Position numbers and translations under genes: made by a program
Source: Candidatus Kuenenia stuttgartensis
Lineage (GTDB): Bacteria > Planctomycetota > Planctomycetia > Gemmatales > Gemmataceae
Reading direction: 5' to 3'
Assembly: GCA_945875585.1 (NCBI GenBank)
Contig: CAMCLK010000005.1
Span: 1-64,000 of the forward strand
DNA length: 64,000 nt
Notes under the pieces: generated by a model
The model's database searches: none
Seen by the model: only the letters and a program-made list of their open reading frames with translations
What the model was told of the DNA's origin: nothing
Shown: positions 1 to 64,000 of the stretch, one piece after another
How the letters are laid out: each line of letters opens with the position of its first letter
Position numbering within the stretch: position 1 is the stretch's first letter

Positions 1-1
1 G

Positions 2-160
2 GACGGCTGGGGCATTCACATGAGCATTCGCGGCGGCTGGGTGTGGAATCTGTGGGGGCGCGATTGCGTGGTGGTGCACCTCAAGAAGGGCACTCTGAGG
101 ATTGGAACAGACGATGCTGCAAATTTTGAGGTTTTTCTTCAGGGAAAGGTTGGTGGGTGA
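2..160 (+). CDS. C-terminal fragment of an unknown protein
   Basis: An open frame enters from the left edge and stops at TGA 158-160, giving about 52 residues. The fragment is rich in Gly, Trp and Val and ends with a GTLRIGTDDAANFEVFLQGK-type segment. This resembles the end of small PH-like (bPH2-type) domains of predicted membrane-associated proteins, where a strand carrying a Thr-Asp-Asp motif precedes the last helix. That likeness is recalled, not searched. The start and any membrane segments lie outside the window, so function cannot be assigned. The next gene, folD, converges from the opposite strand. Confidence 0.55.
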   Translation, partial: DGWGIHMSIRGGWVWNLWGRDCVVVHLKKGTLRIGTDDAANFEVFLQGKVGG

Positions 161-484
161 TTCCGCTTCAGGTTTTTTTGATATCTGTTCGGTCATATGC
201 CGTTCAAGCAAATGGAATATGGCCTGATTCTGATTTCGCCCATGCTGTGGCGAAGAGCCCCGCACGACTGAGTAAGGGGCCACAGACTCCCTAGCAGAAG
301 CCTGTTAGGCAATACAATGACTTCAGATTTCGAATCTTGGCGCGTGGCCCCTTACTCAGTCGTGCGGGGCTCTTCGATGTAATTGGGTTGCCGCACATAT
401 GACTTCAAAAACATAAGCAACCACAAAGTAATGGAGTGATTTTATGAGGCAAAGGCGGCAGTTGATGTGACCAGAAGCAGTCGC
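161..484. other. Intergenic region between convergent genes
   Basis: This 324-base stretch lies between the end of the left-edge gene and the end of folD. I see no coding frame worth calling. A T-run at about 173-180 follows the first stop codon without a clear stem, so it is at best a weak terminator. The centre is occupied by the large inverted repeat at 251-376, described separately. Confidence 0.7.
251..376. repeat. Perfect 33-bp inverted repeat with a 60-bp structured loop
   Basis: Bases 251-283 are exactly the reverse complement of 344-376, and the match stops abruptly on both sides. The 60-base spacer holds two smaller hairpins. One is formed by about 290-297 with 302-309 (one G-T pair). 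The other is a short AGATT/AATCT stem near 325-337. The whole could fold as a cruciform or three-way structure. It may be a non-autonomous mobile element (MITE or REP-like) or a strong bidirectional transcription barrier between convergent genes. There is no transposase nearby and no obvious target duplication. I noticed no second copy of the arms in the window. Confidence 0.9.
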
Positions 485-517
485 CTAAACACCCTCCGCG
501 GCGCGGAGGGTGTTTAG
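485..517. repeat. 16-bp palindrome overlapping the folD stop codon
   Basis: Bases 485-500 pair perfectly with 502-517 around a single central base, so a transcript would form a GC-rich hairpin whose innermost pairs must open to make a loop. The left arm contains the folD stop codon and last codons. No T-run follows on the folD strand, so this is not a classic intrinsic terminator, although it could stabilise the folD 3' end. Confidence 0.8.
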
Positions 518-1339
518 CAATAACATGGCGATTGTCATCGGGCCCACGCCGCCCGGTACCGGAGTGATAGCCTTGGCAATGCGGGCCACTTCGTCGTAAG
601 CAACATCCCCACATAAAGTTCCGTCGGGAAGCCGATGGATGCCCACATCGATCACCACTGCTCCGGGCTGAATCATGTCCGCGGTAACCCATCGGGGTTG
701 GCCGAGTGCAGCCACGACGATTTCTGCTTGCCGCAACAGGCCCGGAATGTTGTTGGAGCGGCTATGGCAGACAGTAACCGTGGCATCAATGCCCTTTTGC
801 AGGAGCACAAGGGCGAGGCTTTTGCCAACGATACTGCTGCGACCAAGAATCACCACCTTTTTGCCCGCCCATTCAATGCCAGAGCGCACACCTAGTTGCC
901 AGACCCCCTGAGGTGTACATGGCAGGTACCGCGGGCGACCATCAGCCAATAGCCCTAGATTGTCCGGGTGTAAGCCATCCACATCTTTGGCGGGATCGAT
1001 CGCATCCAGTACGGCTGCAGTGTCGAGGTGACTTGGAAGTGGCAACTGCACAAGTATGCCATGAACAGCGACGTCCGCATTCAATTGGTTGATAAGCTTA
1101 ACAAGATCCGATTGGCTGATATCTGCGGGCATCTGGTGCAGCCAACTGGTCATGCCTGCTTTGTCGCATGCTTGGCGCTTATTTCGCACATAAACTTGGC
1201 TGGCAGGATTCTCCCCCACCAACACTGCTGCAAGGCCGGGTACTATTCCAGTTTTTTGAAGCAGGCGGGCGGTATCGGCACCAATCTCTTCGCGGATGGC
1301 CAAGGCAACTGCTTTGCCATCGATGATTTGTGCACTCAT
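485..1339 (-). CDS. folD: Bifunctional methylenetetrahydrofolate dehydrogenase / methenyltetrahydrofolate cyclohydrolase
   Basis: FolD interconverts 5,10-methylene-, 5,10-methenyl- and 10-formyl-tetrahydrofolate with NADP in the cytosol, feeding purine and formyl-methionine synthesis. The 284-residue product has the usual family length. The catalytic-domain segment around residues 48-62 carries Tyr50 and Lys54, matching the known active-site positions. A QLPLP segment follows, then the nucleotide-binding GRSSIVGKS loop near 165-173, and PGGVGPMT near the C-terminus. It is last of three coupled genes: its ATG at 1337-1339 overlaps the stop of the upstream unknown gene by four bases. Both domains look intact. 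Confidence 0.97.
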   Translation of the reverse strand: MSAQIIDGKAVALAIREEIGADTARLLQKTGIVPGLAAVLVGENPASQVYVRNKRQACDKAGMTSWLHQMPADISQSDLVKLINQLNADVAVHGILVQLPLPSHLDTAAVLDAIDPAKDVDGLHPDNLGLLADGRPRYLPCTPQGVWQLGVRSGIEWAGKKVVILGRSSIVGKSLALVLLQKGIDATVTVCHSRSNNIPGLLRQAEIVVAALGQPRWVTADMIQPGAVVIDVGIHRLPDGTLCGDVAYDEVARIAKAITPVPGGVGPMTIAMLLLNTLRAAEGV

Positions 1340-1713
1340 GATGATTCCATCAGGGGGTTTGAATAATCCACGGAGGTGTCTGCAGCGCGCCTAATGATGG
1401 CTCCCTGCCAGTCTGCAAGATCAACCAAGGCTTCGCATTCGCTCGTCAATTCACCCAGAACGAAAACAGCATTGGCCATGCGGCACGCGGACTCTGCCTG
1501 CGACCACGCATGAGCATCGAGGGGTTCGTTCGCTTGAGGTTGGCCAAGATTGATGTGCCCACCGATACCAATCACAAGACAGCCAGCGGACATGGGTAGT
1601 GACGGATCCAGTGGCAAGCCAGTGGCAGCGTGAGTTCCCACAATGGCAACAACCCGGGGCCCTTGGTAGGCACCCGGGTTATGGTCATGCGATGAGCAGC
1701 CTTCGTGCGTCAC
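1336..1713 (-). CDS. Unknown 125-residue protein between peroxiredoxin and folD
   Basis: I do not recognise this family. The frame starts with GTG at 1713, overlapping the peroxiredoxin stop as GTGA, and ends in an overlap with the folD start. This tight double coupling argues that it is a real gene. The N-terminal 20 residues are rich in His and Gly, then a hydrophobic strand (VVAIVG) is followed by alternating Gly-rich and helical segments, including [14 protein letters not shown]. There is no signal peptide and no membrane segment. The pattern suggests a small soluble alpha/beta protein. A later internal start is possible, which would shorten the His-rich head. Confidence 0.65.
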
Positions 1714-2300
1714 GAATTGGCTTTCTCGAAGTATTCGCGCGATCCCTTAGGGTCGGCTTTCATGGTTGGGTCACCCTGCTTCCAGTTAGCGGGGCACACT
1801 TCGCCGTGGGTCTCGAACTGTTGCAACGCATCGATGAGGCGCAAGGCTTCGTCTACGCTACGGCCCAATGGCAGGTCATTGACCAGCATGTGCCGAAGAA
1901 CGCCTGCCTTGTCGATCAGGAACAGGCCACGCAGGGCAACGCTTTCGTCGGGGAGAAGAACACCGTAATCCTTGGCAATGCGCTTGGTGAGGTCAGCAAT
2001 AAGGGGGTACCGAACGCTACCGAGACCACCCTGAGTACGGGGCGTTTGGTTCCAGGCCAAGTGCGAGAACTGGCTGTCCACAGAGACGCCAAGAACCTCG
2101 GTGTTGCGCTTCTGGAATTCAGCAAGCTTCTGATCGAAAGCAATGATTTCGGTTGGGCAAACAAAGGTGAAGTCGAGGGGGTAAAAGAAGAGGACAACGT
2201 ACTTGCCAAGGTAATCGTGGAGGTTGATGGTTTTGAACTCGTGTCCCACAACGGCAGTGGCAGTGAACACAGGTGCAGGCTGGGTGACAAACGCGCGCAT
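1710..2300 (-). CDS. Typical 2-Cys peroxiredoxin (AhpC/TSA family)
   Basis: Reduces hydrogen peroxide and organic hydroperoxides in the cytosol with thiol electrons. I start at ATG 2298-2300, which has a GAGGTC ribosome site just upstream and gives [10 protein letters not shown] at the expected N-terminus of the fold. The frame stays open to 2390, but that extension has no family likeness. The 196-residue protein has the peroxidatic cysteine at Cys48 in [10 protein letters not shown] and the resolving cysteine at Cys169 in GEVCPANW, so it belongs to the typical 2-Cys class. It heads a coupled set with the unknown gene and folD. No dedicated AhpF reductase is adjacent, so electrons presumably come from thioredoxin. 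Confidence 0.95.
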
Positions 2301-2460
2301 GATGACCTCGCAGGCTTCAAGAGAAAATCGGTCAAGCGTATAATTAATAGTTAGGAGGTAGACCGGGCAATGGTCAATGGCTTCCGTCATCTGAGAGCAG
2401 ATTATGAGATTGTCTGGGGGAGATGGGACTTGAATCCTGCCGCGTGACTCCTAGCAGAAT

Positions 2461-2469
2461 AGTATAGCA
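2461..2469 (-). promoter_or_regulatory. Candidate extended -10 promoter for the peroxiredoxin set
   Basis: Read on the minus strand this is TGCTATACT, a TGn extended -10 followed by a five-of-six match to TATAAT, with no good -35 at 17 bases. A start near 2454 would leave a leader of about 150 bases before the peroxiredoxin ATG. An AT-rich stretch near 2336-2350 is a possible second promoter. Confidence 0.35.
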
Positions 2470-2475
2470 ATGCGT

Positions 2476-2496
2476 GGGATCGCGACCGGCGATCCC
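2476..2496. other. 8-bp stem, 5-base loop hairpin in the divergent intergenic region
   Basis: GGGATCGC at 2476-2483 pairs perfectly with GCGATCCC at 2489-2496 around GACCG. It lies between the divergent peroxiredoxin and ABC-ATPase genes, 33 bases before the ATPase start and next to the candidate minus-strand promoter. It could be an operator dyad or a leader hairpin. No T-run follows, so a terminator is unlikely. Confidence 0.4.
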
Positions 2497-2529
2497 TAGG
2501 CACCACAAGCTACCGGGGAATGATCGCCG

Positions 2530-3504
2530 ATGATGGTCGACATCCAACATCTCACGAAATTTTTCGGACCCGTACTGGCCGTCAGCGATGTGTCGTTGCG
2601 CATTGAAGCCAACGAAATCGTGGGCTTGCTTGGAAACAACGGGGCAGGGAAAAGCACCTTGATGCGCATGCTGACCACCTATTTGCCCGCTACCAGCGGT
2701 CGAATCATGGTGGACGGCTTCGACGTATTGACGCAGTCTCAGGATGTGCGCAGGCGAATAGGTTATTTGCCAGAAAGTATTCCGCTTTATCCGGAAATGC
2801 GGGTGGAGGAATACCTTCGCTTCAGGGCTCAACTCAAAGGGCTCCAGCGGTCACAAGTCCGAAGCCGTATCGACAGCGTGCTGGGCAGGTGCCGTCTGAT
2901 GGATGTGCGCCGCCGTTTGTGTGGCACGCTTTCCAAAGGTTTCAGGCAGCGTGTGGGTCTGGCAGATGCCCTTCTTGCCGATCCTGCCTTGCTGATTCTT
3001 GATGAACCAACCGATGGCTTGGATCCTGGCCAAAAGCAGGAAGCTTTGGCTTTGCTGCGCGATCTCGGCCGCGAACACACCATTCTGTTCAGCTCCCACC
3101 TGCTGGGCGAGGTCGAGACCCTCGTCAGCCGTGTCGTCATTCTCCGCCGAGGGCATCTGGCGTTGGACAAGCGCATCGAGGAACTTCGTGAAGAGGCCAA
3201 CCGCGAACGTACCCTGCGTTTCGAAGTGCGGGGCGAAGCCAAAGCGGTTGAGGCGGCACTGAATGCCTGCGCTACTGTGGATGCTGTCAAATCAATCGCC
3301 TACTCTCAACTGCCAGATGGCTGGACTCAGGGGGAACTCAGGTTACCCGGAGCCATGGATCCGCGTGAAGAACTGGTCCGCCGGATGTCAACGGCAGGAG
3401 TAGGGCTGAGGCATATTGAATTCCACCGTCCATCGCTGCAAGACCGCTGGAACGAAATCAACAACCGCGACGTTGCGACGCTCAGGCAGAAAACAACCGC
3501 CTGA
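2530..3504 (+). CDS. ABC transporter ATPase, GldA/NosF type
   Basis: ATP-binding subunit of an ABC-2 exporter. The 324-residue product has Walker A GNNGAGKST at 35-43, an ABC signature LSKGFRQ at 134-140, Walker B LLILDEP at 154-160 and a switch His in FSSHLLGEV. It also has the roughly 100-residue C-terminal tail common in GldA-like proteins. The start is ATG 2530, with a second in-frame ATG immediately after. It begins a four-gene exporter set followed by permease, GldG-like and DUF4340 genes. In Bacteroidetes the homologous Gld proteins serve gliding motility. In planctomycetes the same set is common but its substrate is unknown, so motility should not be assumed. Confidence 0.93.
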   Translation: MMVDIQHLTKFFGPVLAVSDVSLRIEANEIVGLLGNNGAGKSTLMRMLTTYLPATSGRIMVDGFDVLTQSQDVRRRIGYLPESIPLYPEMRVEEYLRFRAQLKGLQRSQVRSRIDSVLGRCRLMDVRRRLCGTLSKGFRQRVGLADALLADPALLILDEPTDGLDPGQKQEALALLRDLGREHTILFSSHLLGEVETLVSRVVILRRGHLALDKRIEELREEANRERTLRFEVRGEAKAVEAALNACATVDAVKSIAYSQLPDGWTQGELRLPGAMDPREELVRRMSTAGVGLRHIEFHRPSLQDRWNEINNRDVATLRQKTTA

Positions 3505-3551
3505 AAACAGCGCAATGGCATTTAATCTATTCGCGATCCGGAGACCGTACC

Positions 3552-5117
3552 ATGGCTGAATTGAATGAAATGCTGTCCGCACCCAAAGCCGACGAATCCT
3601 CGGAACCCCGGTTGGATGGCCCGGGTCCATCGCAAATGATGGAAGACGAACTAGCAATGCCACGGATGGTGGGTATTGCCTCGGTGATGGCGTTGATTAT
3701 TGGTTTTGTGGCAGTGGGATTCGGCTTGCAGGACCGTTCGTTCGCCATTGGCCCAGGCCTTGGACTTCTGTTCATGATCGCTGGCCTGACAGGCTTGGTG
3801 GTCCATGCGTTTATGGAAGAAGACGCGACCTTGCGTTTGGCCTTTTTTGGTGCCGGCGTCGTGGGTGCGCTTGCAGGGACCGGCGTCTTGTTTCTGTCCG
3901 ACTGGAGCGTTGCTGGGCGTGCCCTTGGTGCCATTATCGCATTTGTGGCGTTGCCTTTGCTTTTGTCGGTCGCTCGTGGTTCATCTGCCCAGCAACCCGT
4001 TCTTGGGTTTGTACCGCGAGGGTTGCTGATTGCTGGGATTGCGCTTTTGACCATCGGGCTGGCTTGGCTTTTCCGCTTGAGCGAACGCGGTGAATTCGAA
4101 AACATTGGTTTACCCCTGGTGCTTTCGGCTCTTGGCGGGGCATACTTTTTGGGAGTATTGGGATTTTTAGGCTGGGAATCCGAGCTGGGTAATCGCTCGG
4201 GTTGGTTGGCAACGCTGGGTGGCTTGGCGATAGCCCTGCTGGCCTTGCTACGCTCCTTGGCCCACGAGGCGGGTTGGTGGCCCGCGCTGGGTTCCGCTTA
4301 CTTTGTTCCGGGCGGTTACCTCATTGTTTTGGTTTCGCTGCTGTTGGCCGGTGCGTCGTATGCAACTGTGTCCGATCGCCCCACGCTGGTAGTGGCCCGT
4401 CGTGAACTGGAAGCTTTCTTTTACTCGCCGATCGCCTATTTTGTTCTGATATCGTTCGCCTTGGCGACGTGGTTCAGTTACCAGAATTTTCTGGGCAACC
4501 TTGCCGAGGGTCGGGTGCTTGAACCCATTCTGAACTATTATGTTATTGAACTGTTCTTGATCATCTGTCTGCTCTTTTCCGTGCCCCTAATCACCATGCG
4601 GTTACTGAGCGAAGAAATGCGCGCGGGCACGCTGGAAGTATTGTTGACAGCCCCTGTCGACGAGACAGCAGTTGTGCTTGGCAAGTTTCTGGCGGCGTTC
4701 GTCATGTTCATGTCGCTGTGGCTGCCATTCGCGCTTTATTTGTTGTCACTCCCCGTGGCGGCGCAGCCCGGTTTCGACTTCCGCCCTTTGCTCAGCTTTG
4801 CTGTCGTGCTTTCCGCGACCGGTGCCGGATTTGTAGCCATGGGGCTGCTGTTCAGTGCCGTATCGAGCAACCAGCTTGTGGCGGGAGCGCTCACGCTGGT
4901 TGGCATGATCGGCTTGCTCGTGCCTTACATCCTTCAGTTCAGGCTGATGGAGACCAGCGGTTGGGGAACTGTGTTGAACCACATCTCGTTCCTCAGCGGC
5001 TGGGAAAGCGCGCTGGAAGGGAAGTTGATCCCTCGGCAATTGGTGTTTTCGTTATCCTTGACCGTGTTTTGCCTGTTCTGCGCCGGCAAGGCGCTTGAGT
5101 CTCGCAAGTGGAAATAA
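3552..5117 (+). CDS. ABC-2 permease, GldF-like, with an extra N-terminal membrane domain
   Basis: Membrane partner of the preceding ATPase. The C-terminal part (from about residue 275) looks like a standard GldF/NosY permease: an RRELEAFFYSPIAYFVL opening, a long periplasmic loop, then MRLLSEEMRAGTLEVLLTAP, the coupling-helix region typical of these permeases. Before this sit about 270 residues with roughly seven additional hydrophobic helices separated by short loops, so the protein (521 residues) is about twice the usual length. A charged, helix-free head of about 35 residues precedes the first membrane helix. A GGAGACC ribosome site supports ATG 3552. The extra domain may be a fused second membrane subunit. 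Confidence 0.9.
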   Translation: MAELNEMLSAPKADESSEPRLDGPGPSQMMEDELAMPRMVGIASVMALIIGFVAVGFGLQDRSFAIGPGLGLLFMIAGLTGLVVHAFMEEDATLRLAFFGAGVVGALAGTGVLFLSDWSVAGRALGAIIAFVALPLLLSVARGSSAQQPVLGFVPRGLLIAGIALLTIGLAWLFRLSERGEFENIGLPLVLSALGGAYFLGVLGFLGWESELGNRSGWLATLGGLAIALLALLRSLAHEAGWWPALGSAYFVPGGYLIVLVSLLLAGASYATVSDRPTLVVARRELEAFFYSPIAYFVLISFALATWFSYQNFLGNLAEGRVLEPILNYYVIELFLIICLLFSVPLITMRLLSEEMRAGTLEVLLTAPVDETAVVLGKFLAAFVMFMSLWLPFALYLLSLPVAAQPGFDFRPLLSFAVVLSATGAGFVAMGLLFSAVSSNQLVAGALTLVGMIGLLVPYILQFRLMETSGWGTVLNHISFLSGWESALEGKLIPRQLVFSLSLTVFCLFCAGKALESRKWK

Positions 5118-5174
5118 AACATACAGGGTTGCCTGCGTTGACCCGTCGGAATCGTTCGTGGAGGTGGCGGACTT

Positions 5175-7040
5175 ATGAATGATTGGAAAGCGGAAGAAGC
5201 CCGGGCACGTGAGCGGGTGATCCCCCTTCTCGCCTTGGCCGTTACCGGATTATTGCTGTTTGCAGCCGGTCTGATCATCCCGTGCGTGAAGCGCGACTTT
5301 TACGAAGTGATTTCCGGTGGCGTGACCCAGTGGCGGGCCCGTCCGTTTCCGTTGATCATGACGGGCCTGCTGCTTGCCTTGGGCATCGCCTGCCTTTTGG
5401 CAGCATCGGTCCTAGGACGTGGTGGCGAGCGTGCCAGCCCCGCGGTTCGTCGCCTGCTCTATGGAGCCAACACCCTTGTCGCGGGCCTGTTCTTGGTAGG
5501 AATTCTCGTTTTTGTGAACGTGCTGAGCACATTGCGTCTGGGGCGATTCGATATCTTCAACCAGACCTTCGATTACACTCAGTCATCGCTTTACACGTTG
5601 GCCCCCAGCACCCGCCAATTCCTGACCAATCTCCGCGAACCCGTTAGCCTTTATTACTTCCACAGTCCGTTCAGTGGTTCAAGCCAGTTCGCCCGTGCTG
5701 AAACCGCTACACTTGTTGAAAATTGCAGGCGTTTACAACCTTCACTTGTCACGTGGGACGTTCTCGAACTACCCGGGGAATCTGGCCTGCGCGATCTTGA
5801 GGAGCTTCGGAAAAAATACCAGTTCCCCGAAGAATTGGGATTATTGGTGGTGATGGGTGGTAATCACGAATTCATCAAAGCTTCAGAACTCGTGTCGCAG
5901 CAGCGTTCCGGTCAGCCGGGCGATCCATCGGCTGGTTCCACACTTCAGTATCTGGGTGAAGGGAAATTGCTGAACACCCTCGTGTATCTTTCGGAAAACA
6001 AAACCAAGGCAACCCTTTACCTGACCACCGGGAATGGCGAATTAACCCGAGAGAATCTCGAACGCACAGGTGGTTGCGCACAGTTGGCAACCATGCTCGA
6101 AAAAGACAGTTACAAGGTTGAATCGCTGCCCTTGGGCCCCAAGTCTGGCACTATTCCCGCGGACGCCGACATCATCATCATGGCAGGTCCCAAAAACGAT
6201 CCCAGCCAGGCGGCACTCGATGCCCTCGAGAAGTTTCTGCAAGGAGGCGCCTCGGGCAAAAAAGGCAAGTTGCTGGTCCTACTCGGGCCTGAACGTGAGC
6301 GCGTGAACGGTACGGTTGGTTTCTCACCGTTTCCCCGTCTGAAGGCTTTGTTGCGTAAATTCAAAGTCGAGGTTACGGACCAGATTGTTGTTTCAGGTGA
6401 AACCCCGCCACCCCACACAACCACCATCGGTGTGGCCAACCCCAAGGTCACCAGCAGCCTAACCAAACCCCTCCGCCGAAATGGCGGCTTGGTGCCGTTT
6501 GAACTTCCGGAAGTCCGCGTGATTGCTTCTGTTCCTTCGGCGCCGGTCGATCCGGGTGCGCCTGCGCCTGCAGCAATGAATGCAGAGTCGTTTTTGATTG
6601 CCTATCCGCGTCTCGATCCTCGCCCTGTTTCCAATCTCAGTCAGGGCTTTGAAGCCCTTGTGAGGTCGAAGGGTTGGGAAGAAGGCAAAAACCCACCAGC
6701 TTCTAATGAGGAAGTTTCCATTGGCGCAGCGGTTCAGGAAGGAATCACGCCACGTTTGGTGGTGCTTGGCAACGCCCGCGCGTTCAACGACGAATATCTG
6801 ACACGTGCCCGTTCCGATATGTCGTTGGAACTGGCTAGCACATGCGTGAACTGGTTGCGTGAACGCTCCAACCTTGGGGCCAAGCCTTCTGATCAGGTAA
6901 AAACCGAACGCAAGACCTACAAACTCGAAATGGATCAGCGTACTGCTGGGTTCAACCGATTGCGATTTCTACCACCTTGCCTAGCGGTACTGATGATCGC
7001 TGGTATGGGCGCTGGCGTGTGGCTTATCCGCCGCCGTTGA
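5175..7040 (+). CDS. GldG-like ABC transporter auxiliary protein
   Basis: The 621-residue product has three N-terminal membrane helices (about 17-38, 57-80 and 95-117), a large extracytoplasmic region and a closing helix near 597-617 with an RRR tail. The segment SLYTLAPSTRQFLTNLREPVSLYYF, from about 137, is the characteristic opening of the ABC_transp_aux (GldG) domain. That domain continues through a Rossmann-like core with ADIIIMAGP near 330. A strong GGAGGTGG site lies upstream of ATG 5175. GldG proteins are thought to sit with GldF in the membrane and handle cargo outside it. The low-complexity Pro/Ala stretch near residues 455-470 is probably a flexible linker. Confidence 0.88.
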   Translation: MNDWKAEEARARERVIPLLALAVTGLLLFAAGLIIPCVKRDFYEVISGGVTQWRARPFPLIMTGLLLALGIACLLAASVLGRGGERASPAVRRLLYGANTLVAGLFLVGILVFVNVLSTLRLGRFDIFNQTFDYTQSSLYTLAPSTRQFLTNLREPVSLYYFHSPFSGSSQFARAETATLVENCRRLQPSLVTWDVLELPGESGLRDLEELRKKYQFPEELGLLVVMGGNHEFIKASELVSQQRSGQPGDPSAGSTLQYLGEGKLLNTLVYLSENKTKATLYLTTGNGELTRENLERTGGCAQLATMLEKDSYKVESLPLGPKSGTIPADADIIIMAGPKNDPSQAALDALEKFLQGGASGKKGKLLVLLGPERERVNGTVGFSPFPRLKALLRKFKVEVTDQIVVSGETPPPHTTTIGVANPKVTSSLTKPLRRNGGLVPFELPEVRVIASVPSAPVDPGAPAPAAMNAESFLIAYPRLDPRPVSNLSQGFEALVRSKGWEEGKNPPASNEEVSIGAAVQEGITPRLVVLGNARAFNDEYLTRARSDMSLELASTCVNWLRERSNLGAKPSDQVKTERKTYKLEMDQRTAGFNRLRFLPPCLAVLMIAGMGAGVWLIRRR

Positions 7041-7068
7041 CACTGGCCATCTCATTGAGGGAATACCA

Positions 7069-9591
7069 ATGAATCCGCGCACGACCTACATTCTTGGAAG
7101 CATATTCCTGGCCATGCTGGTTCTGGTGGGGCTGGCAGTGTTTTGGGGACCTGCGGCCTCCGATCAGGGCAGGCATGTTTTCCCCGGTTGGCATGGGGCG
7201 ACTTCCGTTGAAGCTAACCCAGCGGATTCGGTTGTTCGTTTGCGCATAGAGCGCACGGAACCCGTTGCTGAAACGCTTGAATTTGTACGTCAGGGAACGG
7301 GCGGTACTTGGAAGCTTGAAGCTCCGTTTGCAACAAGTGCGGACAATTTTGCAGTGGGCGCCCTAGTTCGGGCTCTGGTTGAAGCCCGCCGCGATGGCGA
7401 TCGTGATGTTACCGGGTCGTTTTCAAGCCTTGGATTGGACCAGCCTGTTGCCACAGTCACTTTAACCGATTCCAGCAACGTAGCGCGGACCTTGAAGGTA
7501 GGCAAAACCCTCCCCGGTGCCACAACTCCCCAAACGGTGGTTGAATCGTCTGATCGCGCTGGCAAGCCGATGATTGTGTCGCGCCGCGACATTGCAGACC
7601 TGTTCAAGGCACTTTCAGCACTGCGCGATAAAGCCCTTGTTGCTGCAACAGAATCAGATATCGATTCCTTTGAATTGAGCGAAGGCAAGCGTGGTCCCGT
7701 TGCTTTGCGCAAGAAAGATGGCCGCTGGCGTTACACCCTCCCTGACCTTGGACCCGCCGAAGGGGGAGATGCTGGCGCCCAGGCCCAGCCGGGTAGTTCC
7801 GCAGACGTTGGATCTCTGCTTCGCGATCTAGTAGCACTACGCCTCGAGCAGGTGGGCGAACGTGCCGGGGATCGCAACGATTTTGTTGCCGACAACGTGA
7901 CGGATCTCGCCAGCCACGGATTGGATGCCACCAAGAATCGGGTGTTGAAAATCAAGGTAGACCGAGCGGAAACCGTAAAAGTCGAAGGCGGCGCTTCCGA
8001 GGCCAGTGTCAAGGTGGTGACCTTACTGATTGGACTCGACAAACGCGCCGAGATCAAACCTGAAGGGAAAGAAGGGCCAACGGCCCAATGGGTGGGCTAC
8101 CCCGCAACCATTGAAGGTTCTGGCAGTGTTGTGCGTGTGCCTGCCCGCCCCGTGGAAGCACTTCTGAAATTGCTCGAAACACCTGATCTTGTTCGCGACC
8201 GGGCCTTGGTTCGCCTGTCGGGTGAACCGGATGTGATTGAAATCCGCAATGGATTGGGGTCTTTCGAATTGATCAAACCGGCTGCTGGAGGTGCTTGGCA
8301 GCTTTGGAAATTGAATGCAACGGCACCCTTGGCAGCAGATACCACGGTTGTGGCTACCTTCCTTGAGGCATTCCGCAAAGAACGGATTTCGTTCGTTGAA
8401 GGAGATCCCAAGGTCAAGGAAAAGGAACTCGATCTCGATCGCGCGCCCGACAAGCAGGTGTCTGTGACATTCCGTTTGGGTGGAGTCCTTCAAGACGCCG
8501 TAGCCAAACCGGATGAAGGCAAAGAAAGCACCCCTAAAAAGCCCCGGATCAAGGAAGCGCGTCCAGATGCAGTCATTGTGTTCGGTAAACGCATGGGCGA
8601 AGAAGTAGCCACCCGCAGGATGTGGGGAGATGATGTGGCCCTTGTGAAGGCTGGTAAACCGCTGCTGGACATAACGGAACAAGGAACGCTGGGGTACTTG
8701 GAAAAGCGCTTGCCTTCGTTGGCATCGTCAGCAGACATAGCTGGGGAAGCCACAGGCCTGACAGTAGCGCAAAACGATGTCTCCGTTGAGGTGACGCGGG
8801 AAGCCAAGGACAAGACATGGGCTTTCAGCCTGCCTGCAGATCGCAAGGCAATGCCTGTTAGCCCCGAGGCTGTGAAAGCAACCTTGTCAGGGCTGATCTC
8901 CCTGCCAGTGCGTCGTTGGATTGCTGAGACACCCTCGGCAGCTCAACTCGACCAATACGGACTTTCCAAGCCCAAACTTGTCGTAACCGCATTGCTGCTT
9001 GGCAAAGATGGAAAAAAGGAGCAAGCGACCGTTCACTTTGGCTCGGACATTTCAGATAAGGGCGAAGTTTATGCGCGAGTTGCCGGGGGCGAGCGTGTGT
9101 TTGCCACGGACAAGGCAGCACTGGTGCCACTCCAATCCGCACTGGAAGACCGGATGCCATTCCGCGACCTCAATCCGCCCAAAGTAGCCCATATCAAAAT
9201 CATTGGCTGGCAGGGAATCAACGGAACGCCCGTAACGCTTGAAGTGGAACGAAAAGATGGAGCATGGGTAGCGAAAGACCCGGCCAAGGATTTCCCTGTA
9301 GCCGGGGCAAAAATCGATGCCCTGCTTGGAAGCATTAAGGCGTTGCAAGCAGAACGATTTGTCAAATACGCAGGAAACGCAGACCCTGCCCACGAAATTG
9401 AGCCGGCTAAAAATGGCATGCGGATAGAAATCACGGAAGAAGGAAAAACCGAACCCGTGTTCCTTGGCCTTGGAAAGGCTGAAGGTGCGTCGTTGAATGC
9501 AACGGCCTCCAAGTACCCCGGAGCCGTATTTCTAGTCCCCAAAGCACCGTTCGAGGATGCGATGCAAGGGCGTGCTCGGTTCAAGCAATGA
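7069..9591 (+). CDS. DUF4340 domain protein of the Gld-type exporter set
   Basis: An 840-residue protein with one N-terminal membrane anchor (about 7-27) and a long extracytoplasmic part made of repeated beta-rich modules. Each module has strand patterns such as VVRLRIERTEP and DGAWVAKDPA, the DUF4340 style of repeat in which substrate-like strands end in a Trp-x-x motif. At least two modules are visible, near 50-180 and 590-790, with lower-similarity copies between. DUF4340 proteins regularly follow GldG-like genes in planctomycetes and other phyla. The usual protein is 300-450 residues, so this one appears to be an expanded, internally duplicated version. The role is unknown. Its TGA overlaps the next gene by four bases. 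Confidence 0.85.
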   Translation: MNPRTTYILGSIFLAMLVLVGLAVFWGPAASDQGRHVFPGWHGATSVEANPADSVVRLRIERTEPVAETLEFVRQGTGGTWKLEAPFATSADNFAVGALVRALVEARRDGDRDVTGSFSSLGLDQPVATVTLTDSSNVARTLKVGKTLPGATTPQTVVESSDRAGKPMIVSRRDIADLFKALSALRDKALVAATESDIDSFELSEGKRGPVALRKKDGRWRYTLPDLGPAEGGDAGAQAQPGSSADVGSLLRDLVALRLEQVGERAGDRNDFVADNVTDLASHGLDATKNRVLKIKVDRAETVKVEGGASEASVKVVTLLIGLDKRAEIKPEGKEGPTAQWVGYPATIEGSGSVVRVPARPVEALLKLLETPDLVRDRALVRLSGEPDVIEIRNGLGSFELIKPAAGGAWQLWKLNATAPLAADTTVVATFLEAFRKERISFVEGDPKVKEKELDLDRAPDKQVSVTFRLGGVLQDAVAKPDEGKESTPKKPRIKEARPDAVIVFGKRMGEEVATRRMWGDDVALVKAGKPLLDITEQGTLGYLEKRLPSLASSADIAGEATGLTVAQNDVSVEVTREAKDKTWAFSLPADRKAMPVSPEAVKATLSGLISLPVRRWIAETPSAAQLDQYGLSKPKLVVTALLLGKDGKKEQATVHFGSDISDKGEVYARVAGGERVFATDKAALVPLQSALEDRMPFRDLNPPKVAHIKIIGWQGINGTPVTLEVERKDGAWVAKDPAKDFPVAGAKIDALLGSIKALQAERFVKYAGNADPAHEIEPAKNGMRIEITEEGKTEPVFLGLGKAEGASLNATASKYPGAVFLVPKAPFEDAMQGRARFKQ

Positions 9592-10652
9592 CCCAACCGT
9601 TTCCGGCGCCAGAATCAGTGATTCTGGCGGTTCAAGCTTGCCTGCTTGATGGTTCGTGGGCCTTATACGACCACGATCGCTTGGACAGGTTTGAAAAGAC
9701 ATTGGCTGATCGGTTCGCATCTTTAAACGCACTAGTCACTAGTAGCGGAACACTGGCCTTGGAATGGGCGCTAGTGGCTGTCGGTGTTGTATCGGGCAGC
9801 AATGTGGTCCTTGCTGCTTACGACTACCCGGGTAATTTCCTGACGGTACATGCTCTGAAAGCGCATCCTCATCTAGTGGATGTAGACCCCGCCACGGGCC
9901 AGATGGATCCTCAGTCACTTAAAAACGCACTTAACGCAATTCCTGTTTCCGCAGTGGTTGTCAGCCACTTGCATGGGGGAATGGCTGACATCGCTGAAAT
10001 TACGGCCATATGCCGAGAGAAAAAGGTTCCCGTGGTGGAAGATTGCTGCCAATGCCCGGGGGCAACGTTTCAAGGGAAGCTCTTAGGCACATGGGGAGAT
10101 GCTGGGGTCATCAGCTTTGGGGGAGGAAAGCCCATTGGGTGTGGCCGTGGTGGGGCCATGCTGACAAATAACTCATTGGTAGCTCAACGTGCGCGTATGC
10201 AATCGCTTCGCGGGACCCGTTTGGCAACGCTGTCGAATATGCAGCTGGCAGCTTTGGAACCGCAGTTGGCGAATCTTGCAAAAACCATGCAAATAACAGC
10301 AATAAAAGCACGGCAACTTTTGGACATATTTCAGAACGCATCAGCGTTTAAACCGATCACAGCGAAGGACGGGGAGCCTGGCTATTACCGCTTGGGTCTT
10401 GTTGCGCAGGACCGGTCCACCCGTGAAACCATTATTGAGAGGGGTAGGTTATTGGGCCTACCGGTTGATCCAGGATTCAGATCACTTCAAATGGGCAGGG
10501 CCAAAACCAGATTCAGCACGCTTGGAACCCTTTCAGGTGCGGAAGAATGCGGGAAAAAGATGATAACGCTGTCTGGATCGGTATTCCTCAGTGATGAATC
10601 AGGTTTTGAAAACATCAAGAACGCGTGCACAGTCTGGGCATCAGGGTGCTGA
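9588..10652 (+). CDS. DegT/DnrJ/EryC1/StrS-family PLP-dependent sugar aminotransferase homologue
   Basis: Fold-type I pyridoxal-phosphate enzyme that in characterised relatives aminates a keto-sugar nucleotide. In the 354-residue product, TSSGTLALEWAL near 51-62 is the cofactor-phosphate loop, Asp152 in VVEDCCQ should contact the pyridine nitrogen, and Lys181 in SFGGGKPIGCGRGG is the Schiff-base lysine, so it looks catalytically competent. Length is slightly short of the usual 370-400, mostly at the C-terminus. It starts inside the DUF4340 stop codon (ATGA overlap), so it is co-translated with the exporter set. No other nucleotide-sugar gene is adjacent, which makes the pairing odd. Its substrate cannot be inferred. 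Confidence 0.88.
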   Translation: MTQPFPAPESVILAVQACLLDGSWALYDHDRLDRFEKTLADRFASLNALVTSSGTLALEWALVAVGVVSGSNVVLAAYDYPGNFLTVHALKAHPHLVDVDPATGQMDPQSLKNALNAIPVSAVVVSHLHGGMADIAEITAICREKKVPVVEDCCQCPGATFQGKLLGTWGDAGVISFGGGKPIGCGRGGAMLTNNSLVAQRARMQSLRGTRLATLSNMQLAALEPQLANLAKTMQITAIKARQLLDIFQNASAFKPITAKDGEPGYYRLGLVAQDRSTRETIIERGRLLGLPVDPGFRSLQMGRAKTRFSTLGTLSGAEECGKKMITLSGSVFLSDESGFENIKNACTVWASGC

Positions 10653-10758
10653 CCTCCTACAAGATAAATAGTGTCAGCTGGAAGCAAACCAGCATCAATA
10701 AAGCGAAACAACACCGTCGAATCAATCGTCTGCAAGCAAGGGGAAGGCATGCGCTCCC

Positions 10759-10787
10759 TTGACACCCCTCATGGTGCCCGATAGCTT
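10759..10787 (+). promoter_or_regulatory. Candidate promoter of the ribosomal superoperon
   Basis: A perfect -35 hexamer TTGACA at 10759-10764 is followed after 17 bases by a weak -10 (TAGCTT, 10782-10787). It sits about 60 bases before the rpsJ start in a 193-base gap after the aminotransferase gene. A small palindrome (GGGAACTTCCC, 10788-10798) follows at the expected transcript start and could be regulatory. Confidence 0.4.
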
Positions 10788-10845
10788 GGGAACTTCCCGG
10801 TTTACAGAACAACAGGGAAGAGAAACAGGAAGTGGGCTACGCGCG

Positions 10846-11175
10846 ATGAACGAGCGCATGCGGATTCGCATACGAATGGAAGGGTACGACCACGAAGTAC
10901 TCGATCGCACGGCACGAGAAATTGCCGAAACTGCGGAGCGAACCGAAGCGCAGGTACACGGACCTATTCCGTTGCCAACGCGAATCGAACGTTACACGGT
11001 GCTGCGAAGCCCTCATATTGACCGTAAGTCGCGGGAGCAGTTTGAAATCAGAACGCACAAGCGTCTGATCGACATCCTCCGTCCTACTGGCAAAACAGTG
11101 GAGGCCCTGAATAAGGGTCTTAGCCTTCCGCCCGGCGTGGACATTAAAATCCGCGTACTGACAGCTGGTGCATAA
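10846..11175 (+). CDS. rpsJ: 30S ribosomal protein S10
   Basis: S10 belongs to the 30S head and in other bacteria also partners NusB in antitermination. The 109-residue product contains the long hairpin-loop segment [21 protein letters not shown] and ends IRVLTAGA. I start at ATG 10846 because an AGGAAG site lies about ten bases upstream. The frame stays open 87 bases further up without family likeness, and ATG 10858 would give a shorter form. It opens the S10-spc-alpha cluster, but the next gene is rplD rather than rplC, after a 163-base gap holding a hairpin. Confidence 0.97.
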
Positions 11176-11196
11176 ACCGGCGAATCTCTTTCACTT

Positions 11197-11217
11197 GGGT
11201 CCGGTTTAGCCGGACCC
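11197..11217 (+). other. Hairpin between rpsJ and rplD
   Basis: GGGTCCGG (11197-11204) pairs perfectly with CCGGACCC (11210-11217) around a five-base loop TTTAG, just 21 bases after the rpsJ stop. The bases after it are TATATG, so it lacks the T-run of a full intrinsic terminator. It may be an attenuator, a processing signal or a weak terminator that separates rpsJ from the rest. The gap up to 11338 holds no gene of reportable size. Confidence 0.55.
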
Positions 11218-11338
11218 TATATGTTCAATGAACTGGATGGAAAGAACCCCCAAACGCACCCTGGAAATTGACCAGGAATGCACATGGGATTAGTTGTCGG
11301 CCAGGGCGTAAATGCCTGACTGGCGATCGAGGTGAGTA

Positions 11339-12019
11339 ATGTTGAGCCTGAAGGTCGTCAACATGGAAGGGCAAGAGGTTGGAACCGTAGAGGTCAACCC
11401 TGCCGATTTCGGTGGCGAAGTGAATCGTCAACTGTTGCACGATGTCGTGTTGATGCAGTTGGCTAACCGCCGTGCTGGTACCCACTCAACCTTGCGAAGG
11501 GGTGAAGTGGCAGGAAGCACGAAGAAGATATTCCGGCAGAAGGGTACTGGCCGTGCCCGCGCGGGTAGCAAGCGCACCAACAAGCGCGTGGGTGGTGGTA
11601 CAACCAAGGGGCCAAAGCCCCGCGATTACGAATACCACATGCCCAAAAAAGCAGTGCGTATCGCAACACGCATGGCAATTTTGAGTAAGCTGACAGACGA
11701 CGAAACCATTATTTTGGATTCGTTGAGCATGCCCGAAGTCAAAACAAAATCAGTTCAGAAATTGCTGAACAATTTAAAGCTTCGCGGTAAGCGTGAAGTT
11801 GTTGGTGAAGTTCAGTACGATCGACGTATTGATGGCCTGAGCTGTCTGGTTGGTCTTGCAGGACCGGATGAAGCCACATGGCGTTCAGCACGCAATATTC
11901 CAGGGGTATCGGTACTTCCGATCCAGGAATTCAACGCGCTGACAATCATGAGGCAGAAGCGTCTGGTGTTGACTCGGGAAGCTCTGGAAGCATTGCGATC
12001 AACCAAGGTCGAGGCGTAA
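11339..12019 (+). CDS. rplD: 50S ribosomal protein L4
   Basis: L4 lines the peptide exit tunnel. The 226-residue product has the typical long, basic extended loop (about 44-105, including STKKIFRQKGTGRARAGSKR) flanked by a globular domain. Start ATG 11339 follows a GAGGTGAG site. In E. coli L4 represses its own operon, but no matching leader can be shown here. It is the first gene after the rpsJ hairpin, in the position normally held by rplC. Confidence 0.97.
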   Translation: MLSLKVVNMEGQEVGTVEVNPADFGGEVNRQLLHDVVLMQLANRRAGTHSTLRRGEVAGSTKKIFRQKGTGRARAGSKRTNKRVGGGTTKGPKPRDYEYHMPKKAVRIATRMAILSKLTDDETIILDSLSMPEVKTKSVQKLLNNLKLRGKREVVGEVQYDRRIDGLSCLVGLAGPDEATWRSARNIPGVSVLPIQEFNALTIMRQKRLVLTREALEALRSTKVEA

Positions 12020-12036
12020 AGCGGGAGATTTGAATC

Positions 12037-12366
12037 GTGAGTATTCACAAGGCGCCAACGCCCGTCAGATCATTCGGCCCGAAACTGGACGCGCACCAGA
12101 TTATTGTGCGTCCATTGGTGACCGAAAAAAGCAATCAGTTGACGGATGAACTACGGACATACATGTTCGAAGTGAACCCGTTGGCAACCAAGCCTGAGAT
12201 CAAGCAAGCGGCTGAAGTGCTGTTCAATATCAAGATCAGCTCGGTACGGACCATGAATGTGCGGGGTAAAACCCGAGGCAACAGGTTCAAGATGGGCCGG
12301 TTGAGCCACTGGAAAAAGGCATACGTGACACTGCAGCCGGATAGCCCGGCGCTGGATCTCTTCTGA
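12037..12366 (+). CDS. rplW: 50S ribosomal protein L23
   Basis: L23 sits at the exit-tunnel rim and is the docking site for trigger factor and SRP. The 109-residue product begins with GTG at 12037 after a GGGAG site. An N-terminal tail of about 18 residues precedes the core motif [12 protein letters not shown]. The following beta-alpha-beta core and basic loop ([14 protein letters not shown]) are intact. It lies 17 bases after rplD. Confidence 0.96.
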
Positions 12367-12391
12367 GAAACAACTGGCGGGGAGCCGAACA

Positions 12392-13246
12392 ATGGGAATT
12401 CGACAATTCAAACCCGTGACTCCTGGTCGCCGTCAGATGACGGTCAGCGACTTCAAGGAAATTACGGATCGCAAGAAGAAGCCAGAAAAGTCGCTTCTTC
12501 GTCCAATGCCGAAAAAGGGTGGACGCAACAACCAAGGTGTTATCACTTCACGATTCCGTGGGGGTGGTCACAAGCAGCGTTATCGCCTTGTTGACTTCAA
12601 GCGTCGTAAAGACGGTATTTTTGCAGAGGTAATGTCCGTCGAGTACGATCCAAATCGCTCGGCACGCATTGCGCTGATCGTGTACACTGACCAAACGAAG
12701 GCTTACATTCTTGCCCCGCAAGGCATGAACAGAGGCGACAAGATTTCGTCAGGTGACGAAGCGGAACCAAAGCCCGGAAATTGCTTGCCACTGCGCAAAG
12801 TACCACTGGGTATGTCGGTTCACAACATCGAACTTCAACCAGGCCGTGGTGGTCAACTTGCTCGCTCCGCAGGATGCAGCGGTACCTTGACAGCCCGCGA
12901 AGGCAAGTGGGCTCAGGTGACCCTGCCAAGTGGTGAAATGCGTCGTGTGAGCAGTGATTGCCGAGCCACTATTGGCGTGATTGGCAACGCGGACCACATG
13001 AACATCAGCCTTGGCAAAGCCGGTCGCAAGCGTTGGCTTGGACGTAAGCCACACAATCGCGGCGTGTCGATGAACCCTGTGAACCACCCGATGGGTGGTG
13101 GTGAGGGTCGTACGGCAGGCGGACGTCATCCTTGCGGTCCGACTGGCGTTTTGGCCAAGGGCGGAAAGACCAGGAAGAAGAAAAAACCAGGAACGAAGTC
13201 GATCATTCGACGTCGCCGTCCTGGACCACGTAATACAGCGAACTGA
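12392..13246 (+). CDS. rplB: 50S ribosomal protein L2
   Basis: L2 binds domain IV of 23S rRNA, bridges the subunits and is needed for peptidyl transfer. The 284-residue product has full family length, with the N-terminal extension ([10 protein letters not shown]), the OB/SH3-like core and the conserved C-terminal loop [20 protein letters not shown], ending in a very basic tail ([12 protein letters not shown]). The loop reads HPM where E. coli has HPH, a variant I believe also occurs in Bacteroidetes and planctomycetes. Confidence 0.97.
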
Positions 13247-13289
13247 TCAACAGTTTCGATGAGGAGGGCGGCTAGGCCGCCGATGAGAC

Positions 13290-13574
13290 ATGGGACGATC
13301 ACTTAAAAAAGGCCCACACGTCGATGAACGACTTGTGGGCAAAGTGGAAAAAGGACGCTCCAAGGGTAATCGGGATCCGATTAAGACTTGGGCTCGGGAT
13401 TGTACCATTGTGCCTGAATTCGTGGGAATCACGTTTTTAGTTCACAACGGTAAGCAGTTCATTCGGGTGTATGCGACTGAAGACATGGTCGGACATAAAC
13501 TGGGTGAGTTTTCACCTACCCGTACATTCAAGGGCCATGCCGGATCCAAGGGCAAGGGCGGTCCTGGCAAATAA
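13290..13574 (+). CDS. rpsS: 30S ribosomal protein S19
   Basis: S19 is in the 30S head next to S13 and contacts A-site tRNA through its tail. The 94-residue product matches the family throughout: [12 protein letters not shown] at the N-terminus, [14 protein letters not shown] in the core, and [16 protein letters not shown] before a short glycine-lysine tail. Start ATG 13290 lies 43 bases after rplB. Confidence 0.97.
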
Positions 13575-13598
13575 CGGCCAAGCAGGGGAGTCGATTCG

Positions 13599-13943
13599 AT
13601 GAAGGTCAAGGCGATCCACCGCTACGCGCGCATGTCGCCCCGGAAACTTCGGCTGTATGCCGATCTGATCCGTGGGCGCAGGGCTGATGAAGCTCTTGAA
13701 CTGCTGCGCTATGCAACCACTCGAAGTGCTCGTCTCATTGAGGCGGTTCTGAAAAGTGCAATCGGCAATGCGCGGTTCAAGGAAATCGACGATGTTGAGG
13801 ACATGGTAGTGTCCGAATCACGCGTCGATGGCGGACCAATCCTGAAGCGTAGCATGCCCCGTGCCCGTGGCACGGCATACCCGATCAAAAAGCGGACTGC
13901 TCATATTCACGTAGGGCTGGCAACCGAAGACGAGCTGGTCTGA
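13599..13943 (+). CDS. rplV: 50S ribosomal protein L22
   Basis: L22 reaches into the exit tunnel with a long beta-hairpin. The 114-residue product starts MKVKAIHRYARMSPRKLRL, keeps the globular helix-strand core and has the tunnel loop PILKRSMPRARGTAYPIKKR near 80-100. This is standard length. It is 24 bases from both neighbours, in the usual rpsS-rplV-rpsC order. Confidence 0.97.
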   Translation: MKVKAIHRYARMSPRKLRLYADLIRGRRADEALELLRYATTRSARLIEAVLKSAIGNARFKEIDDVEDMVVSESRVDGGPILKRSMPRARGTAYPIKKRTAHIHVGLATEDELV

Positions 13944-13967
13944 CTGACCGTCAGGGAGAATTGAACG

Positions 13968-14672
13968 ATGGGACAGAAAGTTCGACCCACCGGTTTCCGT
14001 GTTGGTGTCATGATCACCTGGCGGAGCCAATGGAGCGCCAGCACGAAGAAAGAATTTCCGGAATTACTTGTTGAAGACAAGGGTATCCGGGATTTCATCA
14101 AGAAGGAATACCGTGCTGCTTTGATTTCTCTCGTTCGCATCGAGAGAACCAGAGAAAAGTGCACCGTGTTCATTCACGCAGCCAAGGTGGGTTCAATCAT
14201 CGGCCAGAAGGGCGCGAAGATTGATGAACTTACTGAAAAGCTGAAAGACATGTTCAATCGTGAAATTGAAGTCAAAACGATTGAAGTTCATCGCCCCCAG
14301 TCCGATCCGCAAATCCTAGCTCAGGAAATTGCTGATAATCTGGAAAAGCGTCAAAGCTTCCGCAGGACCCTGAAAAGGTCTCTTGAGCAAGCAATGGACA
14401 GTGGAGCGCGCGGTGTTCGTATCCAGATGTCTGGTCGTCTTGGTGGATCTGAAATGGCACGGTGTGAGAGCGGCATGCTGGGTAGTATCCCACTTTCGAC
14501 GCTCAGAACTCGTGTTGATTACGGCTTCGCTGAAGCGTCAACCGCACAGGGAAATATCGGCATCAAGGTTTGGGTGAACAACGGCGATTATTTGACGGAG
14601 GATTCGGTCGATGGCACTAATGCCCAAGCGCGTAAAGTATCGAAAAAGCCAGCGCGGCAAGATAAAAGGTAA
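13968..14672 (+). CDS. rpsC: 30S ribosomal protein S3
   Basis: S3 forms the mRNA entry site of the 30S subunit. The 234-residue product has an N-terminal domain, a KH domain with the loop IIGQKGAKID, and the C-terminal domain ending GIKVWVNNGDYL. About 25 further residues (to QARKVSKKPARQDKR) form a polar tail. The last 62 bases of this gene are read in another frame as the start of rplP, so the tail and the L16 N-terminus are encoded by the same DNA. Confidence 0.96.
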   Translation: MGQKVRPTGFRVGVMITWRSQWSASTKKEFPELLVEDKGIRDFIKKEYRAALISLVRIERTREKCTVFIHAAKVGSIIGQKGAKIDELTEKLKDMFNREIEVKTIEVHRPQSDPQILAQEIADNLEKRQSFRRTLKRSLEQAMDSGARGVRIQMSGRLGGSEMARCESGMLGSIPLSTLRTRVDYGFAEASTAQGNIGIKVWVNNGDYLTEDSVDGTNAQARKVSKKPARQDKR

Positions 14673-15033
14673 CGCGACCCGCGGTAACACCGTTTCTTAT
14701 GGTGAATTTGGACTTCAGTCACTTGAAGGTGGCTGGATGACCGCTGAAACCATCGAAGCTGGTCGAATTACAATTGCCCATGCCATTCGCGGCGAAGGCA
14801 AACTGTTTATTCGGGTGTTTCCTCACAAGTCGGTTACAGCCATCCCGCTGGAAACTCGAATGGGTAAAGGTAAAGGCGAACCAGAATTTTGGGCCGCCGT
14901 TATCAAGCCAGGAATGATTTTGTTTGAACTCGGCGGATTGCCCGAGGCTGCAGCACGTGAGGCGTTTGCCAAGGTGGCTTACAAAATGCCGTTCCGTTGC
15001 CGGTTTGTTACTCGCCGCCCAAGTGTCGGCTGA
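14611..15033 (+). CDS. rplP: 50S ribosomal protein L16
   Basis: L16 helps shape the tRNA A- and P-site region of the 50S subunit. The 140-residue product starts MALMPKRVKYRKSQRGKIKG, the expected family N-terminus, and keeps RGNTVSYGEFGLQ and the GKGKGEPEFWAAVIKPG loop. A GGAGG site nine bases before ATG 14611 lies inside rpsC, so the 62-base overlap with rpsC is well supported rather than an annotation artefact. Translational coupling is likely. Confidence 0.97.
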   Translation: MALMPKRVKYRKSQRGKIKGNATRGNTVSYGEFGLQSLEGGWMTAETIEAGRITIAHAIRGEGKLFIRVFPHKSVTAIPLETRMGKGKGEPEFWAAVIKPGMILFELGGLPEAAAREAFAKVAYKMPFRCRFVTRRPSVG

Positions 15034-15071
15034 TAGCAGGAAGGGCGGGTATCCGCTCGAAGGGGATTGAG

Positions 15072-15473
15072 ATGAGCAGTAAGTTGAAGGCCGAAGCATT
15101 GCGGTCGATGACTGAAGAACAGCGTAAGGCAACCCTGATTGATCAGGCTCGGCTACTGATGGACCTTAAGGTTCAGCGTGCCACTGATCGTCTTGAGGCC
15201 ATCAGTGAGATCCGGGTTGCAAGGCGTAATATCGCACGGCTGAAAACAATTGTTCACGAGAAAGTCGTGAATGAGCGCCATGCAGCAGCCGCCAAGGCAG
15301 CTCAGGATGCACATAGTGCAGCTATTGCGGCTACCAAGCAGGCTGAAATCGATTATCGTGAAATCCGCGCCAAGAACGAGAAAGCTCGTCAGATGGCTAC
15401 GGAGCGCAAGAAAGCTGGGATCAAGAAGGCTATCAAGAAGTCGTCAAAATCCAAGGTTGCCAAGAAGAAGTGA
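15072..15473 (+). CDS. rpmC: 50S ribosomal protein L29 with a long C-terminal extension
   Basis: L29 lies beside L23 at the tunnel exit. I start at ATG 15072, giving MSSKLKAEALRSMTEEQRKA, after an AAGGGGATTGAG site. Residues 1-65 are the normal L29 two-helix fold, including IRVARRNIARLKTIVHEK. The protein continues to 133 residues. The extra half is a predicted single long helix rich in Ala, Lys and Glu, ending in a strongly basic segment (KKAIKKSSKSKVAKKK). Family members are usually 60-75 residues. The tail could project from the exit site or bind rRNA. Confidence 0.94.
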   Translation: MSSKLKAEALRSMTEEQRKATLIDQARLLMDLKVQRATDRLEAISEIRVARRNIARLKTIVHEKVVNERHAAAAKAAQDAHSAAIAATKQAEIDYREIRAKNEKARQMATERKKAGIKKAIKKSSKSKVAKKK

Positions 15474-15502
15474 TATTGAATTTTGCGTGATGAGGTGAAT
15501 CG

Positions 15503-15832
15503 ATGTCCGATACGAAAGACAAAACGGTTGAGAATCCTGCAGACGATCGCGGTCGTCGCCGCACGCTTATTGGTCTTGTGACCAGCGATAAGGCGACCAA
15601 AACCCGTCGCGTTGAGATTCCTCGCCAGGTTCGCCATGAGCGTTACGGTAAAATTCTTCACAGGACAACGGTTTGTGTTGCCCATGATGAGGAGAATATA
15701 AGCAACAGTGGTGATACAGTTGAGATCGTTGAAACCCGCCCATTGAGCAAAACCAAGAACTGGCGAATTGTTCGTGTGGTGACAAAGGGTGTTTCAATTG
15801 TGACTGACAAGAAATCAGAAAAATCCAAATGA
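15503..15832 (+). CDS. rpsQ: 30S ribosomal protein S17
   Basis: S17 is an OB-fold primary 16S rRNA binder. The 109-residue product carries the core segments RTLIGLVTSDKATKT, a HERYGKILHRTT region, and VEIVETRPLSKTKNWRIV, all hallmarks of the family. Polar tails of about 18 residues at the N-terminus and 15 at the C-terminus make it longer than the usual 80-90 residues. It follows rpmC by 29 bases. Confidence 0.96.
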   Translation: MSDTKDKTVENPADDRGRRRTLIGLVTSDKATKTRRVEIPRQVRHERYGKILHRTTVCVAHDEENISNSGDTVEIVETRPLSKTKNWRIVRVVTKGVSIVTDKKSEKSK

Positions 15833-15859
15833 CGGCCTGATTGCCTGGAGACGAAGACA

Positions 15860-16228
15860 ATGATTCAGATGTACACATATATCGATGTTGCAGACAACAC
15901 GGGTGCTAAAGAGTGCATGTGTGTTAAAGTCTTAGGTGGATCAAGGCGTCGATATGCTGGTCTTGGCGATGTAATTGTCGCCAGCGTTAAAAAAGCCAAC
16001 CCAGGTGGCGACGTTAAGAAGGGTGATGTTGTACGTGGCGTTGTTGTGCGCGTTCGCAAGCCCACACGCCGCGCAGACGGTACCTATGTTCGCTTCGATC
16101 GCAATGCTTTGGTGTTGCTCGACAAGGAAGATGAACCTCGTGGAACACGCATCTTTGGTGCTGTTGCCCGCGAATTGCGTGAAAAGAAGTTCACGAAGAT
16201 CACTAATCTCGCTGAGGAGGTGGTCTGA
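15860..16228 (+). CDS. rplN: 50S ribosomal protein L14
   Basis: L14 forms part of the subunit interface near L19 and bridge B8. The 122-residue product has family length, with [18 protein letters not shown] at the start, the [18 protein letters not shown] strand region, and a [20 protein letters not shown] ending. Nothing unusual is seen. It begins the spc-like section of the cluster. Confidence 0.97.
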
Positions 16229-16261
16229 GGCGTTGTCAATGGCGCACCGGATCTCAATGTC

Positions 16262-16630
16262 ATGAATATTCGCAAGAATGATACAGTCGTTGTAATATCA
16301 GGAAATGATGCTGATAGCTCGAAGACCCGTAAGGTCCTTCGTGTTATGCCTGCAGAAGGTAAAGTTGTGGTTGAAGGTGTGAATCGCACGTTCAAACACA
16401 TTCGTCCTAGCAAGCGCAACATGCAAGGTGGACGGTTGTCGATTGAGCGCCCAGTCGACTCCAGTAATGTCATGCTTTATTGTGGGGCATGCAAATCTGG
16501 TGTTCGTACGGGACGTGAGATTCTTCCAGACGGAACCAAGGTTCTGTTTTGCAAGAAATGCAAAAAATCAGGTCGTACGGGAATGATCCGTGTGATTGCC
16601 AAGGCTGCGGCACCCAAGGCAGCTCAATAA
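16262..16630 (+). CDS. rplX: 50S ribosomal protein L24 with zinc ribbon
   Basis: L24 starts 50S assembly and sits at the tunnel exit. The 122-residue product has the KOW strand region (NIRKNDTVVVISGNDA, GKVVVEGVNRTFKH) and a C-terminal knuckle with CGAC and CKKC pairs near 74-101. These can bind zinc, as in many bacterial L24 proteins. An Ala/Lys tail closes it. Start ATG 16262 lies 33 bases after rplN, with a weak upstream site. Confidence 0.96.
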   Translation: MNIRKNDTVVVISGNDADSSKTRKVLRVMPAEGKVVVEGVNRTFKHIRPSKRNMQGGRLSIERPVDSSNVMLYCGACKSGVRTGREILPDGTKVLFCKKCKKSGRTGMIRVIAKAAAPKAAQ

Positions 16631-16654
16631 TACACAAGCAGGGAGTGAGGGGCC

Positions 16655-17197
16655 ATGGCCCGTTTGCATGACAAGTTTCGCCAGGAAATCATGCCAGTTT
16701 TGGCTGAAAAGCTTGGTCGCACCAACCCAATGAGTCTGCCCCGGTTGCAGAAGATTGTGGTGAATATGGGTGTAGGCAAAGCTGTTCAGGAAAAGGCTCG
16801 CATGGAGCAGGCAGCTGATCAACTTGGTCAGATTGCGGGTCAGCGACCTCAGATCACCAAGTCTAAGCGCGCAGTTTCTGGTTTTCGTTTGCGTGAAAAC
16901 ATTGAAATTGGTTGCCGAGTTACTCTTCGTGGCAAGCGGATGTACGAGTTTTTTGATAGACTCCTCAATCTGGCATTACCCCGAATTCGTGACTTTCGTG
17001 GTGTGAACCCGAAGAGTTTCGATGGGAATGGCAACTACAGTCTTGGTCTTGTGGAACAGAATGTTTTCCCCGAAATCAATCCTGACAAGGTTACCTTCAC
17101 CCAGGGTATGGATGTGACCTTTGTGACGACCACGAACAAGGATGATGAAGCGCGTGAATTGCTGCGCGCGTTTGGCATGCCTTTCAGGGACAAATAA
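16655..17197 (+). CDS. rplE: 50S ribosomal protein L5
   Basis: L5 binds 5S rRNA and contacts P-site tRNA through its loop. The 180-residue product matches the family end to end: MSLPRLQKIVVNMGVGKA near 26-43, the KRAVSGFRLRENIEIGCRVTL region, and FPEINPDKVTFTQGMDVTFVT near the C-terminus. A GGGAGTGAGG site precedes ATG 16655. Confidence 0.97.
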   Translation: MARLHDKFRQEIMPVLAEKLGRTNPMSLPRLQKIVVNMGVGKAVQEKARMEQAADQLGQIAGQRPQITKSKRAVSGFRLRENIEIGCRVTLRGKRMYEFFDRLLNLALPRIRDFRGVNPKSFDGNGNYSLGLVEQNVFPEINPDKVTFTQGMDVTFVTTTNKDDEARELLRAFGMPFRDK

Positions 17198-17224
17198 GAC
17201 GCTGTAGCGTTGGAGTAATCGGAT

Positions 17225-17485
17225 ATGGCAACTGATGCGAAGAACGTAGGTTTCAAAAGGGCGTTGGCTCGCTTGGAAGAGCATGCCCGCCAATTGCAGA
17301 AGCGACCCGAGGATCGCATCAAGTCACGTGTGATGCTTCCACGTGAAATCATCCGCATTAAGATGCGTTGCCGGATGTGCGGTAGGGCTCGCGCTGTTTA
17401 TCGTAAATTTGGAATTTGTCGCATCTGTTTCCGCAACTTGGCCAGCGATGGACTGATCCCAGGTGTGCAGAAGGCCAGTTGGTAA
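17225..17485 (+). CDS. rpsN: 30S ribosomal protein S14, zinc-binding type with an N-terminal extension
   Basis: S14 joins the 30S head late in assembly. The 86-residue product contains the zinc knuckle C-x2-C-x12-C-x2-C ([20 protein letters not shown]), placing it with the zinc-binding form, and ends [11 protein letters not shown]. It also has about 25 residues before the core that the standard 61-residue zinc form lacks. Its length is therefore between the short zinc form and the 89-101-residue zinc-free form. Confidence 0.95.
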
Positions 17486-17507
17486 GAGAAGACAGGAATA
17501 TTCAGCC

Positions 17508-17960
17508 ATGATGACTGATACGATTGCGGACATGCTGACACGAATCCGGAATGCAAACCGGATTGAGCGAGCACTGGTTGATATGCCAGCTTCCAAATTG
17601 AAGCTTGGTATTGCTGAAGTGCTGCGACGTGAAGGCTTTATTCTTCATTTTCAGGTTGGTCGTCCTGGATTGGATGAGCAGGGCCACCCTGTTTTCCATG
17701 AAATTGGATCGGACCAAATCGGTGTTGGCAAGACCGTGCTTCGCCTTCACCTGAAATACGGTCCTGATGGCGAGAAGGTTATTCGCCATATTTCCCGCGC
17801 TAGCAAACCAGGTCGCCGTTTTTACATGGCTTCCCGTGAACTGCAGGCAGTTCTTGATGGTCAGGGAATTCGCGTGCTCAGTACTAGCCGTGGAGTTATC
17901 AGCGACCGTGAAGCGAAGTCGCGTAACCTTGGTGGCGAAGTTCTCTGCACGGTGTGGTGA
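17508..17960 (+). CDS. rpsH: 30S ribosomal protein S8 with an insertion
   Basis: S8 binds helix 21 of 16S rRNA and in E. coli represses the spc operon. I start at ATG 17508, nine bases after CAGGAA; ATG 17511 is an immediate alternative. The 150-residue product shows DTIADMLTRIRNANR at the start and GVISDREAKSRNLGGEVLCTVW at the end. Between the two domains, at about 49-68, is an insertion including GLDEQGHPVFHEIGSDQIGV not present in the usual 130-residue protein. Confidence 0.96.
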   Translation: MMTDTIADMLTRIRNANRIERALVDMPASKLKLGIAEVLRREGFILHFQVGRPGLDEQGHPVFHEIGSDQIGVGKTVLRLHLKYGPDGEKVIRHISRASKPGRRFYMASRELQAVLDGQGIRVLSTSRGVISDREAKSRNLGGEVLCTVW

Positions 17961-17999
17961 GACAACGTTTGATCCGTCCTTTGGGCGGGGGAGTTTAAG

Positions 18000-18593
18000 G
18001 TGTCACGCATCGGCAAAGCACCCGTGGTTGTTCCCACAGGGGTAGAGATTAAGATCAACGCGCGTGATGTTGGGGTAAAGGGTCCTAAAGGATCACTGAG
18101 CCTTCAGCACCATCCTCTCGTTGCTGTCAAATTTGATGACAAGGTCCGAAGCCTTGAAGTTCATCGCGTAAGCGATGAGCGTCTTGCTCGCTCGGTCCAC
18201 GGTCTGACCCGTACATTGATTGCCAATATGATTGAAGGCGTGACCAAGGGTTACGAGCGCAAATTGGTGGTCATTGGCTTGGGTTATAAGGCCGAACTTG
18301 ATAAGAAGGACAAGCGCATTGTTCTTCTCAAGGTTGGTTATGCCAATACGGTTGGTGTTCGTGCTCCTGACGGTCTAACCGTTGAGATTGGCGAAACATC
18401 GTACAAGGTCGAAGGATCTGGCGAAGAAAAGGTAGCCTGCATCACAGTGCGGGGTACCGACAAGCAAATGGTTGGTCAGTATGCAGCAGACCTGCGTGCT
18501 GTTCAACCTGCCGAACCATACCAGGGTAAGGGTGTTCGGTACTTCGGCGAAGTTGTTCGTCGTAAGGAAGGCAAGACCAAGGGCGCCGGTTGA
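18000..18593 (+). CDS. rplF: 50S ribosomal protein L6
   Basis: L6 lies near the sarcin-ricin loop and the factor-binding site. The 197-residue product begins with GTG at 18000 after GGGGGAG. It has the two repeated alpha/beta domains: [18 protein letters not shown] at the start, [19 protein letters not shown] in the linker region, and [21 protein letters not shown] at the end. It is about 20 residues longer than usual, spread over loops. Confidence 0.97.
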
Positions 18594-18645
18594 TTTTTGG
18601 CGCAGTTTGGGGCGGCACAAGCGTCGCCCATGGGAGATTTCGGGG

Positions 18646-19014
18646 ATGAGTGCCACGAAGCAGAAAGCACTGAGCCGGGAGCGTCGGCGGAATCGTGTAC
18701 GTCGAGCCGTCCGCGGCACGGCGGAGCGTCCTCGCCTGACGGTTTTCCGATCAAGCAAGCACATTTACGCCCAAGTGATCGACGACGATCGTGGTCAGAC
18801 GCTGGCCTCAGCCAGCACGGTCAGTCCGGAACTCAAGGGCAAGGTTACCTATGGTGGTAATGCTGCAGCAGCTGAAGCTGTAGGCCGCTTGTTGGCAGAA
18901 AAAGCCAAGGCTGCTGGTGTGGAAAAGGTTTGTTTCGATCGTGGTCAGTACCGTTACCATGGTCGGATCAAAGCTCTGGCTGATGCGGCGAGAACTGGCG
19001 GATTAAGCTTCTGA
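18646..19014 (+). CDS. rplR: 50S ribosomal protein L18
   Basis: L18 binds 5S rRNA with L5. I start at ATG 18646, giving [20 protein letters not shown]; the frame is open far upstream but overlaps rplF without family likeness. The 122-residue product keeps [21 protein letters not shown] and the closing [17 protein letters not shown]. The gap after rplF (52 bases) is the largest in this part of the cluster. Confidence 0.96.
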
Positions 19015-19048
19015 CACGCTAAAGCCCGTAAGGGCGCGGGGAATCGAC

Positions 19049-19564
19049 ATGGCCAAGGAACGTGATCGTGACAGAGGTGACAGGGGCAATGATGATGGCC
19101 TCCAGGACCGCCTCATTAAAGTTCGCCGTAGTTCAACCACTGTAAAAGGTGGTCGGCGCTTCACATTCAATGCCCTTGTTGTCATTGGTGATGGCAAAGG
19201 CAAGGTTGCTTTTGGATACGGTAAGGCGAACGAAGTTCCGCCTGCTGTTGAAAAGGCAACCAAGGAAGCTCGTGAATTGGTACGCCGAAAGCGTGCTGTT
19301 CATCTTCGTGGTGACACCATCCCACACCGAATTGTAGGTCGTTACGGCAGCAGCCGTGTCATTCTTGTTCCAGCCGGTGCTGGTACAGGTGTGAAGGCTG
19401 GTGCCAGTGTTCGTGCAGTCCTTGAAGTTGCAGGTGTTCGCAACATCCTGACCAAGGTGCACGGTAGCACGAATCCGATGAATCTGATCAAGGCAACACT
19501 TGACGGGCTGGAAAACCTCCGGTCCCGCGAGGCGGTGGCCCGACTTCGTGGAGTGGCCCTGTAA
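19049..19564 (+). CDS. rpsE: 30S ribosomal protein S5
   Basis: S5 shapes the mRNA entry channel and decoding accuracy. The 171-residue product has a charged N-terminal tail, the double-stranded-RNA-binding-like domain (RRFTFNALVVIGDGKGKVAFGYG), and the C-terminal domain with ILVPAGAGTGVKAGASVRAV. Its stop codon abuts the rplO start with no gap. The rpmD gene usually found here is absent. Confidence 0.97.
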   Translation: MAKERDRDRGDRGNDDGLQDRLIKVRRSSTTVKGGRRFTFNALVVIGDGKGKVAFGYGKANEVPPAVEKATKEARELVRRKRAVHLRGDTIPHRIVGRYGSSRVILVPAGAGTGVKAGASVRAVLEVAGVRNILTKVHGSTNPMNLIKATLDGLENLRSREAVARLRGVAL

Positions 19565-20062
19565 ATGAATCTGTCCAATCTTTCTATTGGTGTTCATAAA
19601 CGCAAGCTGAAGAAGCGCGTTGGACGTGGTATTGGCTCTGGTCACGGCAAAACAGCTAGCCGTGGTATGAAGGGTCAGTATGCATCAGCTGGCGCTGAGC
19701 TTCCTCGTCCGGTTTTTGAAGGCGGACAGATGCAACTGTTCCGCAAGATCCCCAAGCGTGGCTTTAGTCATGGCAGTTGGGATAAAAGCTATCACGCTGT
19801 TAATGTCCGTGATTTGAACATGTTTGCTGATGGTACTGTTGTTGACCAAGCTCTTCTTGATTCGTCGGGCCTTGCCAAGGGACCTGCTGACGGTATCAGG
19901 ATTCTCGGCACTGGTGAGCTGACCAAGAAATTGACTATTCGTGCAGACCATTTCACCAAGTCCGCACTCGAAAAGATCCAGAAATCCGGCGGTGTTGCTG
20001 AACGGATTCCGTTGGCCAAGAGGCCAGTCCGCAACAAGATGAAACCACCCCGGACGGATTGA
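19565..20062 (+). CDS. rplO: 50S ribosomal protein L15
   Basis: L15 is an assembly protein of the 50S subunit. The 165-residue product shows the basic, glycine-rich head (RVGRGIGSGHGKTASRGMKGQ) followed by FEGGQMQLFRKIPKRGFSH, and a C-terminal domain ending with LTIRADHFTKSALEKIQKSGG. ATG 19565 follows the rpsE TAA directly, so its ribosome site lies inside rpsE and expression is probably coupled. It is about 20 residues longer than usual at the end. Confidence 0.96.
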   Translation: MNLSNLSIGVHKRKLKKRVGRGIGSGHGKTASRGMKGQYASAGAELPRPVFEGGQMQLFRKIPKRGFSHGSWDKSYHAVNVRDLNMFADGTVVDQALLDSSGLAKGPADGIRILGTGELTKKLTIRADHFTKSALEKIQKSGGVAERIPLAKRPVRNKMKPPRTD

Positions 20063-20084
20063 TCCCCGCGCGCCGAGGACCCTC

Positions 20085-21461
20085 ATGGGCAAGTTGAGTA
20101 ATATCTTCCGTATTCCTGAATTGGTCCAGAAACTGGGAATCACACTCCTGTTTCTGGCGATCTATCGGATCGGATTTTCGATTCCCCTGCCGTACATCGA
20201 TCAGGAGAAATTGAATCGCAGCATGGGCGGCTCAGGCGGCCTTAATAGCGTTTTCAATTTCGTTTCGATGTTCTCTGGTGGCGACCTTTCGGGTGCTACT
20301 GTCTTCGGCTTGGGTATTATGCCCTACATTTCGGCCGGCATCATCATGCAATTGATGGCCTATGTCATTCCCGCCCTGCATAGGTTGCAGAAGGAAGAAG
20401 GCCAATCTGGCCAAAAGCAGATCAATAAATATACTCGTTTGCTTACCGTTGTTATTTGTACGGTTCAGGCTGGTTTTTATCTCAACTACTTATTGGGTGA
20501 CAAATCTTCTTCTGTTGGGTCTATGAGCCTACCTGAGGCACAGCTTCCTTACGGTTACTTTGTCGCGATGCTCATGAGCATGGTGGTTGGCACCTTGTTC
20601 CTCATGTGGGTCGGTGAGCAGATTGATGAGTATGGAATTGGTAACGGTGTCAGTCTCATTATCATGGCTGGTATTTTAGCCAGACTGCCTGCTGCCATTA
20701 TCACTTTGCTTTATGAACAAACCGCTACTGGTTGGCGATTTAAAGATTCCGTTCTGACCCTTGGTGGTTCAGGTCAGGACATGAGTTTTGAGCGCTTAGC
20801 CACACTTATTGTATTGTTTGTTACTGTAGTCATCGGGGTTGTCATTATAACCCGCGCCCAGCGACGTATCCCTATGCAATCGGCAAGGCATGTTCGTGGT
20901 TCGCGTGCTTTCGGTGCCGCTGGTCGTCAGTATTTACCGATCAAAATTAATCAGGCTGGCGTTATGCCTGTTATTTTTGCCAGTAGTCTTCTCACACTTC
21001 CTTACTTCCTGTTTATGGCCATGGCCAGTGCGACCTCGTGGGAATGGGCTCGTCGCATAGCTGATGCCTTCCAGCGTCAAGGATGGGTTTACTGCGTCAG
21101 CGAAATCGCCCTGATCTACATATTCAGTTATGTTTGGACTGGCGTGATATTCGACCCTAAGGAAATTGCTGAAAACCTCAAGCGAGGTGGTAACTTTATT
21201 CCTGGTTATCGTCCCGGCGCTCGTACCGCAGATTATATCGATCGTGTTTTGCTTCGAATTACCTACGTTGGGTCTGCTTTCTTAGCCGCTATTGCCATCT
21301 CTCCCACTCTTGTCTCTAGTTTCTTGGAAGTTCGCCCTGATGTTGCTCAGTTTTTTGGTGGCACAAGCCTCCTTATCGTCGTCAGCGTTGCCTTGGATGT
21401 TGTTCAGCGTATCAACAGTCACTTGGTGATGCGTAATTACCCCGGATTGACTGACGATTGA
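20085..21461 (+). CDS. secY: Protein translocase subunit SecY
   Basis: Channel-forming subunit of the Sec translocon in the inner membrane. The 458-residue product has about ten membrane helices. It starts with the cytoplasmic helix MGKLSNIFRIPELVQKLGI and contains the family motifs GLGIMPYISAGIIMQL (helix 2b region), EEGQSGQKQINKYTR, GNGVSLIIMAGI and YLPIKINQAGVMPVIFASSLL. The cytoplasmic loops for SecA and ribosome binding are present. Its place after rplO is standard. Confidence 0.97.
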   Translation: MGKLSNIFRIPELVQKLGITLLFLAIYRIGFSIPLPYIDQEKLNRSMGGSGGLNSVFNFVSMFSGGDLSGATVFGLGIMPYISAGIIMQLMAYVIPALHRLQKEEGQSGQKQINKYTRLLTVVICTVQAGFYLNYLLGDKSSSVGSMSLPEAQLPYGYFVAMLMSMVVGTLFLMWVGEQIDEYGIGNGVSLIIMAGILARLPAAIITLLYEQTATGWRFKDSVLTLGGSGQDMSFERLATLIVLFVTVVIGVVIITRAQRRIPMQSARHVRGSRAFGAAGRQYLPIKINQAGVMPVIFASSLLTLPYFLFMAMASATSWEWARRIADAFQRQGWVYCVSEIALIYIFSYVWTGVIFDPKEIAENLKRGGNFIPGYRPGARTADYIDRVLLRITYVGSAFLAAIAISPTLVSSFLEVRPDVAQFFGGTSLLIVVSVALDVVQRINSHLVMRNYPGLTDD

Positions 21462-21522
21462 TCGATTGGTTCGGTAGGTCTTCCCCGAACCTCAACATGC
21501 CTGTAAATGCGAAAGGTCCCGC

Positions 21523-22185
21523 ATGAGGCTGATATTGCTTGGCCCTCCCGGATGTGGCAAGGGCACGCAGGCCAAATCATTATGTCACGATCTTCGTGCC
21601 GAACATATCGGTACTGGTGATTTGTTGCGTGATGCAATTCGTCGTGAGACTCCCGCTGGCATATTGGCCCGTATTCGGGTTGAGGCAGGCCATCTTGTTC
21701 CCGATGAGCTTGTCAATGATTTAATCGCGGAACGGTTTAGCAGATCAGATCGCCCTGATCGTTTTGTCATGGATGGTTATCCACGGACGTTACCGCAAGC
21801 GTGCGCTTTTGACGCCATTCTTACCGCTGCTGGACTTAATCTTGATTCTGTTTTGATGATGGAAGTGCGTGACGAGGTAATTGTTCATCGGGTTAGTGGT
21901 CGTTGGAGCTGTCCGAAGTTTGGATGCAAAGCCACTTATCATATTGAATCTAATCCTCCTTTCCGGCCCGGTATTTGTTCTGATTGCGGCACGAGTCTCG
22001 TTCAACGAGCCGACGATGCGCCGGAAACTGTTCGTGAACGTCTTGTTATTTATCACCGGGATACTGAGCCTCTTGTTCCTCATTATTCGAAAGCTGGTCT
22101 CTTGATTCGTATTTGTGGTGAGGGTGATATTTCGATTGTCTCACAAGACATGCGTCGTGCCCTAGCGGCCCGATCGATTGTTTGA
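21523..22185 (+). CDS. adk: Adenylate kinase with a zinc-type LID domain
   Basis: Converts ATP plus AMP to two ADP in the cytosol. The 220-residue long-form product has the P-loop GPPGCGKGT at 7-15, the AMP-binding region HIGTGDLLRDAIRRETPAG, and DRFVMDGYPRT. The LID contains four cysteines (CPKFGC and, about 20 residues on, CSDC), the zinc-stabilised arrangement. ATG 21523 lies 61 bases after secY. Codons here use more T than the first ribosomal genes. Confidence 0.97.
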   Translation: MRLILLGPPGCGKGTQAKSLCHDLRAEHIGTGDLLRDAIRRETPAGILARIRVEAGHLVPDELVNDLIAERFSRSDRPDRFVMDGYPRTLPQACAFDAILTAAGLNLDSVLMMEVRDEVIVHRVSGRWSCPKFGCKATYHIESNPPFRPGICSDCGTSLVQRADDAPETVRERLVIYHRDTEPLVPHYSKAGLLIRICGEGDISIVSQDMRRALAARSIV

Positions 22186-22211
22186 TTGGAGCCTGAGGGG
22201 ATTTATTGTTC

Positions 22212-23033
22212 ATGGTGAAGTCTGGGAAGCCTAATCAGATATCATTAAAATCGCATGCTCAAATGGCATTAATGCGTCGTTCAGGGAAATTGGTATCTGA
22301 GGCATTGGCTATTTGCCGGGCTATGGCTGTTCCCGGAACCAGTCTCATCAACCTTGATAGTGCTGTGGAACAACATTTTGTTTCTCACGGTGCGGTTCCT
22401 CTTTTCAAAGGTTACCCCGGCAAGGTTCCTTATCCTGGTAGTACTTGCCTTTCTGTTAACGAGCAGGTGGTTCACGGGCTTCCGGGTCCTCGTGTTCTTC
22501 AGGAAGGTGATTTGTTGAAAATAGATACCGCTTGCCGACTGGATGGTTGGTGCGCGGATGCCGCCGTCACCATTCCTGTCGGTGCGGTTAGTTCTGGTAA
22601 GGAACGGCTGTGCCGAGTGACGGAGGAAGTGTTGCAGCTGGCGATTAAGGAACTGGCAGCAGGATTGAAGCGTCGGGGACTTTGGTCTGAAGTGGCACGC
22701 AAGATGCAGCTGCATGCTGAGGCTTCAGGATTCCGAATGGTGACTCAATATGTGGGTCATGGAATTGGGGAATCAATGCACGAACCCCCCCAGGTTCCGA
22801 ACTATTACGACCGTGAGACGGTCGACCATGATTTTCGCTTGGTTCCGGGCCTCGTATTGGCTGTAGAACCGATGGTTAACATGGGAGTTGCGCAAACCAA
22901 GGTACTTCGCGATCATTGGACAGTGGTAACCCGGGATGGCTTACCGAGTGCTCACGTTGAGCACACACTGGGTTTAATGGCTGATGGTGTGTGGGTAATA
23001 ACCTCGGACAGGGATGATGAGATCGTAACGTAG
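22212..23033 (+). CDS. map: Methionine aminopeptidase, type I
   Basis: Removes the initiator methionine from nascent proteins. All five metal ligands of the family are visible in order: the two Asp of DGWCADAAV, His in [16 protein letters not shown], Glu in AVEPMVN and Glu in SAHVEHTLG. The frame is open from TTG 22206, but I prefer ATG 22212, about eleven bases after GAGGGGA, giving 273 residues. An extension of about 20 residues precedes the catalytic domain. It follows adk by 26 bases, and infA, which often comes next, is missing. Confidence 0.95.
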
Positions 23034-23098
23034 TACGGAATCCCTTGCCAATGTCTTTGAATTGGTCTAGTATCGAGGTTTCGCGCGGAGGGCGTGAC

Positions 23099-23212
23099 AT
23101 GAAGGTGCGATCGAGCGTGAAGCGTATTTGTGAGAAGTGCAAGATCATCAAGCGCGAGGGTAAACTCCTCGTGATCTGTGAAGATCCTCGTCACAAGCAA
23201 CGCCAAGGCTGA
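23099..23212 (+). CDS. rpmJ: 50S ribosomal protein L36
   Basis: A 37-residue gene beginning [20 protein letters not shown] and ending DPRHKQRQG. It matches the L36 family closely, including the C-x2-C pair, a later Cys and the His of RHKQ that bind zinc in the standard form. A GGAGGG site lies about seven bases upstream. It sits between map and rpsM as in many bacteria. Confidence 0.96.
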
Positions 23213-23252
23213 GATGCGAGTACGGGCCCGATGGGTCCCCGGAGAGTAGATA

Positions 23253-23633
23253 ATGCCGCGTATTTTGGGTGTGGACTTGCCCAACGACAAGCCGACGCAT
23301 ATTTCCTTGCGTTACATTTATGGCATTGGGCCAGCCTTATCGCTCCGGTTGTGTGATGAAGCTAGGGTTGACCCTCTTCGTCGTGCCCGTGAGCTTTCGG
23401 ACGATGATATCAGCCGATTGGCTACGATCTTAGACCGTGAGTACACGGTAGAAGGTCCTCTTCGCCGGCAGGTACAGCAAAACATTGCTCGTCTGAAGGA
23501 TATTGGTAGTTATCGTGGAATGCGTCACAGGCGCAATCTTCCTTGCCGCGGTCAGCGTTCGAAAACGAATGCGCGTACGCGCAAGGGCCCTCGCAAGACG
23601 GTTGCGGGCAAGAAGGGCGTCAAGGACAAGTAA
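23253..23633 (+). CDS. rpsM: 30S ribosomal protein S13
   Basis: S13 is in the 30S head and forms bridges with L5. The 126-residue product has the start MPRILGVDLPNDKPTHISLRYIYGIGPA, the helix-hairpin-helix-like core, and the tail RGMRHRRNLPCRGQRSKTN plus ARTRKGPRKT that contacts tRNA. A GGAGAG site precedes ATG 23253. Confidence 0.97.
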   Translation: MPRILGVDLPNDKPTHISLRYIYGIGPALSLRLCDEARVDPLRRARELSDDDISRLATILDREYTVEGPLRRQVQQNIARLKDIGSYRGMRHRRNLPCRGQRSKTNARTRKGPRKTVAGKKGVKDK

Positions 23634-23694
23634 GAAACAGTAGGCCCGTAATGTCGGGATGTCATGCGAACAGTCGATGGATGGGGAGTGAGTC

Positions 23695-24075
23695 GTGGCG
23701 AAGACTAAGAAACGTAAGGTTCGTCGTAATGTTAATCAGGGTGTTGCGCATATCCGCGCCACCTTTAACAATACGATTGTGACCATAACCGATCGGCAGG
23801 GCGACACATTGTGTTTCGCTTCGGGCGGTCAGGTTGGTTTCAAGGGTAGCCGTAAGAGCACACCCTTCGCCGCCCAGCGGGCAGCTGAAGTTGCTGCTGA
23901 AAAGGCATCGAAATTTGGTGTTCGTGATCTGGATGTTCGGGTTCAGGGTCCTGGTGCTGGTCGCGAGTCAGCAATCACGGCTTTGCAGGCATCTGGTATG
24001 ATCATCAAGTCAATTGAAGACGTAACGCCGTTGCCACACAACGGTTGCCGTCCACCAAAGAAGCGCAGAGTTTGA
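23695..24075 (+). CDS. rpsK: 30S ribosomal protein S11
   Basis: S11 is on the 30S platform beside the Shine-Dalgarno helix. The 126-residue product starts with GTG at 23695 after GGGGAGTGAG. Core segments [36 protein letters not shown] and the C-terminal [18 protein letters not shown] (nearly invariant in the family) are all present. Confidence 0.97.
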
Positions 24076-24158
24076 TTTCTTAATGCCGCCTGATGGCGGC
24101 AATGACCAGAGCAGTGCTCTGGTTCTTCACGAGATCGAAGGGGTATCGGCGGGTCACC

Positions 24159-24812
24159 ATGGCAAGAACAACGAATCCGGTTTGCAAGATGTGCCGTCGG
24201 GAAGGTCGTAAGCTGTACCTGAAAGGTGCGCGTTGCGAGTCTGACAAGTGCTCTGTCATGCGGCGTAACAAGTCTCCTGGCATGCACGCAGACAAGCGTA
24301 CGAAGCTTTCCGAATACGGAACTCGTCTGCGTGAAAAGCAGAAGCTCAAAAGGTTTTATGGCCTTTTGGACCGTCAGTTCCTTCGCAACTTTGATTTGGC
24401 TTCCCGTACTCGTGGTAACACGGGTGAGCAGCTTTTATCGCTGATGGAACGCCGGATGGACAATGTTGTGTACCGCATGGGTTGGGCAGGCAGCCGTGCT
24501 GCAGCCCGTCAGTTAGTGGTACACGGACATTTTTCTCTCAATGGCAAGCATGTTGATATTCCTAGCTTGCTGGTGAAGCCTGGCGACGTTGTTTCGGTTA
24601 AAAGTCGTGAGCGGTCTCTGAGTCTTGTTCGCAAGCTTGCTGAAGTTGTTGGCCGCAAGGATGCACCTCCTTACCTTGAGGCTCAAGGTTCGGAAAGCGA
24701 TCCTCTTCAATGCCGGATGACACGACTGCCAAGTCGTACTGACGTTGATCCGCGTCTTGAGGATCAAGGTCCACTTCGTGAGCAGTTGATCATCGAATTC
24801 TGCTCCCGTTAA
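24159..24812 (+). CDS. rpsD: 30S ribosomal protein S4, zinc-finger form
   Basis: S4 nucleates 30S assembly and helps control decoding fidelity. I start at ATG 24159; the frame is open 66 bases upstream without family likeness. The 217-residue product has Cys9, Cys12, Cys26 and Cys31, the zinc-finger arrangement. The central helical domain (EKQKLKRFYGLLDRQFLRNF) and the S4 RNA-binding domain from about 105 (RMDNVVYRMGWAGSRAAARQLV) follow. A loop around 170-195 is slightly longer than usual. Confidence 0.96.
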   Translation: MARTTNPVCKMCRREGRKLYLKGARCESDKCSVMRRNKSPGMHADKRTKLSEYGTRLREKQKLKRFYGLLDRQFLRNFDLASRTRGNTGEQLLSLMERRMDNVVYRMGWAGSRAAARQLVVHGHFSLNGKHVDIPSLLVKPGDVVSVKSRERSLSLVRKLAEVVGRKDAPPYLEAQGSESDPLQCRMTRLPSRTDVDPRLEDQGPLREQLIIEFCSR

Positions 24813-24898
24813 TTTTTTGGTATAACACGGGATTGATGCCCTGATGCTAGTTGTCGACCCCGTTGGCACGGGGTCTCCTGTTCGAGGAGAGGAACGAC

Positions 24899-25894
24899 AT
24901 GCGAATTCGTTGGCGTGGACTTGAGCTTCCTAATCGCGTCGCAACCGAGCGTGGTTCGATGTCTGATACTTATGGCAAGTTCGTAGTTGAGCCTTTCGAG
25001 CGTGGGCTAGGCGTGACCATTGGCAATAGCCTTCGTCGCGTTTTGCTTTCAACGTTGGAAGGCAGCGCGATCACTCAGGTTAAAATTCGCGGCGTGGCTC
25101 ACGAAATCACCACCCTTCCTGGTGTGGTTGAAGACGTTATTGATATTATCTTGAATATCAAGAGCTTAGTTGTTCGTAATACCTCGGAAGAATCCAAGGT
25201 CATTCGGATTGAACGATCTGAAAAGGGCACTGTATTTGCCCGTGATATCATCACCGATCCCACGGTTGAAATCATCAATCCTAATCACGTAATTGCCACG
25301 TTGACTGGCGATGTGTTGTTTCATGTTGAGATGACGGTGGAAAACGGTCGTGGTTACCGCCCTGCCGATGAGAACGTTCTTAAGGACCGTGAAATTGGTG
25401 TTATCCCTGTGGATAGCAGTTTTTCACCTGTTGTTAAAGTCAAGTACGAGATTGGTGATACTCGTGTAGGTCAGAAGACCAATTACGATAAGCTGATGCT
25501 CGAGATTTGGACGAACGGCACCACTTCTCCTCAACTTGCTCTTGTTGAAGCCGCCAAGATTCTTCGCAAGCATTTGAATCCATTTGTTCAGTACAGCGAG
25601 TCTGGTCCAGAAGTGGCAATGGACGATCGCCCAGATTCTCTTGGTAGCACTCCTGATGCTGAGCTTGAGCAAAAGTTGGCCATGAGCCTTGCCGAGCTCG
25701 AACTTTCCGTCCGTGCGACCAACTGTCTGGAAACCGAAGGTATTACGACGGTTCGGGATCTGGTGAGCCGGAGCGAAGCTGAACTTCTTGAAGTTCGCAA
25801 CTTTGGCGAGACCACCCTGAAGGAAGTGAAACAGAAACTCAACGAACGCGGTATGGAACTAGGGCAAAGAATCCCTGGTATTGTCCGCCGCTAG
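24899..25894 (+). CDS. rpoA: DNA-directed RNA polymerase alpha subunit
   Basis: Alpha forms the dimer platform for assembly of the polymerase and its C-terminal domain contacts promoters and activators. ATG 24899 follows GAGGAGAGGA and gives 331 residues. The N-terminal domain contains [28 protein letters not shown], the dimerisation signature. The C-terminal domain, from about 255, has the helix-hairpin-helix segment [23 protein letters not shown] and [15 protein letters not shown]. Nothing is missing. Confidence 0.97.
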
Positions 25895-25917
25895 GGATTT
25901 AATCGAGGGATTGTGAC

Positions 25918-26403
25918 ATGCGCCACTTGAAGTCCGGCCGCAAGCTGAACAGAAATGCCTCCCACAGGCGTTCCCTTTTCCGCAATATGGCTTGTGCGTT
26001 GATTGAACACGGTAAGATTGTGACAACTGTCGCGAAAGCTAAGGAATTGCGTCCTTATGTCGAGCGGCTTATCACCTTGGCTCGCCCTAAAGCTGGCCGC
26101 GATGGTGTGACCACTCGCCGTTTAATCGTTTCAAGGCTTGGGCCAACCGCCAAGACCGTTTTGACAACGGATTTGGACAACGACAATATTCAGCAGGAAT
26201 GGCTCAAGAGCAATGTCTTGCGTCGTCTGCTTGAACGCGCAGCAGAATATGAAGCCGCTGGTCGTAAGGGTGGTTACACTCGCGTCATTAAGATGTCTGA
26301 TTATCGTATTGGTGATGGTGGCGCCAAGGCTCTCATTGCTTTCGTTGATCCTGCTGAAGTAAGGGCACCTCGCGAAGAGGCAGTCGTTCCTTCTGTTTCT
26401 TGA
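25918..26403 (+). CDS. rplQ: 50S ribosomal protein L17
   Basis: L17 lies near the tunnel exit of the 50S subunit. The 161-residue product starts MRHLKSGRKLNRNASHRRSL and has the ALIEHGKIVTTVAKAKELRPYVERLITLA core and GGYTRVIKMSDYRIGDGGAKA. A tail of about 20 acidic and polar residues follows the family core. It is the last gene of the cluster, 23 bases after rpoA and directly before the strong terminator. Confidence 0.97.
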   Translation: MRHLKSGRKLNRNASHRRSLFRNMACALIEHGKIVTTVAKAKELRPYVERLITLARPKAGRDGVTTRRLIVSRLGPTAKTVLTTDLDNDNIQQEWLKSNVLRRLLERAAEYEAAGRKGGYTRVIKMSDYRIGDGGAKALIAFVDPAEVRAPREEAVVPSVS

Positions 26404-26749
26404 TGACTTGATCTTTTATCTTCCACTAGGCCCCCTTTGGGGGCCTTTTTCTTTTTGCGCAGTCGAATCTGGTTTGGTTTTCTTCCTTGTTTTTCAATGT
26501 TTTGTTCATGGTAATGGTGGACCACGGAATGTGTTTGGCAGGATTTCTTGCATGTATCCACTTTCTTTGGCTATAGACTTGTTTCATGGGTCCTCCCTGT
26601 TGGTTTGACTTTGTTTGGATGTTTTTCTCTTGTATACAGTGAACTTGCGGCTAATGGTTTCGATTAATTGGTAGTCTTGTGGCTTTGACTTGTTGACATG
26701 TTTGTGTGTGGATCTCCTTGGAGGTGATTGAATCACTAGGATAAGTCTT
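26404..26749. other. Intergenic region after the ribosomal superoperon
   Basis: This 346-base region is unusually rich in T on the plus strand and carries no credible gene. Its left end holds the rplQ terminator. The right end holds a TTGACA hexamer at 26693-26698 without a good -10 at 17 bases. A perfect anti-16S match, GGAGGTGAT at 26720-26728, lies too far (21 bases) from ATG 26750. A six-base palindrome (GTGATT/AATCAC, 26724-26736) overlaps that match. Confidence 0.6.
26428..26456 (+). terminator. Intrinsic terminator of the ribosomal superoperon
   Basis: AGGCCCCC (26428-26435) pairs with GGGGGCCT (26439-26446) around TTT, followed by a T-rich run to 26456. The hairpin begins 25 bases after the rplQ stop, a classic rho-independent terminator. 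Confidence 0.93.
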
Positions 26750-29700
26750 ATGCCTCACGGTCATCAGAGCGATGGAAGTGGAAGGGAGATCGTGGCTTCT
26801 TCTTCCGGTTCAGACAAGATTCTGGGTTATCTGAATTTTTCAGATGGGCGTCAGGATGTTCGCTGGCAGCAGATGGTTTGCGATTCTTTTGCAAGTCATT
26901 CAGATGCGGATCGGCCTTGGTTGACTGTCCCACACCAGTGGATTTCGGACCTGAAAATCCTCCAAGAAGCAGGCGCCGCCGGATTTCGTGATTGTACTCA
27001 AGCTTCAATTGTTCTTAGAACATTTATTGATGTCCTTCCTGCCTATCAAAGTTTCCATTCAGAATTGTTGGGGCACTGTTCGGACCGGGATTTGTTCGCT
27101 CCATTGTTCCTTGTTCGTGTTCTTGAATCTGTGCTTCGCCAGGTCCACAAGCATGAATCGTTAGTTTCAAAGCCTGTTCCACCGACATTGGTTTCGGCGG
27201 TTGTTCGTGATTTGAATGATTTTGTTGGTTATCGTCCCGTCGCGCTTCTTGAAACCCGCTTGTCTGGTGAAGCGTATGGTCATGAGAAGCATCGACCCGT
27301 TCCTGTGTATTTGCGTGGTCTTGGCGCTGGCGTAGGTCGATTCAGTGCTGTTGTGTCTCGTGCTTTTGAATTTCTTGGTTCGACTTCCGGACGTTTGCTC
27401 GAAGATGCTGGTCTCGATCTATCTCAGATAGATGAATTGGCGGTGGACATGAGGTCTTACGACCATGGTCATCCAGCCAATTTGCGGCCCAATCAAGTTT
27501 TTGGAGAATGGGATCCTGCCCGTGTTGATGGCAAAGGTCGGTTTAGCCGTATTGTCGTTCGTCATTTGATCATGGAAGCGATTGTGGAATGGCAGCGAAT
27601 TCGTAGTGACGATTACGATCCGGATGAGGCTATTTCCGAAGGTGCGGCCGTGTTGTCGGGCACGATGTTGATGGCAAGTGGAGTGACAGGTGGGGGCCCT
27701 GGTGCACACGACTCGAGCAAGCGGTTAGGTGATTTGCTTCCTGGAATAGCTAAATATCGAGATCAATTTTATCGAACTTTACAGGATCGACTTCCGCAGG
27801 CTCATCAGGCGCGATTGGCCAAGGAAGAGAAACTGGTTCGACAACCATTTGGGCGAGTACGCCAATTTCTCAACACATGGATGGCTCGCCAGCGAGCTCA
27901 TCAGGTTCAGCAACAAGCTTTGGCGACGCTTTTCGCCCGGCTTGGATTGCCCGGTTGCAGTACTGTTGAATCTCGCCGGATACAGGTTTTAGCTCCCAGA
28001 TTCATGAGTGATATTCTTTCCAGAATGAAGCTTTTGCGATTTGAAGGGGAACTCGGCCGGCTTGATGCTGCGGTCGGACGATTGCCTGATTTAGTCCAGC
28101 GGGTTAAACAGGGAATTCAATGTGGTGCGCTAACAGATCCGTGGAATGTATTGGGATTTCAGGGGATGTTTCCCTTGAGCCCTGCCCGGGAAGACGCCGT
28201 TCGTGATAGCCGCTTAGACGATTTGTTGTCATTGGTTGAGCGATTGTTTGAATCGATGACATTCCTTTGGGCGGAGTGCGCGGCCAAGGGTGATGATGAT
28301 CGTGCCAGTTCTGTTTCTGAACAGATGCGAGAGTTGGCCCAGTGGTGGGATCCGTTCGCTACGTACCGCGTTAGCGACGTTAGGGCTGTGAAGGGATCGC
28401 GGCATTTTAAGGCCGGTCGTGGTGTTTCTGATGCGTTATCTCGATGGCGACTAAGGGGTTCGGTACCTGCTGATATGGTTTTCTGGCAGAGGCAGGTCAA
28501 GTATTTGAAAACGGCTCAGACACACGCGTTGGCTGTGGAGACCTTACTCAGGCAGGGGGATCTTTCTGGGGCGCAAGGTTTACTCGTTCACTGGATTTCT
28601 GTGGCAGATGAAATTGGGTTGGAAGATGGCCAGCATGGATTTCAACGGCTTGCCTTTCAATGGTTGAATCAGGCAACCCAGTTTCCCTTGGGTGATTCAG
28701 CTGCTGAAGATGTTCGAGAAAGCCGGATCAAACGACTAGCTCATTTTCTCAGCCAACTGACGGTGAATGCTGGTGATCTTCTGGAAGTTCCATCATTGAA
28801 TGATCTGTTGGATGGGGCTCCTGGCAGCGATCGTGAAGGTGATCTTGAGAGCGAAGGGTTTTCTAGCCAGCAGGAACCGGGTGGTTTGGCTGATGAAGCA
28901 TTGCCTGATAGTCCATTTGATATGGAAGACCAAATTGACAGCTTGGAAAGCAGGCTTCGTTTTCAGGCGTCACACGGAAGATTGATTCAGGAAGGGGCAC
29001 GATGGCTTGAAGGCGAACCGGTCAATTCCCGGTCGTTGGAACAAATTGTTGCTTGGCGCGATGAGGCTTGTGATCGTTCAGGGCGGTTGTTGCGTTTGGC
29101 AGAGCAGATGCACTCCTTGGAAGTGCCAGGCCCCTCGTCTGCTGAAGTAGACGCATTCCTGCAATTTGAACGTCGCCGCAGCTTGCGGGAAAGCCTTACC
29201 CATGAGGCATTGATAGCAAGTCTGGAACAGCGGATGGCGGGGTTGGTTTTGGCTTTGGCTTTGCAGTCTCATAAGCAATCAGTACAGGCAGAATCGGGTG
29301 ACCCAGCTTATTTGAAGTCTTTTGTCGATGTTGGATGCGCGCTCTTTAATCGTGATCAACAACAGGTTCGAACCAGTCTTGCCGAATTCAGCGCCATTTT
29401 CCGTGATGAGCCGTTACTGCATACACATCTGTTTCAGGGAGGGCGACCAGCCAATCTTCTCCGTACACGTATGGCTATGCAGGTGCTTCGAGTTCTGCTG
29501 GCAAATCTCCCGCGTTTGGGATTGTTCGCTGACACACTCGAACTTCTCAAGCTGACACGCAGGATGGAAGATCGTCCCGGTCCAGATGGCCCGGGCGTTA
29601 CAGAATTCGTCCATTATTTCTCTGCAGGTTTGCAAGCCACAGTAGAGGCGGTGATTCATTCATCGACGGCGTGGGAAAACAGCTTCCCGTCGCCTGGCAC

Positions 29701-30745
29701 CCTGACGGGTATTCTTGACAAACTTATCCGCCCCTTTGAGGCTCTTTGGATTGAGCATAGCCGTTCGGGACAACTTTCAGCATTGGAAGGTATTGGGAAT
29801 GAAAAAGACTACCGAGCCATGCAGGGATTTGTAAAAGAGCACGGTCGGGAATTGTTTCATGCCCGTTTCATGACGTTGGCTAATTTGCGGGGTATTTTGC
29901 ACCGCGGTCCACGGGCATATCTGGAGTCGTTGGCAGCTGATAATGACCCGCTCCGTAAAAGCAAACTTGCCGATAAACTTCAATCCGCGGATTTCTTGGC
30001 AACCTCTTCCCGGTGGTTGGAGGTCATCCTCAAAACATTGGTGGAAAACTACGAGGAATTCAAAGACTACAACACGACAACAACTTTGTCCGACTATGGC
30101 GAAAACCTCAATATCCTTATTGATTTTCTTGTTTTGAAATCGGGGTACGAGCGCCGCGCCTGGGAATTGCGTCCTCATGTGCTGGTTCATGAGGTTCTGG
30201 CTCGGCAGGAACGTCAGGAAGAAGCGCGAGTCTGGCAGGAAGCACTCGAGGAGCGCACCCGGGTTTCAGCGGAAGATCAGGTGAACCGTTTGGCGCAGTT
30301 GGAAAAGCTTCATGGGGCTCGGTTGGGAACCATTCGAGATCGTATTGAAGAGCGTTTTGTCAAAAATCTGGGGCTTGACCGGTTGTGCGCGCTTATTCGC
30401 CCGGTTCTTGAACAATCGCGGGCCTATGCAGGCCAGAGACCTCGTGGTGTTGACTCTTCCAGCATGGCTGAAGAAGAAGGATGTCCAGCACTTGGTCTAT
30501 TAAGGACGGGACTGGGCCCATTTACGGAGCGGCCAGCAGGTGTCGGCAGGGATATCCCGGAATGGATTCGCAAGCTCGAGTTAGAATTGCAGCGGGTTGG
30601 CGCTTCCAATCTGGTGACTGTCGTTTCACCCGAACACTTTTTCCGGCTCGCGCCACCACGGCTTTCCGGTGAAGATGTCATTAGGGAAATCGAATCCATG
30701 TCGAAGCTCGATGCGGGCAACCCAGACATTCCTTTGGCGACATGA
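26750..30745 (+). CDS. Unknown 1331-residue protein
   Basis: I do not recognise this protein. It has no signal peptide, no membrane segment and no nucleotide-binding or metal-binding motif that I can see. It appears mostly helical, with long Arg/Glu/Leu-rich stretches typical of helical repeats or scaffold proteins. Residues about 285-315 contain a Gly/Ala-rich segment (AAVLSGTMLMASGVTGGGPG), and a probable coiled coil lies at about 1145-1190 (ARQERQEEARVWQEALEERT). An acidic linker sits near 675-725. The start has AGGA seven bases upstream. It follows the ribosomal terminator and is closed by its own hairpin, so it is probably transcribed alone. Third-position bias and the unbroken frame support it as real. 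Confidence 0.85.
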   Translation: MPHGHQSDGSGREIVASSSGSDKILGYLNFSDGRQDVRWQQMVCDSFASHSDADRPWLTVPHQWISDLKILQEAGAAGFRDCTQASIVLRTFIDVLPAYQSFHSELLGHCSDRDLFAPLFLVRVLESVLRQVHKHESLVSKPVPPTLVSAVVRDLNDFVGYRPVALLETRLSGEAYGHEKHRPVPVYLRGLGAGVGRFSAVVSRAFEFLGSTSGRLLEDAGLDLSQIDELAVDMRSYDHGHPANLRPNQVFGEWDPARVDGKGRFSRIVVRHLIMEAIVEWQRIRSDDYDPDEAISEGAAVLSGTMLMASGVTGGGPGAHDSSKRLGDLLPGIAKYRDQFYRTLQDRLPQAHQARLAKEEKLVRQPFGRVRQFLNTWMARQRAHQVQQQALATLFARLGLPGCSTVESRRIQVLAPRFMSDILSRMKLLRFEGELGRLDAAVGRLPDLVQRVKQGIQCGALTDPWNVLGFQGMFPLSPAREDAVRDSRLDDLLSLVERLFESMTFLWAECAAKGDDDRASSVSEQMRELAQWWDPFATYRVSDVRAVKGSRHFKAGRGVSDALSRWRLRGSVPADMVFWQRQVKYLKTAQTHALAVETLLRQGDLSGAQGLLVHWISVADEIGLEDGQHGFQRLAFQWLNQATQFPLGDSAAEDVRESRIKRLAHFLSQLTVNAGDLLEVPSLNDLLDGAPGSDREGDLESEGFSSQQEPGGLADEALPDSPFDMEDQIDSLESRLRFQASHGRLIQEGARWLEGEPVNSRSLEQIVAWRDEACDRSGRLLRLAEQMHSLEVPGPSSAEVDAFLQFERRRSLRESLTHEALIASLEQRMAGLVLALALQSHKQSVQAESGDPAYLKSFVDVGCALFNRDQQQVRTSLAEFSAIFRDEPLLHTHLFQGGRPANLLRTRMAMQVLRVLLANLPRLGLFADTLELLKLTRRMEDRPGPDGPGVTEFVHYFSAGLQATVEAVIHSSTAWENSFPSPGTLTGILDKLIRPFEALWIEHSRSGQLSALEGIGNEKDYRAMQGFVKEHGRELFHARFMTLANLRGILHRGPRAYLESLAADNDPLRKSKLADKLQSADFLATSSRWLEVILKTLVENYEEFKDYNTTTTLSDYGENLNILIDFLVLKSGYERRAWELRPHVLVHEVLARQERQEEARVWQEALEERTRVSAEDQVNRLAQLEKLHGARLGTIRDRIEERFVKNLGLDRLCALIRPVLEQSRAYAGQRPRGVDSSSMAEEEGCPALGLLRTGLGPFTERPAGVGRDIPEWIRKLELELQRVGASNLVTVVSPEHFFRLAPPRLSGEDVIREIESMSKLDAGNPDIPLAT

Positions 30746-30747
30746 GC

Positions 30748-30775
30748 GCCGGCTGTTTAGAACCGGCCACTTTTT
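30748..30775 (+). terminator. Likely terminator of the 1331-residue gene
   Basis: GCCGG (30748-30752) pairs with CCGGC (30763-30767) around a ten-base loop, followed by a T-run at 30771-30775. It starts two bases after the stop codon. The stem is short but well placed. It may also affect the convergent gene ending at 30796. Confidence 0.5.
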
Positions 30776-30795
30776 CCAAGATGTGACGAAAACGA

Positions 30796-31332
30796 TCAAG
30801 TCTTCTTGAACGCGTCCCAATTATCCTCGAATTTTTCGCGGACAATTCCAACAATGCGATCCGGAACCAGACGCGATATGTCCCTCCCGTGCACCAGGCA
30901 GTCCCGCACTTCCGTGGCAGATGTGATGATGGATGTGCCGTCGAATCTATTATTGATTTTGACTTTGTAACCCGCCTTGATGAAGAAGTAGACGTCCTCC
31001 TCGCAGCCGCCATGATATGTGATATCCCGGTTTTCAGGATCTTCCCTGCCATGGCGCCAGCAATTGACAAGGTTGGCCAGGTCCGTCAGCCACGCCGAGT
31101 CGGATTCATGGTCGGGAATGCTGGCCAGATTCAAGCCTGGAAATAGCATTCGCAGCATTTGAAGCCTGTCGGCGAGCGGAAAAAGGTGGCGGAATGAACG
31201 GGGATGATTGGAGCTGCCGACAACTATCAAACAGTTTTCGACGGGATGATCGGTTAATATAGCGCTGATGATTCGCTCGTGGCCGCGATGGGGTGGTGAG
31301 AAACGGCCAACGTGAACAGCAAGGGGAGTCAT
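30796..31332 (-). CDS. Nucleotidyltransferase resembling NMN adenylyltransferase (NadM/NadR type)
   Basis: A cytidylyltransferase-like fold enzyme that probably adenylates a nucleotide or small phosphate ester. The 178-residue product opens HVGRFSPPHRGHERII, with the PHRGH form of the HxGH catalytic motif at 14-18, and has SATEVRDCLVHGRDI near the end, the usual second phosphate-binding motif (ISATxxR). Both suggest an NadM-like NMN adenylyltransferase acting in NAD synthesis, but the substrate is not proven. It is third in a minus-strand set after thyX and rho, 28 bases after rho. Confidence 0.8.
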   Translation of the reverse strand: MTPLAVHVGRFSPPHRGHERIISAILTDHPVENCLIVVGSSNHPRSFRHLFPLADRLQMLRMLFPGLNLASIPDHESDSAWLTDLANLVNCWRHGREDPENRDITYHGGCEEDVYFFIKAGYKVKINNRFDGTSIITSATEVRDCLVHGRDISRLVPDRIVGIVREKFEDNWDAFKKT

Positions 31333-31360
31333 GGGACCTTCCGATTGCCCGAAGTTCGTG

Positions 31361-32719
31361 TCAACGTTGGGGGGCCGAAGGCAGCTTGATCAGTTCCAAA
31401 AATTCAGCGTTCGATTTGCAGGTTGAAAGCTTCGAGAGAAGCTTTTGCATTCCTTCCGCGGGATTTTTGATATCGACCAGTATCCGGCGCATGGCGTGGA
31501 TGCGTCTGAGCGTTTCCGCGGGAATAAGGCGTTCTTCTTTGCGCGTGCCGGACTGACTGATGTCCATTGCGGGGAAGATGCGCTTGTCCGCAAGTTTGCG
31601 GTCCAGAACAAGCTCCATATTTCCAGTGCCTTTGAGCTCCTGAAAAATAACATCGTCCATACGCGATCCGGTTTCAATGAGAGCGGTTCCGATGACCGTG
31701 ATGCTGCCGCCTTCCTCGAACGCTCGCGCGCAACCAAACAGACGCTTGGGGACCTCCAATGCGCGGACATCAACACCGCCAGACATGGTCCGGCCGCTGT
31801 TTCCGACATTTTTGTTGTAGGCGCGGGCAAGGCGGGTCAGGCTGTCGAGAAGCACGAAAACTTGTTTGCCCTGTTCGGCTAGGCGGCGGGCCCTTTCAAC
31901 AACCAATTCGGCAACACGGACGTGATTGGCAGCGTCGTGGTCGCTGCTCGAGGCGATGACGGTGCCTCGAACGGTGCGTCTGATTTCGGTTACTTCCTCG
32001 GGTCGCTCATCCACCAGGAGGACAATCAGATGCATTTCGGGGTGATTTTCGCTGATCGCCTTTGCAATATGTTGCAGAAGGATTGTTTTTCCGGTGCGCG
32101 GAGGTGCCACAATCAGGCCGCGTTGACCTTTGCCAATGGGCGTGAGGAGGTCCATCACGCGCATGGTCAGGGGTTCGGCGCCGGTTTCGAGACGGATGGT
32201 TTCGGTCGGATCGACCGGAGTCAGTGATTCAAATGCGCGGGGCTTGAAATCGGCAGCAGGGGTGCCATCGATTGCGTCGAGTCGAATAATCCGGGGTGCC
32301 TGACCATGAGGGCCGGGATGCGCCTGACATGTCAGTAAAAGGCCTTCACGGAGATTGTAACGTTGGATCAAATTGATCGGAACGAATGGATCTGTGGTCT
32401 GTGGCAGGAGATCTCGCTTCGCGGAACGTAGAAAACCGTGTCCTTTTTTCGAAAGCTCCAGTACCCCATCCACTTCAATGGTGGGCAACTGAGCTGTTCT
32501 GTAGACTGGACCAGCTCCCCGTGAGTTCATGGTTTCTTCGGGTAATGGCGCTTCAGGAAGGCCATCTTCAGGCATTTGGTTTTGGGGTTCGGGTTGTTGG
32601 TTGCGAAATGGACCGCGTGGTTTCAGTCGCTGGCCGCCACTATAAGGCCTTCCAGGCCGGGGCCCGGATTGCCCACCGTTGAAATTTCGTCGAGGGTCGG
32701 GTCGGTTGAACGATGCCAT
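31361..32719 (-). CDS. rho: Transcription termination factor Rho
   Basis: Hexameric RNA helicase that ends transcription. I start at ATG 32717-32719 with AGGAA upstream; the longer open frame to 32761 overlaps thyX and adds nothing family-like. The 452-residue product has a basic, Pro/Gly/Arg-rich head (about 1-65), the RNA-binding cold-shock-like domain (VDGVLELSKKGHGFLRS, from about 83), Walker A APPRTGKT at 205-212, VLLVDERPEEVTE, and the Q/R-loop region with SGGVDVRALEVPKRLFG and DISQSGTRKEE. Intact and likely active. The arginine-rich head is a common lineage-specific extension. Confidence 0.96.
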   Translation of the reverse strand: MASFNRPDPRRNFNGGQSGPRPGRPYSGGQRLKPRGPFRNQQPEPQNQMPEDGLPEAPLPEETMNSRGAGPVYRTAQLPTIEVDGVLELSKKGHGFLRSAKRDLLPQTTDPFVPINLIQRYNLREGLLLTCQAHPGPHGQAPRIIRLDAIDGTPAADFKPRAFESLTPVDPTETIRLETGAEPLTMRVMDLLTPIGKGQRGLIVAPPRTGKTILLQHIAKAISENHPEMHLIVLLVDERPEEVTEIRRTVRGTVIASSSDHDAANHVRVAELVVERARRLAEQGKQVFVLLDSLTRLARAYNKNVGNSGRTMSGGVDVRALEVPKRLFGCARAFEEGGSITVIGTALIETGSRMDDVIFQELKGTGNMELVLDRKLADKRIFPAMDISQSGTRKEERLIPAETLRRIHAMRRILVDIKNPAEGMQKLLSKLSTCKSNAEFLELIKLPSAPQR

Positions 32720-32729
32720 GATTCCTGTT

Positions 32730-33521
32730 TTACACCTTGCGATGGGGGGTATTGACTTCAAAAGTTCCGTCGGGCAAAGGGTCTAGAACATAATCGCCAA
32801 AGAGATTGGGTGCCTCGCGTTGCAGGATACGCACCATGGCTACGGCGACTTTCCGGATCTCATCTTCGGCATGCCTGCTGCCACGCATTTCCACAAAATG
32901 CCTTAGAGCGCGCGCATTGGCAGTAACAAATATCTTGGTTTCTGTCGCATTCGGCAGCACGCTACGCGCAGCTTGTCGCGCCTTTTTGCGGCGAGTCGTG
33001 GGATCGGGTTCGTCGGCGAATCGCTCCGCCAGTTTTTTCACGAGCTCCTGATATCCCACATGTGCCGCAGCTACTGTTCGAACCCAGATGGCATGGCTTT
33101 CGGGATCATCCGCGATGCAGTCGGGTTCCACATATTCAGCTACTGATTCATCCACATACCGCTGGCTGAGCTGGGAATAACCCATCCCGGCTCTGTGTCT
33201 AACCAATTCATGGGTGAACGACCGACTGACACCAGTGATCAGGAAGTTCCAAACGGCATGTTCTAAAACCGATCCGTGACCTACTTCAAGTATATGGCTA
33301 ATGTAGGCACGATTTCCACCAGGCCTTGGCTTGGCGAAACTCATGTAGCAAACACGCCCGGCAACCTCAACAAGAGACTCGCCCGCAACTTCCGAATCGG
33401 TCTGCCACGATACACCATGATCATTCAGAAACCGATCGATTTCTGCTTGATGGCTTTCCTGGCGACCCATCAGATAGACTTCGGGGTCCCGGAGGATCCT
33501 CATCGGATCAACCGAATCCAT
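32730..33521 (-). CDS. thyX: Flavin-dependent thymidylate synthase
   Basis: Methylates dUMP to dTMP using methylene-THF and FADH2, without producing dihydrofolate. The 263-residue product carries the ThyX signature in ELVRHRAGMGYSQLSQRYV. Eight residues separate RHR from the Ser, within the accepted RHR-x(7,8)-S pattern. A second conserved segment, NATETKIFVTANARALRHFVEMR, near 195-215 binds FAD and dUMP. An AGGAAA site supports ATG 33521. It heads the set thyX-rho-nucleotidyltransferase, ten bases before rho. FolD in this window can supply methylene-THF. No thyA is in view. Confidence 0.95.
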   Translation of the reverse strand: MDSVDPMRILRDPEVYLMGRQESHQAEIDRFLNDHGVSWQTDSEVAGESLVEVAGRVCYMSFAKPRPGGNRAYISHILEVGHGSVLEHAVWNFLITGVSRSFTHELVRHRAGMGYSQLSQRYVDESVAEYVEPDCIADDPESHAIWVRTVAAAHVGYQELVKKLAERFADEPDPTTRRKKARQAARSVLPNATETKIFVTANARALRHFVEMRGSRHAEDEIRKVAVAMVRILQREAPNLFGDYVLDPLPDGTFEVNTPHRKV

Positions 33522-33711
33522 TCAACTTGTTTCCTGGAGAACCGCTTCAATCAGCGGAAAAAATTACTGTTCCCAAGTCAGGGAAGTGAACATCAAATTC
33601 TTTGTCAAGTCAGTCTTAGGTTTGCTGGCTCTGATGTCAAGGGATATTCTTGCAAATGTATTGAGATGATTTGATCTTCTGCCAGCCGGACCTTCCTATG
33701 GTTCCTAACAT

Positions 33712-33742
33712 GCATCCCCGCTGTTGGTATCAGCAGGGATGC
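33712..33742 (-). terminator. Hairpin downstream of the DUF1559 gene
   Basis: GCATCCC-x-GCTG (33712-33723) pairs with CAGC-x-GGGATGC (33731-33742) with one mismatch, 18 bases after the DUF1559 stop on the minus strand. The following bases on that strand are only weakly T-rich, so termination may be partial or Rho-dependent. Confidence 0.45.
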
Positions 33743-33759
33743 ACGCCGACCCTTTAAAA

Positions 33760-34806
33760 TCAGTCCAGATTGACAGCCTCGCCGCCTGCGCGGCTGATCA
33801 TGGCAGCTACCTGAGCCATGGTCAGAGACTGCTTTAAGAAACGCACGCTACCATCGAGGAAAACGGCGTTAAACCCACCGGTGTGGAAGGAGAAATTTTC
33901 ATTGCTGTTGTTGCAATTTGCAGTGCATGGCCCAAGGGAAGTAGCTCCATCTGTAGAATATCCGTCTACCCAGTATTCAGCATCTGGATCAGCCCAACCT
34001 GAACCACTCGACCGCGATGACGACTTGACGTTTCCAGTCCGATAGTTGAATGGTCGTCCTGCATCTTCGCAAAATCCAACAGTGTTCGATGTGCCATCGA
34101 GTATTCCGGCTAACGATTTTTTGCCAATGTCACCATAAAATGGAGGCGACATGGCGGTTGTGAATGAAGATATTGTACCGCTAGGAAGAATACCCCCGGT
34201 GTACTGATTCTTGTCGGTTGCACCATTCGTTGGATCGTATCCTGGGATAGGTGGAATGGTTGAAAAAGGCGCAAATCCGAGTTTCCCGTTCACACCGTTC
34301 GCAAGAGCGTAGTCAGTAGGTGCTGAACTCCACCTTGGAGCACTGGTTGATCCGGGCGTATTGCCTGTGTCAAGCCTCGACTGGGGAGCATCTGGAGCCG
34401 AAGGACAAACCACTGTTTTAACGATTGTGGCAATGGCTGTGGCATTTCCCGGATCTGACCACGTCAGACCCATGTTGTACTGTTTGTATAGAGCTTCCTG
34501 CTCGAGGTAGGGTAGTAGAAACGTTATGGACCCATGCTGGAGGGTTCCTGTAGCAGGGGCAGCAACTCCAAACGCCGGAACAGGATAACCTGCCGGCGCA
34601 TCCACACGTGCTGGTGGCAAAGTCAGATTTGTGCTTTCATAATTGGCTGTTGCCATACCTAACTGCTTCAAATTGTTGGTGCAGCTCATACGGTTGGCTG
34701 CTTCGCGGACCTTCTGGACCGCTGGAACAAGTAGGCCGATTAACACTGCAATAATGGCGATAACCACCAGCAGTTCAATCAGGGTGAACGCCTGACGACG
34801 CGACAT
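33760..34806 (-). CDS. DUF1559 prepilin-like protein
   Basis: One of the large planctomycete family of type IV pilin-like or pseudopilin proteins. The 348-residue product has the class III leader [29 protein letters not shown], with the expected Glu five residues after the predicted prepilin peptidase cut and one hydrophobic helix. The DUF1559 body and the characteristic ending [22 protein letters not shown] follow. Ala instead of Gly at -1 is accepted in many pseudopilins. It is preceded on the same strand by a small lipoprotein, the usual partner. Function is unknown, perhaps surface filaments or secretion. Confidence 0.95.
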
Positions 34807-34845
34807 AGATAAACTCCAAAAGAATGAAACAGAACACGGGAAAAG

Positions 34846-35292
34846 TCATTTCGACTTTAAATCAAAGGGAGGGATTTGGTTGGCGCCCGCCTTGATAGTG
34901 ACGGTCAGACCGGAGGTTTCTGGTTTTTGATACTTGTACGGGATAAAGGTTGCCGTTTTTTCACGTTTGACCTGATCATCGCCCGAGTCATTAAGCACAA
35001 TCAGGGCTACGCCAACCTTGTATTCACCTGCAGGAGCTCCATCGCCTTCCTTGTAGGTGAAAATGGTGAATTCACCTTGAGCGTTGGTTTTTCCCTGTGG
35101 CCGTTCATTCATCTTGAACGCTTTGGTATCAACAGGTTGCAGGACAACAGTAACGTTTTCAACGGGCTTGCCGTTGAGCGTTACGGAGCCTTTAGTCGAA
35201 TGTGTGGGCTGGATAGGCAATCCATCTGATCCGCAGCCTGAAATGATGATAAAAAGAAAACACAAAAATATCGAAATAAAGAACTTCCGCAT
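34846..35292 (-). CDS. Small lipoprotein with a transthyretin-like domain
   Basis: A 148-residue exported protein with a lipoprotein signal: MRKFF head, hydrophobic stretch and lipobox ISGC, making Cys20 the lipidated residue. The mature part is beta-rich, opening KGSVTLNGKPVENVTVVLQP, with GKTNAQGEFTIFTYKEGDGAPAGEYKVGV. This is the pattern of carboxypeptidase-regulatory or transthyretin-like sandwich domains common in planctomycete lipoproteins. It lies 39 bases upstream of the DUF1559 gene and they are likely co-transcribed. The likely role is a surface or periplasmic accessory of the prepilin-like protein. Confidence 0.85.
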   Translation of the reverse strand: MRKFFISIFLCFLFIIISGCGSDGLPIQPTHSTKGSVTLNGKPVENVTVVLQPVDTKAFKMNERPQGKTNAQGEFTIFTYKEGDGAPAGEYKVGVALIVLNDSGDDQVKREKTATFIPYKYQKPETSGLTVTIKAGANQIPPFDLKSK

Positions 35293-35445
35293 TTGCGTGC
35301 CCCTGTAGATTATTAAAATATTTTAGGCTTTACACACATTGGTTCGGGTGAAAAACGTGTGTGCAATTCGTGGTGTTTTCATGAAGCCCCGCTCATTCGG
35401 TTGAAGAGGGGTAGTTTGCCAGAAATCGCTTGCTGTTGGCGTGCC

Positions 35446-35474
35446 TTGTGATACACACATGGCGCTGGTACAAT
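35446..35474 (+). promoter_or_regulatory. Candidate rpmE promoter
   Basis: TTGTGA at 35446-35451 and TACAAT at 35469-35474 are separated by exactly 17 bases and lie 30 bases before the rpmE ATG, a good sigma-70-type match. The leader would be about 23 bases. Confidence 0.55.
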
Positions 35475-35503
35475 GATTTCTTGTCAATCATTCTGAGGCG
35501 ACC

Positions 35504-35734
35504 ATGAAAAAGACTATCCACCCCGAGTACACCGAGGCCACTGTTGCATGTGGTTGTGGTAATAAGTTCACCACACGCAGCACCAAAAAGTCGATCACCG
35601 TGGAAATCTGTTCAGGCTGCCATCCGTTCTTCACCGGCAAGATGAAGTTCGTGGACACCACCGGCCGCGTTGAACGATTCCAGAAGAAATACGCTGCCTA
35701 CGCCGGTAAAAAGAAGCCCGAAGGCACAGTTTAG
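35504..35734 (+). CDS. rpmE: 50S ribosomal protein L31, zinc-binding form
   Basis: L31 bridges the 50S central protuberance and the 30S head. The 76-residue product begins [20 protein letters not shown] and has Cys16, Cys18, Cys36 and Cys39, the zinc-binding (C+) form. [20 protein letters not shown] is the conserved middle. A GAGGCGACC site lies upstream. It stands alone between a candidate promoter and a terminator, with prfA following, a common arrangement. Confidence 0.96.
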
Positions 35735-35749
35735 TTTCGAATCAATGCG

Positions 35750-35794
35750 ACCGCCCGCCTAGGTTTAGTGCCAAGGCGGGCGGTTGTTTTTTGG
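35750..35794 (+). terminator. Intrinsic terminator after rpmE
   Basis: An 11-bp perfect stem (35750-35760 with 35774-35784) around a 13-base loop is followed by TGTTTTTT. It begins 15 bases after the rpmE stop and ends about 35 bases before the prfA start, so prfA may rely on readthrough or on its own promoter. Confidence 0.88.
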
Positions 35795-35828
35795 TGTCGA
35801 TAGGCGGGTTGTTCCCAGGGCAACACCC

Positions 35829-36905
35829 ATGATTGAAGCTTTTGAAAACATGCAGACACGTTTGGTGGAGGTGGAGAACCTACTCCAAGATCCCGACGTT
35901 GTGGTAGACCGTGCTAGGCAGGCGCGCCTTTCGCGTGAGCACGGTCAGCTGATGAAGAAAATTGAACCGTACCGCCTTTACAAGCATGTTGCTGCCGACC
36001 TTGCAGATTCCCTCTTGTTGTCCGCTGGCGATGATCCGGAAATGGCCGCCTTGGCAAAAGATGATGTAGAGCGCCTGCAAGCCGAAGCCCAACGCCTCAA
36101 ACGCGACCTCGAAGATGTGTTAATTGCTGGCGATGACGACTTCGCCAGCTGCATCATTGAAATACGTGCAGGAACTGGGGGAGCCGAAGCAGCGCTCTTT
36201 GCAGGCGACTTGTACCGCATGTACACCATGCATGCACGCGAGCGGCACTGGCAGGTTGAAGAAGTCTCGTTTCAACCTTCGGAGCAAGGCGGATTCAAGG
36301 AAATCGTGTTTGGTCTGAAGGGCGATGGTGCTTGGGAAGCGATGCGCCACGAAAGTGGCGGGCATCGGGTTCAGCGTGTTCCTGCAACCGAAGCCCAAGG
36401 ACGCATTCACACATCTGCCGCCACGGTGGCTGTTTTGCCCGAACCAGACGACGTTCAGGTCGAACTTCGCGATGAAGACATTGAGTGGGAACGCATGCGG
36501 GCTGGGGGCGCCGGTGGGCAGCATGTGAATAAAACCGAATCTGCTGTCCGCCTTACGCACACGCCAACCGGGCTCGAAGTGAAATGTCAGGATGAACGCA
36601 GCCAGCATAAAAACTATGAGCGTGCCCTGCGTATTTTGAGGTCACGCCTGTTTGATCTCCAGCAGGAAAAGCTGCATCAGGAACGATCCCAGATGAGACG
36701 CTCCCTGATTGGATCGGGCGACCGTAACGAGAGAATTCGCACCTACAACTTCCCCCAGAATCGCATCACGGACCACCGGATCGGCCTGACCTTGCACACT
36801 CTTGATCTTGTGATGGAAGGGCAGATGCTTGAACTATTTACTCAGTTGACCGATCACGACCGCAAGGAACGCTTGGCGCGTCTGGCAGCGGGGCCCATTC
36901 GATGA
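35829..36905 (+). CDS. prfA: Peptide chain release factor 1
   Basis: RF1 reads UAA and UAG and triggers peptide release. I start at ATG 35829, giving [20 protein letters not shown]; the open frame upstream runs through the terminator. The 358-residue product has the codon-reading PAT motif at 185-187, as expected for RF1 (RF2 has SPF), and the catalytic GGQ at 229-231 in [17 protein letters not shown]. It overlaps prmC by four bases, the enzyme that methylates the GGQ glutamine. Confidence 0.97.
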
Positions 36906-37774
36906 GCAGTGAAGCGAGCGACTGGACGATTGGCAAGTTGCTCGACTGGACCGCCCGCCACTTGCTGGAATCTGGTATTTCCGAGGCACGGCTCGATACA
37001 GAAATCCTTCTGGCCACGGCCATTCAGGGCAGACGAATCGACCTGTATGCCCAGCACACCCGATCCGCAACAGCGGAAGAGCGCGCCCGATTTCGCGAGA
37101 TGGTCCGCCGCCGACTCCAGCACGAGCCGGTCGCTTATATCACGGGCAAGCGCGAGTTTTACGGTCTCGAACTTAAAGTGAACAACCGGGTTTTAGTGCC
37201 TCGTCCGGAAACGGAATTGGTGGTGGATGAAGCCCGCGCATGGCTCAAAGGCAAACCTAATGCCAAGGTACTTGATGTTGGTACCGGATCGGGTGCAATC
37301 GTTTTGGCGATACTCAAACACGCGCCCCAGACCACGGGCGCCGCTATCGATATTAGCCCGGAAGCGTTGGATGTAGCCCGCGAGAATGCCGCGACGCATG
37401 GATTGAACACACGGTTGACATTCCGCGTCGGCTCATTGCTTCAACCTTTGCAGGAAGGTGAAGTGTACGACGTGATCACGGCCAATCTACCATATATTCC
37501 CACTCTTGATATCGCTGGATTGGCTCCGGAAGTGCGGCGTGAACCTGTATTGGCACTCGATGGGGGAGCTGACGGCCTTGATCTGGTGCGTCTGCTGGTA
37601 AGTCAGGCAGCGACGCATTTGGTGCCAGGTGGCCGTCTGGTTCTTGAGATCGGCGCCAGTCAGGGAGACTCTCTGGCAGCCTGGATGATCAATCATGGCT
37701 GGAATGTGGGCCCACCCATACGTGACGGTGGCGGGCACTGGCGGGTAGTATCAGCCGGCCGTAATGCCGTCTGA
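36902..37774 (+). CDS. prmC: Release factor glutamine N5-methyltransferase
   Basis: Methylates the GGQ glutamine of release factors using S-adenosylmethionine. The 290-residue product has the N-terminal helical substrate domain, the bridging strands ending [16 protein letters not shown] (95-111), the SAM-binding loop DVGTGSGAI at 125-133 and the acceptor motif NLPYIP at 195-200. The motif is NPPY in the best-known enzymes, and Leu at the second place occurs in other members. ATG 36902 overlaps the prfA stop (ATGA), so the two are translated together. Confidence 0.95.
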
Positions 37775-37786
37775 TTCACAGAACTA

Positions 37787-38260
37787 TCAAACCTTGTAAA
37801 TAGAATCCGGATCGAGTTCGTGCCTGATTTCATCGACCTGATCTTTCCGGCCCAAACCTTTGTAGAGCGTGTCGGGATAGTTGTAGACAAGCCCGTTTTC
37901 CGCACCAATATTGCGATAGGCGTGAACCACTCGTGGCGGAACGATTACCATCATGGGCTTGCTCGCACCCACGCGTTCCCTTTGGATGGTGCCATGGGTC
38001 GGAGACCCGACGCGCATGTCCCAAAGGATCAGTTCGAAGTCTGCAGGGCCAATGAAGCAGAAACAATCAGATTGCCCGACATGTTCGTGCGGCCCACGGA
38101 CAACTCCAGGTGCCGTGAGCGAAACGTAACCCATCTGGGGAGTAAAACCCTGAGGCAATTCATCCGTCCGAAACATTTCAACCAACCAACCTCTGACATC
38201 GGCATAGCGTGTCAGCGGTTTCCAAATGATTGAATCGACGATGCCAGACGTGAAAGTCAT
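37787..38260 (-). CDS. RmlC-like cupin, dTDP-4-dehydrorhamnose 3,5-epimerase family
   Basis: Family members epimerise dTDP-4-keto-6-deoxyglucose on the way to rhamnose. The product shows YADVRGWLVEMFRTDE, a PHEHVGQSDCFCFIGPADF segment and PPRVVHAYRNIG, the cupin strands with the His residues expected of the fold. It is shorter (157 residues) than typical RmlC (about 185), so it may act on another nucleotide sugar. ATG 38258-38260 overlaps the stop of the preceding isomerase gene by four bases. ATG 38272 is an alternative start. Converges with prmC, 12 bases away. Confidence 0.8.
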   Translation of the reverse strand: MTFTSGIVDSIIWKPLTRYADVRGWLVEMFRTDELPQGFTPQMGYVSLTAPGVVRGPHEHVGQSDCFCFIGPADFELILWDMRVGSPTHGTIQRERVGASKPMMVIVPPRVVHAYRNIGAENGLVYNYPDTLYKGLGRKDQVDEIRHELDPDSIYKV

Positions 38261-39255
38261 GATGATGTCCATTGTTCATAAACCGCCATGGCCAAAAGCA
38301 GCGCCGACGGTCCGTTCGGTTTCCATGTCCATGTATCGGAACAGGCAGGAAGGATGGCGGTGTCACCAGCGATCAGTTGCTCACCGCGAGAAGAGTCGGC
38401 CAGAGTGCCTTTCCCATGGAGCAGGAATACCGCTCCCAGTCGGCTAGCGCAGGGAAGAACTATTTCTGAATTGCCAGCAACATGCACCAAGGAAAAGAAA
38501 GGTGAATCAATCACGTTGGCGGCCGTTGAAGCTTCTGATTCTGTTCCAAGGTTATCCGCGCGAACCGGATTCACGGGCCCTCTGTTCCAGTCGATGCAGG
38601 CTATCGATTCTTCCAGATGAAGCTGACGGCCAACCCCATGGGCATCGATTCTATTCCAGTCGAACAACCTGAACGTGGCATCGGATGTCTGCTGAATTTC
38701 AGCCATGAGAACTCCGCCACCCACCGCATGTACGGTTCCGGCTGGCAGATAGAGGCAATCTCCCGGGCGTGGCTCAAATGAATGCAAGCAATTGGAGATG
38801 GTGCCATCGGCAGCCGTTTCCCGCAACTGCTTGGCGGTGACCCCCGGCAACAGGCCAGACCAAACACGGGCCCCCGGACGCGTTTTAAGAACGAACCATG
38901 CTTCGTTCTTCGGGCCTTCTCCTGGCCAAAGCGTTTTAACCTGGTCCGCATCTGGATGGACCTGCACGGAAAGCCAGTCGTTGCAATCGAGCCATTTGAG
39001 GAGCCAAGGAAAGCGATCGGCACTGTTATGCCCGACAATCGCCTCGGCATGCTCTTCCATCAGTCGCCTCAGCGACTGGCCGACGTTCGCCCCAGATCGA
39101 GCAATGCTGCCGTGTCTGGGATGGTCACTAACCTCCCAGGCTTCTCCGTATATTTGCAGATCGGGTAAAGGCTTGTTCAAAACGTTGGCTAGATCCCTTC
39201 CGCCCCACACCATGGGACGTGGAGAAGATTCAAAAACCAATGGCCCGGTAAGCAT
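38257..39255 (-). CDS. Mannose-6-phosphate isomerase, class I (ManA-like)
   Basis: Zinc-dependent interconversion of fructose-6-phosphate and mannose-6-phosphate, supplying GDP-mannose. In the 332-residue product the metal-binding set is visible: Gln98 and His100 in LSVQVHPD, Glu118 in PKNEAWFVL, and His176 in PAGTVHAVGG. The second cupin half (from about 245) ends the chain. It follows the polysaccharide ABC genes on the same strand with a 21-base gap, which fits a role in making the exported glycan's sugars. Confidence 0.88.
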   Translation of the reverse strand: MLTGPLVFESSPRPMVWGGRDLANVLNKPLPDLQIYGEAWEVSDHPRHGSIARSGANVGQSLRRLMEEHAEAIVGHNSADRFPWLLKWLDCNDWLSVQVHPDADQVKTLWPGEGPKNEAWFVLKTRPGARVWSGLLPGVTAKQLRETAADGTISNCLHSFEPRPGDCLYLPAGTVHAVGGGVLMAEIQQTSDATFRLFDWNRIDAHGVGRQLHLEESIACIDWNRGPVNPVRADNLGTESEASTAANVIDSPFFSLVHVAGNSEIVLPCASRLGAVFLLHGKGTLADSSRGEQLIAGDTAILPACSDTWTWKPNGPSALLLAMAVYEQWTSS

Positions 39256-39276
39256 AGACGTTTATTTCCGTGTCGT

Positions 39277-40068
39277 TCAGGCGGCGGTGGTGACGGTTCC
39301 ACCCGTTTTGTTTTTACCTTTGCCACCCGGATTGTGCGACCATTCCCGGTAGGCTTTGACCATTTCAGCTGCTGGACCAACTTGTCGGATCTTGCCGTGC
39401 TCAAGCCATGCGATCCGGTCACATAGCCTCGCGGTGGAATCGAGGTCATGGCTGACCATGACCATCAATCGCGCGCGGGCAATCATATCGCGCATCCGTT
39501 CATGGGCCTTGGCCTGAAATGCCAGATCGCCAGCCGAAAGCACCTCATCGATCAGCAGGATTTCGGGATTAATGGCGGTGGCGATGCTGAAGGCGAGCCT
39601 TACGCGCATTCCCGCGGAATAAAAGCGAACGGGCATCTCGAGGAATTCACCCAGTTCACTGAATTCGGCAATTTCATTCTGCTTAGATCGCACACTTGCG
39701 GGGGTTTCGCCCTGAAGGTAACAGCGGAAGCGGATATTTTCCCAGCCAGTGGCTTCCTGCTCAAATCCCAAGGCGATATCGAAGAGAGATGAAATGCGTC
39801 CATTCACGTCGCGTATTCCCGACGTGGGCTTGTAGATTCCCGCCATCATTTTCAGAAGAGTGCTTTTCCCGGCGCCATTGTGGCCAATAACACCCAGTTT
39901 TTGCCCGTCGTGGACTTCCAGATTCAGGTTGTCGAGAGCCTGAACCTGCATGGGTGGTTTGTAGTGTTTGCGGAAGAATCCACCAACCAAAAAATCCTTG
40001 AGTGTAAAGCCTGCGTCTTGCTTCACAAAGAAGGTCAGGTTGATGTTTTCCAGACGTATATGTGCCAT
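39277..40068 (-). CDS. Polysaccharide ABC exporter ATPase (Wzt/TagH type)
   Basis: ATP-binding subunit of a glycan exporter. The 263-residue product has the long N-terminal insertion before the P-loop (LKDFLVGGFFRKHYKPPMQV) that marks polysaccharide exporters, and Walker A GHNGAGKST at 62-70. The signature FYSAGMRVRLAFSIA, Walker B EILLIDEVLSAGD and a VSHD switch follow. There is no carbohydrate-binding C-terminal domain, so it resembles KpsT/TagH rather than long Wzt. It lies 15 bases after the permease gene. Confidence 0.93.
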   Translation of the reverse strand: MAHIRLENINLTFFVKQDAGFTLKDFLVGGFFRKHYKPPMQVQALDNLNLEVHDGQKLGVIGHNGAGKSTLLKMMAGIYKPTSGIRDVNGRISSLFDIALGFEQEATGWENIRFRCYLQGETPASVRSKQNEIAEFSELGEFLEMPVRFYSAGMRVRLAFSIATAINPEILLIDEVLSAGDLAFQAKAHERMRDMIARARLMVMVSHDLDSTARLCDRIAWLEHGKIRQVGPAAEMVKAYREWSHNPGGKGKNKTGGTVTTAA

Positions 40069-40083
40069 GGTTTTTCTAGATTC

Positions 40084-40866
40084 CTAGAGGAAGTAAATGA
40101 GTTTAGGTTCCCTAGCCTTGAGACTCCATGCCGCCAGCAGGAAGAAGGCTGAAGCCACAAGCAGGGCCGCGCCGTAGGTTTCCAGACTTGGCATTTGATG
40201 GTCAAGAAGGGGCGCCCTTACCAGATGAAGGAAAGGAACCAAAGGATTGCCATTCACAAGCCATGCAAGGCCTTTTTCACGGAGCAATTTTTCGGGGTAC
40301 CAGATCGGGGTCAGGTACATGAGCACCTGAAGGCCGACATCGGTAAGGTGCTTAATATCACGAAAATAAACGTTCATCAAACCAAGAAGGCAGGCGATTG
40401 ACCAGCCCATGACAACGATCAGGCACAACGATGGAATCAAGCTAAGAAGTGGCAGAACACCGGCAAAACCTGTTCCCCATGTGGACAGGATAATGGCAAG
40501 TACCAAGGCGATGACCAAATGAAAGGCGTTGGCAAGAACCAGCCGCAGTGGGTAAATCGCCATCGGTACGGGATGCTGGCGGATGTAGGCTTCAGCTTGA
40601 TGGAACGTATTGCATCCCATCGCCATGGTCTGGGAAACAAAGTTCCAGAGTGTCAGGCCAGTAAGAGCATAGGGGGCAAAGGTCGCAATATTTTGTTGGA
40701 ACAAAGTGGCAAAGACCACGCAAAAAATGCCTGTCATGGCAATAGGATTGAGTAAAGACCAGCCAAGGCCCAAAGCAGAACCTCGATAGCGAGCCCTGAT
40801 GTCCATGTGGACAAGTGCTAGCCAGAAGTACCTGGTGCGCCAGATTTCTTGGATATAGTTCTTCAT
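40084..40866 (-). CDS. Polysaccharide ABC exporter permease (Wzm/TagG/KpsM type)
   Basis: Membrane subunit pairing with the following ATPase to move lipid-linked glycan across the inner membrane. The 260-residue product has six predicted membrane helices and the family features MKNYIQEIWRTRYFWLALVHMDIRARYRGSALGLGW and NPIAMT at the start, and YLTPIWYPEKLL before the last helices. Its start is preceded by GAGGACA-type purine-rich bases. It opens the four-gene minus-strand exporter/sugar set. Confidence 0.93.
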   Translation of the reverse strand: MKNYIQEIWRTRYFWLALVHMDIRARYRGSALGLGWSLLNPIAMTGIFCVVFATLFQQNIATFAPYALTGLTLWNFVSQTMAMGCNTFHQAEAYIRQHPVPMAIYPLRLVLANAFHLVIALVLAIILSTWGTGFAGVLPLLSLIPSLCLIVVMGWSIACLLGLMNVYFRDIKHLTDVGLQVLMYLTPIWYPEKLLREKGLAWLVNGNPLVPFLHLVRAPLLDHQMPSLETYGAALLVASAFFLLAAWSLKAREPKLIYFL

Positions 40867-41024
40867 TGTCCTCTCAACATCGGCCTGCAGACTCCGGAAA
40901 CCTACACGGTTGCCGTTGTAAAAATCAACCCGCTCAGGTTTGCAGGTGTTATCGGTGGAATAACCGACATGTCGTGCCGAGAGGTGATAACAAGTCCGTC
41001 ACGGTTTTCTTGCCCCGAGTGAAT

Positions 41025-41048
41025 TTGTCGGAAACAATTACCCGACAA
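41025..41048 (+). other. Hairpin upstream of the VWA gene
   Basis: TTGTCGG (41025-41031) pairs with CCGACAA (41042-41048) around a ten-base AT-rich loop, 84 bases before the VWA start and within the divergent 40867-41131 region. It could be an operator or leader element. No clear promoter hexamers were identified beside it. Confidence 0.3.
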
Positions 41049-41131
41049 GCGCAAGTTTCGAAAGTTTGAACGTGTTGGTGTTGGACGAATGGGGCTTCAT
41101 AGCCTCAGCCGCATCGCTCGAGGAAGCACTC

Positions 41132-44100
41132 ATGAAAAATCGCCGTCTCCTAGCCTGCACTTTTGGCCTATTTGGCCTTGGGGTTGCCTTGGTTGGCCTG
41201 CGTGTCTTGGGAGACCCATCGAGGGCTACCAAAGAACGCCGGAGTACTGTTCCAACGCCGGCTCAAGAGCGCGCCGACGAAGAGAAAGGCGTGTCCCGAT
41301 TTTTGGGCCAGCCGGTGATTGGTTACCAAAACGCCAATGGCGAAGGTCTTGTTGCTATTCAGCTACAGCCTGAACTGGTTGGTGCAGCCCTTCCACGCGA
41401 CTTGGTGGTGGTGGTTGACACGTCAGCCAGCCAAGCGCAAGGCCCACTTTCGGGTTCTTCCCGAATCATTCGCGGCCTTTTCAAGCAAATGCAGCCCACC
41501 GACCGTGTGGGTTTGGTCGTTGCTAACCTCGACCCAGTTGCACTCACCCGTGGACTTGTGACCACAACCGAGGCGATTGCTGCCCTCGACAAGCTTGATC
41601 AGGAATATGCGAGTGGCGCCACCAACCTGCCCAAAGCCGTGGAGATGGCAGCAGGGATGATCGAAGCGAATGCTGGCCGCAGCCGATCAATTTTGTTCAT
41701 GGGCGACGGAATCAGTCTGGCCAACCCAATGGACGGTGCGGACCGCGCCAAGGTGGTTGCTGAACTGGTTCGCAAAGAAGTGCCACTGTTCACGGTTCCC
41801 ATGGGTGCCCGTGTGGACCCTACCAATCTTCATGGATTGGCGACGGGCTCGGGTGGCCGTTGCCTTCGCATTGTTGCCGGCGATGCTCCAGAAGCACTGG
41901 GCGAGCGTATTCGGGCCGCTATCGATGCCCCCGTTTACTATCCCCGTTCGATGCAAGCCGTGGCTGGTATGAAGGAAGTATACCCTAGCCGATTGCCTCC
42001 ATTGCGTGGCGATGCCCCGACCTTGCTTGTAGGTAGCATTGTTCCAGGTAGCCGTCAGATCGAATTGTCGATTGATGGTTCCAGCCGTGGTGTGGATAGC
42101 CGGTTGGCGATCAAGCATGTAACTCCTCCCCATGAAATCGAAAACTTCTTCTTGGGCCGTATGGTCTCCGACTGGCGCGATAGCAAAGATCTGCCATCGA
42201 TGGTTCAGGCAGATCGCGCCTTGGCACTTGCCGCAGCGCAGGGCCGGCTTGATCGGGAAGAAACTCTGGCCAAAGGAAACTTTGCACTGAGCATTGGTAG
42301 GCCTGAGGTGGCTGGCCGATTCTTCAATGAGGCCCGCCGAATCGATCCATCCAACATTGAAGCGGTGCAGGGTCTTACTCTGGCTCGCAAGGTTGCTGAT
42401 GGTTCAATGCCCCGGCAAGAACTGATGAAGACATTGGGCCAGATCAATGCAGCAATTCAAGAAGAGGCCAAGCCCGCTGCCGAAAAACCCGGTGCTGGCG
42501 CACCCGGAGTAGAAGCGGATTTCTTGGAAAAACAAAAGCAGCTTGCAGACATCAACCTTCAAAAGCGCGAGGCAGAAATCAAGTCCGCGCTCAGCGAGGC
42601 GAGTCGTGCTGTCGGAACCGATGCAATTGGTCAGGCCAAGGAAAGCTTGAAGCAGCAACTTGGCGGTCTTCAGAATGATGCGAACGTTCGAGAAGACAAG
42701 CGCCGCCAATTGACTAACCAAATTGAAGCTCGCTTGCGCGAACTCGACAAGCGTGGTCAATCTGCTGAACGCGAAGAGCGCGAACGTCAGATTGCCCAGA
42801 TCGCACTCGAAGAACGCCGCAAGGAAGAACGGAGCCTTGCAGCGCAGCAAGACCGTGTGAAGGAACGCCTTCGCCAGTTCCACGCCCTGATGAATCAGGC
42901 CCGCGAGGAATTGGCCCAGCAACAGGCACAGAAGATCCGCGAAGACCTTGTCAACCAAGGGCTCGAGGTTCCTGCTGCTGTGACGGCTGCTTACACCATG
43001 GCGCAACGCGGTTACTACCTGCGCAACCTCCGCGATCTGGTACGTGTTCGCGAAGAAAAATGGTTGGCCGTTCTTTATGAAGTTGAACGCAGCCACGTGC
43101 CATTCCCCGATGAACCGCCGATCATTTTCCCCGATTCCACCAGCCCTGTCATCAAGGGCCGGTACAAAGACTGGGCGGATCTGTCGAAGAAGCGTATCGA
43201 CAAATATGATACCCAAGGTTTTGGTTCGAACACCCCCGAAGCAACCATGAAGCTTCGCGACGCGATGAGCCGGGTGGTCGATTATCCTGGTCTCGATGTT
43301 GCCACAGCCAAGGTCAGCGAAGAGCTGGACCGTTTGGCTAAGGAACACGGAATCAGCTTCGAGTTCAATGAGCAGGCTTTCCGCGCTGCTGGCATCGAGA
43401 AGGTGCGCGACAATGAAATTGGCGACCCTGTACCCCGCATGCGCGCCACGCTGGGGACCATCGTTCGCAAGTTGATTGCCCGCATCAAGAACAACTCACC
43501 TGAAGGCACAGCGACCTACGTAGTTCGTCGCGACAACATCGAGATCACGACCAGCCAGTTCCAGCTTCTAGATAAGGTAGCCCGCGCCTATCCAGTAGCA
43601 GACATTGTTTACGGTGCTCCAAACTCTTTTGCCCAAAGTTCGGTTGTTCAGCAATCGACGCTGTTCGGGTTCGGTGGTAGCTACGGTTTCGCTGGACAGG
43701 CAGCTCAAAACTCCTTCAACGGTATCGGCGCACTGAACGGCCTTGGCCAGGTCGGTGCTGCTGGCGCCGCCATGCTTGGAGTGGTGGGTGGTGCAGGTCA
43801 AGCTGGTGCCGTGGGTGGAGCCCTTGGCGCCCAGCAACTTGGAGGCCAGATCGGTCTTGGTGCCGTTGGTAACGTTGGTATGCAAGGTCAGGTTGGCCAG
43901 TTTGGCCAAAACGGTGGTACATCTCAGTTGGGTCAGTTCGGTAACACTGGCGGCCAGTTCGGCCTTCAGGGCGGTAACTATGCTGACGTGCTTGTATCGA
44001 CCATCCGTGAGCTAGTAGGTCGCAAGTCGGACTGGGCCGCACCGATCGTTCTTCCCGGTCAGCAGGCAGCGGACCCGCTCCAGCAGACCGACCCCAATGC

Positions 44101-45586
44101 AGGTGACCAGCAGGAACGTAACCAGATTGGTTACTTCAGTCCAGCCAACGCATTGGTGATTAAGGGTACCTCTTATATCCATACTGAGCTTTACAGTAAC
44201 TTTGTCGCACCAGTGGGTGGTGCAGCTCCGGGCGGTATGGGTGCCTTGCCAGTGAAGCGCCCAGGTGCCTTGGCCGCTGGTAATAAGCCAGGCGATATCA
44301 AAAAGGACGCAGATCCACGCAAGATCTGGCAGGATGCGCTCGCCCGCGGAGTGGACGATCCGGGCCTGATCATCGCAGTCAGTGATTTCCTTGCCATGAA
44401 CCAGATGTGGGATCATGCGACGGAATTCCTGAAGGCGAATCTGCGCAAGGGTATCGTTGTTAAGCCATGGGTATACGAGTCTCTTGCCCTGGCACTTCGC
44501 GAAAGTGGTGCAGCACCAGCCGAAATCGAAAGAGCTGAAGTGGCACTTGCCGACCTCGAACCTCGCGATGCCGATGGTTATCTGAAGGCATCTCGTGGCA
44601 TGGCGAACCTGAAGCGATTCGACCGCGCCGTGGCTCTTTGCCGTCAAGCAGCGCTGGTAGATCCTTCGAACAGCCGTGCGCTTGAACAAGGACTTCGATT
44701 TTCCGAGATTGCCAGCGATGCCGATGGCATGGCTTGGGCTGCAGGCGGCCTGTTGAAGCAGGAATGGCCAGAGCGTAACACGGAACTTCAGGGCTTGGCT
44801 AAGCGATCACTCGAAGCCATGGCGCACCGATTGGGCCAGCAGAATCGTCCTGAAGATCGCACACGTTTGCTTGGAAGCGCAGCCGAGCAGGGACGTCGCG
44901 ACCTTGTGGTTCATCTGAGCTGGTTGGGCGATGCCGACCTCGATCTTGAAGTGAAAGAACCAACAGGCAGCACCTGCTCCACCCTGACGCGCCGCACGCC
45001 GAATGGTGGAACGTTTGTGGGCGACATGCCTGGAGATGGCCCGGCTGAGCGGTATGTTGCTGCCGAGGCATTTTCAGGGTCTTACGAGATCCGTGTGCGC
45101 ACCGCATGGGGTGTTCCTGCCGGTGGTAAGGCTCAGGTTCGTGTGATCCGCTTCCAGGGCACCGACCGCGAATTGCAGGAAGTGTTCCAAGTGGATGTGG
45201 CTTCAGGTAAGCCCGTTCGCTTGAACCTTGCGGATGGCCGCCGTTCTGAAATGGCTTTGGTTGTTCCTCCCCGCCCACGTGAAGATGTGGTGGCAGGTGG
45301 CGACCGCCGCGAAGACGTGTTCCATTCGCTTCGACGCATGACGGAACCTTATATCCCTGGTTCAACGTCGGGTATCCGTGGCGGGGCAGGCAACGCCTCG
45401 CAGATCATGCCTCAGGTAGATGCACGCGTGGCTCATACCGACACAAGCAAGGAACGCGTTTATCAGAATCGTGTGACGGCTTTCATGCGCAACAGCATGG
45501 ATGTAACGTCGCAGATTGTTTTGGAATCGGAACGGCGCCAAATCCGTTCAACGGGTTCAAACCTGATTGACCGTCCTGCCAAATAG
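41132..45586 (+). CDS. Giant von Willebrand factor A protein with coiled coil and Gly/Gln-rich region
   Basis: A 1484-residue, probably membrane-anchored protein. I start at ATG 41132 after GAGGAAG; it opens KNRRLLACTFGLFGLGVALVGL, a likely signal anchor. A VWA domain (about 88-255) has the metal-site motif DTSAS at 96-100 and MGDGIS later. A long Lys/Glu/Arg/Gln-rich coiled coil lies near 455-605. A Gly/Gln/Ala low-complexity stretch at about 840-955 is followed by TPR-like helices (1050-1230). The end, from about 1255 (LSWLGDADLDLEVKEP), resembles DUF2135. Function is unknown; similar giant VWA proteins are common in planctomycetes. It is closed by a strong terminator. Confidence 0.9.
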   Translation: MKNRRLLACTFGLFGLGVALVGLRVLGDPSRATKERRSTVPTPAQERADEEKGVSRFLGQPVIGYQNANGEGLVAIQLQPELVGAALPRDLVVVVDTSASQAQGPLSGSSRIIRGLFKQMQPTDRVGLVVANLDPVALTRGLVTTTEAIAALDKLDQEYASGATNLPKAVEMAAGMIEANAGRSRSILFMGDGISLANPMDGADRAKVVAELVRKEVPLFTVPMGARVDPTNLHGLATGSGGRCLRIVAGDAPEALGERIRAAIDAPVYYPRSMQAVAGMKEVYPSRLPPLRGDAPTLLVGSIVPGSRQIELSIDGSSRGVDSRLAIKHVTPPHEIENFFLGRMVSDWRDSKDLPSMVQADRALALAAAQGRLDREETLAKGNFALSIGRPEVAGRFFNEARRIDPSNIEAVQGLTLARKVADGSMPRQELMKTLGQINAAIQEEAKPAAEKPGAGAPGVEADFLEKQKQLADINLQKREAEIKSALSEASRAVGTDAIGQAKESLKQQLGGLQNDANVREDKRRQLTNQIEARLRELDKRGQSAEREERERQIAQIALEERRKEERSLAAQQDRVKERLRQFHALMNQAREELAQQQAQKIREDLVNQGLEVPAAVTAAYTMAQRGYYLRNLRDLVRVREEKWLAVLYEVERSHVPFPDEPPIIFPDSTSPVIKGRYKDWADLSKKRIDKYDTQGFGSNTPEATMKLRDAMSRVVDYPGLDVATAKVSEELDRLAKEHGISFEFNEQAFRAAGIEKVRDNEIGDPVPRMRATLGTIVRKLIARIKNNSPEGTATYVVRRDNIEITTSQFQLLDKVARAYPVADIVYGAPNSFAQSSVVQQSTLFGFGGSYGFAGQAAQNSFNGIGALNGLGQVGAAGAAMLGVVGGAGQAGAVGGALGAQQLGGQIGLGAVGNVGMQGQVGQFGQNGGTSQLGQFGNTGGQFGLQGGNYADVLVSTIRELVGRKSDWAAPIVLPGQQAADPLQQTDPNAGDQQERNQIGYFSPANALVIKGTSYIHTELYSNFVAPVGGAAPGGMGALPVKRPGALAAGNKPGDIKKDADPRKIWQDALARGVDDPGLIIAVSDFLAMNQMWDHATEFLKANLRKGIVVKPWVYESLALALRESGAAPAEIERAEVALADLEPRDADGYLKASRGMANLKRFDRAVALCRQAALVDPSNSRALEQGLRFSEIASDADGMAWAAGGLLKQEWPERNTELQGLAKRSLEAMAHRLGQQNRPEDRTRLLGSAAEQGRRDLVVHLSWLGDADLDLEVKEPTGSTCSTLTRRTPNGGTFVGDMPGDGPAERYVAAEAFSGSYEIRVRTAWGVPAGGKAQVRVIRFQGTDRELQEVFQVDVASGKPVRLNLADGRRSEMALVVPPRPREDVVAGGDRREDVFHSLRRMTEPYIPGSTSGIRGGAGNASQIMPQVDARVAHTDTSKERVYQNRVTAFMRNSMDVTSQIVLESERRQIRSTGSNLIDRPAK
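43650..43990 (+). repeat. Gly/Gln/Ala/Phe-rich low-complexity coding region
   Basis: Inside the VWA gene, about 115 codons encode irregular repeats of Gly with Gln, Ala, Leu and Phe (patterns such as GQFGQNGG and GQLGQFGN). The reading frame is continuous, so this is protein low complexity, not a DNA satellite. The composition is like that of flexible or assembly-prone (prion-like or silk-like) segments. Confidence 0.8.
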
Positions 45587-45615
45587 TGTTGTTTGGCCCC
45601 TAGAGTATAACCCGG

Positions 45616-45655
45616 GGCCCGGATTCACCCTGAGTGGATCCGGGCCTGTTTTCTT
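45616..45655 (+). terminator. Intrinsic terminator of the VWA gene
   Basis: GGCCCGGAT (45616-45624) pairs perfectly with ATCCGGGCC (45638-45646). Inner CAC/GTG pairs extend the stem, and TGTTTTCTT follows. It separates the VWA gene from the downstream FHA gene. Confidence 0.88.
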
Positions 45656-45684
45656 GTCACGAACCCGCGCAGGTGCACTCAGGC

Positions 45685-46254
45685 ATGCCTCCTCCCCCTC
45701 CACCCCCATCTGGAAACAAGCCCCGGCAATTTGGGGTACTGGTTATTTTGAAGGGAGGCCCGGTTGGATTCCGGATCCCCCTTCGCGCCCAACGCCTGAT
45801 ACTTGGCCGATCCCCTGCTGCTACCATTCGTGTGCCCGATCCGTCTATCAGTCGTTCCCATTGTAGTCTGGTATTCAATGGCAGCCATTGGGTTGTAGCG
45901 GATCTGGCCAGTAGCAACGGCACGTTTTTGAATGGCCAGAAGGTTGAGCAACCTACCATCGCCATGCCCGGTGACAGGCTTGGAGTGGCCCGTGTAGAAT
46001 TTCGGATCGAATACGCTGCTGCTGCTATGGTCGCCATGTCGGTCGATCTTCCAGATATCGAGGCAGAACTGATTAATGACGATATTGTGGTTGCGGAATT
46101 GGCCATGGGTATCCAAAGTGAGCCCGGGAAAATGAAAATGATTCCGGTTGATCCCGAGTTGCAACTCGAATTTGATCTAGAATCGCTTCCCACATCCGAC
46201 GATGACGGTTTCGACTGGAATATCCAGTCAACAATAAACCCGGATGGTCGGTAA
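45685..46254 (+). CDS. FHA-domain protein
   Basis: Predicted phosphothreonine-binding protein. I start at ATG 45685, after AGGTG, giving 189 residues opening with seven prolines; the frame is open to 45634 without support. The FHA domain (about 16-110) has GRS at 41-43, SRSH at 56-59 and SSNGT at 76-80, the phosphopeptide-binding residues. The rest is acidic (about 115-189) with no recognised domain. It overlaps the terpene-cyclase gene by 11 bases, so the two are co-translated. Planctomycetes carry many Ser/Thr kinases, and FHA partners would read their signals. Confidence 0.88.
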   Translation: MPPPPPPPSGNKPRQFGVLVILKGGPVGFRIPLRAQRLILGRSPAATIRVPDPSISRSHCSLVFNGSHWVVADLASSNGTFLNGQKVEQPTIAMPGDRLGVARVEFRIEYAAAAMVAMSVDLPDIEAELINDDIVVAELAMGIQSEPGKMKMIPVDPELQLEFDLESLPTSDDDGFDWNIQSTINPDGR

Positions 46255-48025
46255 GGTGATTGTGCCTACACCAGATCTAGATCAAGCGTATGCCAGGGTG
46301 GTCGCAGATCTGATGCGTGCCCGCACCGAAGGCGGGTATTGGGAAGGCGAACTATCGTCATCGGCATTGTCTACGGCAGTGGCATGTTCCGCATTGACGC
46401 TGTGTGGCCGAGTCAATCGTGTTGAGGCAGGCTTGGCTTGGCTTGTTTCCCATCAAAACAGTGACGGTGGATGGGGCGATACCACAGCCAGCAAGTCAAA
46501 TCTGTCAACCACATTATTGGTCGTGGCGGCATTTCACTTGACTGAGCGCGCCTCGTTTTATTCTACCGCTTTGCGCATGGCCCACGACTGGATTGTTGCC
46601 AGAGCTGGTTCCACGCCCGCCGAGTGGGCGGAGGCCGTGCGTGCCAGCTACGGCAAAGACCGTACTTTTTCGGTACCTATTCTTACTAATTGTGCTCTTG
46701 CTAAACTTGTTCCTTGGTCCGAGGTGCCATCGTTACCATTTGAGCTGGCATGCTTACCACAATCGTGGTACCGGTTGGCCAGCCTTCCCGTTGTCAGCTA
46801 CGCGCTGCCTGCCCTCATTGCCATTGGTCAGTGCATCCATGCGCATCGACCGACACGCGTTTTTCCGTTGAGATGGCTTCGGTCGTTGTGCAAGGCACCC
46901 AGCCTCCGAGTGCTGACACGCCTGCAACCGACAAATGGTGGATTTCTGGAAGCTACTCCGCTGACAGCATTTGTAGCCATGGCCTTGGCAAGTTCCGGTA
47001 ATTCCCAGCACCCTGTGGCAGTGAAGGGTTGCGCATTTCTGGAAGCATCTGTTCGGCCAGATGGTTCGTGGCCGATCGATACCAACCTTTCGACTTGGGT
47101 GACCACACTCGCAGTCAATGCCCTGGCAGCAGGTAATGCGGTAGACAGCCTCGGCCCGCAGGAACCGTTGCGACAATGGCTTATTGCGCAGCAGTACCGT
47201 GAAAGGCACCCCTTCACGGGAGCAGCGCCGGGTGGATGGGCATGGACCCCGCTACCCGGTGGTGTTCCAGATGCAGACGACACTCCGGGCGCTTTGATAG
47301 CCATGCGGAATCTGGGTGCTCCGCCCGGTGACTGGCTGCGCTTGGGGTTTGGTTGGTTGGCGGGGTTGCAAAACCGTGACGGTGGTATGCCTACCTTTTG
47401 CAGGGGTTGGGGCACGTTGCCGTTTGATCGCAGTGGAACCGACCTGACAGCGCACGTTCTGCGCGCGTTGGCCCCATGGCGCGACCATGCGGAATCGGAC
47501 CCGCGGTTGTATCCCGTGGCTACAGACATTCGCCTGCTTTTTGAAGGTGGTCTAGACTACCTGACCCGAAACCAAAGGCCTGATGGATCGTGGCTGCCTC
47601 TTTGGTTTGGTCATGAGGATGCCCATGAGATGGCCAACCCCGTCTTTGGCACGGCTCGGGTACTGATGGCCTATCGGGACCTAGGTCTGCACGATGTGAA
47701 CGAGGCGCGACGTGGTGTTTCTTTCCTGCTGTCAACGCAAAATACCGATGGCAGCTGGAGTGGCGATGCTGGTATTTCAGGCCAGGTTGAAGAAACGGCG
47801 CTGGTTCTCGACGCGTTGATTGGTCTCAAGGCCAATCAGCAGGCAATCGACCGCGGTTTGGCGTGGTTGGTGGGTGCCATACTCGACGGTGTCCACCTCG
47901 TTCCTTCACCTATCGGTTTTTATTTCGCTCGTCTCTGGTATTCCGAGCGGCTCTACCCCATAATCTTCAGCGTTGCGGCGTTGGGACGGGCACGCACCGT
48001 CAGGCAGGGCCCAGTGCTTGCCTGA
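46244..48025 (+). CDS. Class II terpene cyclase, squalene-hopene cyclase-like
   Basis: Probably cyclises a linear isoprenoid by protonation. The 593-residue product is built of alpha-alpha barrel repeats with several QW-type motifs (QNSDGGW, VRPDGSW, QNRDGGM, QRPDGSW, QNTDGSW). The acid motif DADDT stands at 343-347, matching DxDD of squalene-hopene cyclases. It is shorter than typical SHC (630-720), and the usual adjacent hopanoid genes (hpnC/D/E) are absent. The substrate may therefore differ from squalene. No signal peptide; SHC enzymes are monotopic membrane proteins. It lies between an FHA gene and a prenyl synthase fusion. Confidence 0.88.
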   Translation: MVGKVIVPTPDLDQAYARVVADLMRARTEGGYWEGELSSSALSTAVACSALTLCGRVNRVEAGLAWLVSHQNSDGGWGDTTASKSNLSTTLLVVAAFHLTERASFYSTALRMAHDWIVARAGSTPAEWAEAVRASYGKDRTFSVPILTNCALAKLVPWSEVPSLPFELACLPQSWYRLASLPVVSYALPALIAIGQCIHAHRPTRVFPLRWLRSLCKAPSLRVLTRLQPTNGGFLEATPLTAFVAMALASSGNSQHPVAVKGCAFLEASVRPDGSWPIDTNLSTWVTTLAVNALAAGNAVDSLGPQEPLRQWLIAQQYRERHPFTGAAPGGWAWTPLPGGVPDADDTPGALIAMRNLGAPPGDWLRLGFGWLAGLQNRDGGMPTFCRGWGTLPFDRSGTDLTAHVLRALAPWRDHAESDPRLYPVATDIRLLFEGGLDYLTRNQRPDGSWLPLWFGHEDAHEMANPVFGTARVLMAYRDLGLHDVNEARRGVSFLLSTQNTDGSWSGDAGISGQVEETALVLDALIGLKANQQAIDRGLAWLVGAILDGVHLVPSPIGFYFARLWYSERLYPIIFSVAALGRARTVRQGPVLA

Positions 48026-48084
48026 GACTGGTGGAATCGGTCAATCCTGTCCATGCGAGCGCAAACCCGCCTGAGGATGTCGCC

Positions 48085-49869
48085 GTGTCAACCATGATCG
48101 AAGAGCAACCGGCAGCCGTAGCCGACCGCAAACGACCAACCACCGCGAACATCAAAGCGGTTCCCGAAAGCAGGGAATTGCGCGATAAAGTGCGCGATGC
48201 CGCGCGAATTCTTGCGGCGAAGCTTGACCGCTCACGCGGTTTCACCCGGGATGAACTTCGGGCTCTGGCCGAAGTATTGCTGCGCGATCTGGAAATGGGT
48301 GTTCAGTATTCGGGCTTTGCAGCCGTTTGCATCGCTAACGAATTCTGGCGCGAGCAGGTTCAGGCAGTCCCTTTCAATCGCCGACTGTTGCTGCTGCCCC
48401 ACTGCCTCAAACACGCAGAAGGTTGCCCAGCCGATTACGACGAATTCGGCCTCGATTGCCGAAAGTGTGGCGCTTGTTCGGTTGCTGATTTTAAAGGCAA
48501 AGCCGAAGACCTTGGATACAAAGTGTTGGTATCCGAAGGAACGCCCATCGTTCTTAAAATTATCGTTTCGGGCCATGTCGATGCCATTGTGGGCGTTGCC
48601 TGTCTGAACGTGCTCGAACGAGCTTTCGACAAGATTCTGCTGGCGGGTGTACCGTGCATTGCCACACCACTGCTGTCGAGCAATTGCAAAAACACCTCGG
48701 TGGACGATGACTGGGTCATGGACATGATCCAGTTGGAAACGCCGCCAGTACCTGTGAAGACTCGTAGCTTCATGCCACTGCTGCGCTCCGCCAACGCCCT
48801 CTGCGAGCCCGCTGAACTTTCGCGATTGGCTCCCGGTCCCCGCGCCGACATCTCCCCATCCGATCCCCTGCGCGCCCATGAAGACATTGCCTACGGCTGG
48901 ATGGGGCAGGGGGGCAAACGATCCCGGCCATTCATCACACTGGCTGCCTATGATGCCATGCAAGGCGGGGCGGCAACCCGCGGCGAGGCATTCGAGTTGC
49001 CCGATACCGTCAAGCGCGCGGCATTAGCTATTGAGGCGTTTCACAAAGCCTCGCTGATTCACGACGACATCGAAGATGGCGATATTTACCGATATGGCAT
49101 GGAGACGTTGCACCGCCGCCATGGTGTTGGACCTGCCATCAATGTCGGCGATTATCTTGTGGGCTGGGGTTACCGCCTTCTGGCGCGCGACCGTCATGCG
49201 GTTGGCGCGGCCGTGACTGCCGATTTGTTAGCCCGATTTTCCGACGCCCACGTCAAGCTGGCTGAAGGTCAGGGTGCTGAGTTGCTGTGGCGTTCCGCTG
49301 CCAACAAGAGCCTGAAACCAATCGACGCGCTTCGGATTTATGCCCTGAAAACAGCCCCGGCGTTCGAGGCTGCTCTGGGAGCGGGAATCCGCTTGGCAGG
49401 CGACCATCCGGAACTCGACAAGCTGGTCACGGAATTCAGCAAGAACATTGGAATCGCGTTCCAGATCCTTAATGACCTCAAAGATTTCGATACTGACGGC
49501 GACAACAAGCTGGTCGCCGGGCAAGATGTCTTGGCGTCGCGCCCGACGGTATTGCTGGCCCTTGCTCTCGAAACACTTCCCGATACACGCCGGACGGAAT
49601 TGCTTGGCCTTATTGCCAACGAGACTATTTCCGACGCGGAGCGTGTTGGACGAGTCAAATATCTTTATGACCTTGCCGGAGTGTTTGACAAAGCCCAGCG
49701 CCTTGTCGATAAATTCAGGGCCAAGGCCGAGGATCTGGCTGATACGGCAGAACCGGAGCCGCTCAGGTGCCTTTTGCAATATTTGGTGGATTCCGTTCTG
49801 GATGGAACGGCACATGTTGTACCTCAGCAGGAACCGGGTGCGGGGCTTCTGAGCTTACCCGTGGCTTGA
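48085..49869 (+). CDS. DUF116 - polyprenyl diphosphate synthase fusion
   Basis: A two-domain protein of 594 residues. Residues about 70-240 match DUF116: PHCLKHAEGCPADYDEFGLDCRKCGAC gives Cys107, 114, 125, 128 and 131, followed by VVSEGT-like and VGVACLNVLERA strands. The cysteines suggest an iron-sulfur or zinc site. Residues about 260-570 form a trans-prenyltransferase with GGKRSRP at 276-282, the first Asp-rich motif DDIED at 327-331 and the second NDLKDFD near 463-469. These bind the allylic diphosphate, so chain elongation looks intact. I prefer GTG 48085, seven bases after GAGGAT; ATG 48094 is an alternative. It is 59 bases after the cyclase. Confidence 0.85.
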   Translation: MSTMIEEQPAAVADRKRPTTANIKAVPESRELRDKVRDAARILAAKLDRSRGFTRDELRALAEVLLRDLEMGVQYSGFAAVCIANEFWREQVQAVPFNRRLLLLPHCLKHAEGCPADYDEFGLDCRKCGACSVADFKGKAEDLGYKVLVSEGTPIVLKIIVSGHVDAIVGVACLNVLERAFDKILLAGVPCIATPLLSSNCKNTSVDDDWVMDMIQLETPPVPVKTRSFMPLLRSANALCEPAELSRLAPGPRADISPSDPLRAHEDIAYGWMGQGGKRSRPFITLAAYDAMQGGAATRGEAFELPDTVKRAALAIEAFHKASLIHDDIEDGDIYRYGMETLHRRHGVGPAINVGDYLVGWGYRLLARDRHAVGAAVTADLLARFSDAHVKLAEGQGAELLWRSAANKSLKPIDALRIYALKTAPAFEAALGAGIRLAGDHPELDKLVTEFSKNIGIAFQILNDLKDFDTDGDNKLVAGQDVLASRPTVLLALALETLPDTRRTELLGLIANETISDAERVGRVKYLYDLAGVFDKAQRLVDKFRAKAEDLADTAEPEPLRCLLQYLVDSVLDGTAHVVPQQEPGAGLLSLPVA

Positions 49870-49884
49870 TGGGGCGCATGCGCG

Positions 49885-50397
49885 ATGGGGCCCGATCTGG
49901 ATAGCCTGCTTGCTTGTTTTCCCGACGAACCATCCATGGACGTCGAGCTTATTTCGTCTGTTCCCGAGCCTTATTCTTCACTTTTGGCACACAATCACCA
50001 TATGACGGTGGCGCTTGAATGCCACCATGGATCTCCGGTCGAAGTGACTGTGCTGAAAAGTGGTGTTGATGGCGACGTGTACCACCGCCGAATCGAATTG
50101 TTGTTGCGTGGCACCAGAACTGTGGTTTTATTTGGACTCGTGCGCATTCATTTGTCGCTGGTCCCAGATGAGGCCCGCCGGGAAATTCTTGAAGAGTGCA
50201 AGCCCCTTGGCCGAGTACTCATTGAACGCAATGTGATGAGGCGCGTCGAGCACACGGCTTTGCTGAGATTTCCGGCTCGGCCTGTCGATCTGGAAAGATT
50301 TGCTTTGGCCGGGCCCCAAATGCTGTACGGCAGGTTAGCTTACCTGTATTGCAACGACCAACCGGCTATTGAACTGCTTGAGGTGGTTCGCCCGTAG
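49885..50397 (+). CDS. Chorismate-lyase-like (UbiC/UTRA fold) protein
   Basis: A 170-residue protein whose second half, PLGRVLIERNVMRRVEHTALLRF and MLYGRLAYLYCNDQPAIELLEVV, follows the pattern of the chorismate pyruvate-lyase/UTRA fold: a Gly-x-x-Leu turn, a beta strand with Arg, then a strand closing on P-x-I-E-L-x-E. UbiC splits chorismate to 4-hydroxybenzoate and pyruvate. The similarity is at pattern level only, so a related ligand-binding role is possible. It follows the prenyl synthase fusion by 15 bases, which makes a joint role in an isoprenoid-quinone-like product attractive. Confidence 0.65.
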   Translation: MGPDLDSLLACFPDEPSMDVELISSVPEPYSSLLAHNHHMTVALECHHGSPVEVTVLKSGVDGDVYHRRIELLLRGTRTVVLFGLVRIHLSLVPDEARREILEECKPLGRVLIERNVMRRVEHTALLRFPARPVDLERFALAGPQMLYGRLAYLYCNDQPAIELLEVVRP

Positions 50398-50413
50398 ATC
50401 AACACAAGGGAGA

Positions 50414-53400
50414 ATGCTTGTGGCTTTCTTACTGATGGCACTGGTTTTCGGGGTTGTGGCTGATCCGTTGGTTTCCGGACCAGTCGAATTCAACCGCGAT
50501 ATTCGGCCGATCCTTTCAGACCGATGCTATTTTTGTCATGGTCCAGACAAGGGGCATCGCAAAGCCGACCTTCGACTGGATACCCGGGAAGGCCTTCTGG
50601 GTGCCCCGGGGGAAACAGGATCGGTTGTCCCTTCCAAACCCGATGCCAGCGAATTGCTGGAACGCATACTTTCCACAGACCCAGACAAGCGCATGCCGCC
50701 TCCCAAATCTGGTAAGGACCTATCGCCTGCTGAAATAGCACTCATCCGCCGCTGGATCGAGCAAGGTGCGCCCTATGAAGGCCATTGGGCCTTTCAGGCC
50801 ATCAAGCGCCCCAAACCAGCAGTCGTTGCTCCTGAACCCATAGATGGTTTCGTGAAGGCATTGCTGGCCAAAAAAGGCTTAACTATGGCAGGTCCAACAG
50901 ATCGCCGAACGCTCTTGCGGCGATTGTCGTTTGACCTGACAGGCTTGCCACCTACGCCCGAAGAAGTCGATGCCTTTGTGGCGGATCGTTCGCCGGATGC
51001 CCTTGCCAAACAGGTGGATCGGCTGCTTTCTTCTCCCCGGCATGGTGAACGCTTGGCTATGTGGTGGTTAGATTTGGTTCGTTATGCTGATACCGTGGGT
51101 TACCATGGCGACCAACCCGTGAGTGTGCACCCTTTCCGCCAATACGTGATCGATAGTTTTAATGCCAACGTGCCTTTCGACCGGTTCACCCGCGAGCAGA
51201 TTGCCGGTGATCTTTTGCCCGGTGCCGGCGACCGCGAAAAGATCGCCTCAGGATACAATCGGCTTGGAATGATGAGCGCTGAGGGTGGCGTGCAGCCCAA
51301 GGAATATCTGGCCAAGTACATTGCCGAGCGCGTGAGGAATGTATCGGGTGTGTGGTTGGGTGTCACGCTTGGTTGCGCTGAATGCCATGATCACAAATAC
51401 GACCCGTTTGCCACGCGCGAGTTTTACCGCATGGAGGCATTCTTTGCCGACATCAATGAAAAAGGTCTGTACGGCGGCGGCACCGACTGGGGGCCAAGCA
51501 TGCGTGTCCCTACCAAGGTGCAACGCGAAGAGCTGGCGAGGATCGAAGCCGATATTTCAAAATCACGATCTGAAATATCCAAAAGCGACCCTAGGGTGAC
51601 GGAAGCGTATCGCAAGACGCTCGAGGCTTGGAAAATTCTTGAAGTCCGCAAGCAGCGAAGCCTCGGCGGTGCCAAGCTCGCAGTGCGAGGCCCAGGATCG
51701 ATTTTGGCATCAGGCAAAAGCCCGCCAACTGACACCCATGTGATGGAAATTGTGGCCCCGGCGGGCGGTTTAGCCGTACTCCGTCTGGAGGTGTTGCCAG
51801 CCGATGGCTTGCCGGGGCGCGGTCCCGGTCGAGCCAGCAATGGTAATTTTGTGCTGACGGAAATCAAGGCTCGCAAGGCTGGAGATGCCGCCGCGCCGTT
51901 GTTGCCATTCAAGTCGGCCCGGGCCACCTTTGAACAGACCGGCGCGTCTGCGGGCAATCCGTGGGGCCGCTGGGTTGCTGAAGCCGCGATCGACAACGAT
52001 GCCAAAGGTCCGGGTTGGGGCTGGGCAATCATGGAGGAGGCAGGTCAGGCGAATGCCGCGGAATTCACCTTGGCTACCCCTGTCCCGGCTGGCACAGTTC
52101 TTGAAGTCAGCCTTGTGCAGAACCACCCGAACCCAGCTCACACATTGGGTTCATACCGGTTGATGGGGGCATCCCAAGCTGTTGAATCGCTTGTTCGCCC
52201 ACAATCGCAGGACATTGTCACCATTTTGGCGAAGGAGCCAAAGTCACGAACACCGGATGAAGTGAGCAAATTTGAAGCCAGCGTTGCCAGAGACATGCTA
52301 GATGGCTCACCAGTGGGTGCCGAGTTGCGCCGCCTTGAAAAACGTAAGGCGGACATTATTGCTACTGCTCCCACCACGCTTGTTACCGAGCGCGTGATGC
52401 CAAGAACCGTGAAAATTTTGGCACGTGGCAACTGGATGGATGAAAAGGGCGAGGCCGTGACCCCCGGCACACCGGCAGTTCTCGGGGCGTTTAAGCCTCG
52501 CGCCGCATTGGCCGATAGGCTTGATCTCGCCAATTGGGTGGTTTCGCCAGAAAATCCGCTCACAGCGAGGGTGACGGCTAATCGCATCTGGAAGCTTCTA
52601 TTTGGGTCTGGAATATCCCGTAGCCTCGACGATTTTGGCGCGCAGGGCGATTGGCCCAGCCATCCGGAGCTGGTCGATTATCTCGCTGGCCGGTTGGTCG
52701 ATTCCGGTTGGGATTTGCGGGCGTTGATTCGGCAGGTGGTTCTGTCTGAAACCTACCAGCAATCGTCTGCCTCGCCACGGGCGATTCGCGATGCGGATCC
52801 TTACAATCGGTTACTTGCTCGGCAAGGCCGTTTCCGGGTCGATGCCGAGATGGTGCGCGACAATGCCTTGGCTGTTTCCGGGTTGTTGGTGGAAAAAATC
52901 GGCGGCCCCAGTGTGTTTCCGTACCAGCCACCCGGGTATTGGGCATATTTGAACTTCCCCACGCGGGAATGGAGCAACGACGCGGGCGAGTCCAAGCATC
53001 GCCGAAGCGTGTATGTACATTGGCAGCGGCAGTACCTGCATCCATCGTTAGCGGCGTTCGATGCGCCGTCCCGCGAAGAATGCACAGCCGAGCGCACGCG
53101 CAGTAACACGCCGCTTCAATCGCTGGTGCTGCTCAACGACCCCATTCATGTGGAAGCGGCGCGTCAACTGGCGCAGCGCGCGCAAGAAATCAAGGGCGAT
53201 GATGCTGAAAGATTGAAGCAGATGTTCCGCTGGGCCCTTCAGCGGCAGGCGCTTCCCGATGAAAACCGTGTGCTTGCGTCGCTTTTGGCGGGCCAGCGCC
53301 AACATTACAAAGCCTTGCCAGCCGATGCGGCGGCCCTTGTGTCCGTTGGTGGTTTCAAACCTGCTCCTGGAATTGATGTGGTGGAACTGGCGGCATTGAC

Positions 53401-53452
53401 CGGTACCGCCCGGGCCCTACTCAACCTCCACGAAACCATCACACGCGAATAG
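50414..53452 (+). CDS. Planctomycete cytochrome with PSCyt1, DUF1549 and DUF1553 domains
   Basis: A 1012-residue exported protein. A signal sequence (LVAFLLMALVFGVVA) precedes a single haem c motif C-YF-CH (Cys38, Cys41, His42) in the PSCyt1 module. DUF1549 (about 135-340) follows, ending near ECHDHKYDPF, a second Cys/His motif. A long middle region contains a carbohydrate-binding-like beta domain. DUF1553 (about 690-945) includes NRIWKLLFGSGI and the closing ECTAERTRSNTPLQSLVLLND. The start may be ATG 50414, directly after AAGGGAG, or GTG 50420 at better spacing. It is paired with a DUF1501 gene 11 bases on, an arrangement frequent in this phylum. Confidence 0.93.
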   Translation: MLVAFLLMALVFGVVADPLVSGPVEFNRDIRPILSDRCYFCHGPDKGHRKADLRLDTREGLLGAPGETGSVVPSKPDASELLERILSTDPDKRMPPPKSGKDLSPAEIALIRRWIEQGAPYEGHWAFQAIKRPKPAVVAPEPIDGFVKALLAKKGLTMAGPTDRRTLLRRLSFDLTGLPPTPEEVDAFVADRSPDALAKQVDRLLSSPRHGERLAMWWLDLVRYADTVGYHGDQPVSVHPFRQYVIDSFNANVPFDRFTREQIAGDLLPGAGDREKIASGYNRLGMMSAEGGVQPKEYLAKYIAERVRNVSGVWLGVTLGCAECHDHKYDPFATREFYRMEAFFADINEKGLYGGGTDWGPSMRVPTKVQREELARIEADISKSRSEISKSDPRVTEAYRKTLEAWKILEVRKQRSLGGAKLAVRGPGSILASGKSPPTDTHVMEIVAPAGGLAVLRLEVLPADGLPGRGPGRASNGNFVLTEIKARKAGDAAAPLLPFKSARATFEQTGASAGNPWGRWVAEAAIDNDAKGPGWGWAIMEEAGQANAAEFTLATPVPAGTVLEVSLVQNHPNPAHTLGSYRLMGASQAVESLVRPQSQDIVTILAKEPKSRTPDEVSKFEASVARDMLDGSPVGAELRRLEKRKADIIATAPTTLVTERVMPRTVKILARGNWMDEKGEAVTPGTPAVLGAFKPRAALADRLDLANWVVSPENPLTARVTANRIWKLLFGSGISRSLDDFGAQGDWPSHPELVDYLAGRLVDSGWDLRALIRQVVLSETYQQSSASPRAIRDADPYNRLLARQGRFRVDAEMVRDNALAVSGLLVEKIGGPSVFPYQPPGYWAYLNFPTREWSNDAGESKHRRSVYVHWQRQYLHPSLAAFDAPSREECTAERTRSNTPLQSLVLLNDPIHVEAARQLAQRAQEIKGDDAERLKQMFRWALQRQALPDENRVLASLLAGQRQHYKALPADAAALVSVGGFKPAPGIDVVELAALTGTARALLNLHETITRE

Positions 53453-53463
53453 GAGATCTGTAT

Positions 53464-54861
53464 ATGTTGCCTTCACCGATTGCGCGACGCAGTTTTTTGC
53501 GGCACTCAGGCCTCAGTCTTGGCGGAATGGCGTTGAGCCAAATGTTGGCACGCGACTCCCGCGCGGGTGGATCCATCACCTCGTTGCCGTTCGCTCCCAA
53601 GGCGAAGCGGGTGATTTGGCTCTACATGGCCGGTGGCATGAGCCATATCGACACGTTCGACAACAAACCAAAGCTGGCTCAATTAAACGGTCAGGCAATG
53701 CCCGACTCCGTGACCAAGGGGCAACAGATTGCTCAATTGCAGGGGGCGAAGCTAACCTGTCTCGCGCCCCAGCATCCATTCAAAAAGTGGGGCCAATCCG
53801 GTCAAGAAATATCGGTTATATGGCCAAAGCTCGCCGCTGCCTGCGCCGACAAAATCTGTCTCGTGCGGTCGTTGTCCACCGAAGCGATCAATCATGATCC
53901 TGCCCATACGTTCATGAACACGGGCACCATGATTCCCGGCCGCCCCGCCATGGGCTCGTGGCTCCTTTATGGTCTGGGAAGTGAATCGGAAAACCTGCCC
54001 GGCTTCATTGTTCTGGTTTCCACAGGCCGGTTTGGCCAGCGACAACCTATTGCCGCGCGCCAGTGGCATTCAGGATTTTTGCCCGGTCAACATCAGGGTG
54101 TTGAACTTCGCGGCACGGGCGACCCGGTGCTCTATGTGCGGAATCCTGCTGGTGTGGACATGCCCGCGCAGCGTCAGGTGATTGATGCGGTGGGTGATCT
54201 TAACAGACTCCGCGACCGTGCAGTGGATGACCCGGAAATCAGTACACGTATCAGCCAATATGAGCTGGCATTCCGCATGCAAACCAGTGTTCCAGGCTTG
54301 ATGGATCTTGCCAGCGAGCCGCGCGATGTGCTCGATCTGTACGGCACCAAAGGCGGAGACGGCAGCTTCGGTTCCAATTGCCTCTTGGCACGCAGGCTTG
54401 CCGAACGTGGGGTGCGCTTTATCCAGCTCTATCACCGCGACTGGGACCACCACGGAGCGGTAAAAGAGCATGTTGCCGGAACGGCTGCGGAGGTCGATCA
54501 GGGTGCTGCCGCCCTGATTACTGATCTTGAGCGCCGCGGCATGCTTGACGATACCTTGGTGGTGTTTGGTTCTGAATTCGGACGCACCCCCATGGCTCAG
54601 GGAAATGGCCGCGATCATCATCTGGCCGGGTTTACCATGTGGTTTGCTGGCGGTGGTATCAAGCGTGGTTTCAGCTATGGCAACACCGATGAATTTGGCT
54701 ACCATGCGGTTGAAAACAAAGTGTCGGTGCATGATGTTCACGCGACGCTGCTTCATCAGTTAGGCATCGACCACGAGCGATTCACGCACAAGTTTCAGGG
54801 GCTCGACATGCGCTTGACCGGAGTTGAATCGTGCCGCGTGGTGAAGGAGATTTTGGCGTAA
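53464..54861 (+). CDS. DUF1501 protein (sulfatase-like fold, Tat-exported)
   Basis: The 465-residue product opens with a twin-arginine signal (IARRSFLRHSGLSLGGMAL, RR at 8-9), so it is probably exported folded. The DUF1501 body contains KRVIWLYMAGGMSHIDTFDNKP, an alkaline-phosphatase/sulfatase-like metal-site segment, QLYHRDWDHHG, and VVFGSEFGRTPMAQGNGRDHH near the C-terminus. The enzyme activity of DUF1501 is not established. It always keeps close company with the DUF1549/1553 cytochrome, as here, and may bind or process polysaccharide at the cell surface. ATG 53464 has GGAG upstream. Confidence 0.93.
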   Translation: MLPSPIARRSFLRHSGLSLGGMALSQMLARDSRAGGSITSLPFAPKAKRVIWLYMAGGMSHIDTFDNKPKLAQLNGQAMPDSVTKGQQIAQLQGAKLTCLAPQHPFKKWGQSGQEISVIWPKLAAACADKICLVRSLSTEAINHDPAHTFMNTGTMIPGRPAMGSWLLYGLGSESENLPGFIVLVSTGRFGQRQPIAARQWHSGFLPGQHQGVELRGTGDPVLYVRNPAGVDMPAQRQVIDAVGDLNRLRDRAVDDPEISTRISQYELAFRMQTSVPGLMDLASEPRDVLDLYGTKGGDGSFGSNCLLARRLAERGVRFIQLYHRDWDHHGAVKEHVAGTAAEVDQGAAALITDLERRGMLDDTLVVFGSEFGRTPMAQGNGRDHHLAGFTMWFAGGGIKRGFSYGNTDEFGYHAVENKVSVHDVHATLLHQLGIDHERFTHKFQGLDMRLTGVESCRVVKEILA

Positions 54862-55109
54862 TCCGGTGTTATTGTGTGTATTAAAACACGTCACCAAGCG
54901 AAACATGCGGGGAGTAAAATGGCATCGCAATGAAGGCTTGCCGCTGCCACAGTAATTCCGCCCCTTAAGGCTGTCTATAAGGCTTCGAATGATATGATAT
55001 TTGCCCCATTGGCCTTACTGAATTCATTCGCATGTTGATCGGCTCTTGGGCCATCCCCTGTATAAGGCACCGGCCTTGGCTATGGCTTCACTGGCCGAAA
55101 GCAGGGATC

Positions 55110-56855
55110 TCAGCTTCGGGCCGGGTTTTTACCGTTGAGGATCCGGCCGATTACAGTGTGGCGGACCATCAGTTGGTAGGTGCCCAGCAACAGGGGTATC
55201 GAGATCCCGAGTACCAGAGTGGCTTTGGCCATTGCGGGCAAACGCAGGTAATAAAAAAACCACTGGCAGCAAATCACCACGGGAACATGCGTCAGGTACA
55301 GCCAGTAGGACGCGTCCGCAACATATCGGAAATAGCCGTTGCCTGATCGGAATATCTGGTGGGCCAAGCCGATAGCGCCAAGAACCATGCACCAGGTGAA
55401 CAGGGCTTTGACAACGGTATTGGGAACTAGCCAGCCAGTCAGAAAAAAAGTCGAGGGGAAAAGAACCAACGAGGCCAGGGGCAACGTGATGAGCCAATGC
55501 CGCCCGAGCAGGCAGGCGGTGTCGTTCAACCGGTAGTACCAGCACCCGAAAAAGAAGAACACCGCGTAGTAAAAAAACACGTGCGGTTTGGGCACGATGC
55601 CAATGGAAAGGTCGGGCCCTATTCGGGATAACAGGGTTCTCGGGAAATAATCCAGGTTCATGAAGGCCTGCGCGGCGCAGGTCAGCACGAATGCCACAAG
55701 CAAGCCCGCGGGTAGATGACTAGGATTCCAACCGGAACTTGGATTTTCAACATTGCAAAACATAGACCATCCAAAATAGATGATGCACAGCCACCAGAGG
55801 TACCAGAGAAACCAAAGGTGATCGAAGAAATTATCCTGCAGCAGGTTGATCTCCGTGCCCCCGATCTTTGCCACCAACATGTCGGAAGACAGCCAAGCGA
55901 AATATTCCCGCATGAATCCCGGCAATGCCGCTACCTCAGCGGGAGCAGCGCGAACAACTTGGGAGACCGGAGCGGCAAGGGGTTCTCTAGACAACCCCGT
56001 CAGATAGCCGATCACATCCTTCCGGCCTCGTTCCAGCGCGGTTATGTCGGCCGGCCAGACTCCTTTTGCCAGCCAGATTTCCGTTGCGGATTCCCCGGCG
56101 GCCTGATGGGCGGAAATCCAGGGCGACTTGCCCGCGGCAGTCGCAAGAAAAGGATCGCCTCCTTTATCGATGAGAAGTTTCAGGAGGTCCACCCTGCCCA
56201 GCATCGAAGCGATTGTCATCGGGTTGCCCCCGGCGCGGTTCACGGCATTTGGATTGGCTCCAAGGTCCAGCAACTGCCGCACGACTGGTTCAGACTCGCA
56301 CAGCACGGCCCAGGCAAGCGGAGTCATGACCATGCGTTTCTCGGGCATCTCGAGGCACCCGGGCGGGCCCATGGCCACCAGTTTGGACACTAGCCCGGTG
56401 TCCCCTTGCTGGATTGCCTGAAAGATTGGCATTTGTGGATGGCTGGCTGTGTCGCTCACTATCAGAAGACTCAGCACCTTGATGAAAGGCATCAGGGTAA
56501 GAACACACAGTAGGAGTGGAACCAGTATGCGTGCCGCTCGGTTTTTCAGCATGCCTTTTGCGCCTTTTCGGCTGGCCAGCATCGCTGTGAAAAAACCGCT
56601 CACCAGAAAGAACAATTGCATACGGAACGCATGGATGAAATTCACGGCCTCGGCCAGAGACGCGTTCATGTCGCCGTCCATGACAATCCACGGACTTCCG
56701 CAGTAGGCCATCAATGCATGCAGCGCGATTCCAAGCAGCATGGCGATGGCCCTGAGGGCATCGAGGTCATGACGCCTTGGATCGGGCAGATTTCCCCCGG
56801 CAGGATCGGCATGTTTTTTCGGCACACTTCGAAATGCGGCCAATTGATCGCTCAC
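55110..56855 (-). CDS. Acyltransferase-3 family membrane protein with inserted ankyrin repeats
   Basis: Integral membrane acyltransferase (OafA/OpgC type), expected to move acyl groups onto an extracytoplasmic glycan or lipid. The 581-residue product has the opening RHDLDALRAIAMLLGIALHAL, with the family Arg28, His29 and catalytic-type His46, then about nine further membrane helices. After the third helix an insert of about 160 residues (140-300) contains ankyrin-like repeats (TPLAWAVLCESEPVVRQLLDLGANPNAVN and a second unit near 205-235). That insert is not a normal part of the family. It is third in a minus-strand operon, 17 bases after the ABC transporter. It ends in a KNPARS tail. Confidence 0.85.
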   Translation of the reverse strand: MSDQLAAFRSVPKKHADPAGGNLPDPRRHDLDALRAIAMLLGIALHALMAYCGSPWIVMDGDMNASLAEAVNFIHAFRMQLFFLVSGFFTAMLASRKGAKGMLKNRAARILVPLLLCVLTLMPFIKVLSLLIVSDTASHPQMPIFQAIQQGDTGLVSKLVAMGPPGCLEMPEKRMVMTPLAWAVLCESEPVVRQLLDLGANPNAVNRAGGNPMTIASMLGRVDLLKLLIDKGGDPFLATAAGKSPWISAHQAAGESATEIWLAKGVWPADITALERGRKDVIGYLTGLSREPLAAPVSQVVRAAPAEVAALPGFMREYFAWLSSDMLVAKIGGTEINLLQDNFFDHLWFLWYLWWLCIIYFGWSMFCNVENPSSGWNPSHLPAGLLVAFVLTCAAQAFMNLDYFPRTLLSRIGPDLSIGIVPKPHVFFYYAVFFFFGCWYYRLNDTACLLGRHWLITLPLASLVLFPSTFFLTGWLVPNTVVKALFTWCMVLGAIGLAHQIFRSGNGYFRYVADASYWLYLTHVPVVICCQWFFYYLRLPAMAKATLVLGISIPLLLGTYQLMVRHTVIGRILNGKNPARS

Positions 56856-56872
56856 GCATACCTCTCAGCTAT

Positions 56873-59191
56873 TCATTCGGAACTGGCGGGTTTGGAGCGG
56901 CGCAGCAACAGCCAGCCAAGAAACAGGTAAAGGATGATTTGGGCAGCGAGGCCTGCCAAGGCCAAGGGAACTGATTGGATGAAACTTTCTCCAAAAATCC
57001 ACATATGGCTCGGAAGGGCCACGATGCCGTTTTCCATGGGCGAAACCTGGGTGGCGCGGAGTCCCCAGTAGGTGGGGGAGGTGACGAAGGCAACAGCCTT
57101 GGGCATGGGAGCCGCAGCAAGGCCAAGGGCGCTTCCCAGAATCAACTGGGGCAACATCATCGCCCCTAGGAGGATGATCGATCGGTCCGGCTTGCGCGTG
57201 ATGGAGCCGAGCAGCACACCTAGACATCCGCAACCCAGCGTGGTCACCCAATGGACCAGCAGCATCGGCGGGAAAGCGATACGGTAATCCGATGGGACGG
57301 GATCCAGTCGGTTGGTCCATTGCCTGACTTCGAAAAGCGCCTCAAGGATCCCATCAAAGACGATGGTCTGGAAACCGGTGGCCAGCAGAAGGATCGCCAG
57401 CTTCGAGAGCAGGTAGGCCAACGGCAGCAATCCCGCTGATTTTTCCCGGGGAAAGATATCACCATCACGAACCATCAGGGTCAGCCCCAACAGCATTCCC
57501 ATGAAGGACAATCCCATCATCTGCACCGACAGGTACTTCAGGGTAGTGATGTGATTCTTAATGAACCTATCCGGGAAAACCGTTTCTGTTCCGTCGATGG
57601 CTCCGGTAACGATGCGATTGAGGTCATCACTGGCCAAGTTTTTCCGCATGGCAGGCTTGACCGAAAAGAGGTAGGCCAATTGCGCCTTGATGCTCAGGTT
57701 GTCGTCCTCGTCTATTGTTCCTTGGGCCGCCCCATGGATCACCGGCCAAAACGCCGAAAACGCCTCTTTTTCCTCTTCGTTGAGATTTCGGGTCAGCAGG
57801 ATCGGTTTTGAGAAATCGGAAATCCAATGACCGGCAATCACGATGAGCGCGAAAATGGCCGGCATAAGCGCCGCTAGGAACAAGAACCTGCGGTCGCTCA
57901 AGACGGATGCGCACTCCCGGCGTGTCAATATGCCGGCTTGTCGAATGCATTCCCGCAACCGCGCCCCAACGCTCCTTCTCTGGATCTCCGTTCCACCGGT
58001 CTTGTGCGCGGATGCACCTGTGGAACCGTCATCGGGTGTTGCTCCATTTTCTGTTGCGGCCCATTTGTCCGCACCTTCGTCCTCGAGCCGGACAAAGGCA
58101 TCGGAAAGGTTTTCCACGCCGAAATGGGCGCAAGCGCCGCCCGGTGGCCCGAGGTAAACCACCTTGCCATCCGAAAGGACCAACAACGTGTCGGCCTTGG
58201 AGATGTTGTCTAGGTGGTGGGTAACGCACAGGACAAGTTTCCCCCGTCTTGCGGTCTCGGCCAGAACCTCCATGACCCGGGCTTCAGAGGCGGGGTCGAG
58301 GCTGCTGGTCGCCTCATCAACCACTAGGATTGACGGGTTGACCACCAGTTCAGACGCCAGTTCAACCCTTTTGCGCTCCCCGCCTGAAAGCGAGGAAATG
58401 GTTTGCCCGCCAAGCCGATCAACACCCATGGAACGCAGGGCCGAGTCCACATGGGTCTCGATCTCCTCCGGGCTGGTGTCGGTTGGCAACCTGAGCTTCG
58501 CGGCGAACCAAACTACTTGGCGCACCGTGAGTGTCTCATGAAGCGACATCTGTTGGGGCGCGTAACCGATAAGGCCGTTCATGATGGTCGGGTTGGAAAG
58601 AAAAGGATTCCCGCCAAAAAGGAGGCTTCCCCCGCTAGTCGACTGGAGGCCTTGCATGCACTTCACCAGTGTGGACTTGCCGGCGCCGCTCGGCCCAAGG
58701 ATGCAAACGAACTCGCCGGGCTTGAAGGAAAACGAGACGCGGTCAAGTATCGGTTTCTCCCGCCCGGCAACCCGTACCGTCAAACCCACGGCTTCCAAGT
58801 TCGGCGACCCGCGCCTGGTTGTCACAACGAGGTTCTTGCCGTCTTCAATCCAAAGCGCCTGGGGACCGAGGTGCAGCGTCGCCCCGGGTTCCCAGACCGC
58901 TTCGCCAGTCACGGATTTTCCATCAAGCGTGACGCCATGGGTGCTTCCCAGATCGCGCACGATCAGTCGGCCGTCGGCCCTCATGCTCAATGACGCGTGC
59001 GTTCTGGAAACTGCGGGATGGTCGATCCAGATGTCGCTGTCAGGATTGCGGCCGATCAGAAGTTCCGGCTTGCGGTTTATGAGCGGCACAAGTTTAAAGC
59101 GCCAAGGGGCGTGGGAATTGTCGGAAACCCCGGTCCAAGGAGAAACCAGTGGCCTTGTTATCTCGTTGTGTTCGTCTGAAGGTTTGCTCAT
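56873..59191 (-). CDS. FHA-ABC transporter of the ABCG type (ATPase and permease in one chain)
   Basis: A 772-residue exporter half. The FHA domain (about 30-115) has GRN at 47-49, SRTH at 62-65 and GSTHG at 82-86, so it should bind phosphothreonine. The ABC domain has Walker A GPSGAGKST at 166-174, signature LSGGERKRVELA and Walker B LVVDEATSSLD. The C-terminal half (about 460-770) has six membrane helices of the ABCG type, beginning RRECASVLSDRRFLFLAAL. FHA-ABCG fusions are known in actinobacteria and planctomycetes, probably gated by kinase signals. The start overlaps the stop of the upstream redox gene (ATGA), and it lies before the acyltransferase. Confidence 0.92.
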   Translation of the reverse strand: MSKPSDEHNEITRPLVSPWTGVSDNSHAPWRFKLVPLINRKPELLIGRNPDSDIWIDHPAVSRTHASLSMRADGRLIVRDLGSTHGVTLDGKSVTGEAVWEPGATLHLGPQALWIEDGKNLVVTTRRGSPNLEAVGLTVRVAGREKPILDRVSFSFKPGEFVCILGPSGAGKSTLVKCMQGLQSTSGGSLLFGGNPFLSNPTIMNGLIGYAPQQMSLHETLTVRQVVWFAAKLRLPTDTSPEEIETHVDSALRSMGVDRLGGQTISSLSGGERKRVELASELVVNPSILVVDEATSSLDPASEARVMEVLAETARRGKLVLCVTHHLDNISKADTLLVLSDGKVVYLGPPGGACAHFGVENLSDAFVRLEDEGADKWAATENGATPDDGSTGASAHKTGGTEIQRRSVGARLRECIRQAGILTRRECASVLSDRRFLFLAALMPAIFALIVIAGHWISDFSKPILLTRNLNEEEKEAFSAFWPVIHGAAQGTIDEDDNLSIKAQLAYLFSVKPAMRKNLASDDLNRIVTGAIDGTETVFPDRFIKNHITTLKYLSVQMMGLSFMGMLLGLTLMVRDGDIFPREKSAGLLPLAYLLSKLAILLLATGFQTIVFDGILEALFEVRQWTNRLDPVPSDYRIAFPPMLLVHWVTTLGCGCLGVLLGSITRKPDRSIILLGAMMLPQLILGSALGLAAAPMPKAVAFVTSPTYWGLRATQVSPMENGIVALPSHMWIFGESFIQSVPLALAGLAAQIILYLFLGWLLLRRSKPASSE

Positions 59192-61245
59192 GGCTGTTTG
59201 TCACCGGAAATTGCAGCGGGGCTCGCTTGGTTGGGCTGGTCATCCAATCCGAATTGCTGCTTCAACGTGGTGGCTATGATGCCAGTACGGTAGCCGCTGA
59301 AAAAACCCTGTTGCAAGTTCCATCGGGAATTCTTGGGAATCGTGAGGGCAACGAAGGGAAAAACCATTTCGTCGGTAGTGGCTTCACCCATGAAAATAGC
59401 CTTGGGAGGCTTGAACGGGTTGGCGGGGTTGCCGCTGGTGTTGTCCATCAGAGACGAGACATGCACCTTGCTGCCTTTGGCTACGGGAATAGGCTCTCGA
59501 AATGTGTACATCCTTTGCCAGTTGAAATCGAACCTTGGCACATTCAACAAGACTTTCCGGGTGCCGTCGGGTCTTTCCAGTGTCACGGTCTGCGATACGG
59601 TCAGAAGGTGGCCATGAGGAGAGATGCCAACGATGCGGCAATCATCCTCGACGGGCCATGCGGTGTTGGTTCGCCTTCGCTGGTTGGGGGGCATCAGGAG
59701 GAATTTATCGTCATTAATGTTAGTCGTCCGGAAATCCTCGGCGGGATTGATATCCCCCTTGGCAAGGTACAGTTCGATCGATGAGAAATCGGTCTCAACC
59801 TTGCCGGAACGGTGATAGTGCATTTGCACCACGAGGTCGGTTTTTTCAGGTATCGAAAGCGCGCAACCCGCTGGGGTTTTCCAAACGCTGTGGCCCGGGG
59901 CGTAGCCTCCAATCTGCTCGAAAGGCAACCGGGACTTGTTGGTGTCGATCTTGTGGTATTTGCCCAGCATCGCCGATTGGCCGTAGCCCGGCCCCGAATC
60001 ATCTGGAAGCAAACCATAAGCGTTCAGGCCTTTGTCGGCGATGATGCGGGCCTGAGTGGCGGAATCCGCGAACCAAATGAGCGTGTGGTGTACCACCTTC
60101 TGGTTCCCGGGAATGAAACGCATCGCCCGCACCTTCAGCTCCCGGTTCAGGTTCAGTTTGTAAACCATGTAGCGGTACATGTCGTCGCCTGAGGCCGCCA
60201 ACGTCATCGGCCCATCCGGCTTGAGAACCAGATCGGGCTTTCCAAGGTCCGCTGATTCAGGGTCGGTCGGAGGCAAGGCCCGGGTATTGGCCGGAACCGC
60301 GCCCTTGGGCATTCCCTCCTCAAGCCACTGCCTCAGCAATCGCAACTCTTGAGGCGAAGGTACAGAAGGAGCATCTGAAAGGGCGAAATCCGATTCGGCT
60401 TGCCCGGGTGGCATGATTTTCCGTTCAATTAGGTCGATCCCCATTTCCACCCAGAGGGTGGCGTCTTGGTAATTCGCGAGGGAAAACGGGGCGACACCTT
60501 TTTCCTGATGGCAAACAGCACAATGCTTGTAAAGAATCGGCTGGATGTCCCGGTAGTACTCCGCCTTGCCCGTTGAATCTGGCACAGCCTTGCGTAATTC
60601 CACCGGACATCCAACAGATGGCGTTTTTGGCACCCTCACCGGAAGGCCTTTGGCCGCATCCGATATGGCCTCGCGCATGTCATTGCGACGGACCACGGAC
60701 CGCTTGCCCAATTGCTCTACCCGGTCATTGATGCGGCCTTGATAAAGGACCTTGCCTTGCTGGTCCACCACCACAGCCGTGGGAACCACCGTCACGCCTA
60801 AAATGCCGGCCAACTGGTTGTTCCGGTCCAGAAGAAGTGGAAAAGCAGCCTTGAATTCATCCTTCAGCCGCTGGATATCCAGAGCATCGTCGCGCGCCAC
60901 CAAGAGGCCTAACAAACCAACCTTGGCGGGCGACCCCGACTTAGCAAGGTCAATCACCGATTCAGTCACCGCCTTTTGGGACAGGGGGCAGTCTGCGCCC
61001 AAAAACAACAAGACTGTCAAACTGTTCCCGGTTGTCAATTCCCCCAACCGCACTGATTTACCATCGGCTTGGTCGACAGCCTGATTCAAAAGGGCCCCGG
61101 AACCCCGTCTTTCTTCCGTCTGCTGGGCGGCAATAGGGCCAGCAGAAACAAGCAGGGCCACCAACAGCGGGATGGCGGAAAGGAATCTGATCAACCTCAA
61201 CCTTTTGAAAAGAAATAGGGGAGGGGCAGGCATGCTTGGTTTCAT
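59188..61245 (-). CDS. Exported redoxin / cytochrome c / copper-monooxygenase-like protein
   Basis: A three-part exported protein (685 residues from ATG 61245). Basic residues and a hydrophobic stretch (RFLSAIPLLVALLVSAGPIAAQQ) form a signal. A redoxin-like domain follows (LFLGADCPLSQKAV, with one Cys and no CxxC, so not a simple thioredoxin). A single-haem motif CAVCHQEKG is next. The C-terminal part resembles the copper type II ascorbate-dependent monooxygenase domain, with VVHHTLIWF, VVQMHYH and SPHGHLL His clusters. The frame is open to 61296, and ATG 61233 is also possible. First of the operon with the FHA-ABC and acyltransferase genes. Substrate unknown. Confidence 0.85.
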   Translation of the reverse strand: MKPSMPAPPLFLFKRLRLIRFLSAIPLLVALLVSAGPIAAQQTEERRGSGALLNQAVDQADGKSVRLGELTTGNSLTVLLFLGADCPLSQKAVTESVIDLAKSGSPAKVGLLGLLVARDDALDIQRLKDEFKAAFPLLLDRNNQLAGILGVTVVPTAVVVDQQGKVLYQGRINDRVEQLGKRSVVRRNDMREAISDAAKGLPVRVPKTPSVGCPVELRKAVPDSTGKAEYYRDIQPILYKHCAVCHQEKGVAPFSLANYQDATLWVEMGIDLIERKIMPPGQAESDFALSDAPSVPSPQELRLLRQWLEEGMPKGAVPANTRALPPTDPESADLGKPDLVLKPDGPMTLAASGDDMYRYMVYKLNLNRELKVRAMRFIPGNQKVVHHTLIWFADSATQARIIADKGLNAYGLLPDDSGPGYGQSAMLGKYHKIDTNKSRLPFEQIGGYAPGHSVWKTPAGCALSIPEKTDLVVQMHYHRSGKVETDFSSIELYLAKGDINPAEDFRTTNINDDKFLLMPPNQRRRTNTAWPVEDDCRIVGISPHGHLLTVSQTVTLERPDGTRKVLLNVPRFDFNWQRMYTFREPIPVAKGSKVHVSSLMDNTSGNPANPFKPPKAIFMGEATTDEMVFPFVALTIPKNSRWNLQQGFFSGYRTGIIATTLKQQFGLDDQPNQASPAAISGDKQP

Positions 61246-61526
61246 GAACACCACATAGATAATTCCGATGGATAAAGTCCAAGACCATGCGCGCATTCGC
61301 GAGGTGATCTTCGTGGGGTTAGTGATGGCAGTAACGCGCTATACAATCTTATCACACCGCATAGATCACGATGTTCAAGTTAAATGAAAACAGGAAGTCG
61401 GACAAGGTATTGGATGCGGCGCGGATTGACGAGGCCAAGATCATGGGGCATTTGGACACGATTGTTAAGTCAACGATCGTGTCTGGGTGCCACTTCAACA
61501 ATCAAAATGGCAAAGTCGAGATACGC

Positions 61527-62591
61527 CTAGGGATCAGACGAGTCGCAACCGAATGGCGGCATGGCATGCACCAAGTCGGCCACGCATTGCGCCCCGTCGG
61601 ATGGCTTTGGTGACGGGCCGGGGATTTTCAGGAATTCAGCCAACTGACTTTCCATGCGTGAAATATTCTTCAAGGCGATCCCAAGGCCTGATTTCTCCAT
61701 GTAGAACGCGTTGATGGCCTGCTCATGCTGACCTCTTATAGGAATACATATTGTCTTTTTTCCAAGAAAACGAGCTTCGCCAAGCAATTGGTTTCCAGCA
61801 GGGCCGATCAGGATAGTGCAAGCCGCAAGGGACTCTTCGAAACCAGCGCCATGTGGGTGGAACTCGAATTCCGGATAATCGCGGGAGTGACCGCATCCTC
61901 CGAAAACGATTGTTCTCATGCCGATAATCCGGGCGACCTTCAGCAGGTCTTTTCCCACCTCTTCCTTGTAATAAATCAGAGCAAATCCTCCGTCCGTGGG
62001 CTTCAACCGGGTTATCGAATTCCGCAACATGGGGCCGATAATCGCCCGAACCGGCCTGGCTGGCCGACAGAATTCCGGATGGAAGCAGGAAACCACCCGG
62101 GGAACTTGGAAAGGTACCAACCAGTCAACCAGTGGAGCCACGATACTCTGGTAGAACCTAAGGCCAGCAGGCAGGCCCAGCAGTTTGCACTTGCTCAGCT
62201 TCGCTTGGTTGTCGATGGCCAAAACGGGAACACCTTTCCTCAAGGCGATCCTCGGCACAAGCGGCTCAAAATCCGACAGCGCCAAATCTGGGCGGATCGT
62301 ATCCCAAATTCCTGTCACCCGGGATAAATGGTCTTTTCCGCGCATGATAAAATTGGCGCAGCGCCAGGCGGACGCGGGCCAATCGATTGAATGGCCTCTT
62401 TTTGCGAACAATATGCCATCAATCCTGTGCAATCGGGGATAATTGAGCCTTGCAAAAAAATCATAACCATCATGACTACTAAGAACATGGACGACGGCCT
62501 TATCTTCCAGCCGTTCTATAAGAGATTTAGCTCTGACGGAGTGTCCGAATCCTTCACCGCAAATCCCATAAAGAACCACGGGCTTGGCCAT
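61527..62591 (-). CDS. MurG-like glycosyltransferase (GT-B fold)
   Basis: A 354-residue cytosolic enzyme resembling UDP-sugar GT-B transferases. The N-terminal glycine loop is GICGEGFGHSVRAKSLIERL, the usual GxGxGHxxR acceptor-side pattern. The C-terminal donor-side pattern is ILIGPAGNQLLGEARFLGKKT, then PIRGQHEQAINA, the nucleotide-sugar pocket seen in MurG and its relatives. It is a Glyco_trans_1_3-type protein, not MurG itself, since no cell-wall genes are near. It has no obvious operon partner: the FG-GAP gene upstream is separated by a hairpin. A lipid-linked or surface glycan is the likely product. Confidence 0.82.
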   Translation of the reverse strand: MAKPVVLYGICGEGFGHSVRAKSLIERLEDKAVVHVLSSHDGYDFFARLNYPRLHRIDGILFAKRGHSIDWPASAWRCANFIMRGKDHLSRVTGIWDTIRPDLALSDFEPLVPRIALRKGVPVLAIDNQAKLSKCKLLGLPAGLRFYQSIVAPLVDWLVPFQVPRVVSCFHPEFCRPARPVRAIIGPMLRNSITRLKPTDGGFALIYYKEEVGKDLLKVARIIGMRTIVFGGCGHSRDYPEFEFHPHGAGFEESLAACTILIGPAGNQLLGEARFLGKKTICIPIRGQHEQAINAFYMEKSGLGIALKNISRMESQLAEFLKIPGPSPKPSDGAQCVADLVHAMPPFGCDSSDP

Positions 62592-62672
62592 TTTTCGGTA
62601 TCACTTGCAAAACGAACGAAATAAATCGATAAGATAACACCCTCCATCATTGTGTGACAATCCTGAATAATA

Positions 62673-62708
62673 GCCAATGCATGCCTGTTATTTTCCGCAT
62701 GCATTGGC
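62673..62708 (-). terminator. Likely terminator of the FG-GAP gene
   Basis: A 12-bp perfect stem (62673-62684 with 62697-62708) around a 12-base AT-rich loop lies 19 bases after the stop codon of the FG-GAP gene on the minus strand. The following bases on that strand are TATTATTC, a modest T-run, so termination is plausible. Confidence 0.65.
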
Positions 62709-62727
62709 GGATTCAATCTAGCCTAGA

Positions 62728-64000
62728 TCATCCGGCGGCAACGCGTAGTCCAAGTGGTTCGGAATAGGCGAAGAAGTTGTCGATGACTGTCAAATTCACG
62801 GCATTGAATGCCTTGAGTTGCGACGACTGTGTGAGCGCGCCAACAACGATATCGGCCTTGCCGTCGCCATTGAGGTCTGCGGCTGCCACTGAAATGCCGC
62901 CCCGGAAAGTTGTGGGGAACGCGTCGAACGATTTGATATTTGCACCAGTTGCGCCGCTGAACACACTCACATGGGGGTCAGCGCCCGGGCCGGCTCCCGA
63001 GATGATATCAGCCTTGCCGTCACCATTGACATCGCCGCTTGCCACTGTGATGCCGCCGGTAAATTGCGGGGAATACGCGTAGAAAGACCGCAAGACGGCG
63101 TTATTGGCGCCGCTGAATACTTTCACATGGGGCGGGCCACCCGGCCCTGCGCCCACAATGATGTCTGCCTTACGATCTCCATTCGTGTCCCCAGAGGCGA
63201 CGGAAACTCCACCCCGGAAAGATTCATCAAATGCCAAGAAAGAACGCAGAACGGTATTGTTGGCTCCACTGAAGACCTTGACACTTGGCTGCGCCCCTGG
63301 CCCAGCACCTGTGACAATGTCTGCTTTGCCGTCGCCGTTCACATCGCCAGCGGCCACGTTCACGCCGCCCATGAATCCTTGATCATAGGCGAAAAATGAG
63401 CGGAGCAGGGCCAGTGACCTTCCATCGAAGACCCGCACGTTGGGAGATGAGCCAGCGGTTGTGCCCGTGATTAGGTCTAGAATTCTATCGCCGTTGACAT
63501 CGCCCCGGGCGACGGTAATTCCCCCCTTATAACCAGCGCCATATGGAAGGAAGCTCGACCGCGGTGTGCCATTGGCATTGAAGATGTTAAGCCTGCCACC
63601 GCTTCCGGGGCCTGTAACAATAAAAGGCGTTTTCAATGGCGGTACCAGTGGCACAGCCGTGCTCACCACGGTGTACTGCCGGAAACCAGTGCTGCCGTTG
63701 GCGTCTGTTGCTGAAACGGTAAATGTGAAGCTACCTGTCGCTGTCACAATTCCAGATATGATGCCTGTGCCCGAAAGCGACAATCCGCTTGGAAGTATTC
63801 CAGCGCTTACCGCAAAACGGATAGTGCCAACTCCGCCAGCGGCAGTGAGTTGTTGGCTTACCACCTGATTGGGGCTAACATTTGGCAGTGTTGGTGGGTT
63901 GATGGTCAGTTGGCCCTGCTGTGAAGGATTGACTGTCAAGTACACAGGAGCAACGGACCGTGGACCGTTGGGCTGTGTAACCAGTACTTCCAATTGGAAG
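62728..64000 (-). CDS. FG-GAP/VCBS repeat protein with a putative Ig domain, 5' part missing
   Basis: The frame runs off the right edge, so its start and any signal lie outside. The visible 421 residues open with a putative Ig (He_PIG-like) domain: NPPTLPNVSPNQVVSQQLTA, then AGILPSGLSLSGTGIISGIV. About five repeats of roughly 47 residues follow, each with a DVNGDGKAD-like calcium site and a GAGPGA-PxVxVFSG strand. Family members are usually secreted adhesins, integrin-like propellers or cell-surface enzymes. The repeats are near-identical at the protein level, suggesting recent duplication. The last repeat, RVAAG, ends the protein. Confidence 0.88.
   Translation of the reverse strand, partial: FQLEVLVTQPNGPRSVAPVYLTVNPSQQGQLTINPPTLPNVSPNQVVSQQLTAAGGVGTIRFAVSAGILPSGLSLSGTGIISGIVTATGSFTFTVSATDANGSTGFRQYTVVSTAVPLVPPLKTPFIVTGPGSGGRLNIFNANGTPRSSFLPYGAGYKGGITVARGDVNGDRILDLITGTTAGSSPNVRVFDGRSLALLRSFFAYDQGFMGGVNVAAGDVNGDGKADIVTGAGPGAQPSVKVFSGANNTVLRSFLAFDESFRGGVSVASGDTNGDRKADIIVGAGPGGPPHVKVFSGANNAVLRSFYAYSPQFTGGITVASGDVNGDGKADIISGAGPGADPHVSVFSGATGANIKSFDAFPTTFRGGISVAAADLNGDGKADIVVGALTQSSQLKAFNAVNLTVIDNFFAYSEPLGLRVAAG

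Follow-up and report, generated by a model that had tools for sequence, protein, structure and literature searches.

The locus raises the question of what an ankyrin-repeat domain is doing inside a loop of a membrane acyltransferase, one of a class of enzymes that attach acyl groups to molecules of the cell surface. The window, that is, the whole 64,000-nucleotide stretch of DNA that was analysed, encodes the protein in one reading frame of 581 codons' worth of residues with no internal stops, and a Shine-Dalgarno-like stretch, GAGAGG, lies immediately 5' of the gene. The Pfam Acyl_transf_3 profile of acyltransferase-3 (AT3) proteins (PF01757) matches with an E value of 1.7e-24 and 87 bits against a gathering score of 31, and this match is split in two by ankyrin repeats. 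The repeats are themselves matched by Ank_2 at residues 145–235 (E 5.3e-14, 53 bits against a gathering score of 27.3) and by Ank (E 5.3e-8, also above its gathering score). An AlphaFold model built with 10 sequences had a pLDDT of 81, and with 78 sequences the 581-residue protein was modeled with a pLDDT of 90.7 and a pTM of 0.90. The model shows ten long helices, as in other AT3 proteins, the third transmembrane helix ending at about residue 137 and the fourth starting at residue 345, with the ankyrin domain between them. A preliminary description of this DNA had put an ankyrin-like insert after the third helix, at about residues 140–300. That placement was right: Pfam Ank_2 and the AlphaFold model agree on it, and the domain search and structure prediction of the insert both yield a recognisable ankyrin fold. 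The features are listed in Table 1.

Table 1 Locations of the AT3-ankyrin gene, its domains, its operon neighbours and the gene arrangements at related loci.
Feature	Location	Strand	Remarks
AT3-ankyrin gene	55110..56855	(-)	581 aa, GTG start
AT3 TMH1-3, residues 29-137	56445..56771	(-)	DxxRx10H, FxxxxG, RxxR
Whole loop 3-4 insert, residues 138-343	55827..56444	(-)	Ankyrin domain, cap, linker, beta-hairpin
Ankyrin repeats, residues 143-264	56064..56429	(-)	Four helix pairs, last degenerate
Capping helix after repeats, residues 271-288	55992..56045	(-)	Conserved G277, R278, L285
AT3 TMH4-10 and C-terminal tail, residues 344-577	55125..55826	(-)	HLWFLW, G437, SxxxY
FHA + ABC ATPase + ABC-2 permease half-transporter, 772 aa	56873..59191	(-)	About 20 bases upstream of AT3-ankyrin gene
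Redoxin-domain protein, 702 aa	59188..61296	(-)	Operon gene 1, 4-base overlap with transporter gene
Ankyrin-only gene, L064	1331-2401		Directly upstream of AT3-ankyrin
Ankyrin-only gene, L123	4839-5933		Directly upstream of AT3-ankyrin
Ankyrin-only gene, L126	5223-5954		Directly upstream of AT3-ankyrin
Ankyrin-only gene, L113	1225-2529		Directly upstream of AT3-ankyrin
ECF sigma, Ser/Thr kinase, AT3-ankyrin, in this order	L096, L105, L110, L111, L114 and others		Pirellulaceae-type genomes

The membrane domain was compared with the motifs defined for AT3/TmAT proteins (PMC9833829, PMC12423673). The DxxRx10H motif of TMH1 (D32, R35, H46), FxxxxG of TMH2 (F82, G87), RxxR of TMH3 (R106, R109), the glycine of TMH6 (G437) and SxxxY of TMH9 (S516, Y520) are all present, and H46, F82, G87, R106, R109, G437 and Y520 are invariant in an alignment of 78 rows. 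The sequence and predicted-fold features that mark AT3/TmAT proteins are therefore found, namely the Pfam score, the complete set of motif residues and the ten predicted transmembrane helices. By profile, motifs and fold, the protein is an AT3 acyltransferase of the TmAT superfamily, and its catalytic activity is presumed from the sequence.

The insert is modeled as four ankyrin-type helix pairs (residues 143–162, 179–197, 212–230 and 245–264), followed by the cap, a linker and a small β-hairpin at residues 328–337, still ahead of TM4. Foldseek matches of the model are ankyrins and DARPins, with target TM-scores of up to 0.82. The ankyrin part carries an average net charge of -5 over the 78 proteins. 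Neither E. coli OpgC nor plain AT3 relatives have the insert; in those plain relatives that come from the same bacterial family, loop 3-4 is merely short.

Relatives were sought in one genome per species across 84,980 species, which yielded at least 490, and the best 79 loci were used. Under the names given by the depositors, mostly to metagenome assemblies, these 79 best loci belong mostly to Planctomycetota, and also to Verrucomicrobiota, Armatimonadota, Poribacteria and one Acidobacteriota. Both AT3 and Ank_2 were matched in 78 of 78 aligned proteins (the window protein and 77 relatives), a set of best matches that is hence biased towards this layout. The combination of the two domains is thus not due to chance. 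A survey at E 1e-70 found such a protein in at least 13 of 292 Planctomycetota genomes, a lower bound given that four candidates were scored per genome. The insertion thus recurs in relatives within a single gene, and not as two separate genes, the outcome that would have counted against the preliminary description. An artefact of gene fusion or assembly is ruled out, because each of the 78 aligned proteins is encoded in one frame that contains both domains; one locus, L067, is divided between two frames and lies on a short low-coverage contig. AT3-ankyrin is a real, conserved domain architecture inside a known enzyme superfamily. The preliminary description had also known of no described AT3 protein with an ankyrin insert, and the literature searched for the two domains together, which contained no published account of the layout and nothing relevant to the combination, bears this out.

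In an unrooted tree of the AT3 columns only, the 78 ankyrin proteins all fall on one side of a branch with an SH-aLRT of 99, in a quick search run without bootstrap, from which three very distant rows of plain AT3 proteins were omitted; in an earlier tree that included those three rows the ankyrin group was not resolved. With the root not fixed, the one-sided branch is consistent with a single insertion event. Within the window's own genome, Ank_2 matches occur in only two proteins, the AT3-ankyrin protein of the window and a paralogue of the same layout that is 38% identical to it. At L040 (C1; 2778-4847 and 6981-8729), the gene of the paralogue is two genes away from one for an animal-type haem peroxidase, and in L073, a relative of it, a gene of the same cluster is directly downstream. 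In L064, a FecR-domain gene and an ankyrin-only gene are followed by three AT3-ankyrin genes in tandem (2459-7686).

What the insert contributes may be read from the loop that it occupies. In computed models of OafB, not a solved structure, loop 3-4 is a re-entrant loop that closes off the acyl-CoA pore until it shifts out of the way (PMC9833829). We put at about an even chance the reading that the protein is an OpgC-like acyltransferase with a periplasmic ankyrin domain that recruits a partner or acceptor and perhaps gates the pore. The ten-helix membrane domain would take an acyl group from cytosolic acyl-CoA and deliver it to an acceptor beyond the cytoplasmic membrane. The periplasmic domain of about four repeats and a cap, positioned over the acyl exit, would recruit a partner protein or an acceptor that is carried by a protein. 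The nature of the domain, its gene neighbourhood and the exported-looking ankyrin-only proteins described below suggest that the domain probably docks a partner over this exit. Partner binding may also be coupled to pore opening, because loop 3-4 gates the pore in the OafB models. The fuller proposal, in which a periplasmic protein, once bound, would open or close the acyl-CoA channel and the domain would act as an allosteric or acceptor-recruiting switch, is tentative and somewhat unlikely. In the window's clade there might also be a link to whatever the co-encoded FHA-ABC exporter carries. Counting against the recruitment reading are neighbours that vary by clade, the rarity of ankyrin-only partners and the mainly scaffold nature of the conserved ankyrin residues.

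This last point bears on an unlikely alternative, that the insert is passive, a rigid lid or stabiliser that was gained in one event and has been retained without a specific partner. In the 78-row alignment the best-conserved ankyrin positions, the invariant ones among them, are mostly fold residues, and the insert columns vary more than the membrane helices (mean entropy 2.2 versus ~1.5 in TM1-3), as a passive element might. However, the insert is retained in all the aligned proteins, from five phyla, although these are best matches and biased to the layout. Some positions outside the usual repeat consensus, such as F218 (61/78) and R278 (68/78), are also kept, the latter in the cap helix together with L285 (71/78), and ankyrin-only genes with similar caps recur alongside. 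We continue to favor recruitment of a partner or acceptor.

The window gene is the third and last of a tight operon-like run, redoxin, FHA-ABC and AT3-ankyrin. Convergent with this operon, at 50369-54861 (+), is a gene pair that is common in planctomycetes, one gene for a PSCyt1/PSCyt2/PSD1 (DUF1549/DUF1553) protein followed by one for a DUF1501 protein. Across the loci, a redoxin gene at position -2 and an ABC transporter gene at position -1 each occur in 7 loci against ~2 expected, with maxima of 6 and 7, respectively, in 2000 within-locus shuffles. Four of the transporters at -1 were confirmed to have an FHA domain. In a second clade, redoxin and ABC-2 genes also lie near the AT3-ankyrin gene but in other gene orders, and no FHA domain was detectable in its ABC neighbours. 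A Pirellulaceae-rich clade has a Ser/Thr kinase gene immediately upstream of AT3-ankyrin in 12 loci, where shuffling predicts 3.6 (maximum of 8 in 2000 shuffles), and in 5 of the 12 an ECF-sigma gene precedes the kinase gene. The loci counted here are related to one another, so that their occurrences are not independent. Elsewhere, FecR and ECF sigma, MacB/HlyD or alginate lyase genes are found beside AT3-ankyrin. All neighbour counts are minima, as antisense ORFs masked AT3-ankyrin genes in the high-GC loci L085, L107 and L124. A single conserved pathway was sought in these neighbours and not found, the contexts varying by clade; the neighbourhoods are suggestive of a regulated modification of the envelope or surface rather than of any one pathway.

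The kinase, ECF-sigma and FecR neighbours, together with the FHA-ABC gene in the window's clade, would also fit a protein that is chiefly a sensor or regulator, whose ankyrin domain reads an envelope signal and whose AT3 part serves a signalling chain and not bulk acylation. This is distinctly unlikely. A pure sensor would have no use for the catalytic motif residues of AT3, all of which are kept, and no kinase gene lies beside AT3-ankyrin at the window locus. Moreover, Planctomycetota are rich in kinases and ECF factors anyway. The evidence is better matched by an acyltransferase that recruits a partner.

Ankyrin-only genes adjoin AT3-ankyrin in 4 of ~79 loci. Judged by eye, the proteins of L064, L123 and L126 have lipobox-like (lipoprotein-type) signals, and that of L113 has an N-terminal membrane helix. 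The C-terminal ends of all four resemble the cap conserved in the AT3-ankyrin insert. Ankyrin domains of this cap-bearing sort thus appear to be exported, and the ankyrin-only neighbours may be partners of the AT3-ankyrin proteins or the source of the insert. Their similar caps and adjacency, as well as the tandem genes of L064, could also be explained by an ankyrin domain that drives self-assembly or pairing with ankyrin lipoproteins, the enzyme being an oligomer. This is improbable in view of how rarely such partner genes occur; an Ank_2 search of the window's own genome found none. Docking of a partner at the acyl exit remains the preferred role.

The side of the membrane on which such docking would occur was assessed from loop charges in the 78-protein alignment. 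Loops 2-3, 4-5 and 8-9 and the C-terminus contain 15–37 K+R per 100 residues, compared with 2–9 in loops 1-2, 5-6, 7-8 and 9-10; loop 6-7 is mixed. Because this pattern fits the positive-inside rule, the ankyrin insert in loop 3-4 is very probably periplasmic, a prediction for which the exported-looking ankyrin-only neighbours provide independent support. The preliminary description had spoken only of one side of the membrane; this can now be narrowed to one defined membrane loop and, very probably, to the periplasmic side. A cytosolic ankyrin domain that binds a cytosolic regulator or acyl carrier is highly improbable: known ankyrin domains are mostly intracellular, but the loop charge bias, the odd-numbered loop after a cytosolic N-terminus, the AT3 topology in the literature and the exported look of ankyrin-only neighbours with similar caps all oppose it.

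How stand-alone AT3 enzymes recognize their acceptors has been posed as an open question (PMC9558356). In the AT3-ankyrin family, which occurs in a widespread group of bacteria, a defined binding domain occupies the loop proposed to gate the pore, and the boundaries of the insert are clear enough for it to be deleted, exchanged or used as bait. The family also draws attention to a recurrent Planctomycetota operon that combines an acyltransferase with an FHA-ABC exporter.

Among known systems, the window protein shares the AT3 domain and its motifs with OpgC/MdoC of E. coli, its nearest characterised counterpart, which succinylates osmoregulated periplasmic glucans. The two align with 40% identity over 105 residues in the N-terminal part (TM1-3). 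However, loop 3-4 of OpgC is short and lacks ankyrin, and in the alignment the window insert falls in that loop. The NCBIfam MdoC model matches the window protein with an E value of 2e-40 and 139 bits, far below its cut-off of 338. Succinylation of these glucans is unlikely in the window's genome, because MdoG/OpgG (PF04349) has no match in this genome, which is 94% complete, and the MdoC score is below the cut-off. Ankyrin repeats outside the bacterial cytosol are also seen in AnkB of Pseudomonas, a periplasmic ankyrin protein that stands alone and is not part of an enzyme.

The AT3-SGNH proteins OafB, OafA and OatA likewise combine AT3 with an extra domain that lies outside the cytoplasm, close to where the acyl group exits (PMC9558356, PMC9833829). 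In these proteins the extra domain is a catalytic SGNH domain at the C-terminus behind an 11th helix, whereas in the window protein it is an ankyrin domain in loop 3-4, and the ankyrin fold is not known to be catalytic. Pfam identifies no C-terminal SGNH domain with an 11th helix in the window protein, and in the AlphaFold model the chain ends soon after TMH10. HGSNAT, of the TmAT superfamily, also has a ten-helix TmAT core with an additional non-homologous domain (PMC12423673), but it belongs to another sequence family and lacks ankyrin in loop 3-4. The domain order of the neighbouring FHA-ABC protein is reminiscent of Rv1747 of Mycobacterium tuberculosis, in which one or more FHA domains are joined to an ABC transporter presumed to act as an exporter. 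Rv1747 and the kinase gene pknF make up an operon of two genes (PMC3908365, PMC5549992), whereas the window FHA-ABC gene is followed by the AT3-ankyrin gene.
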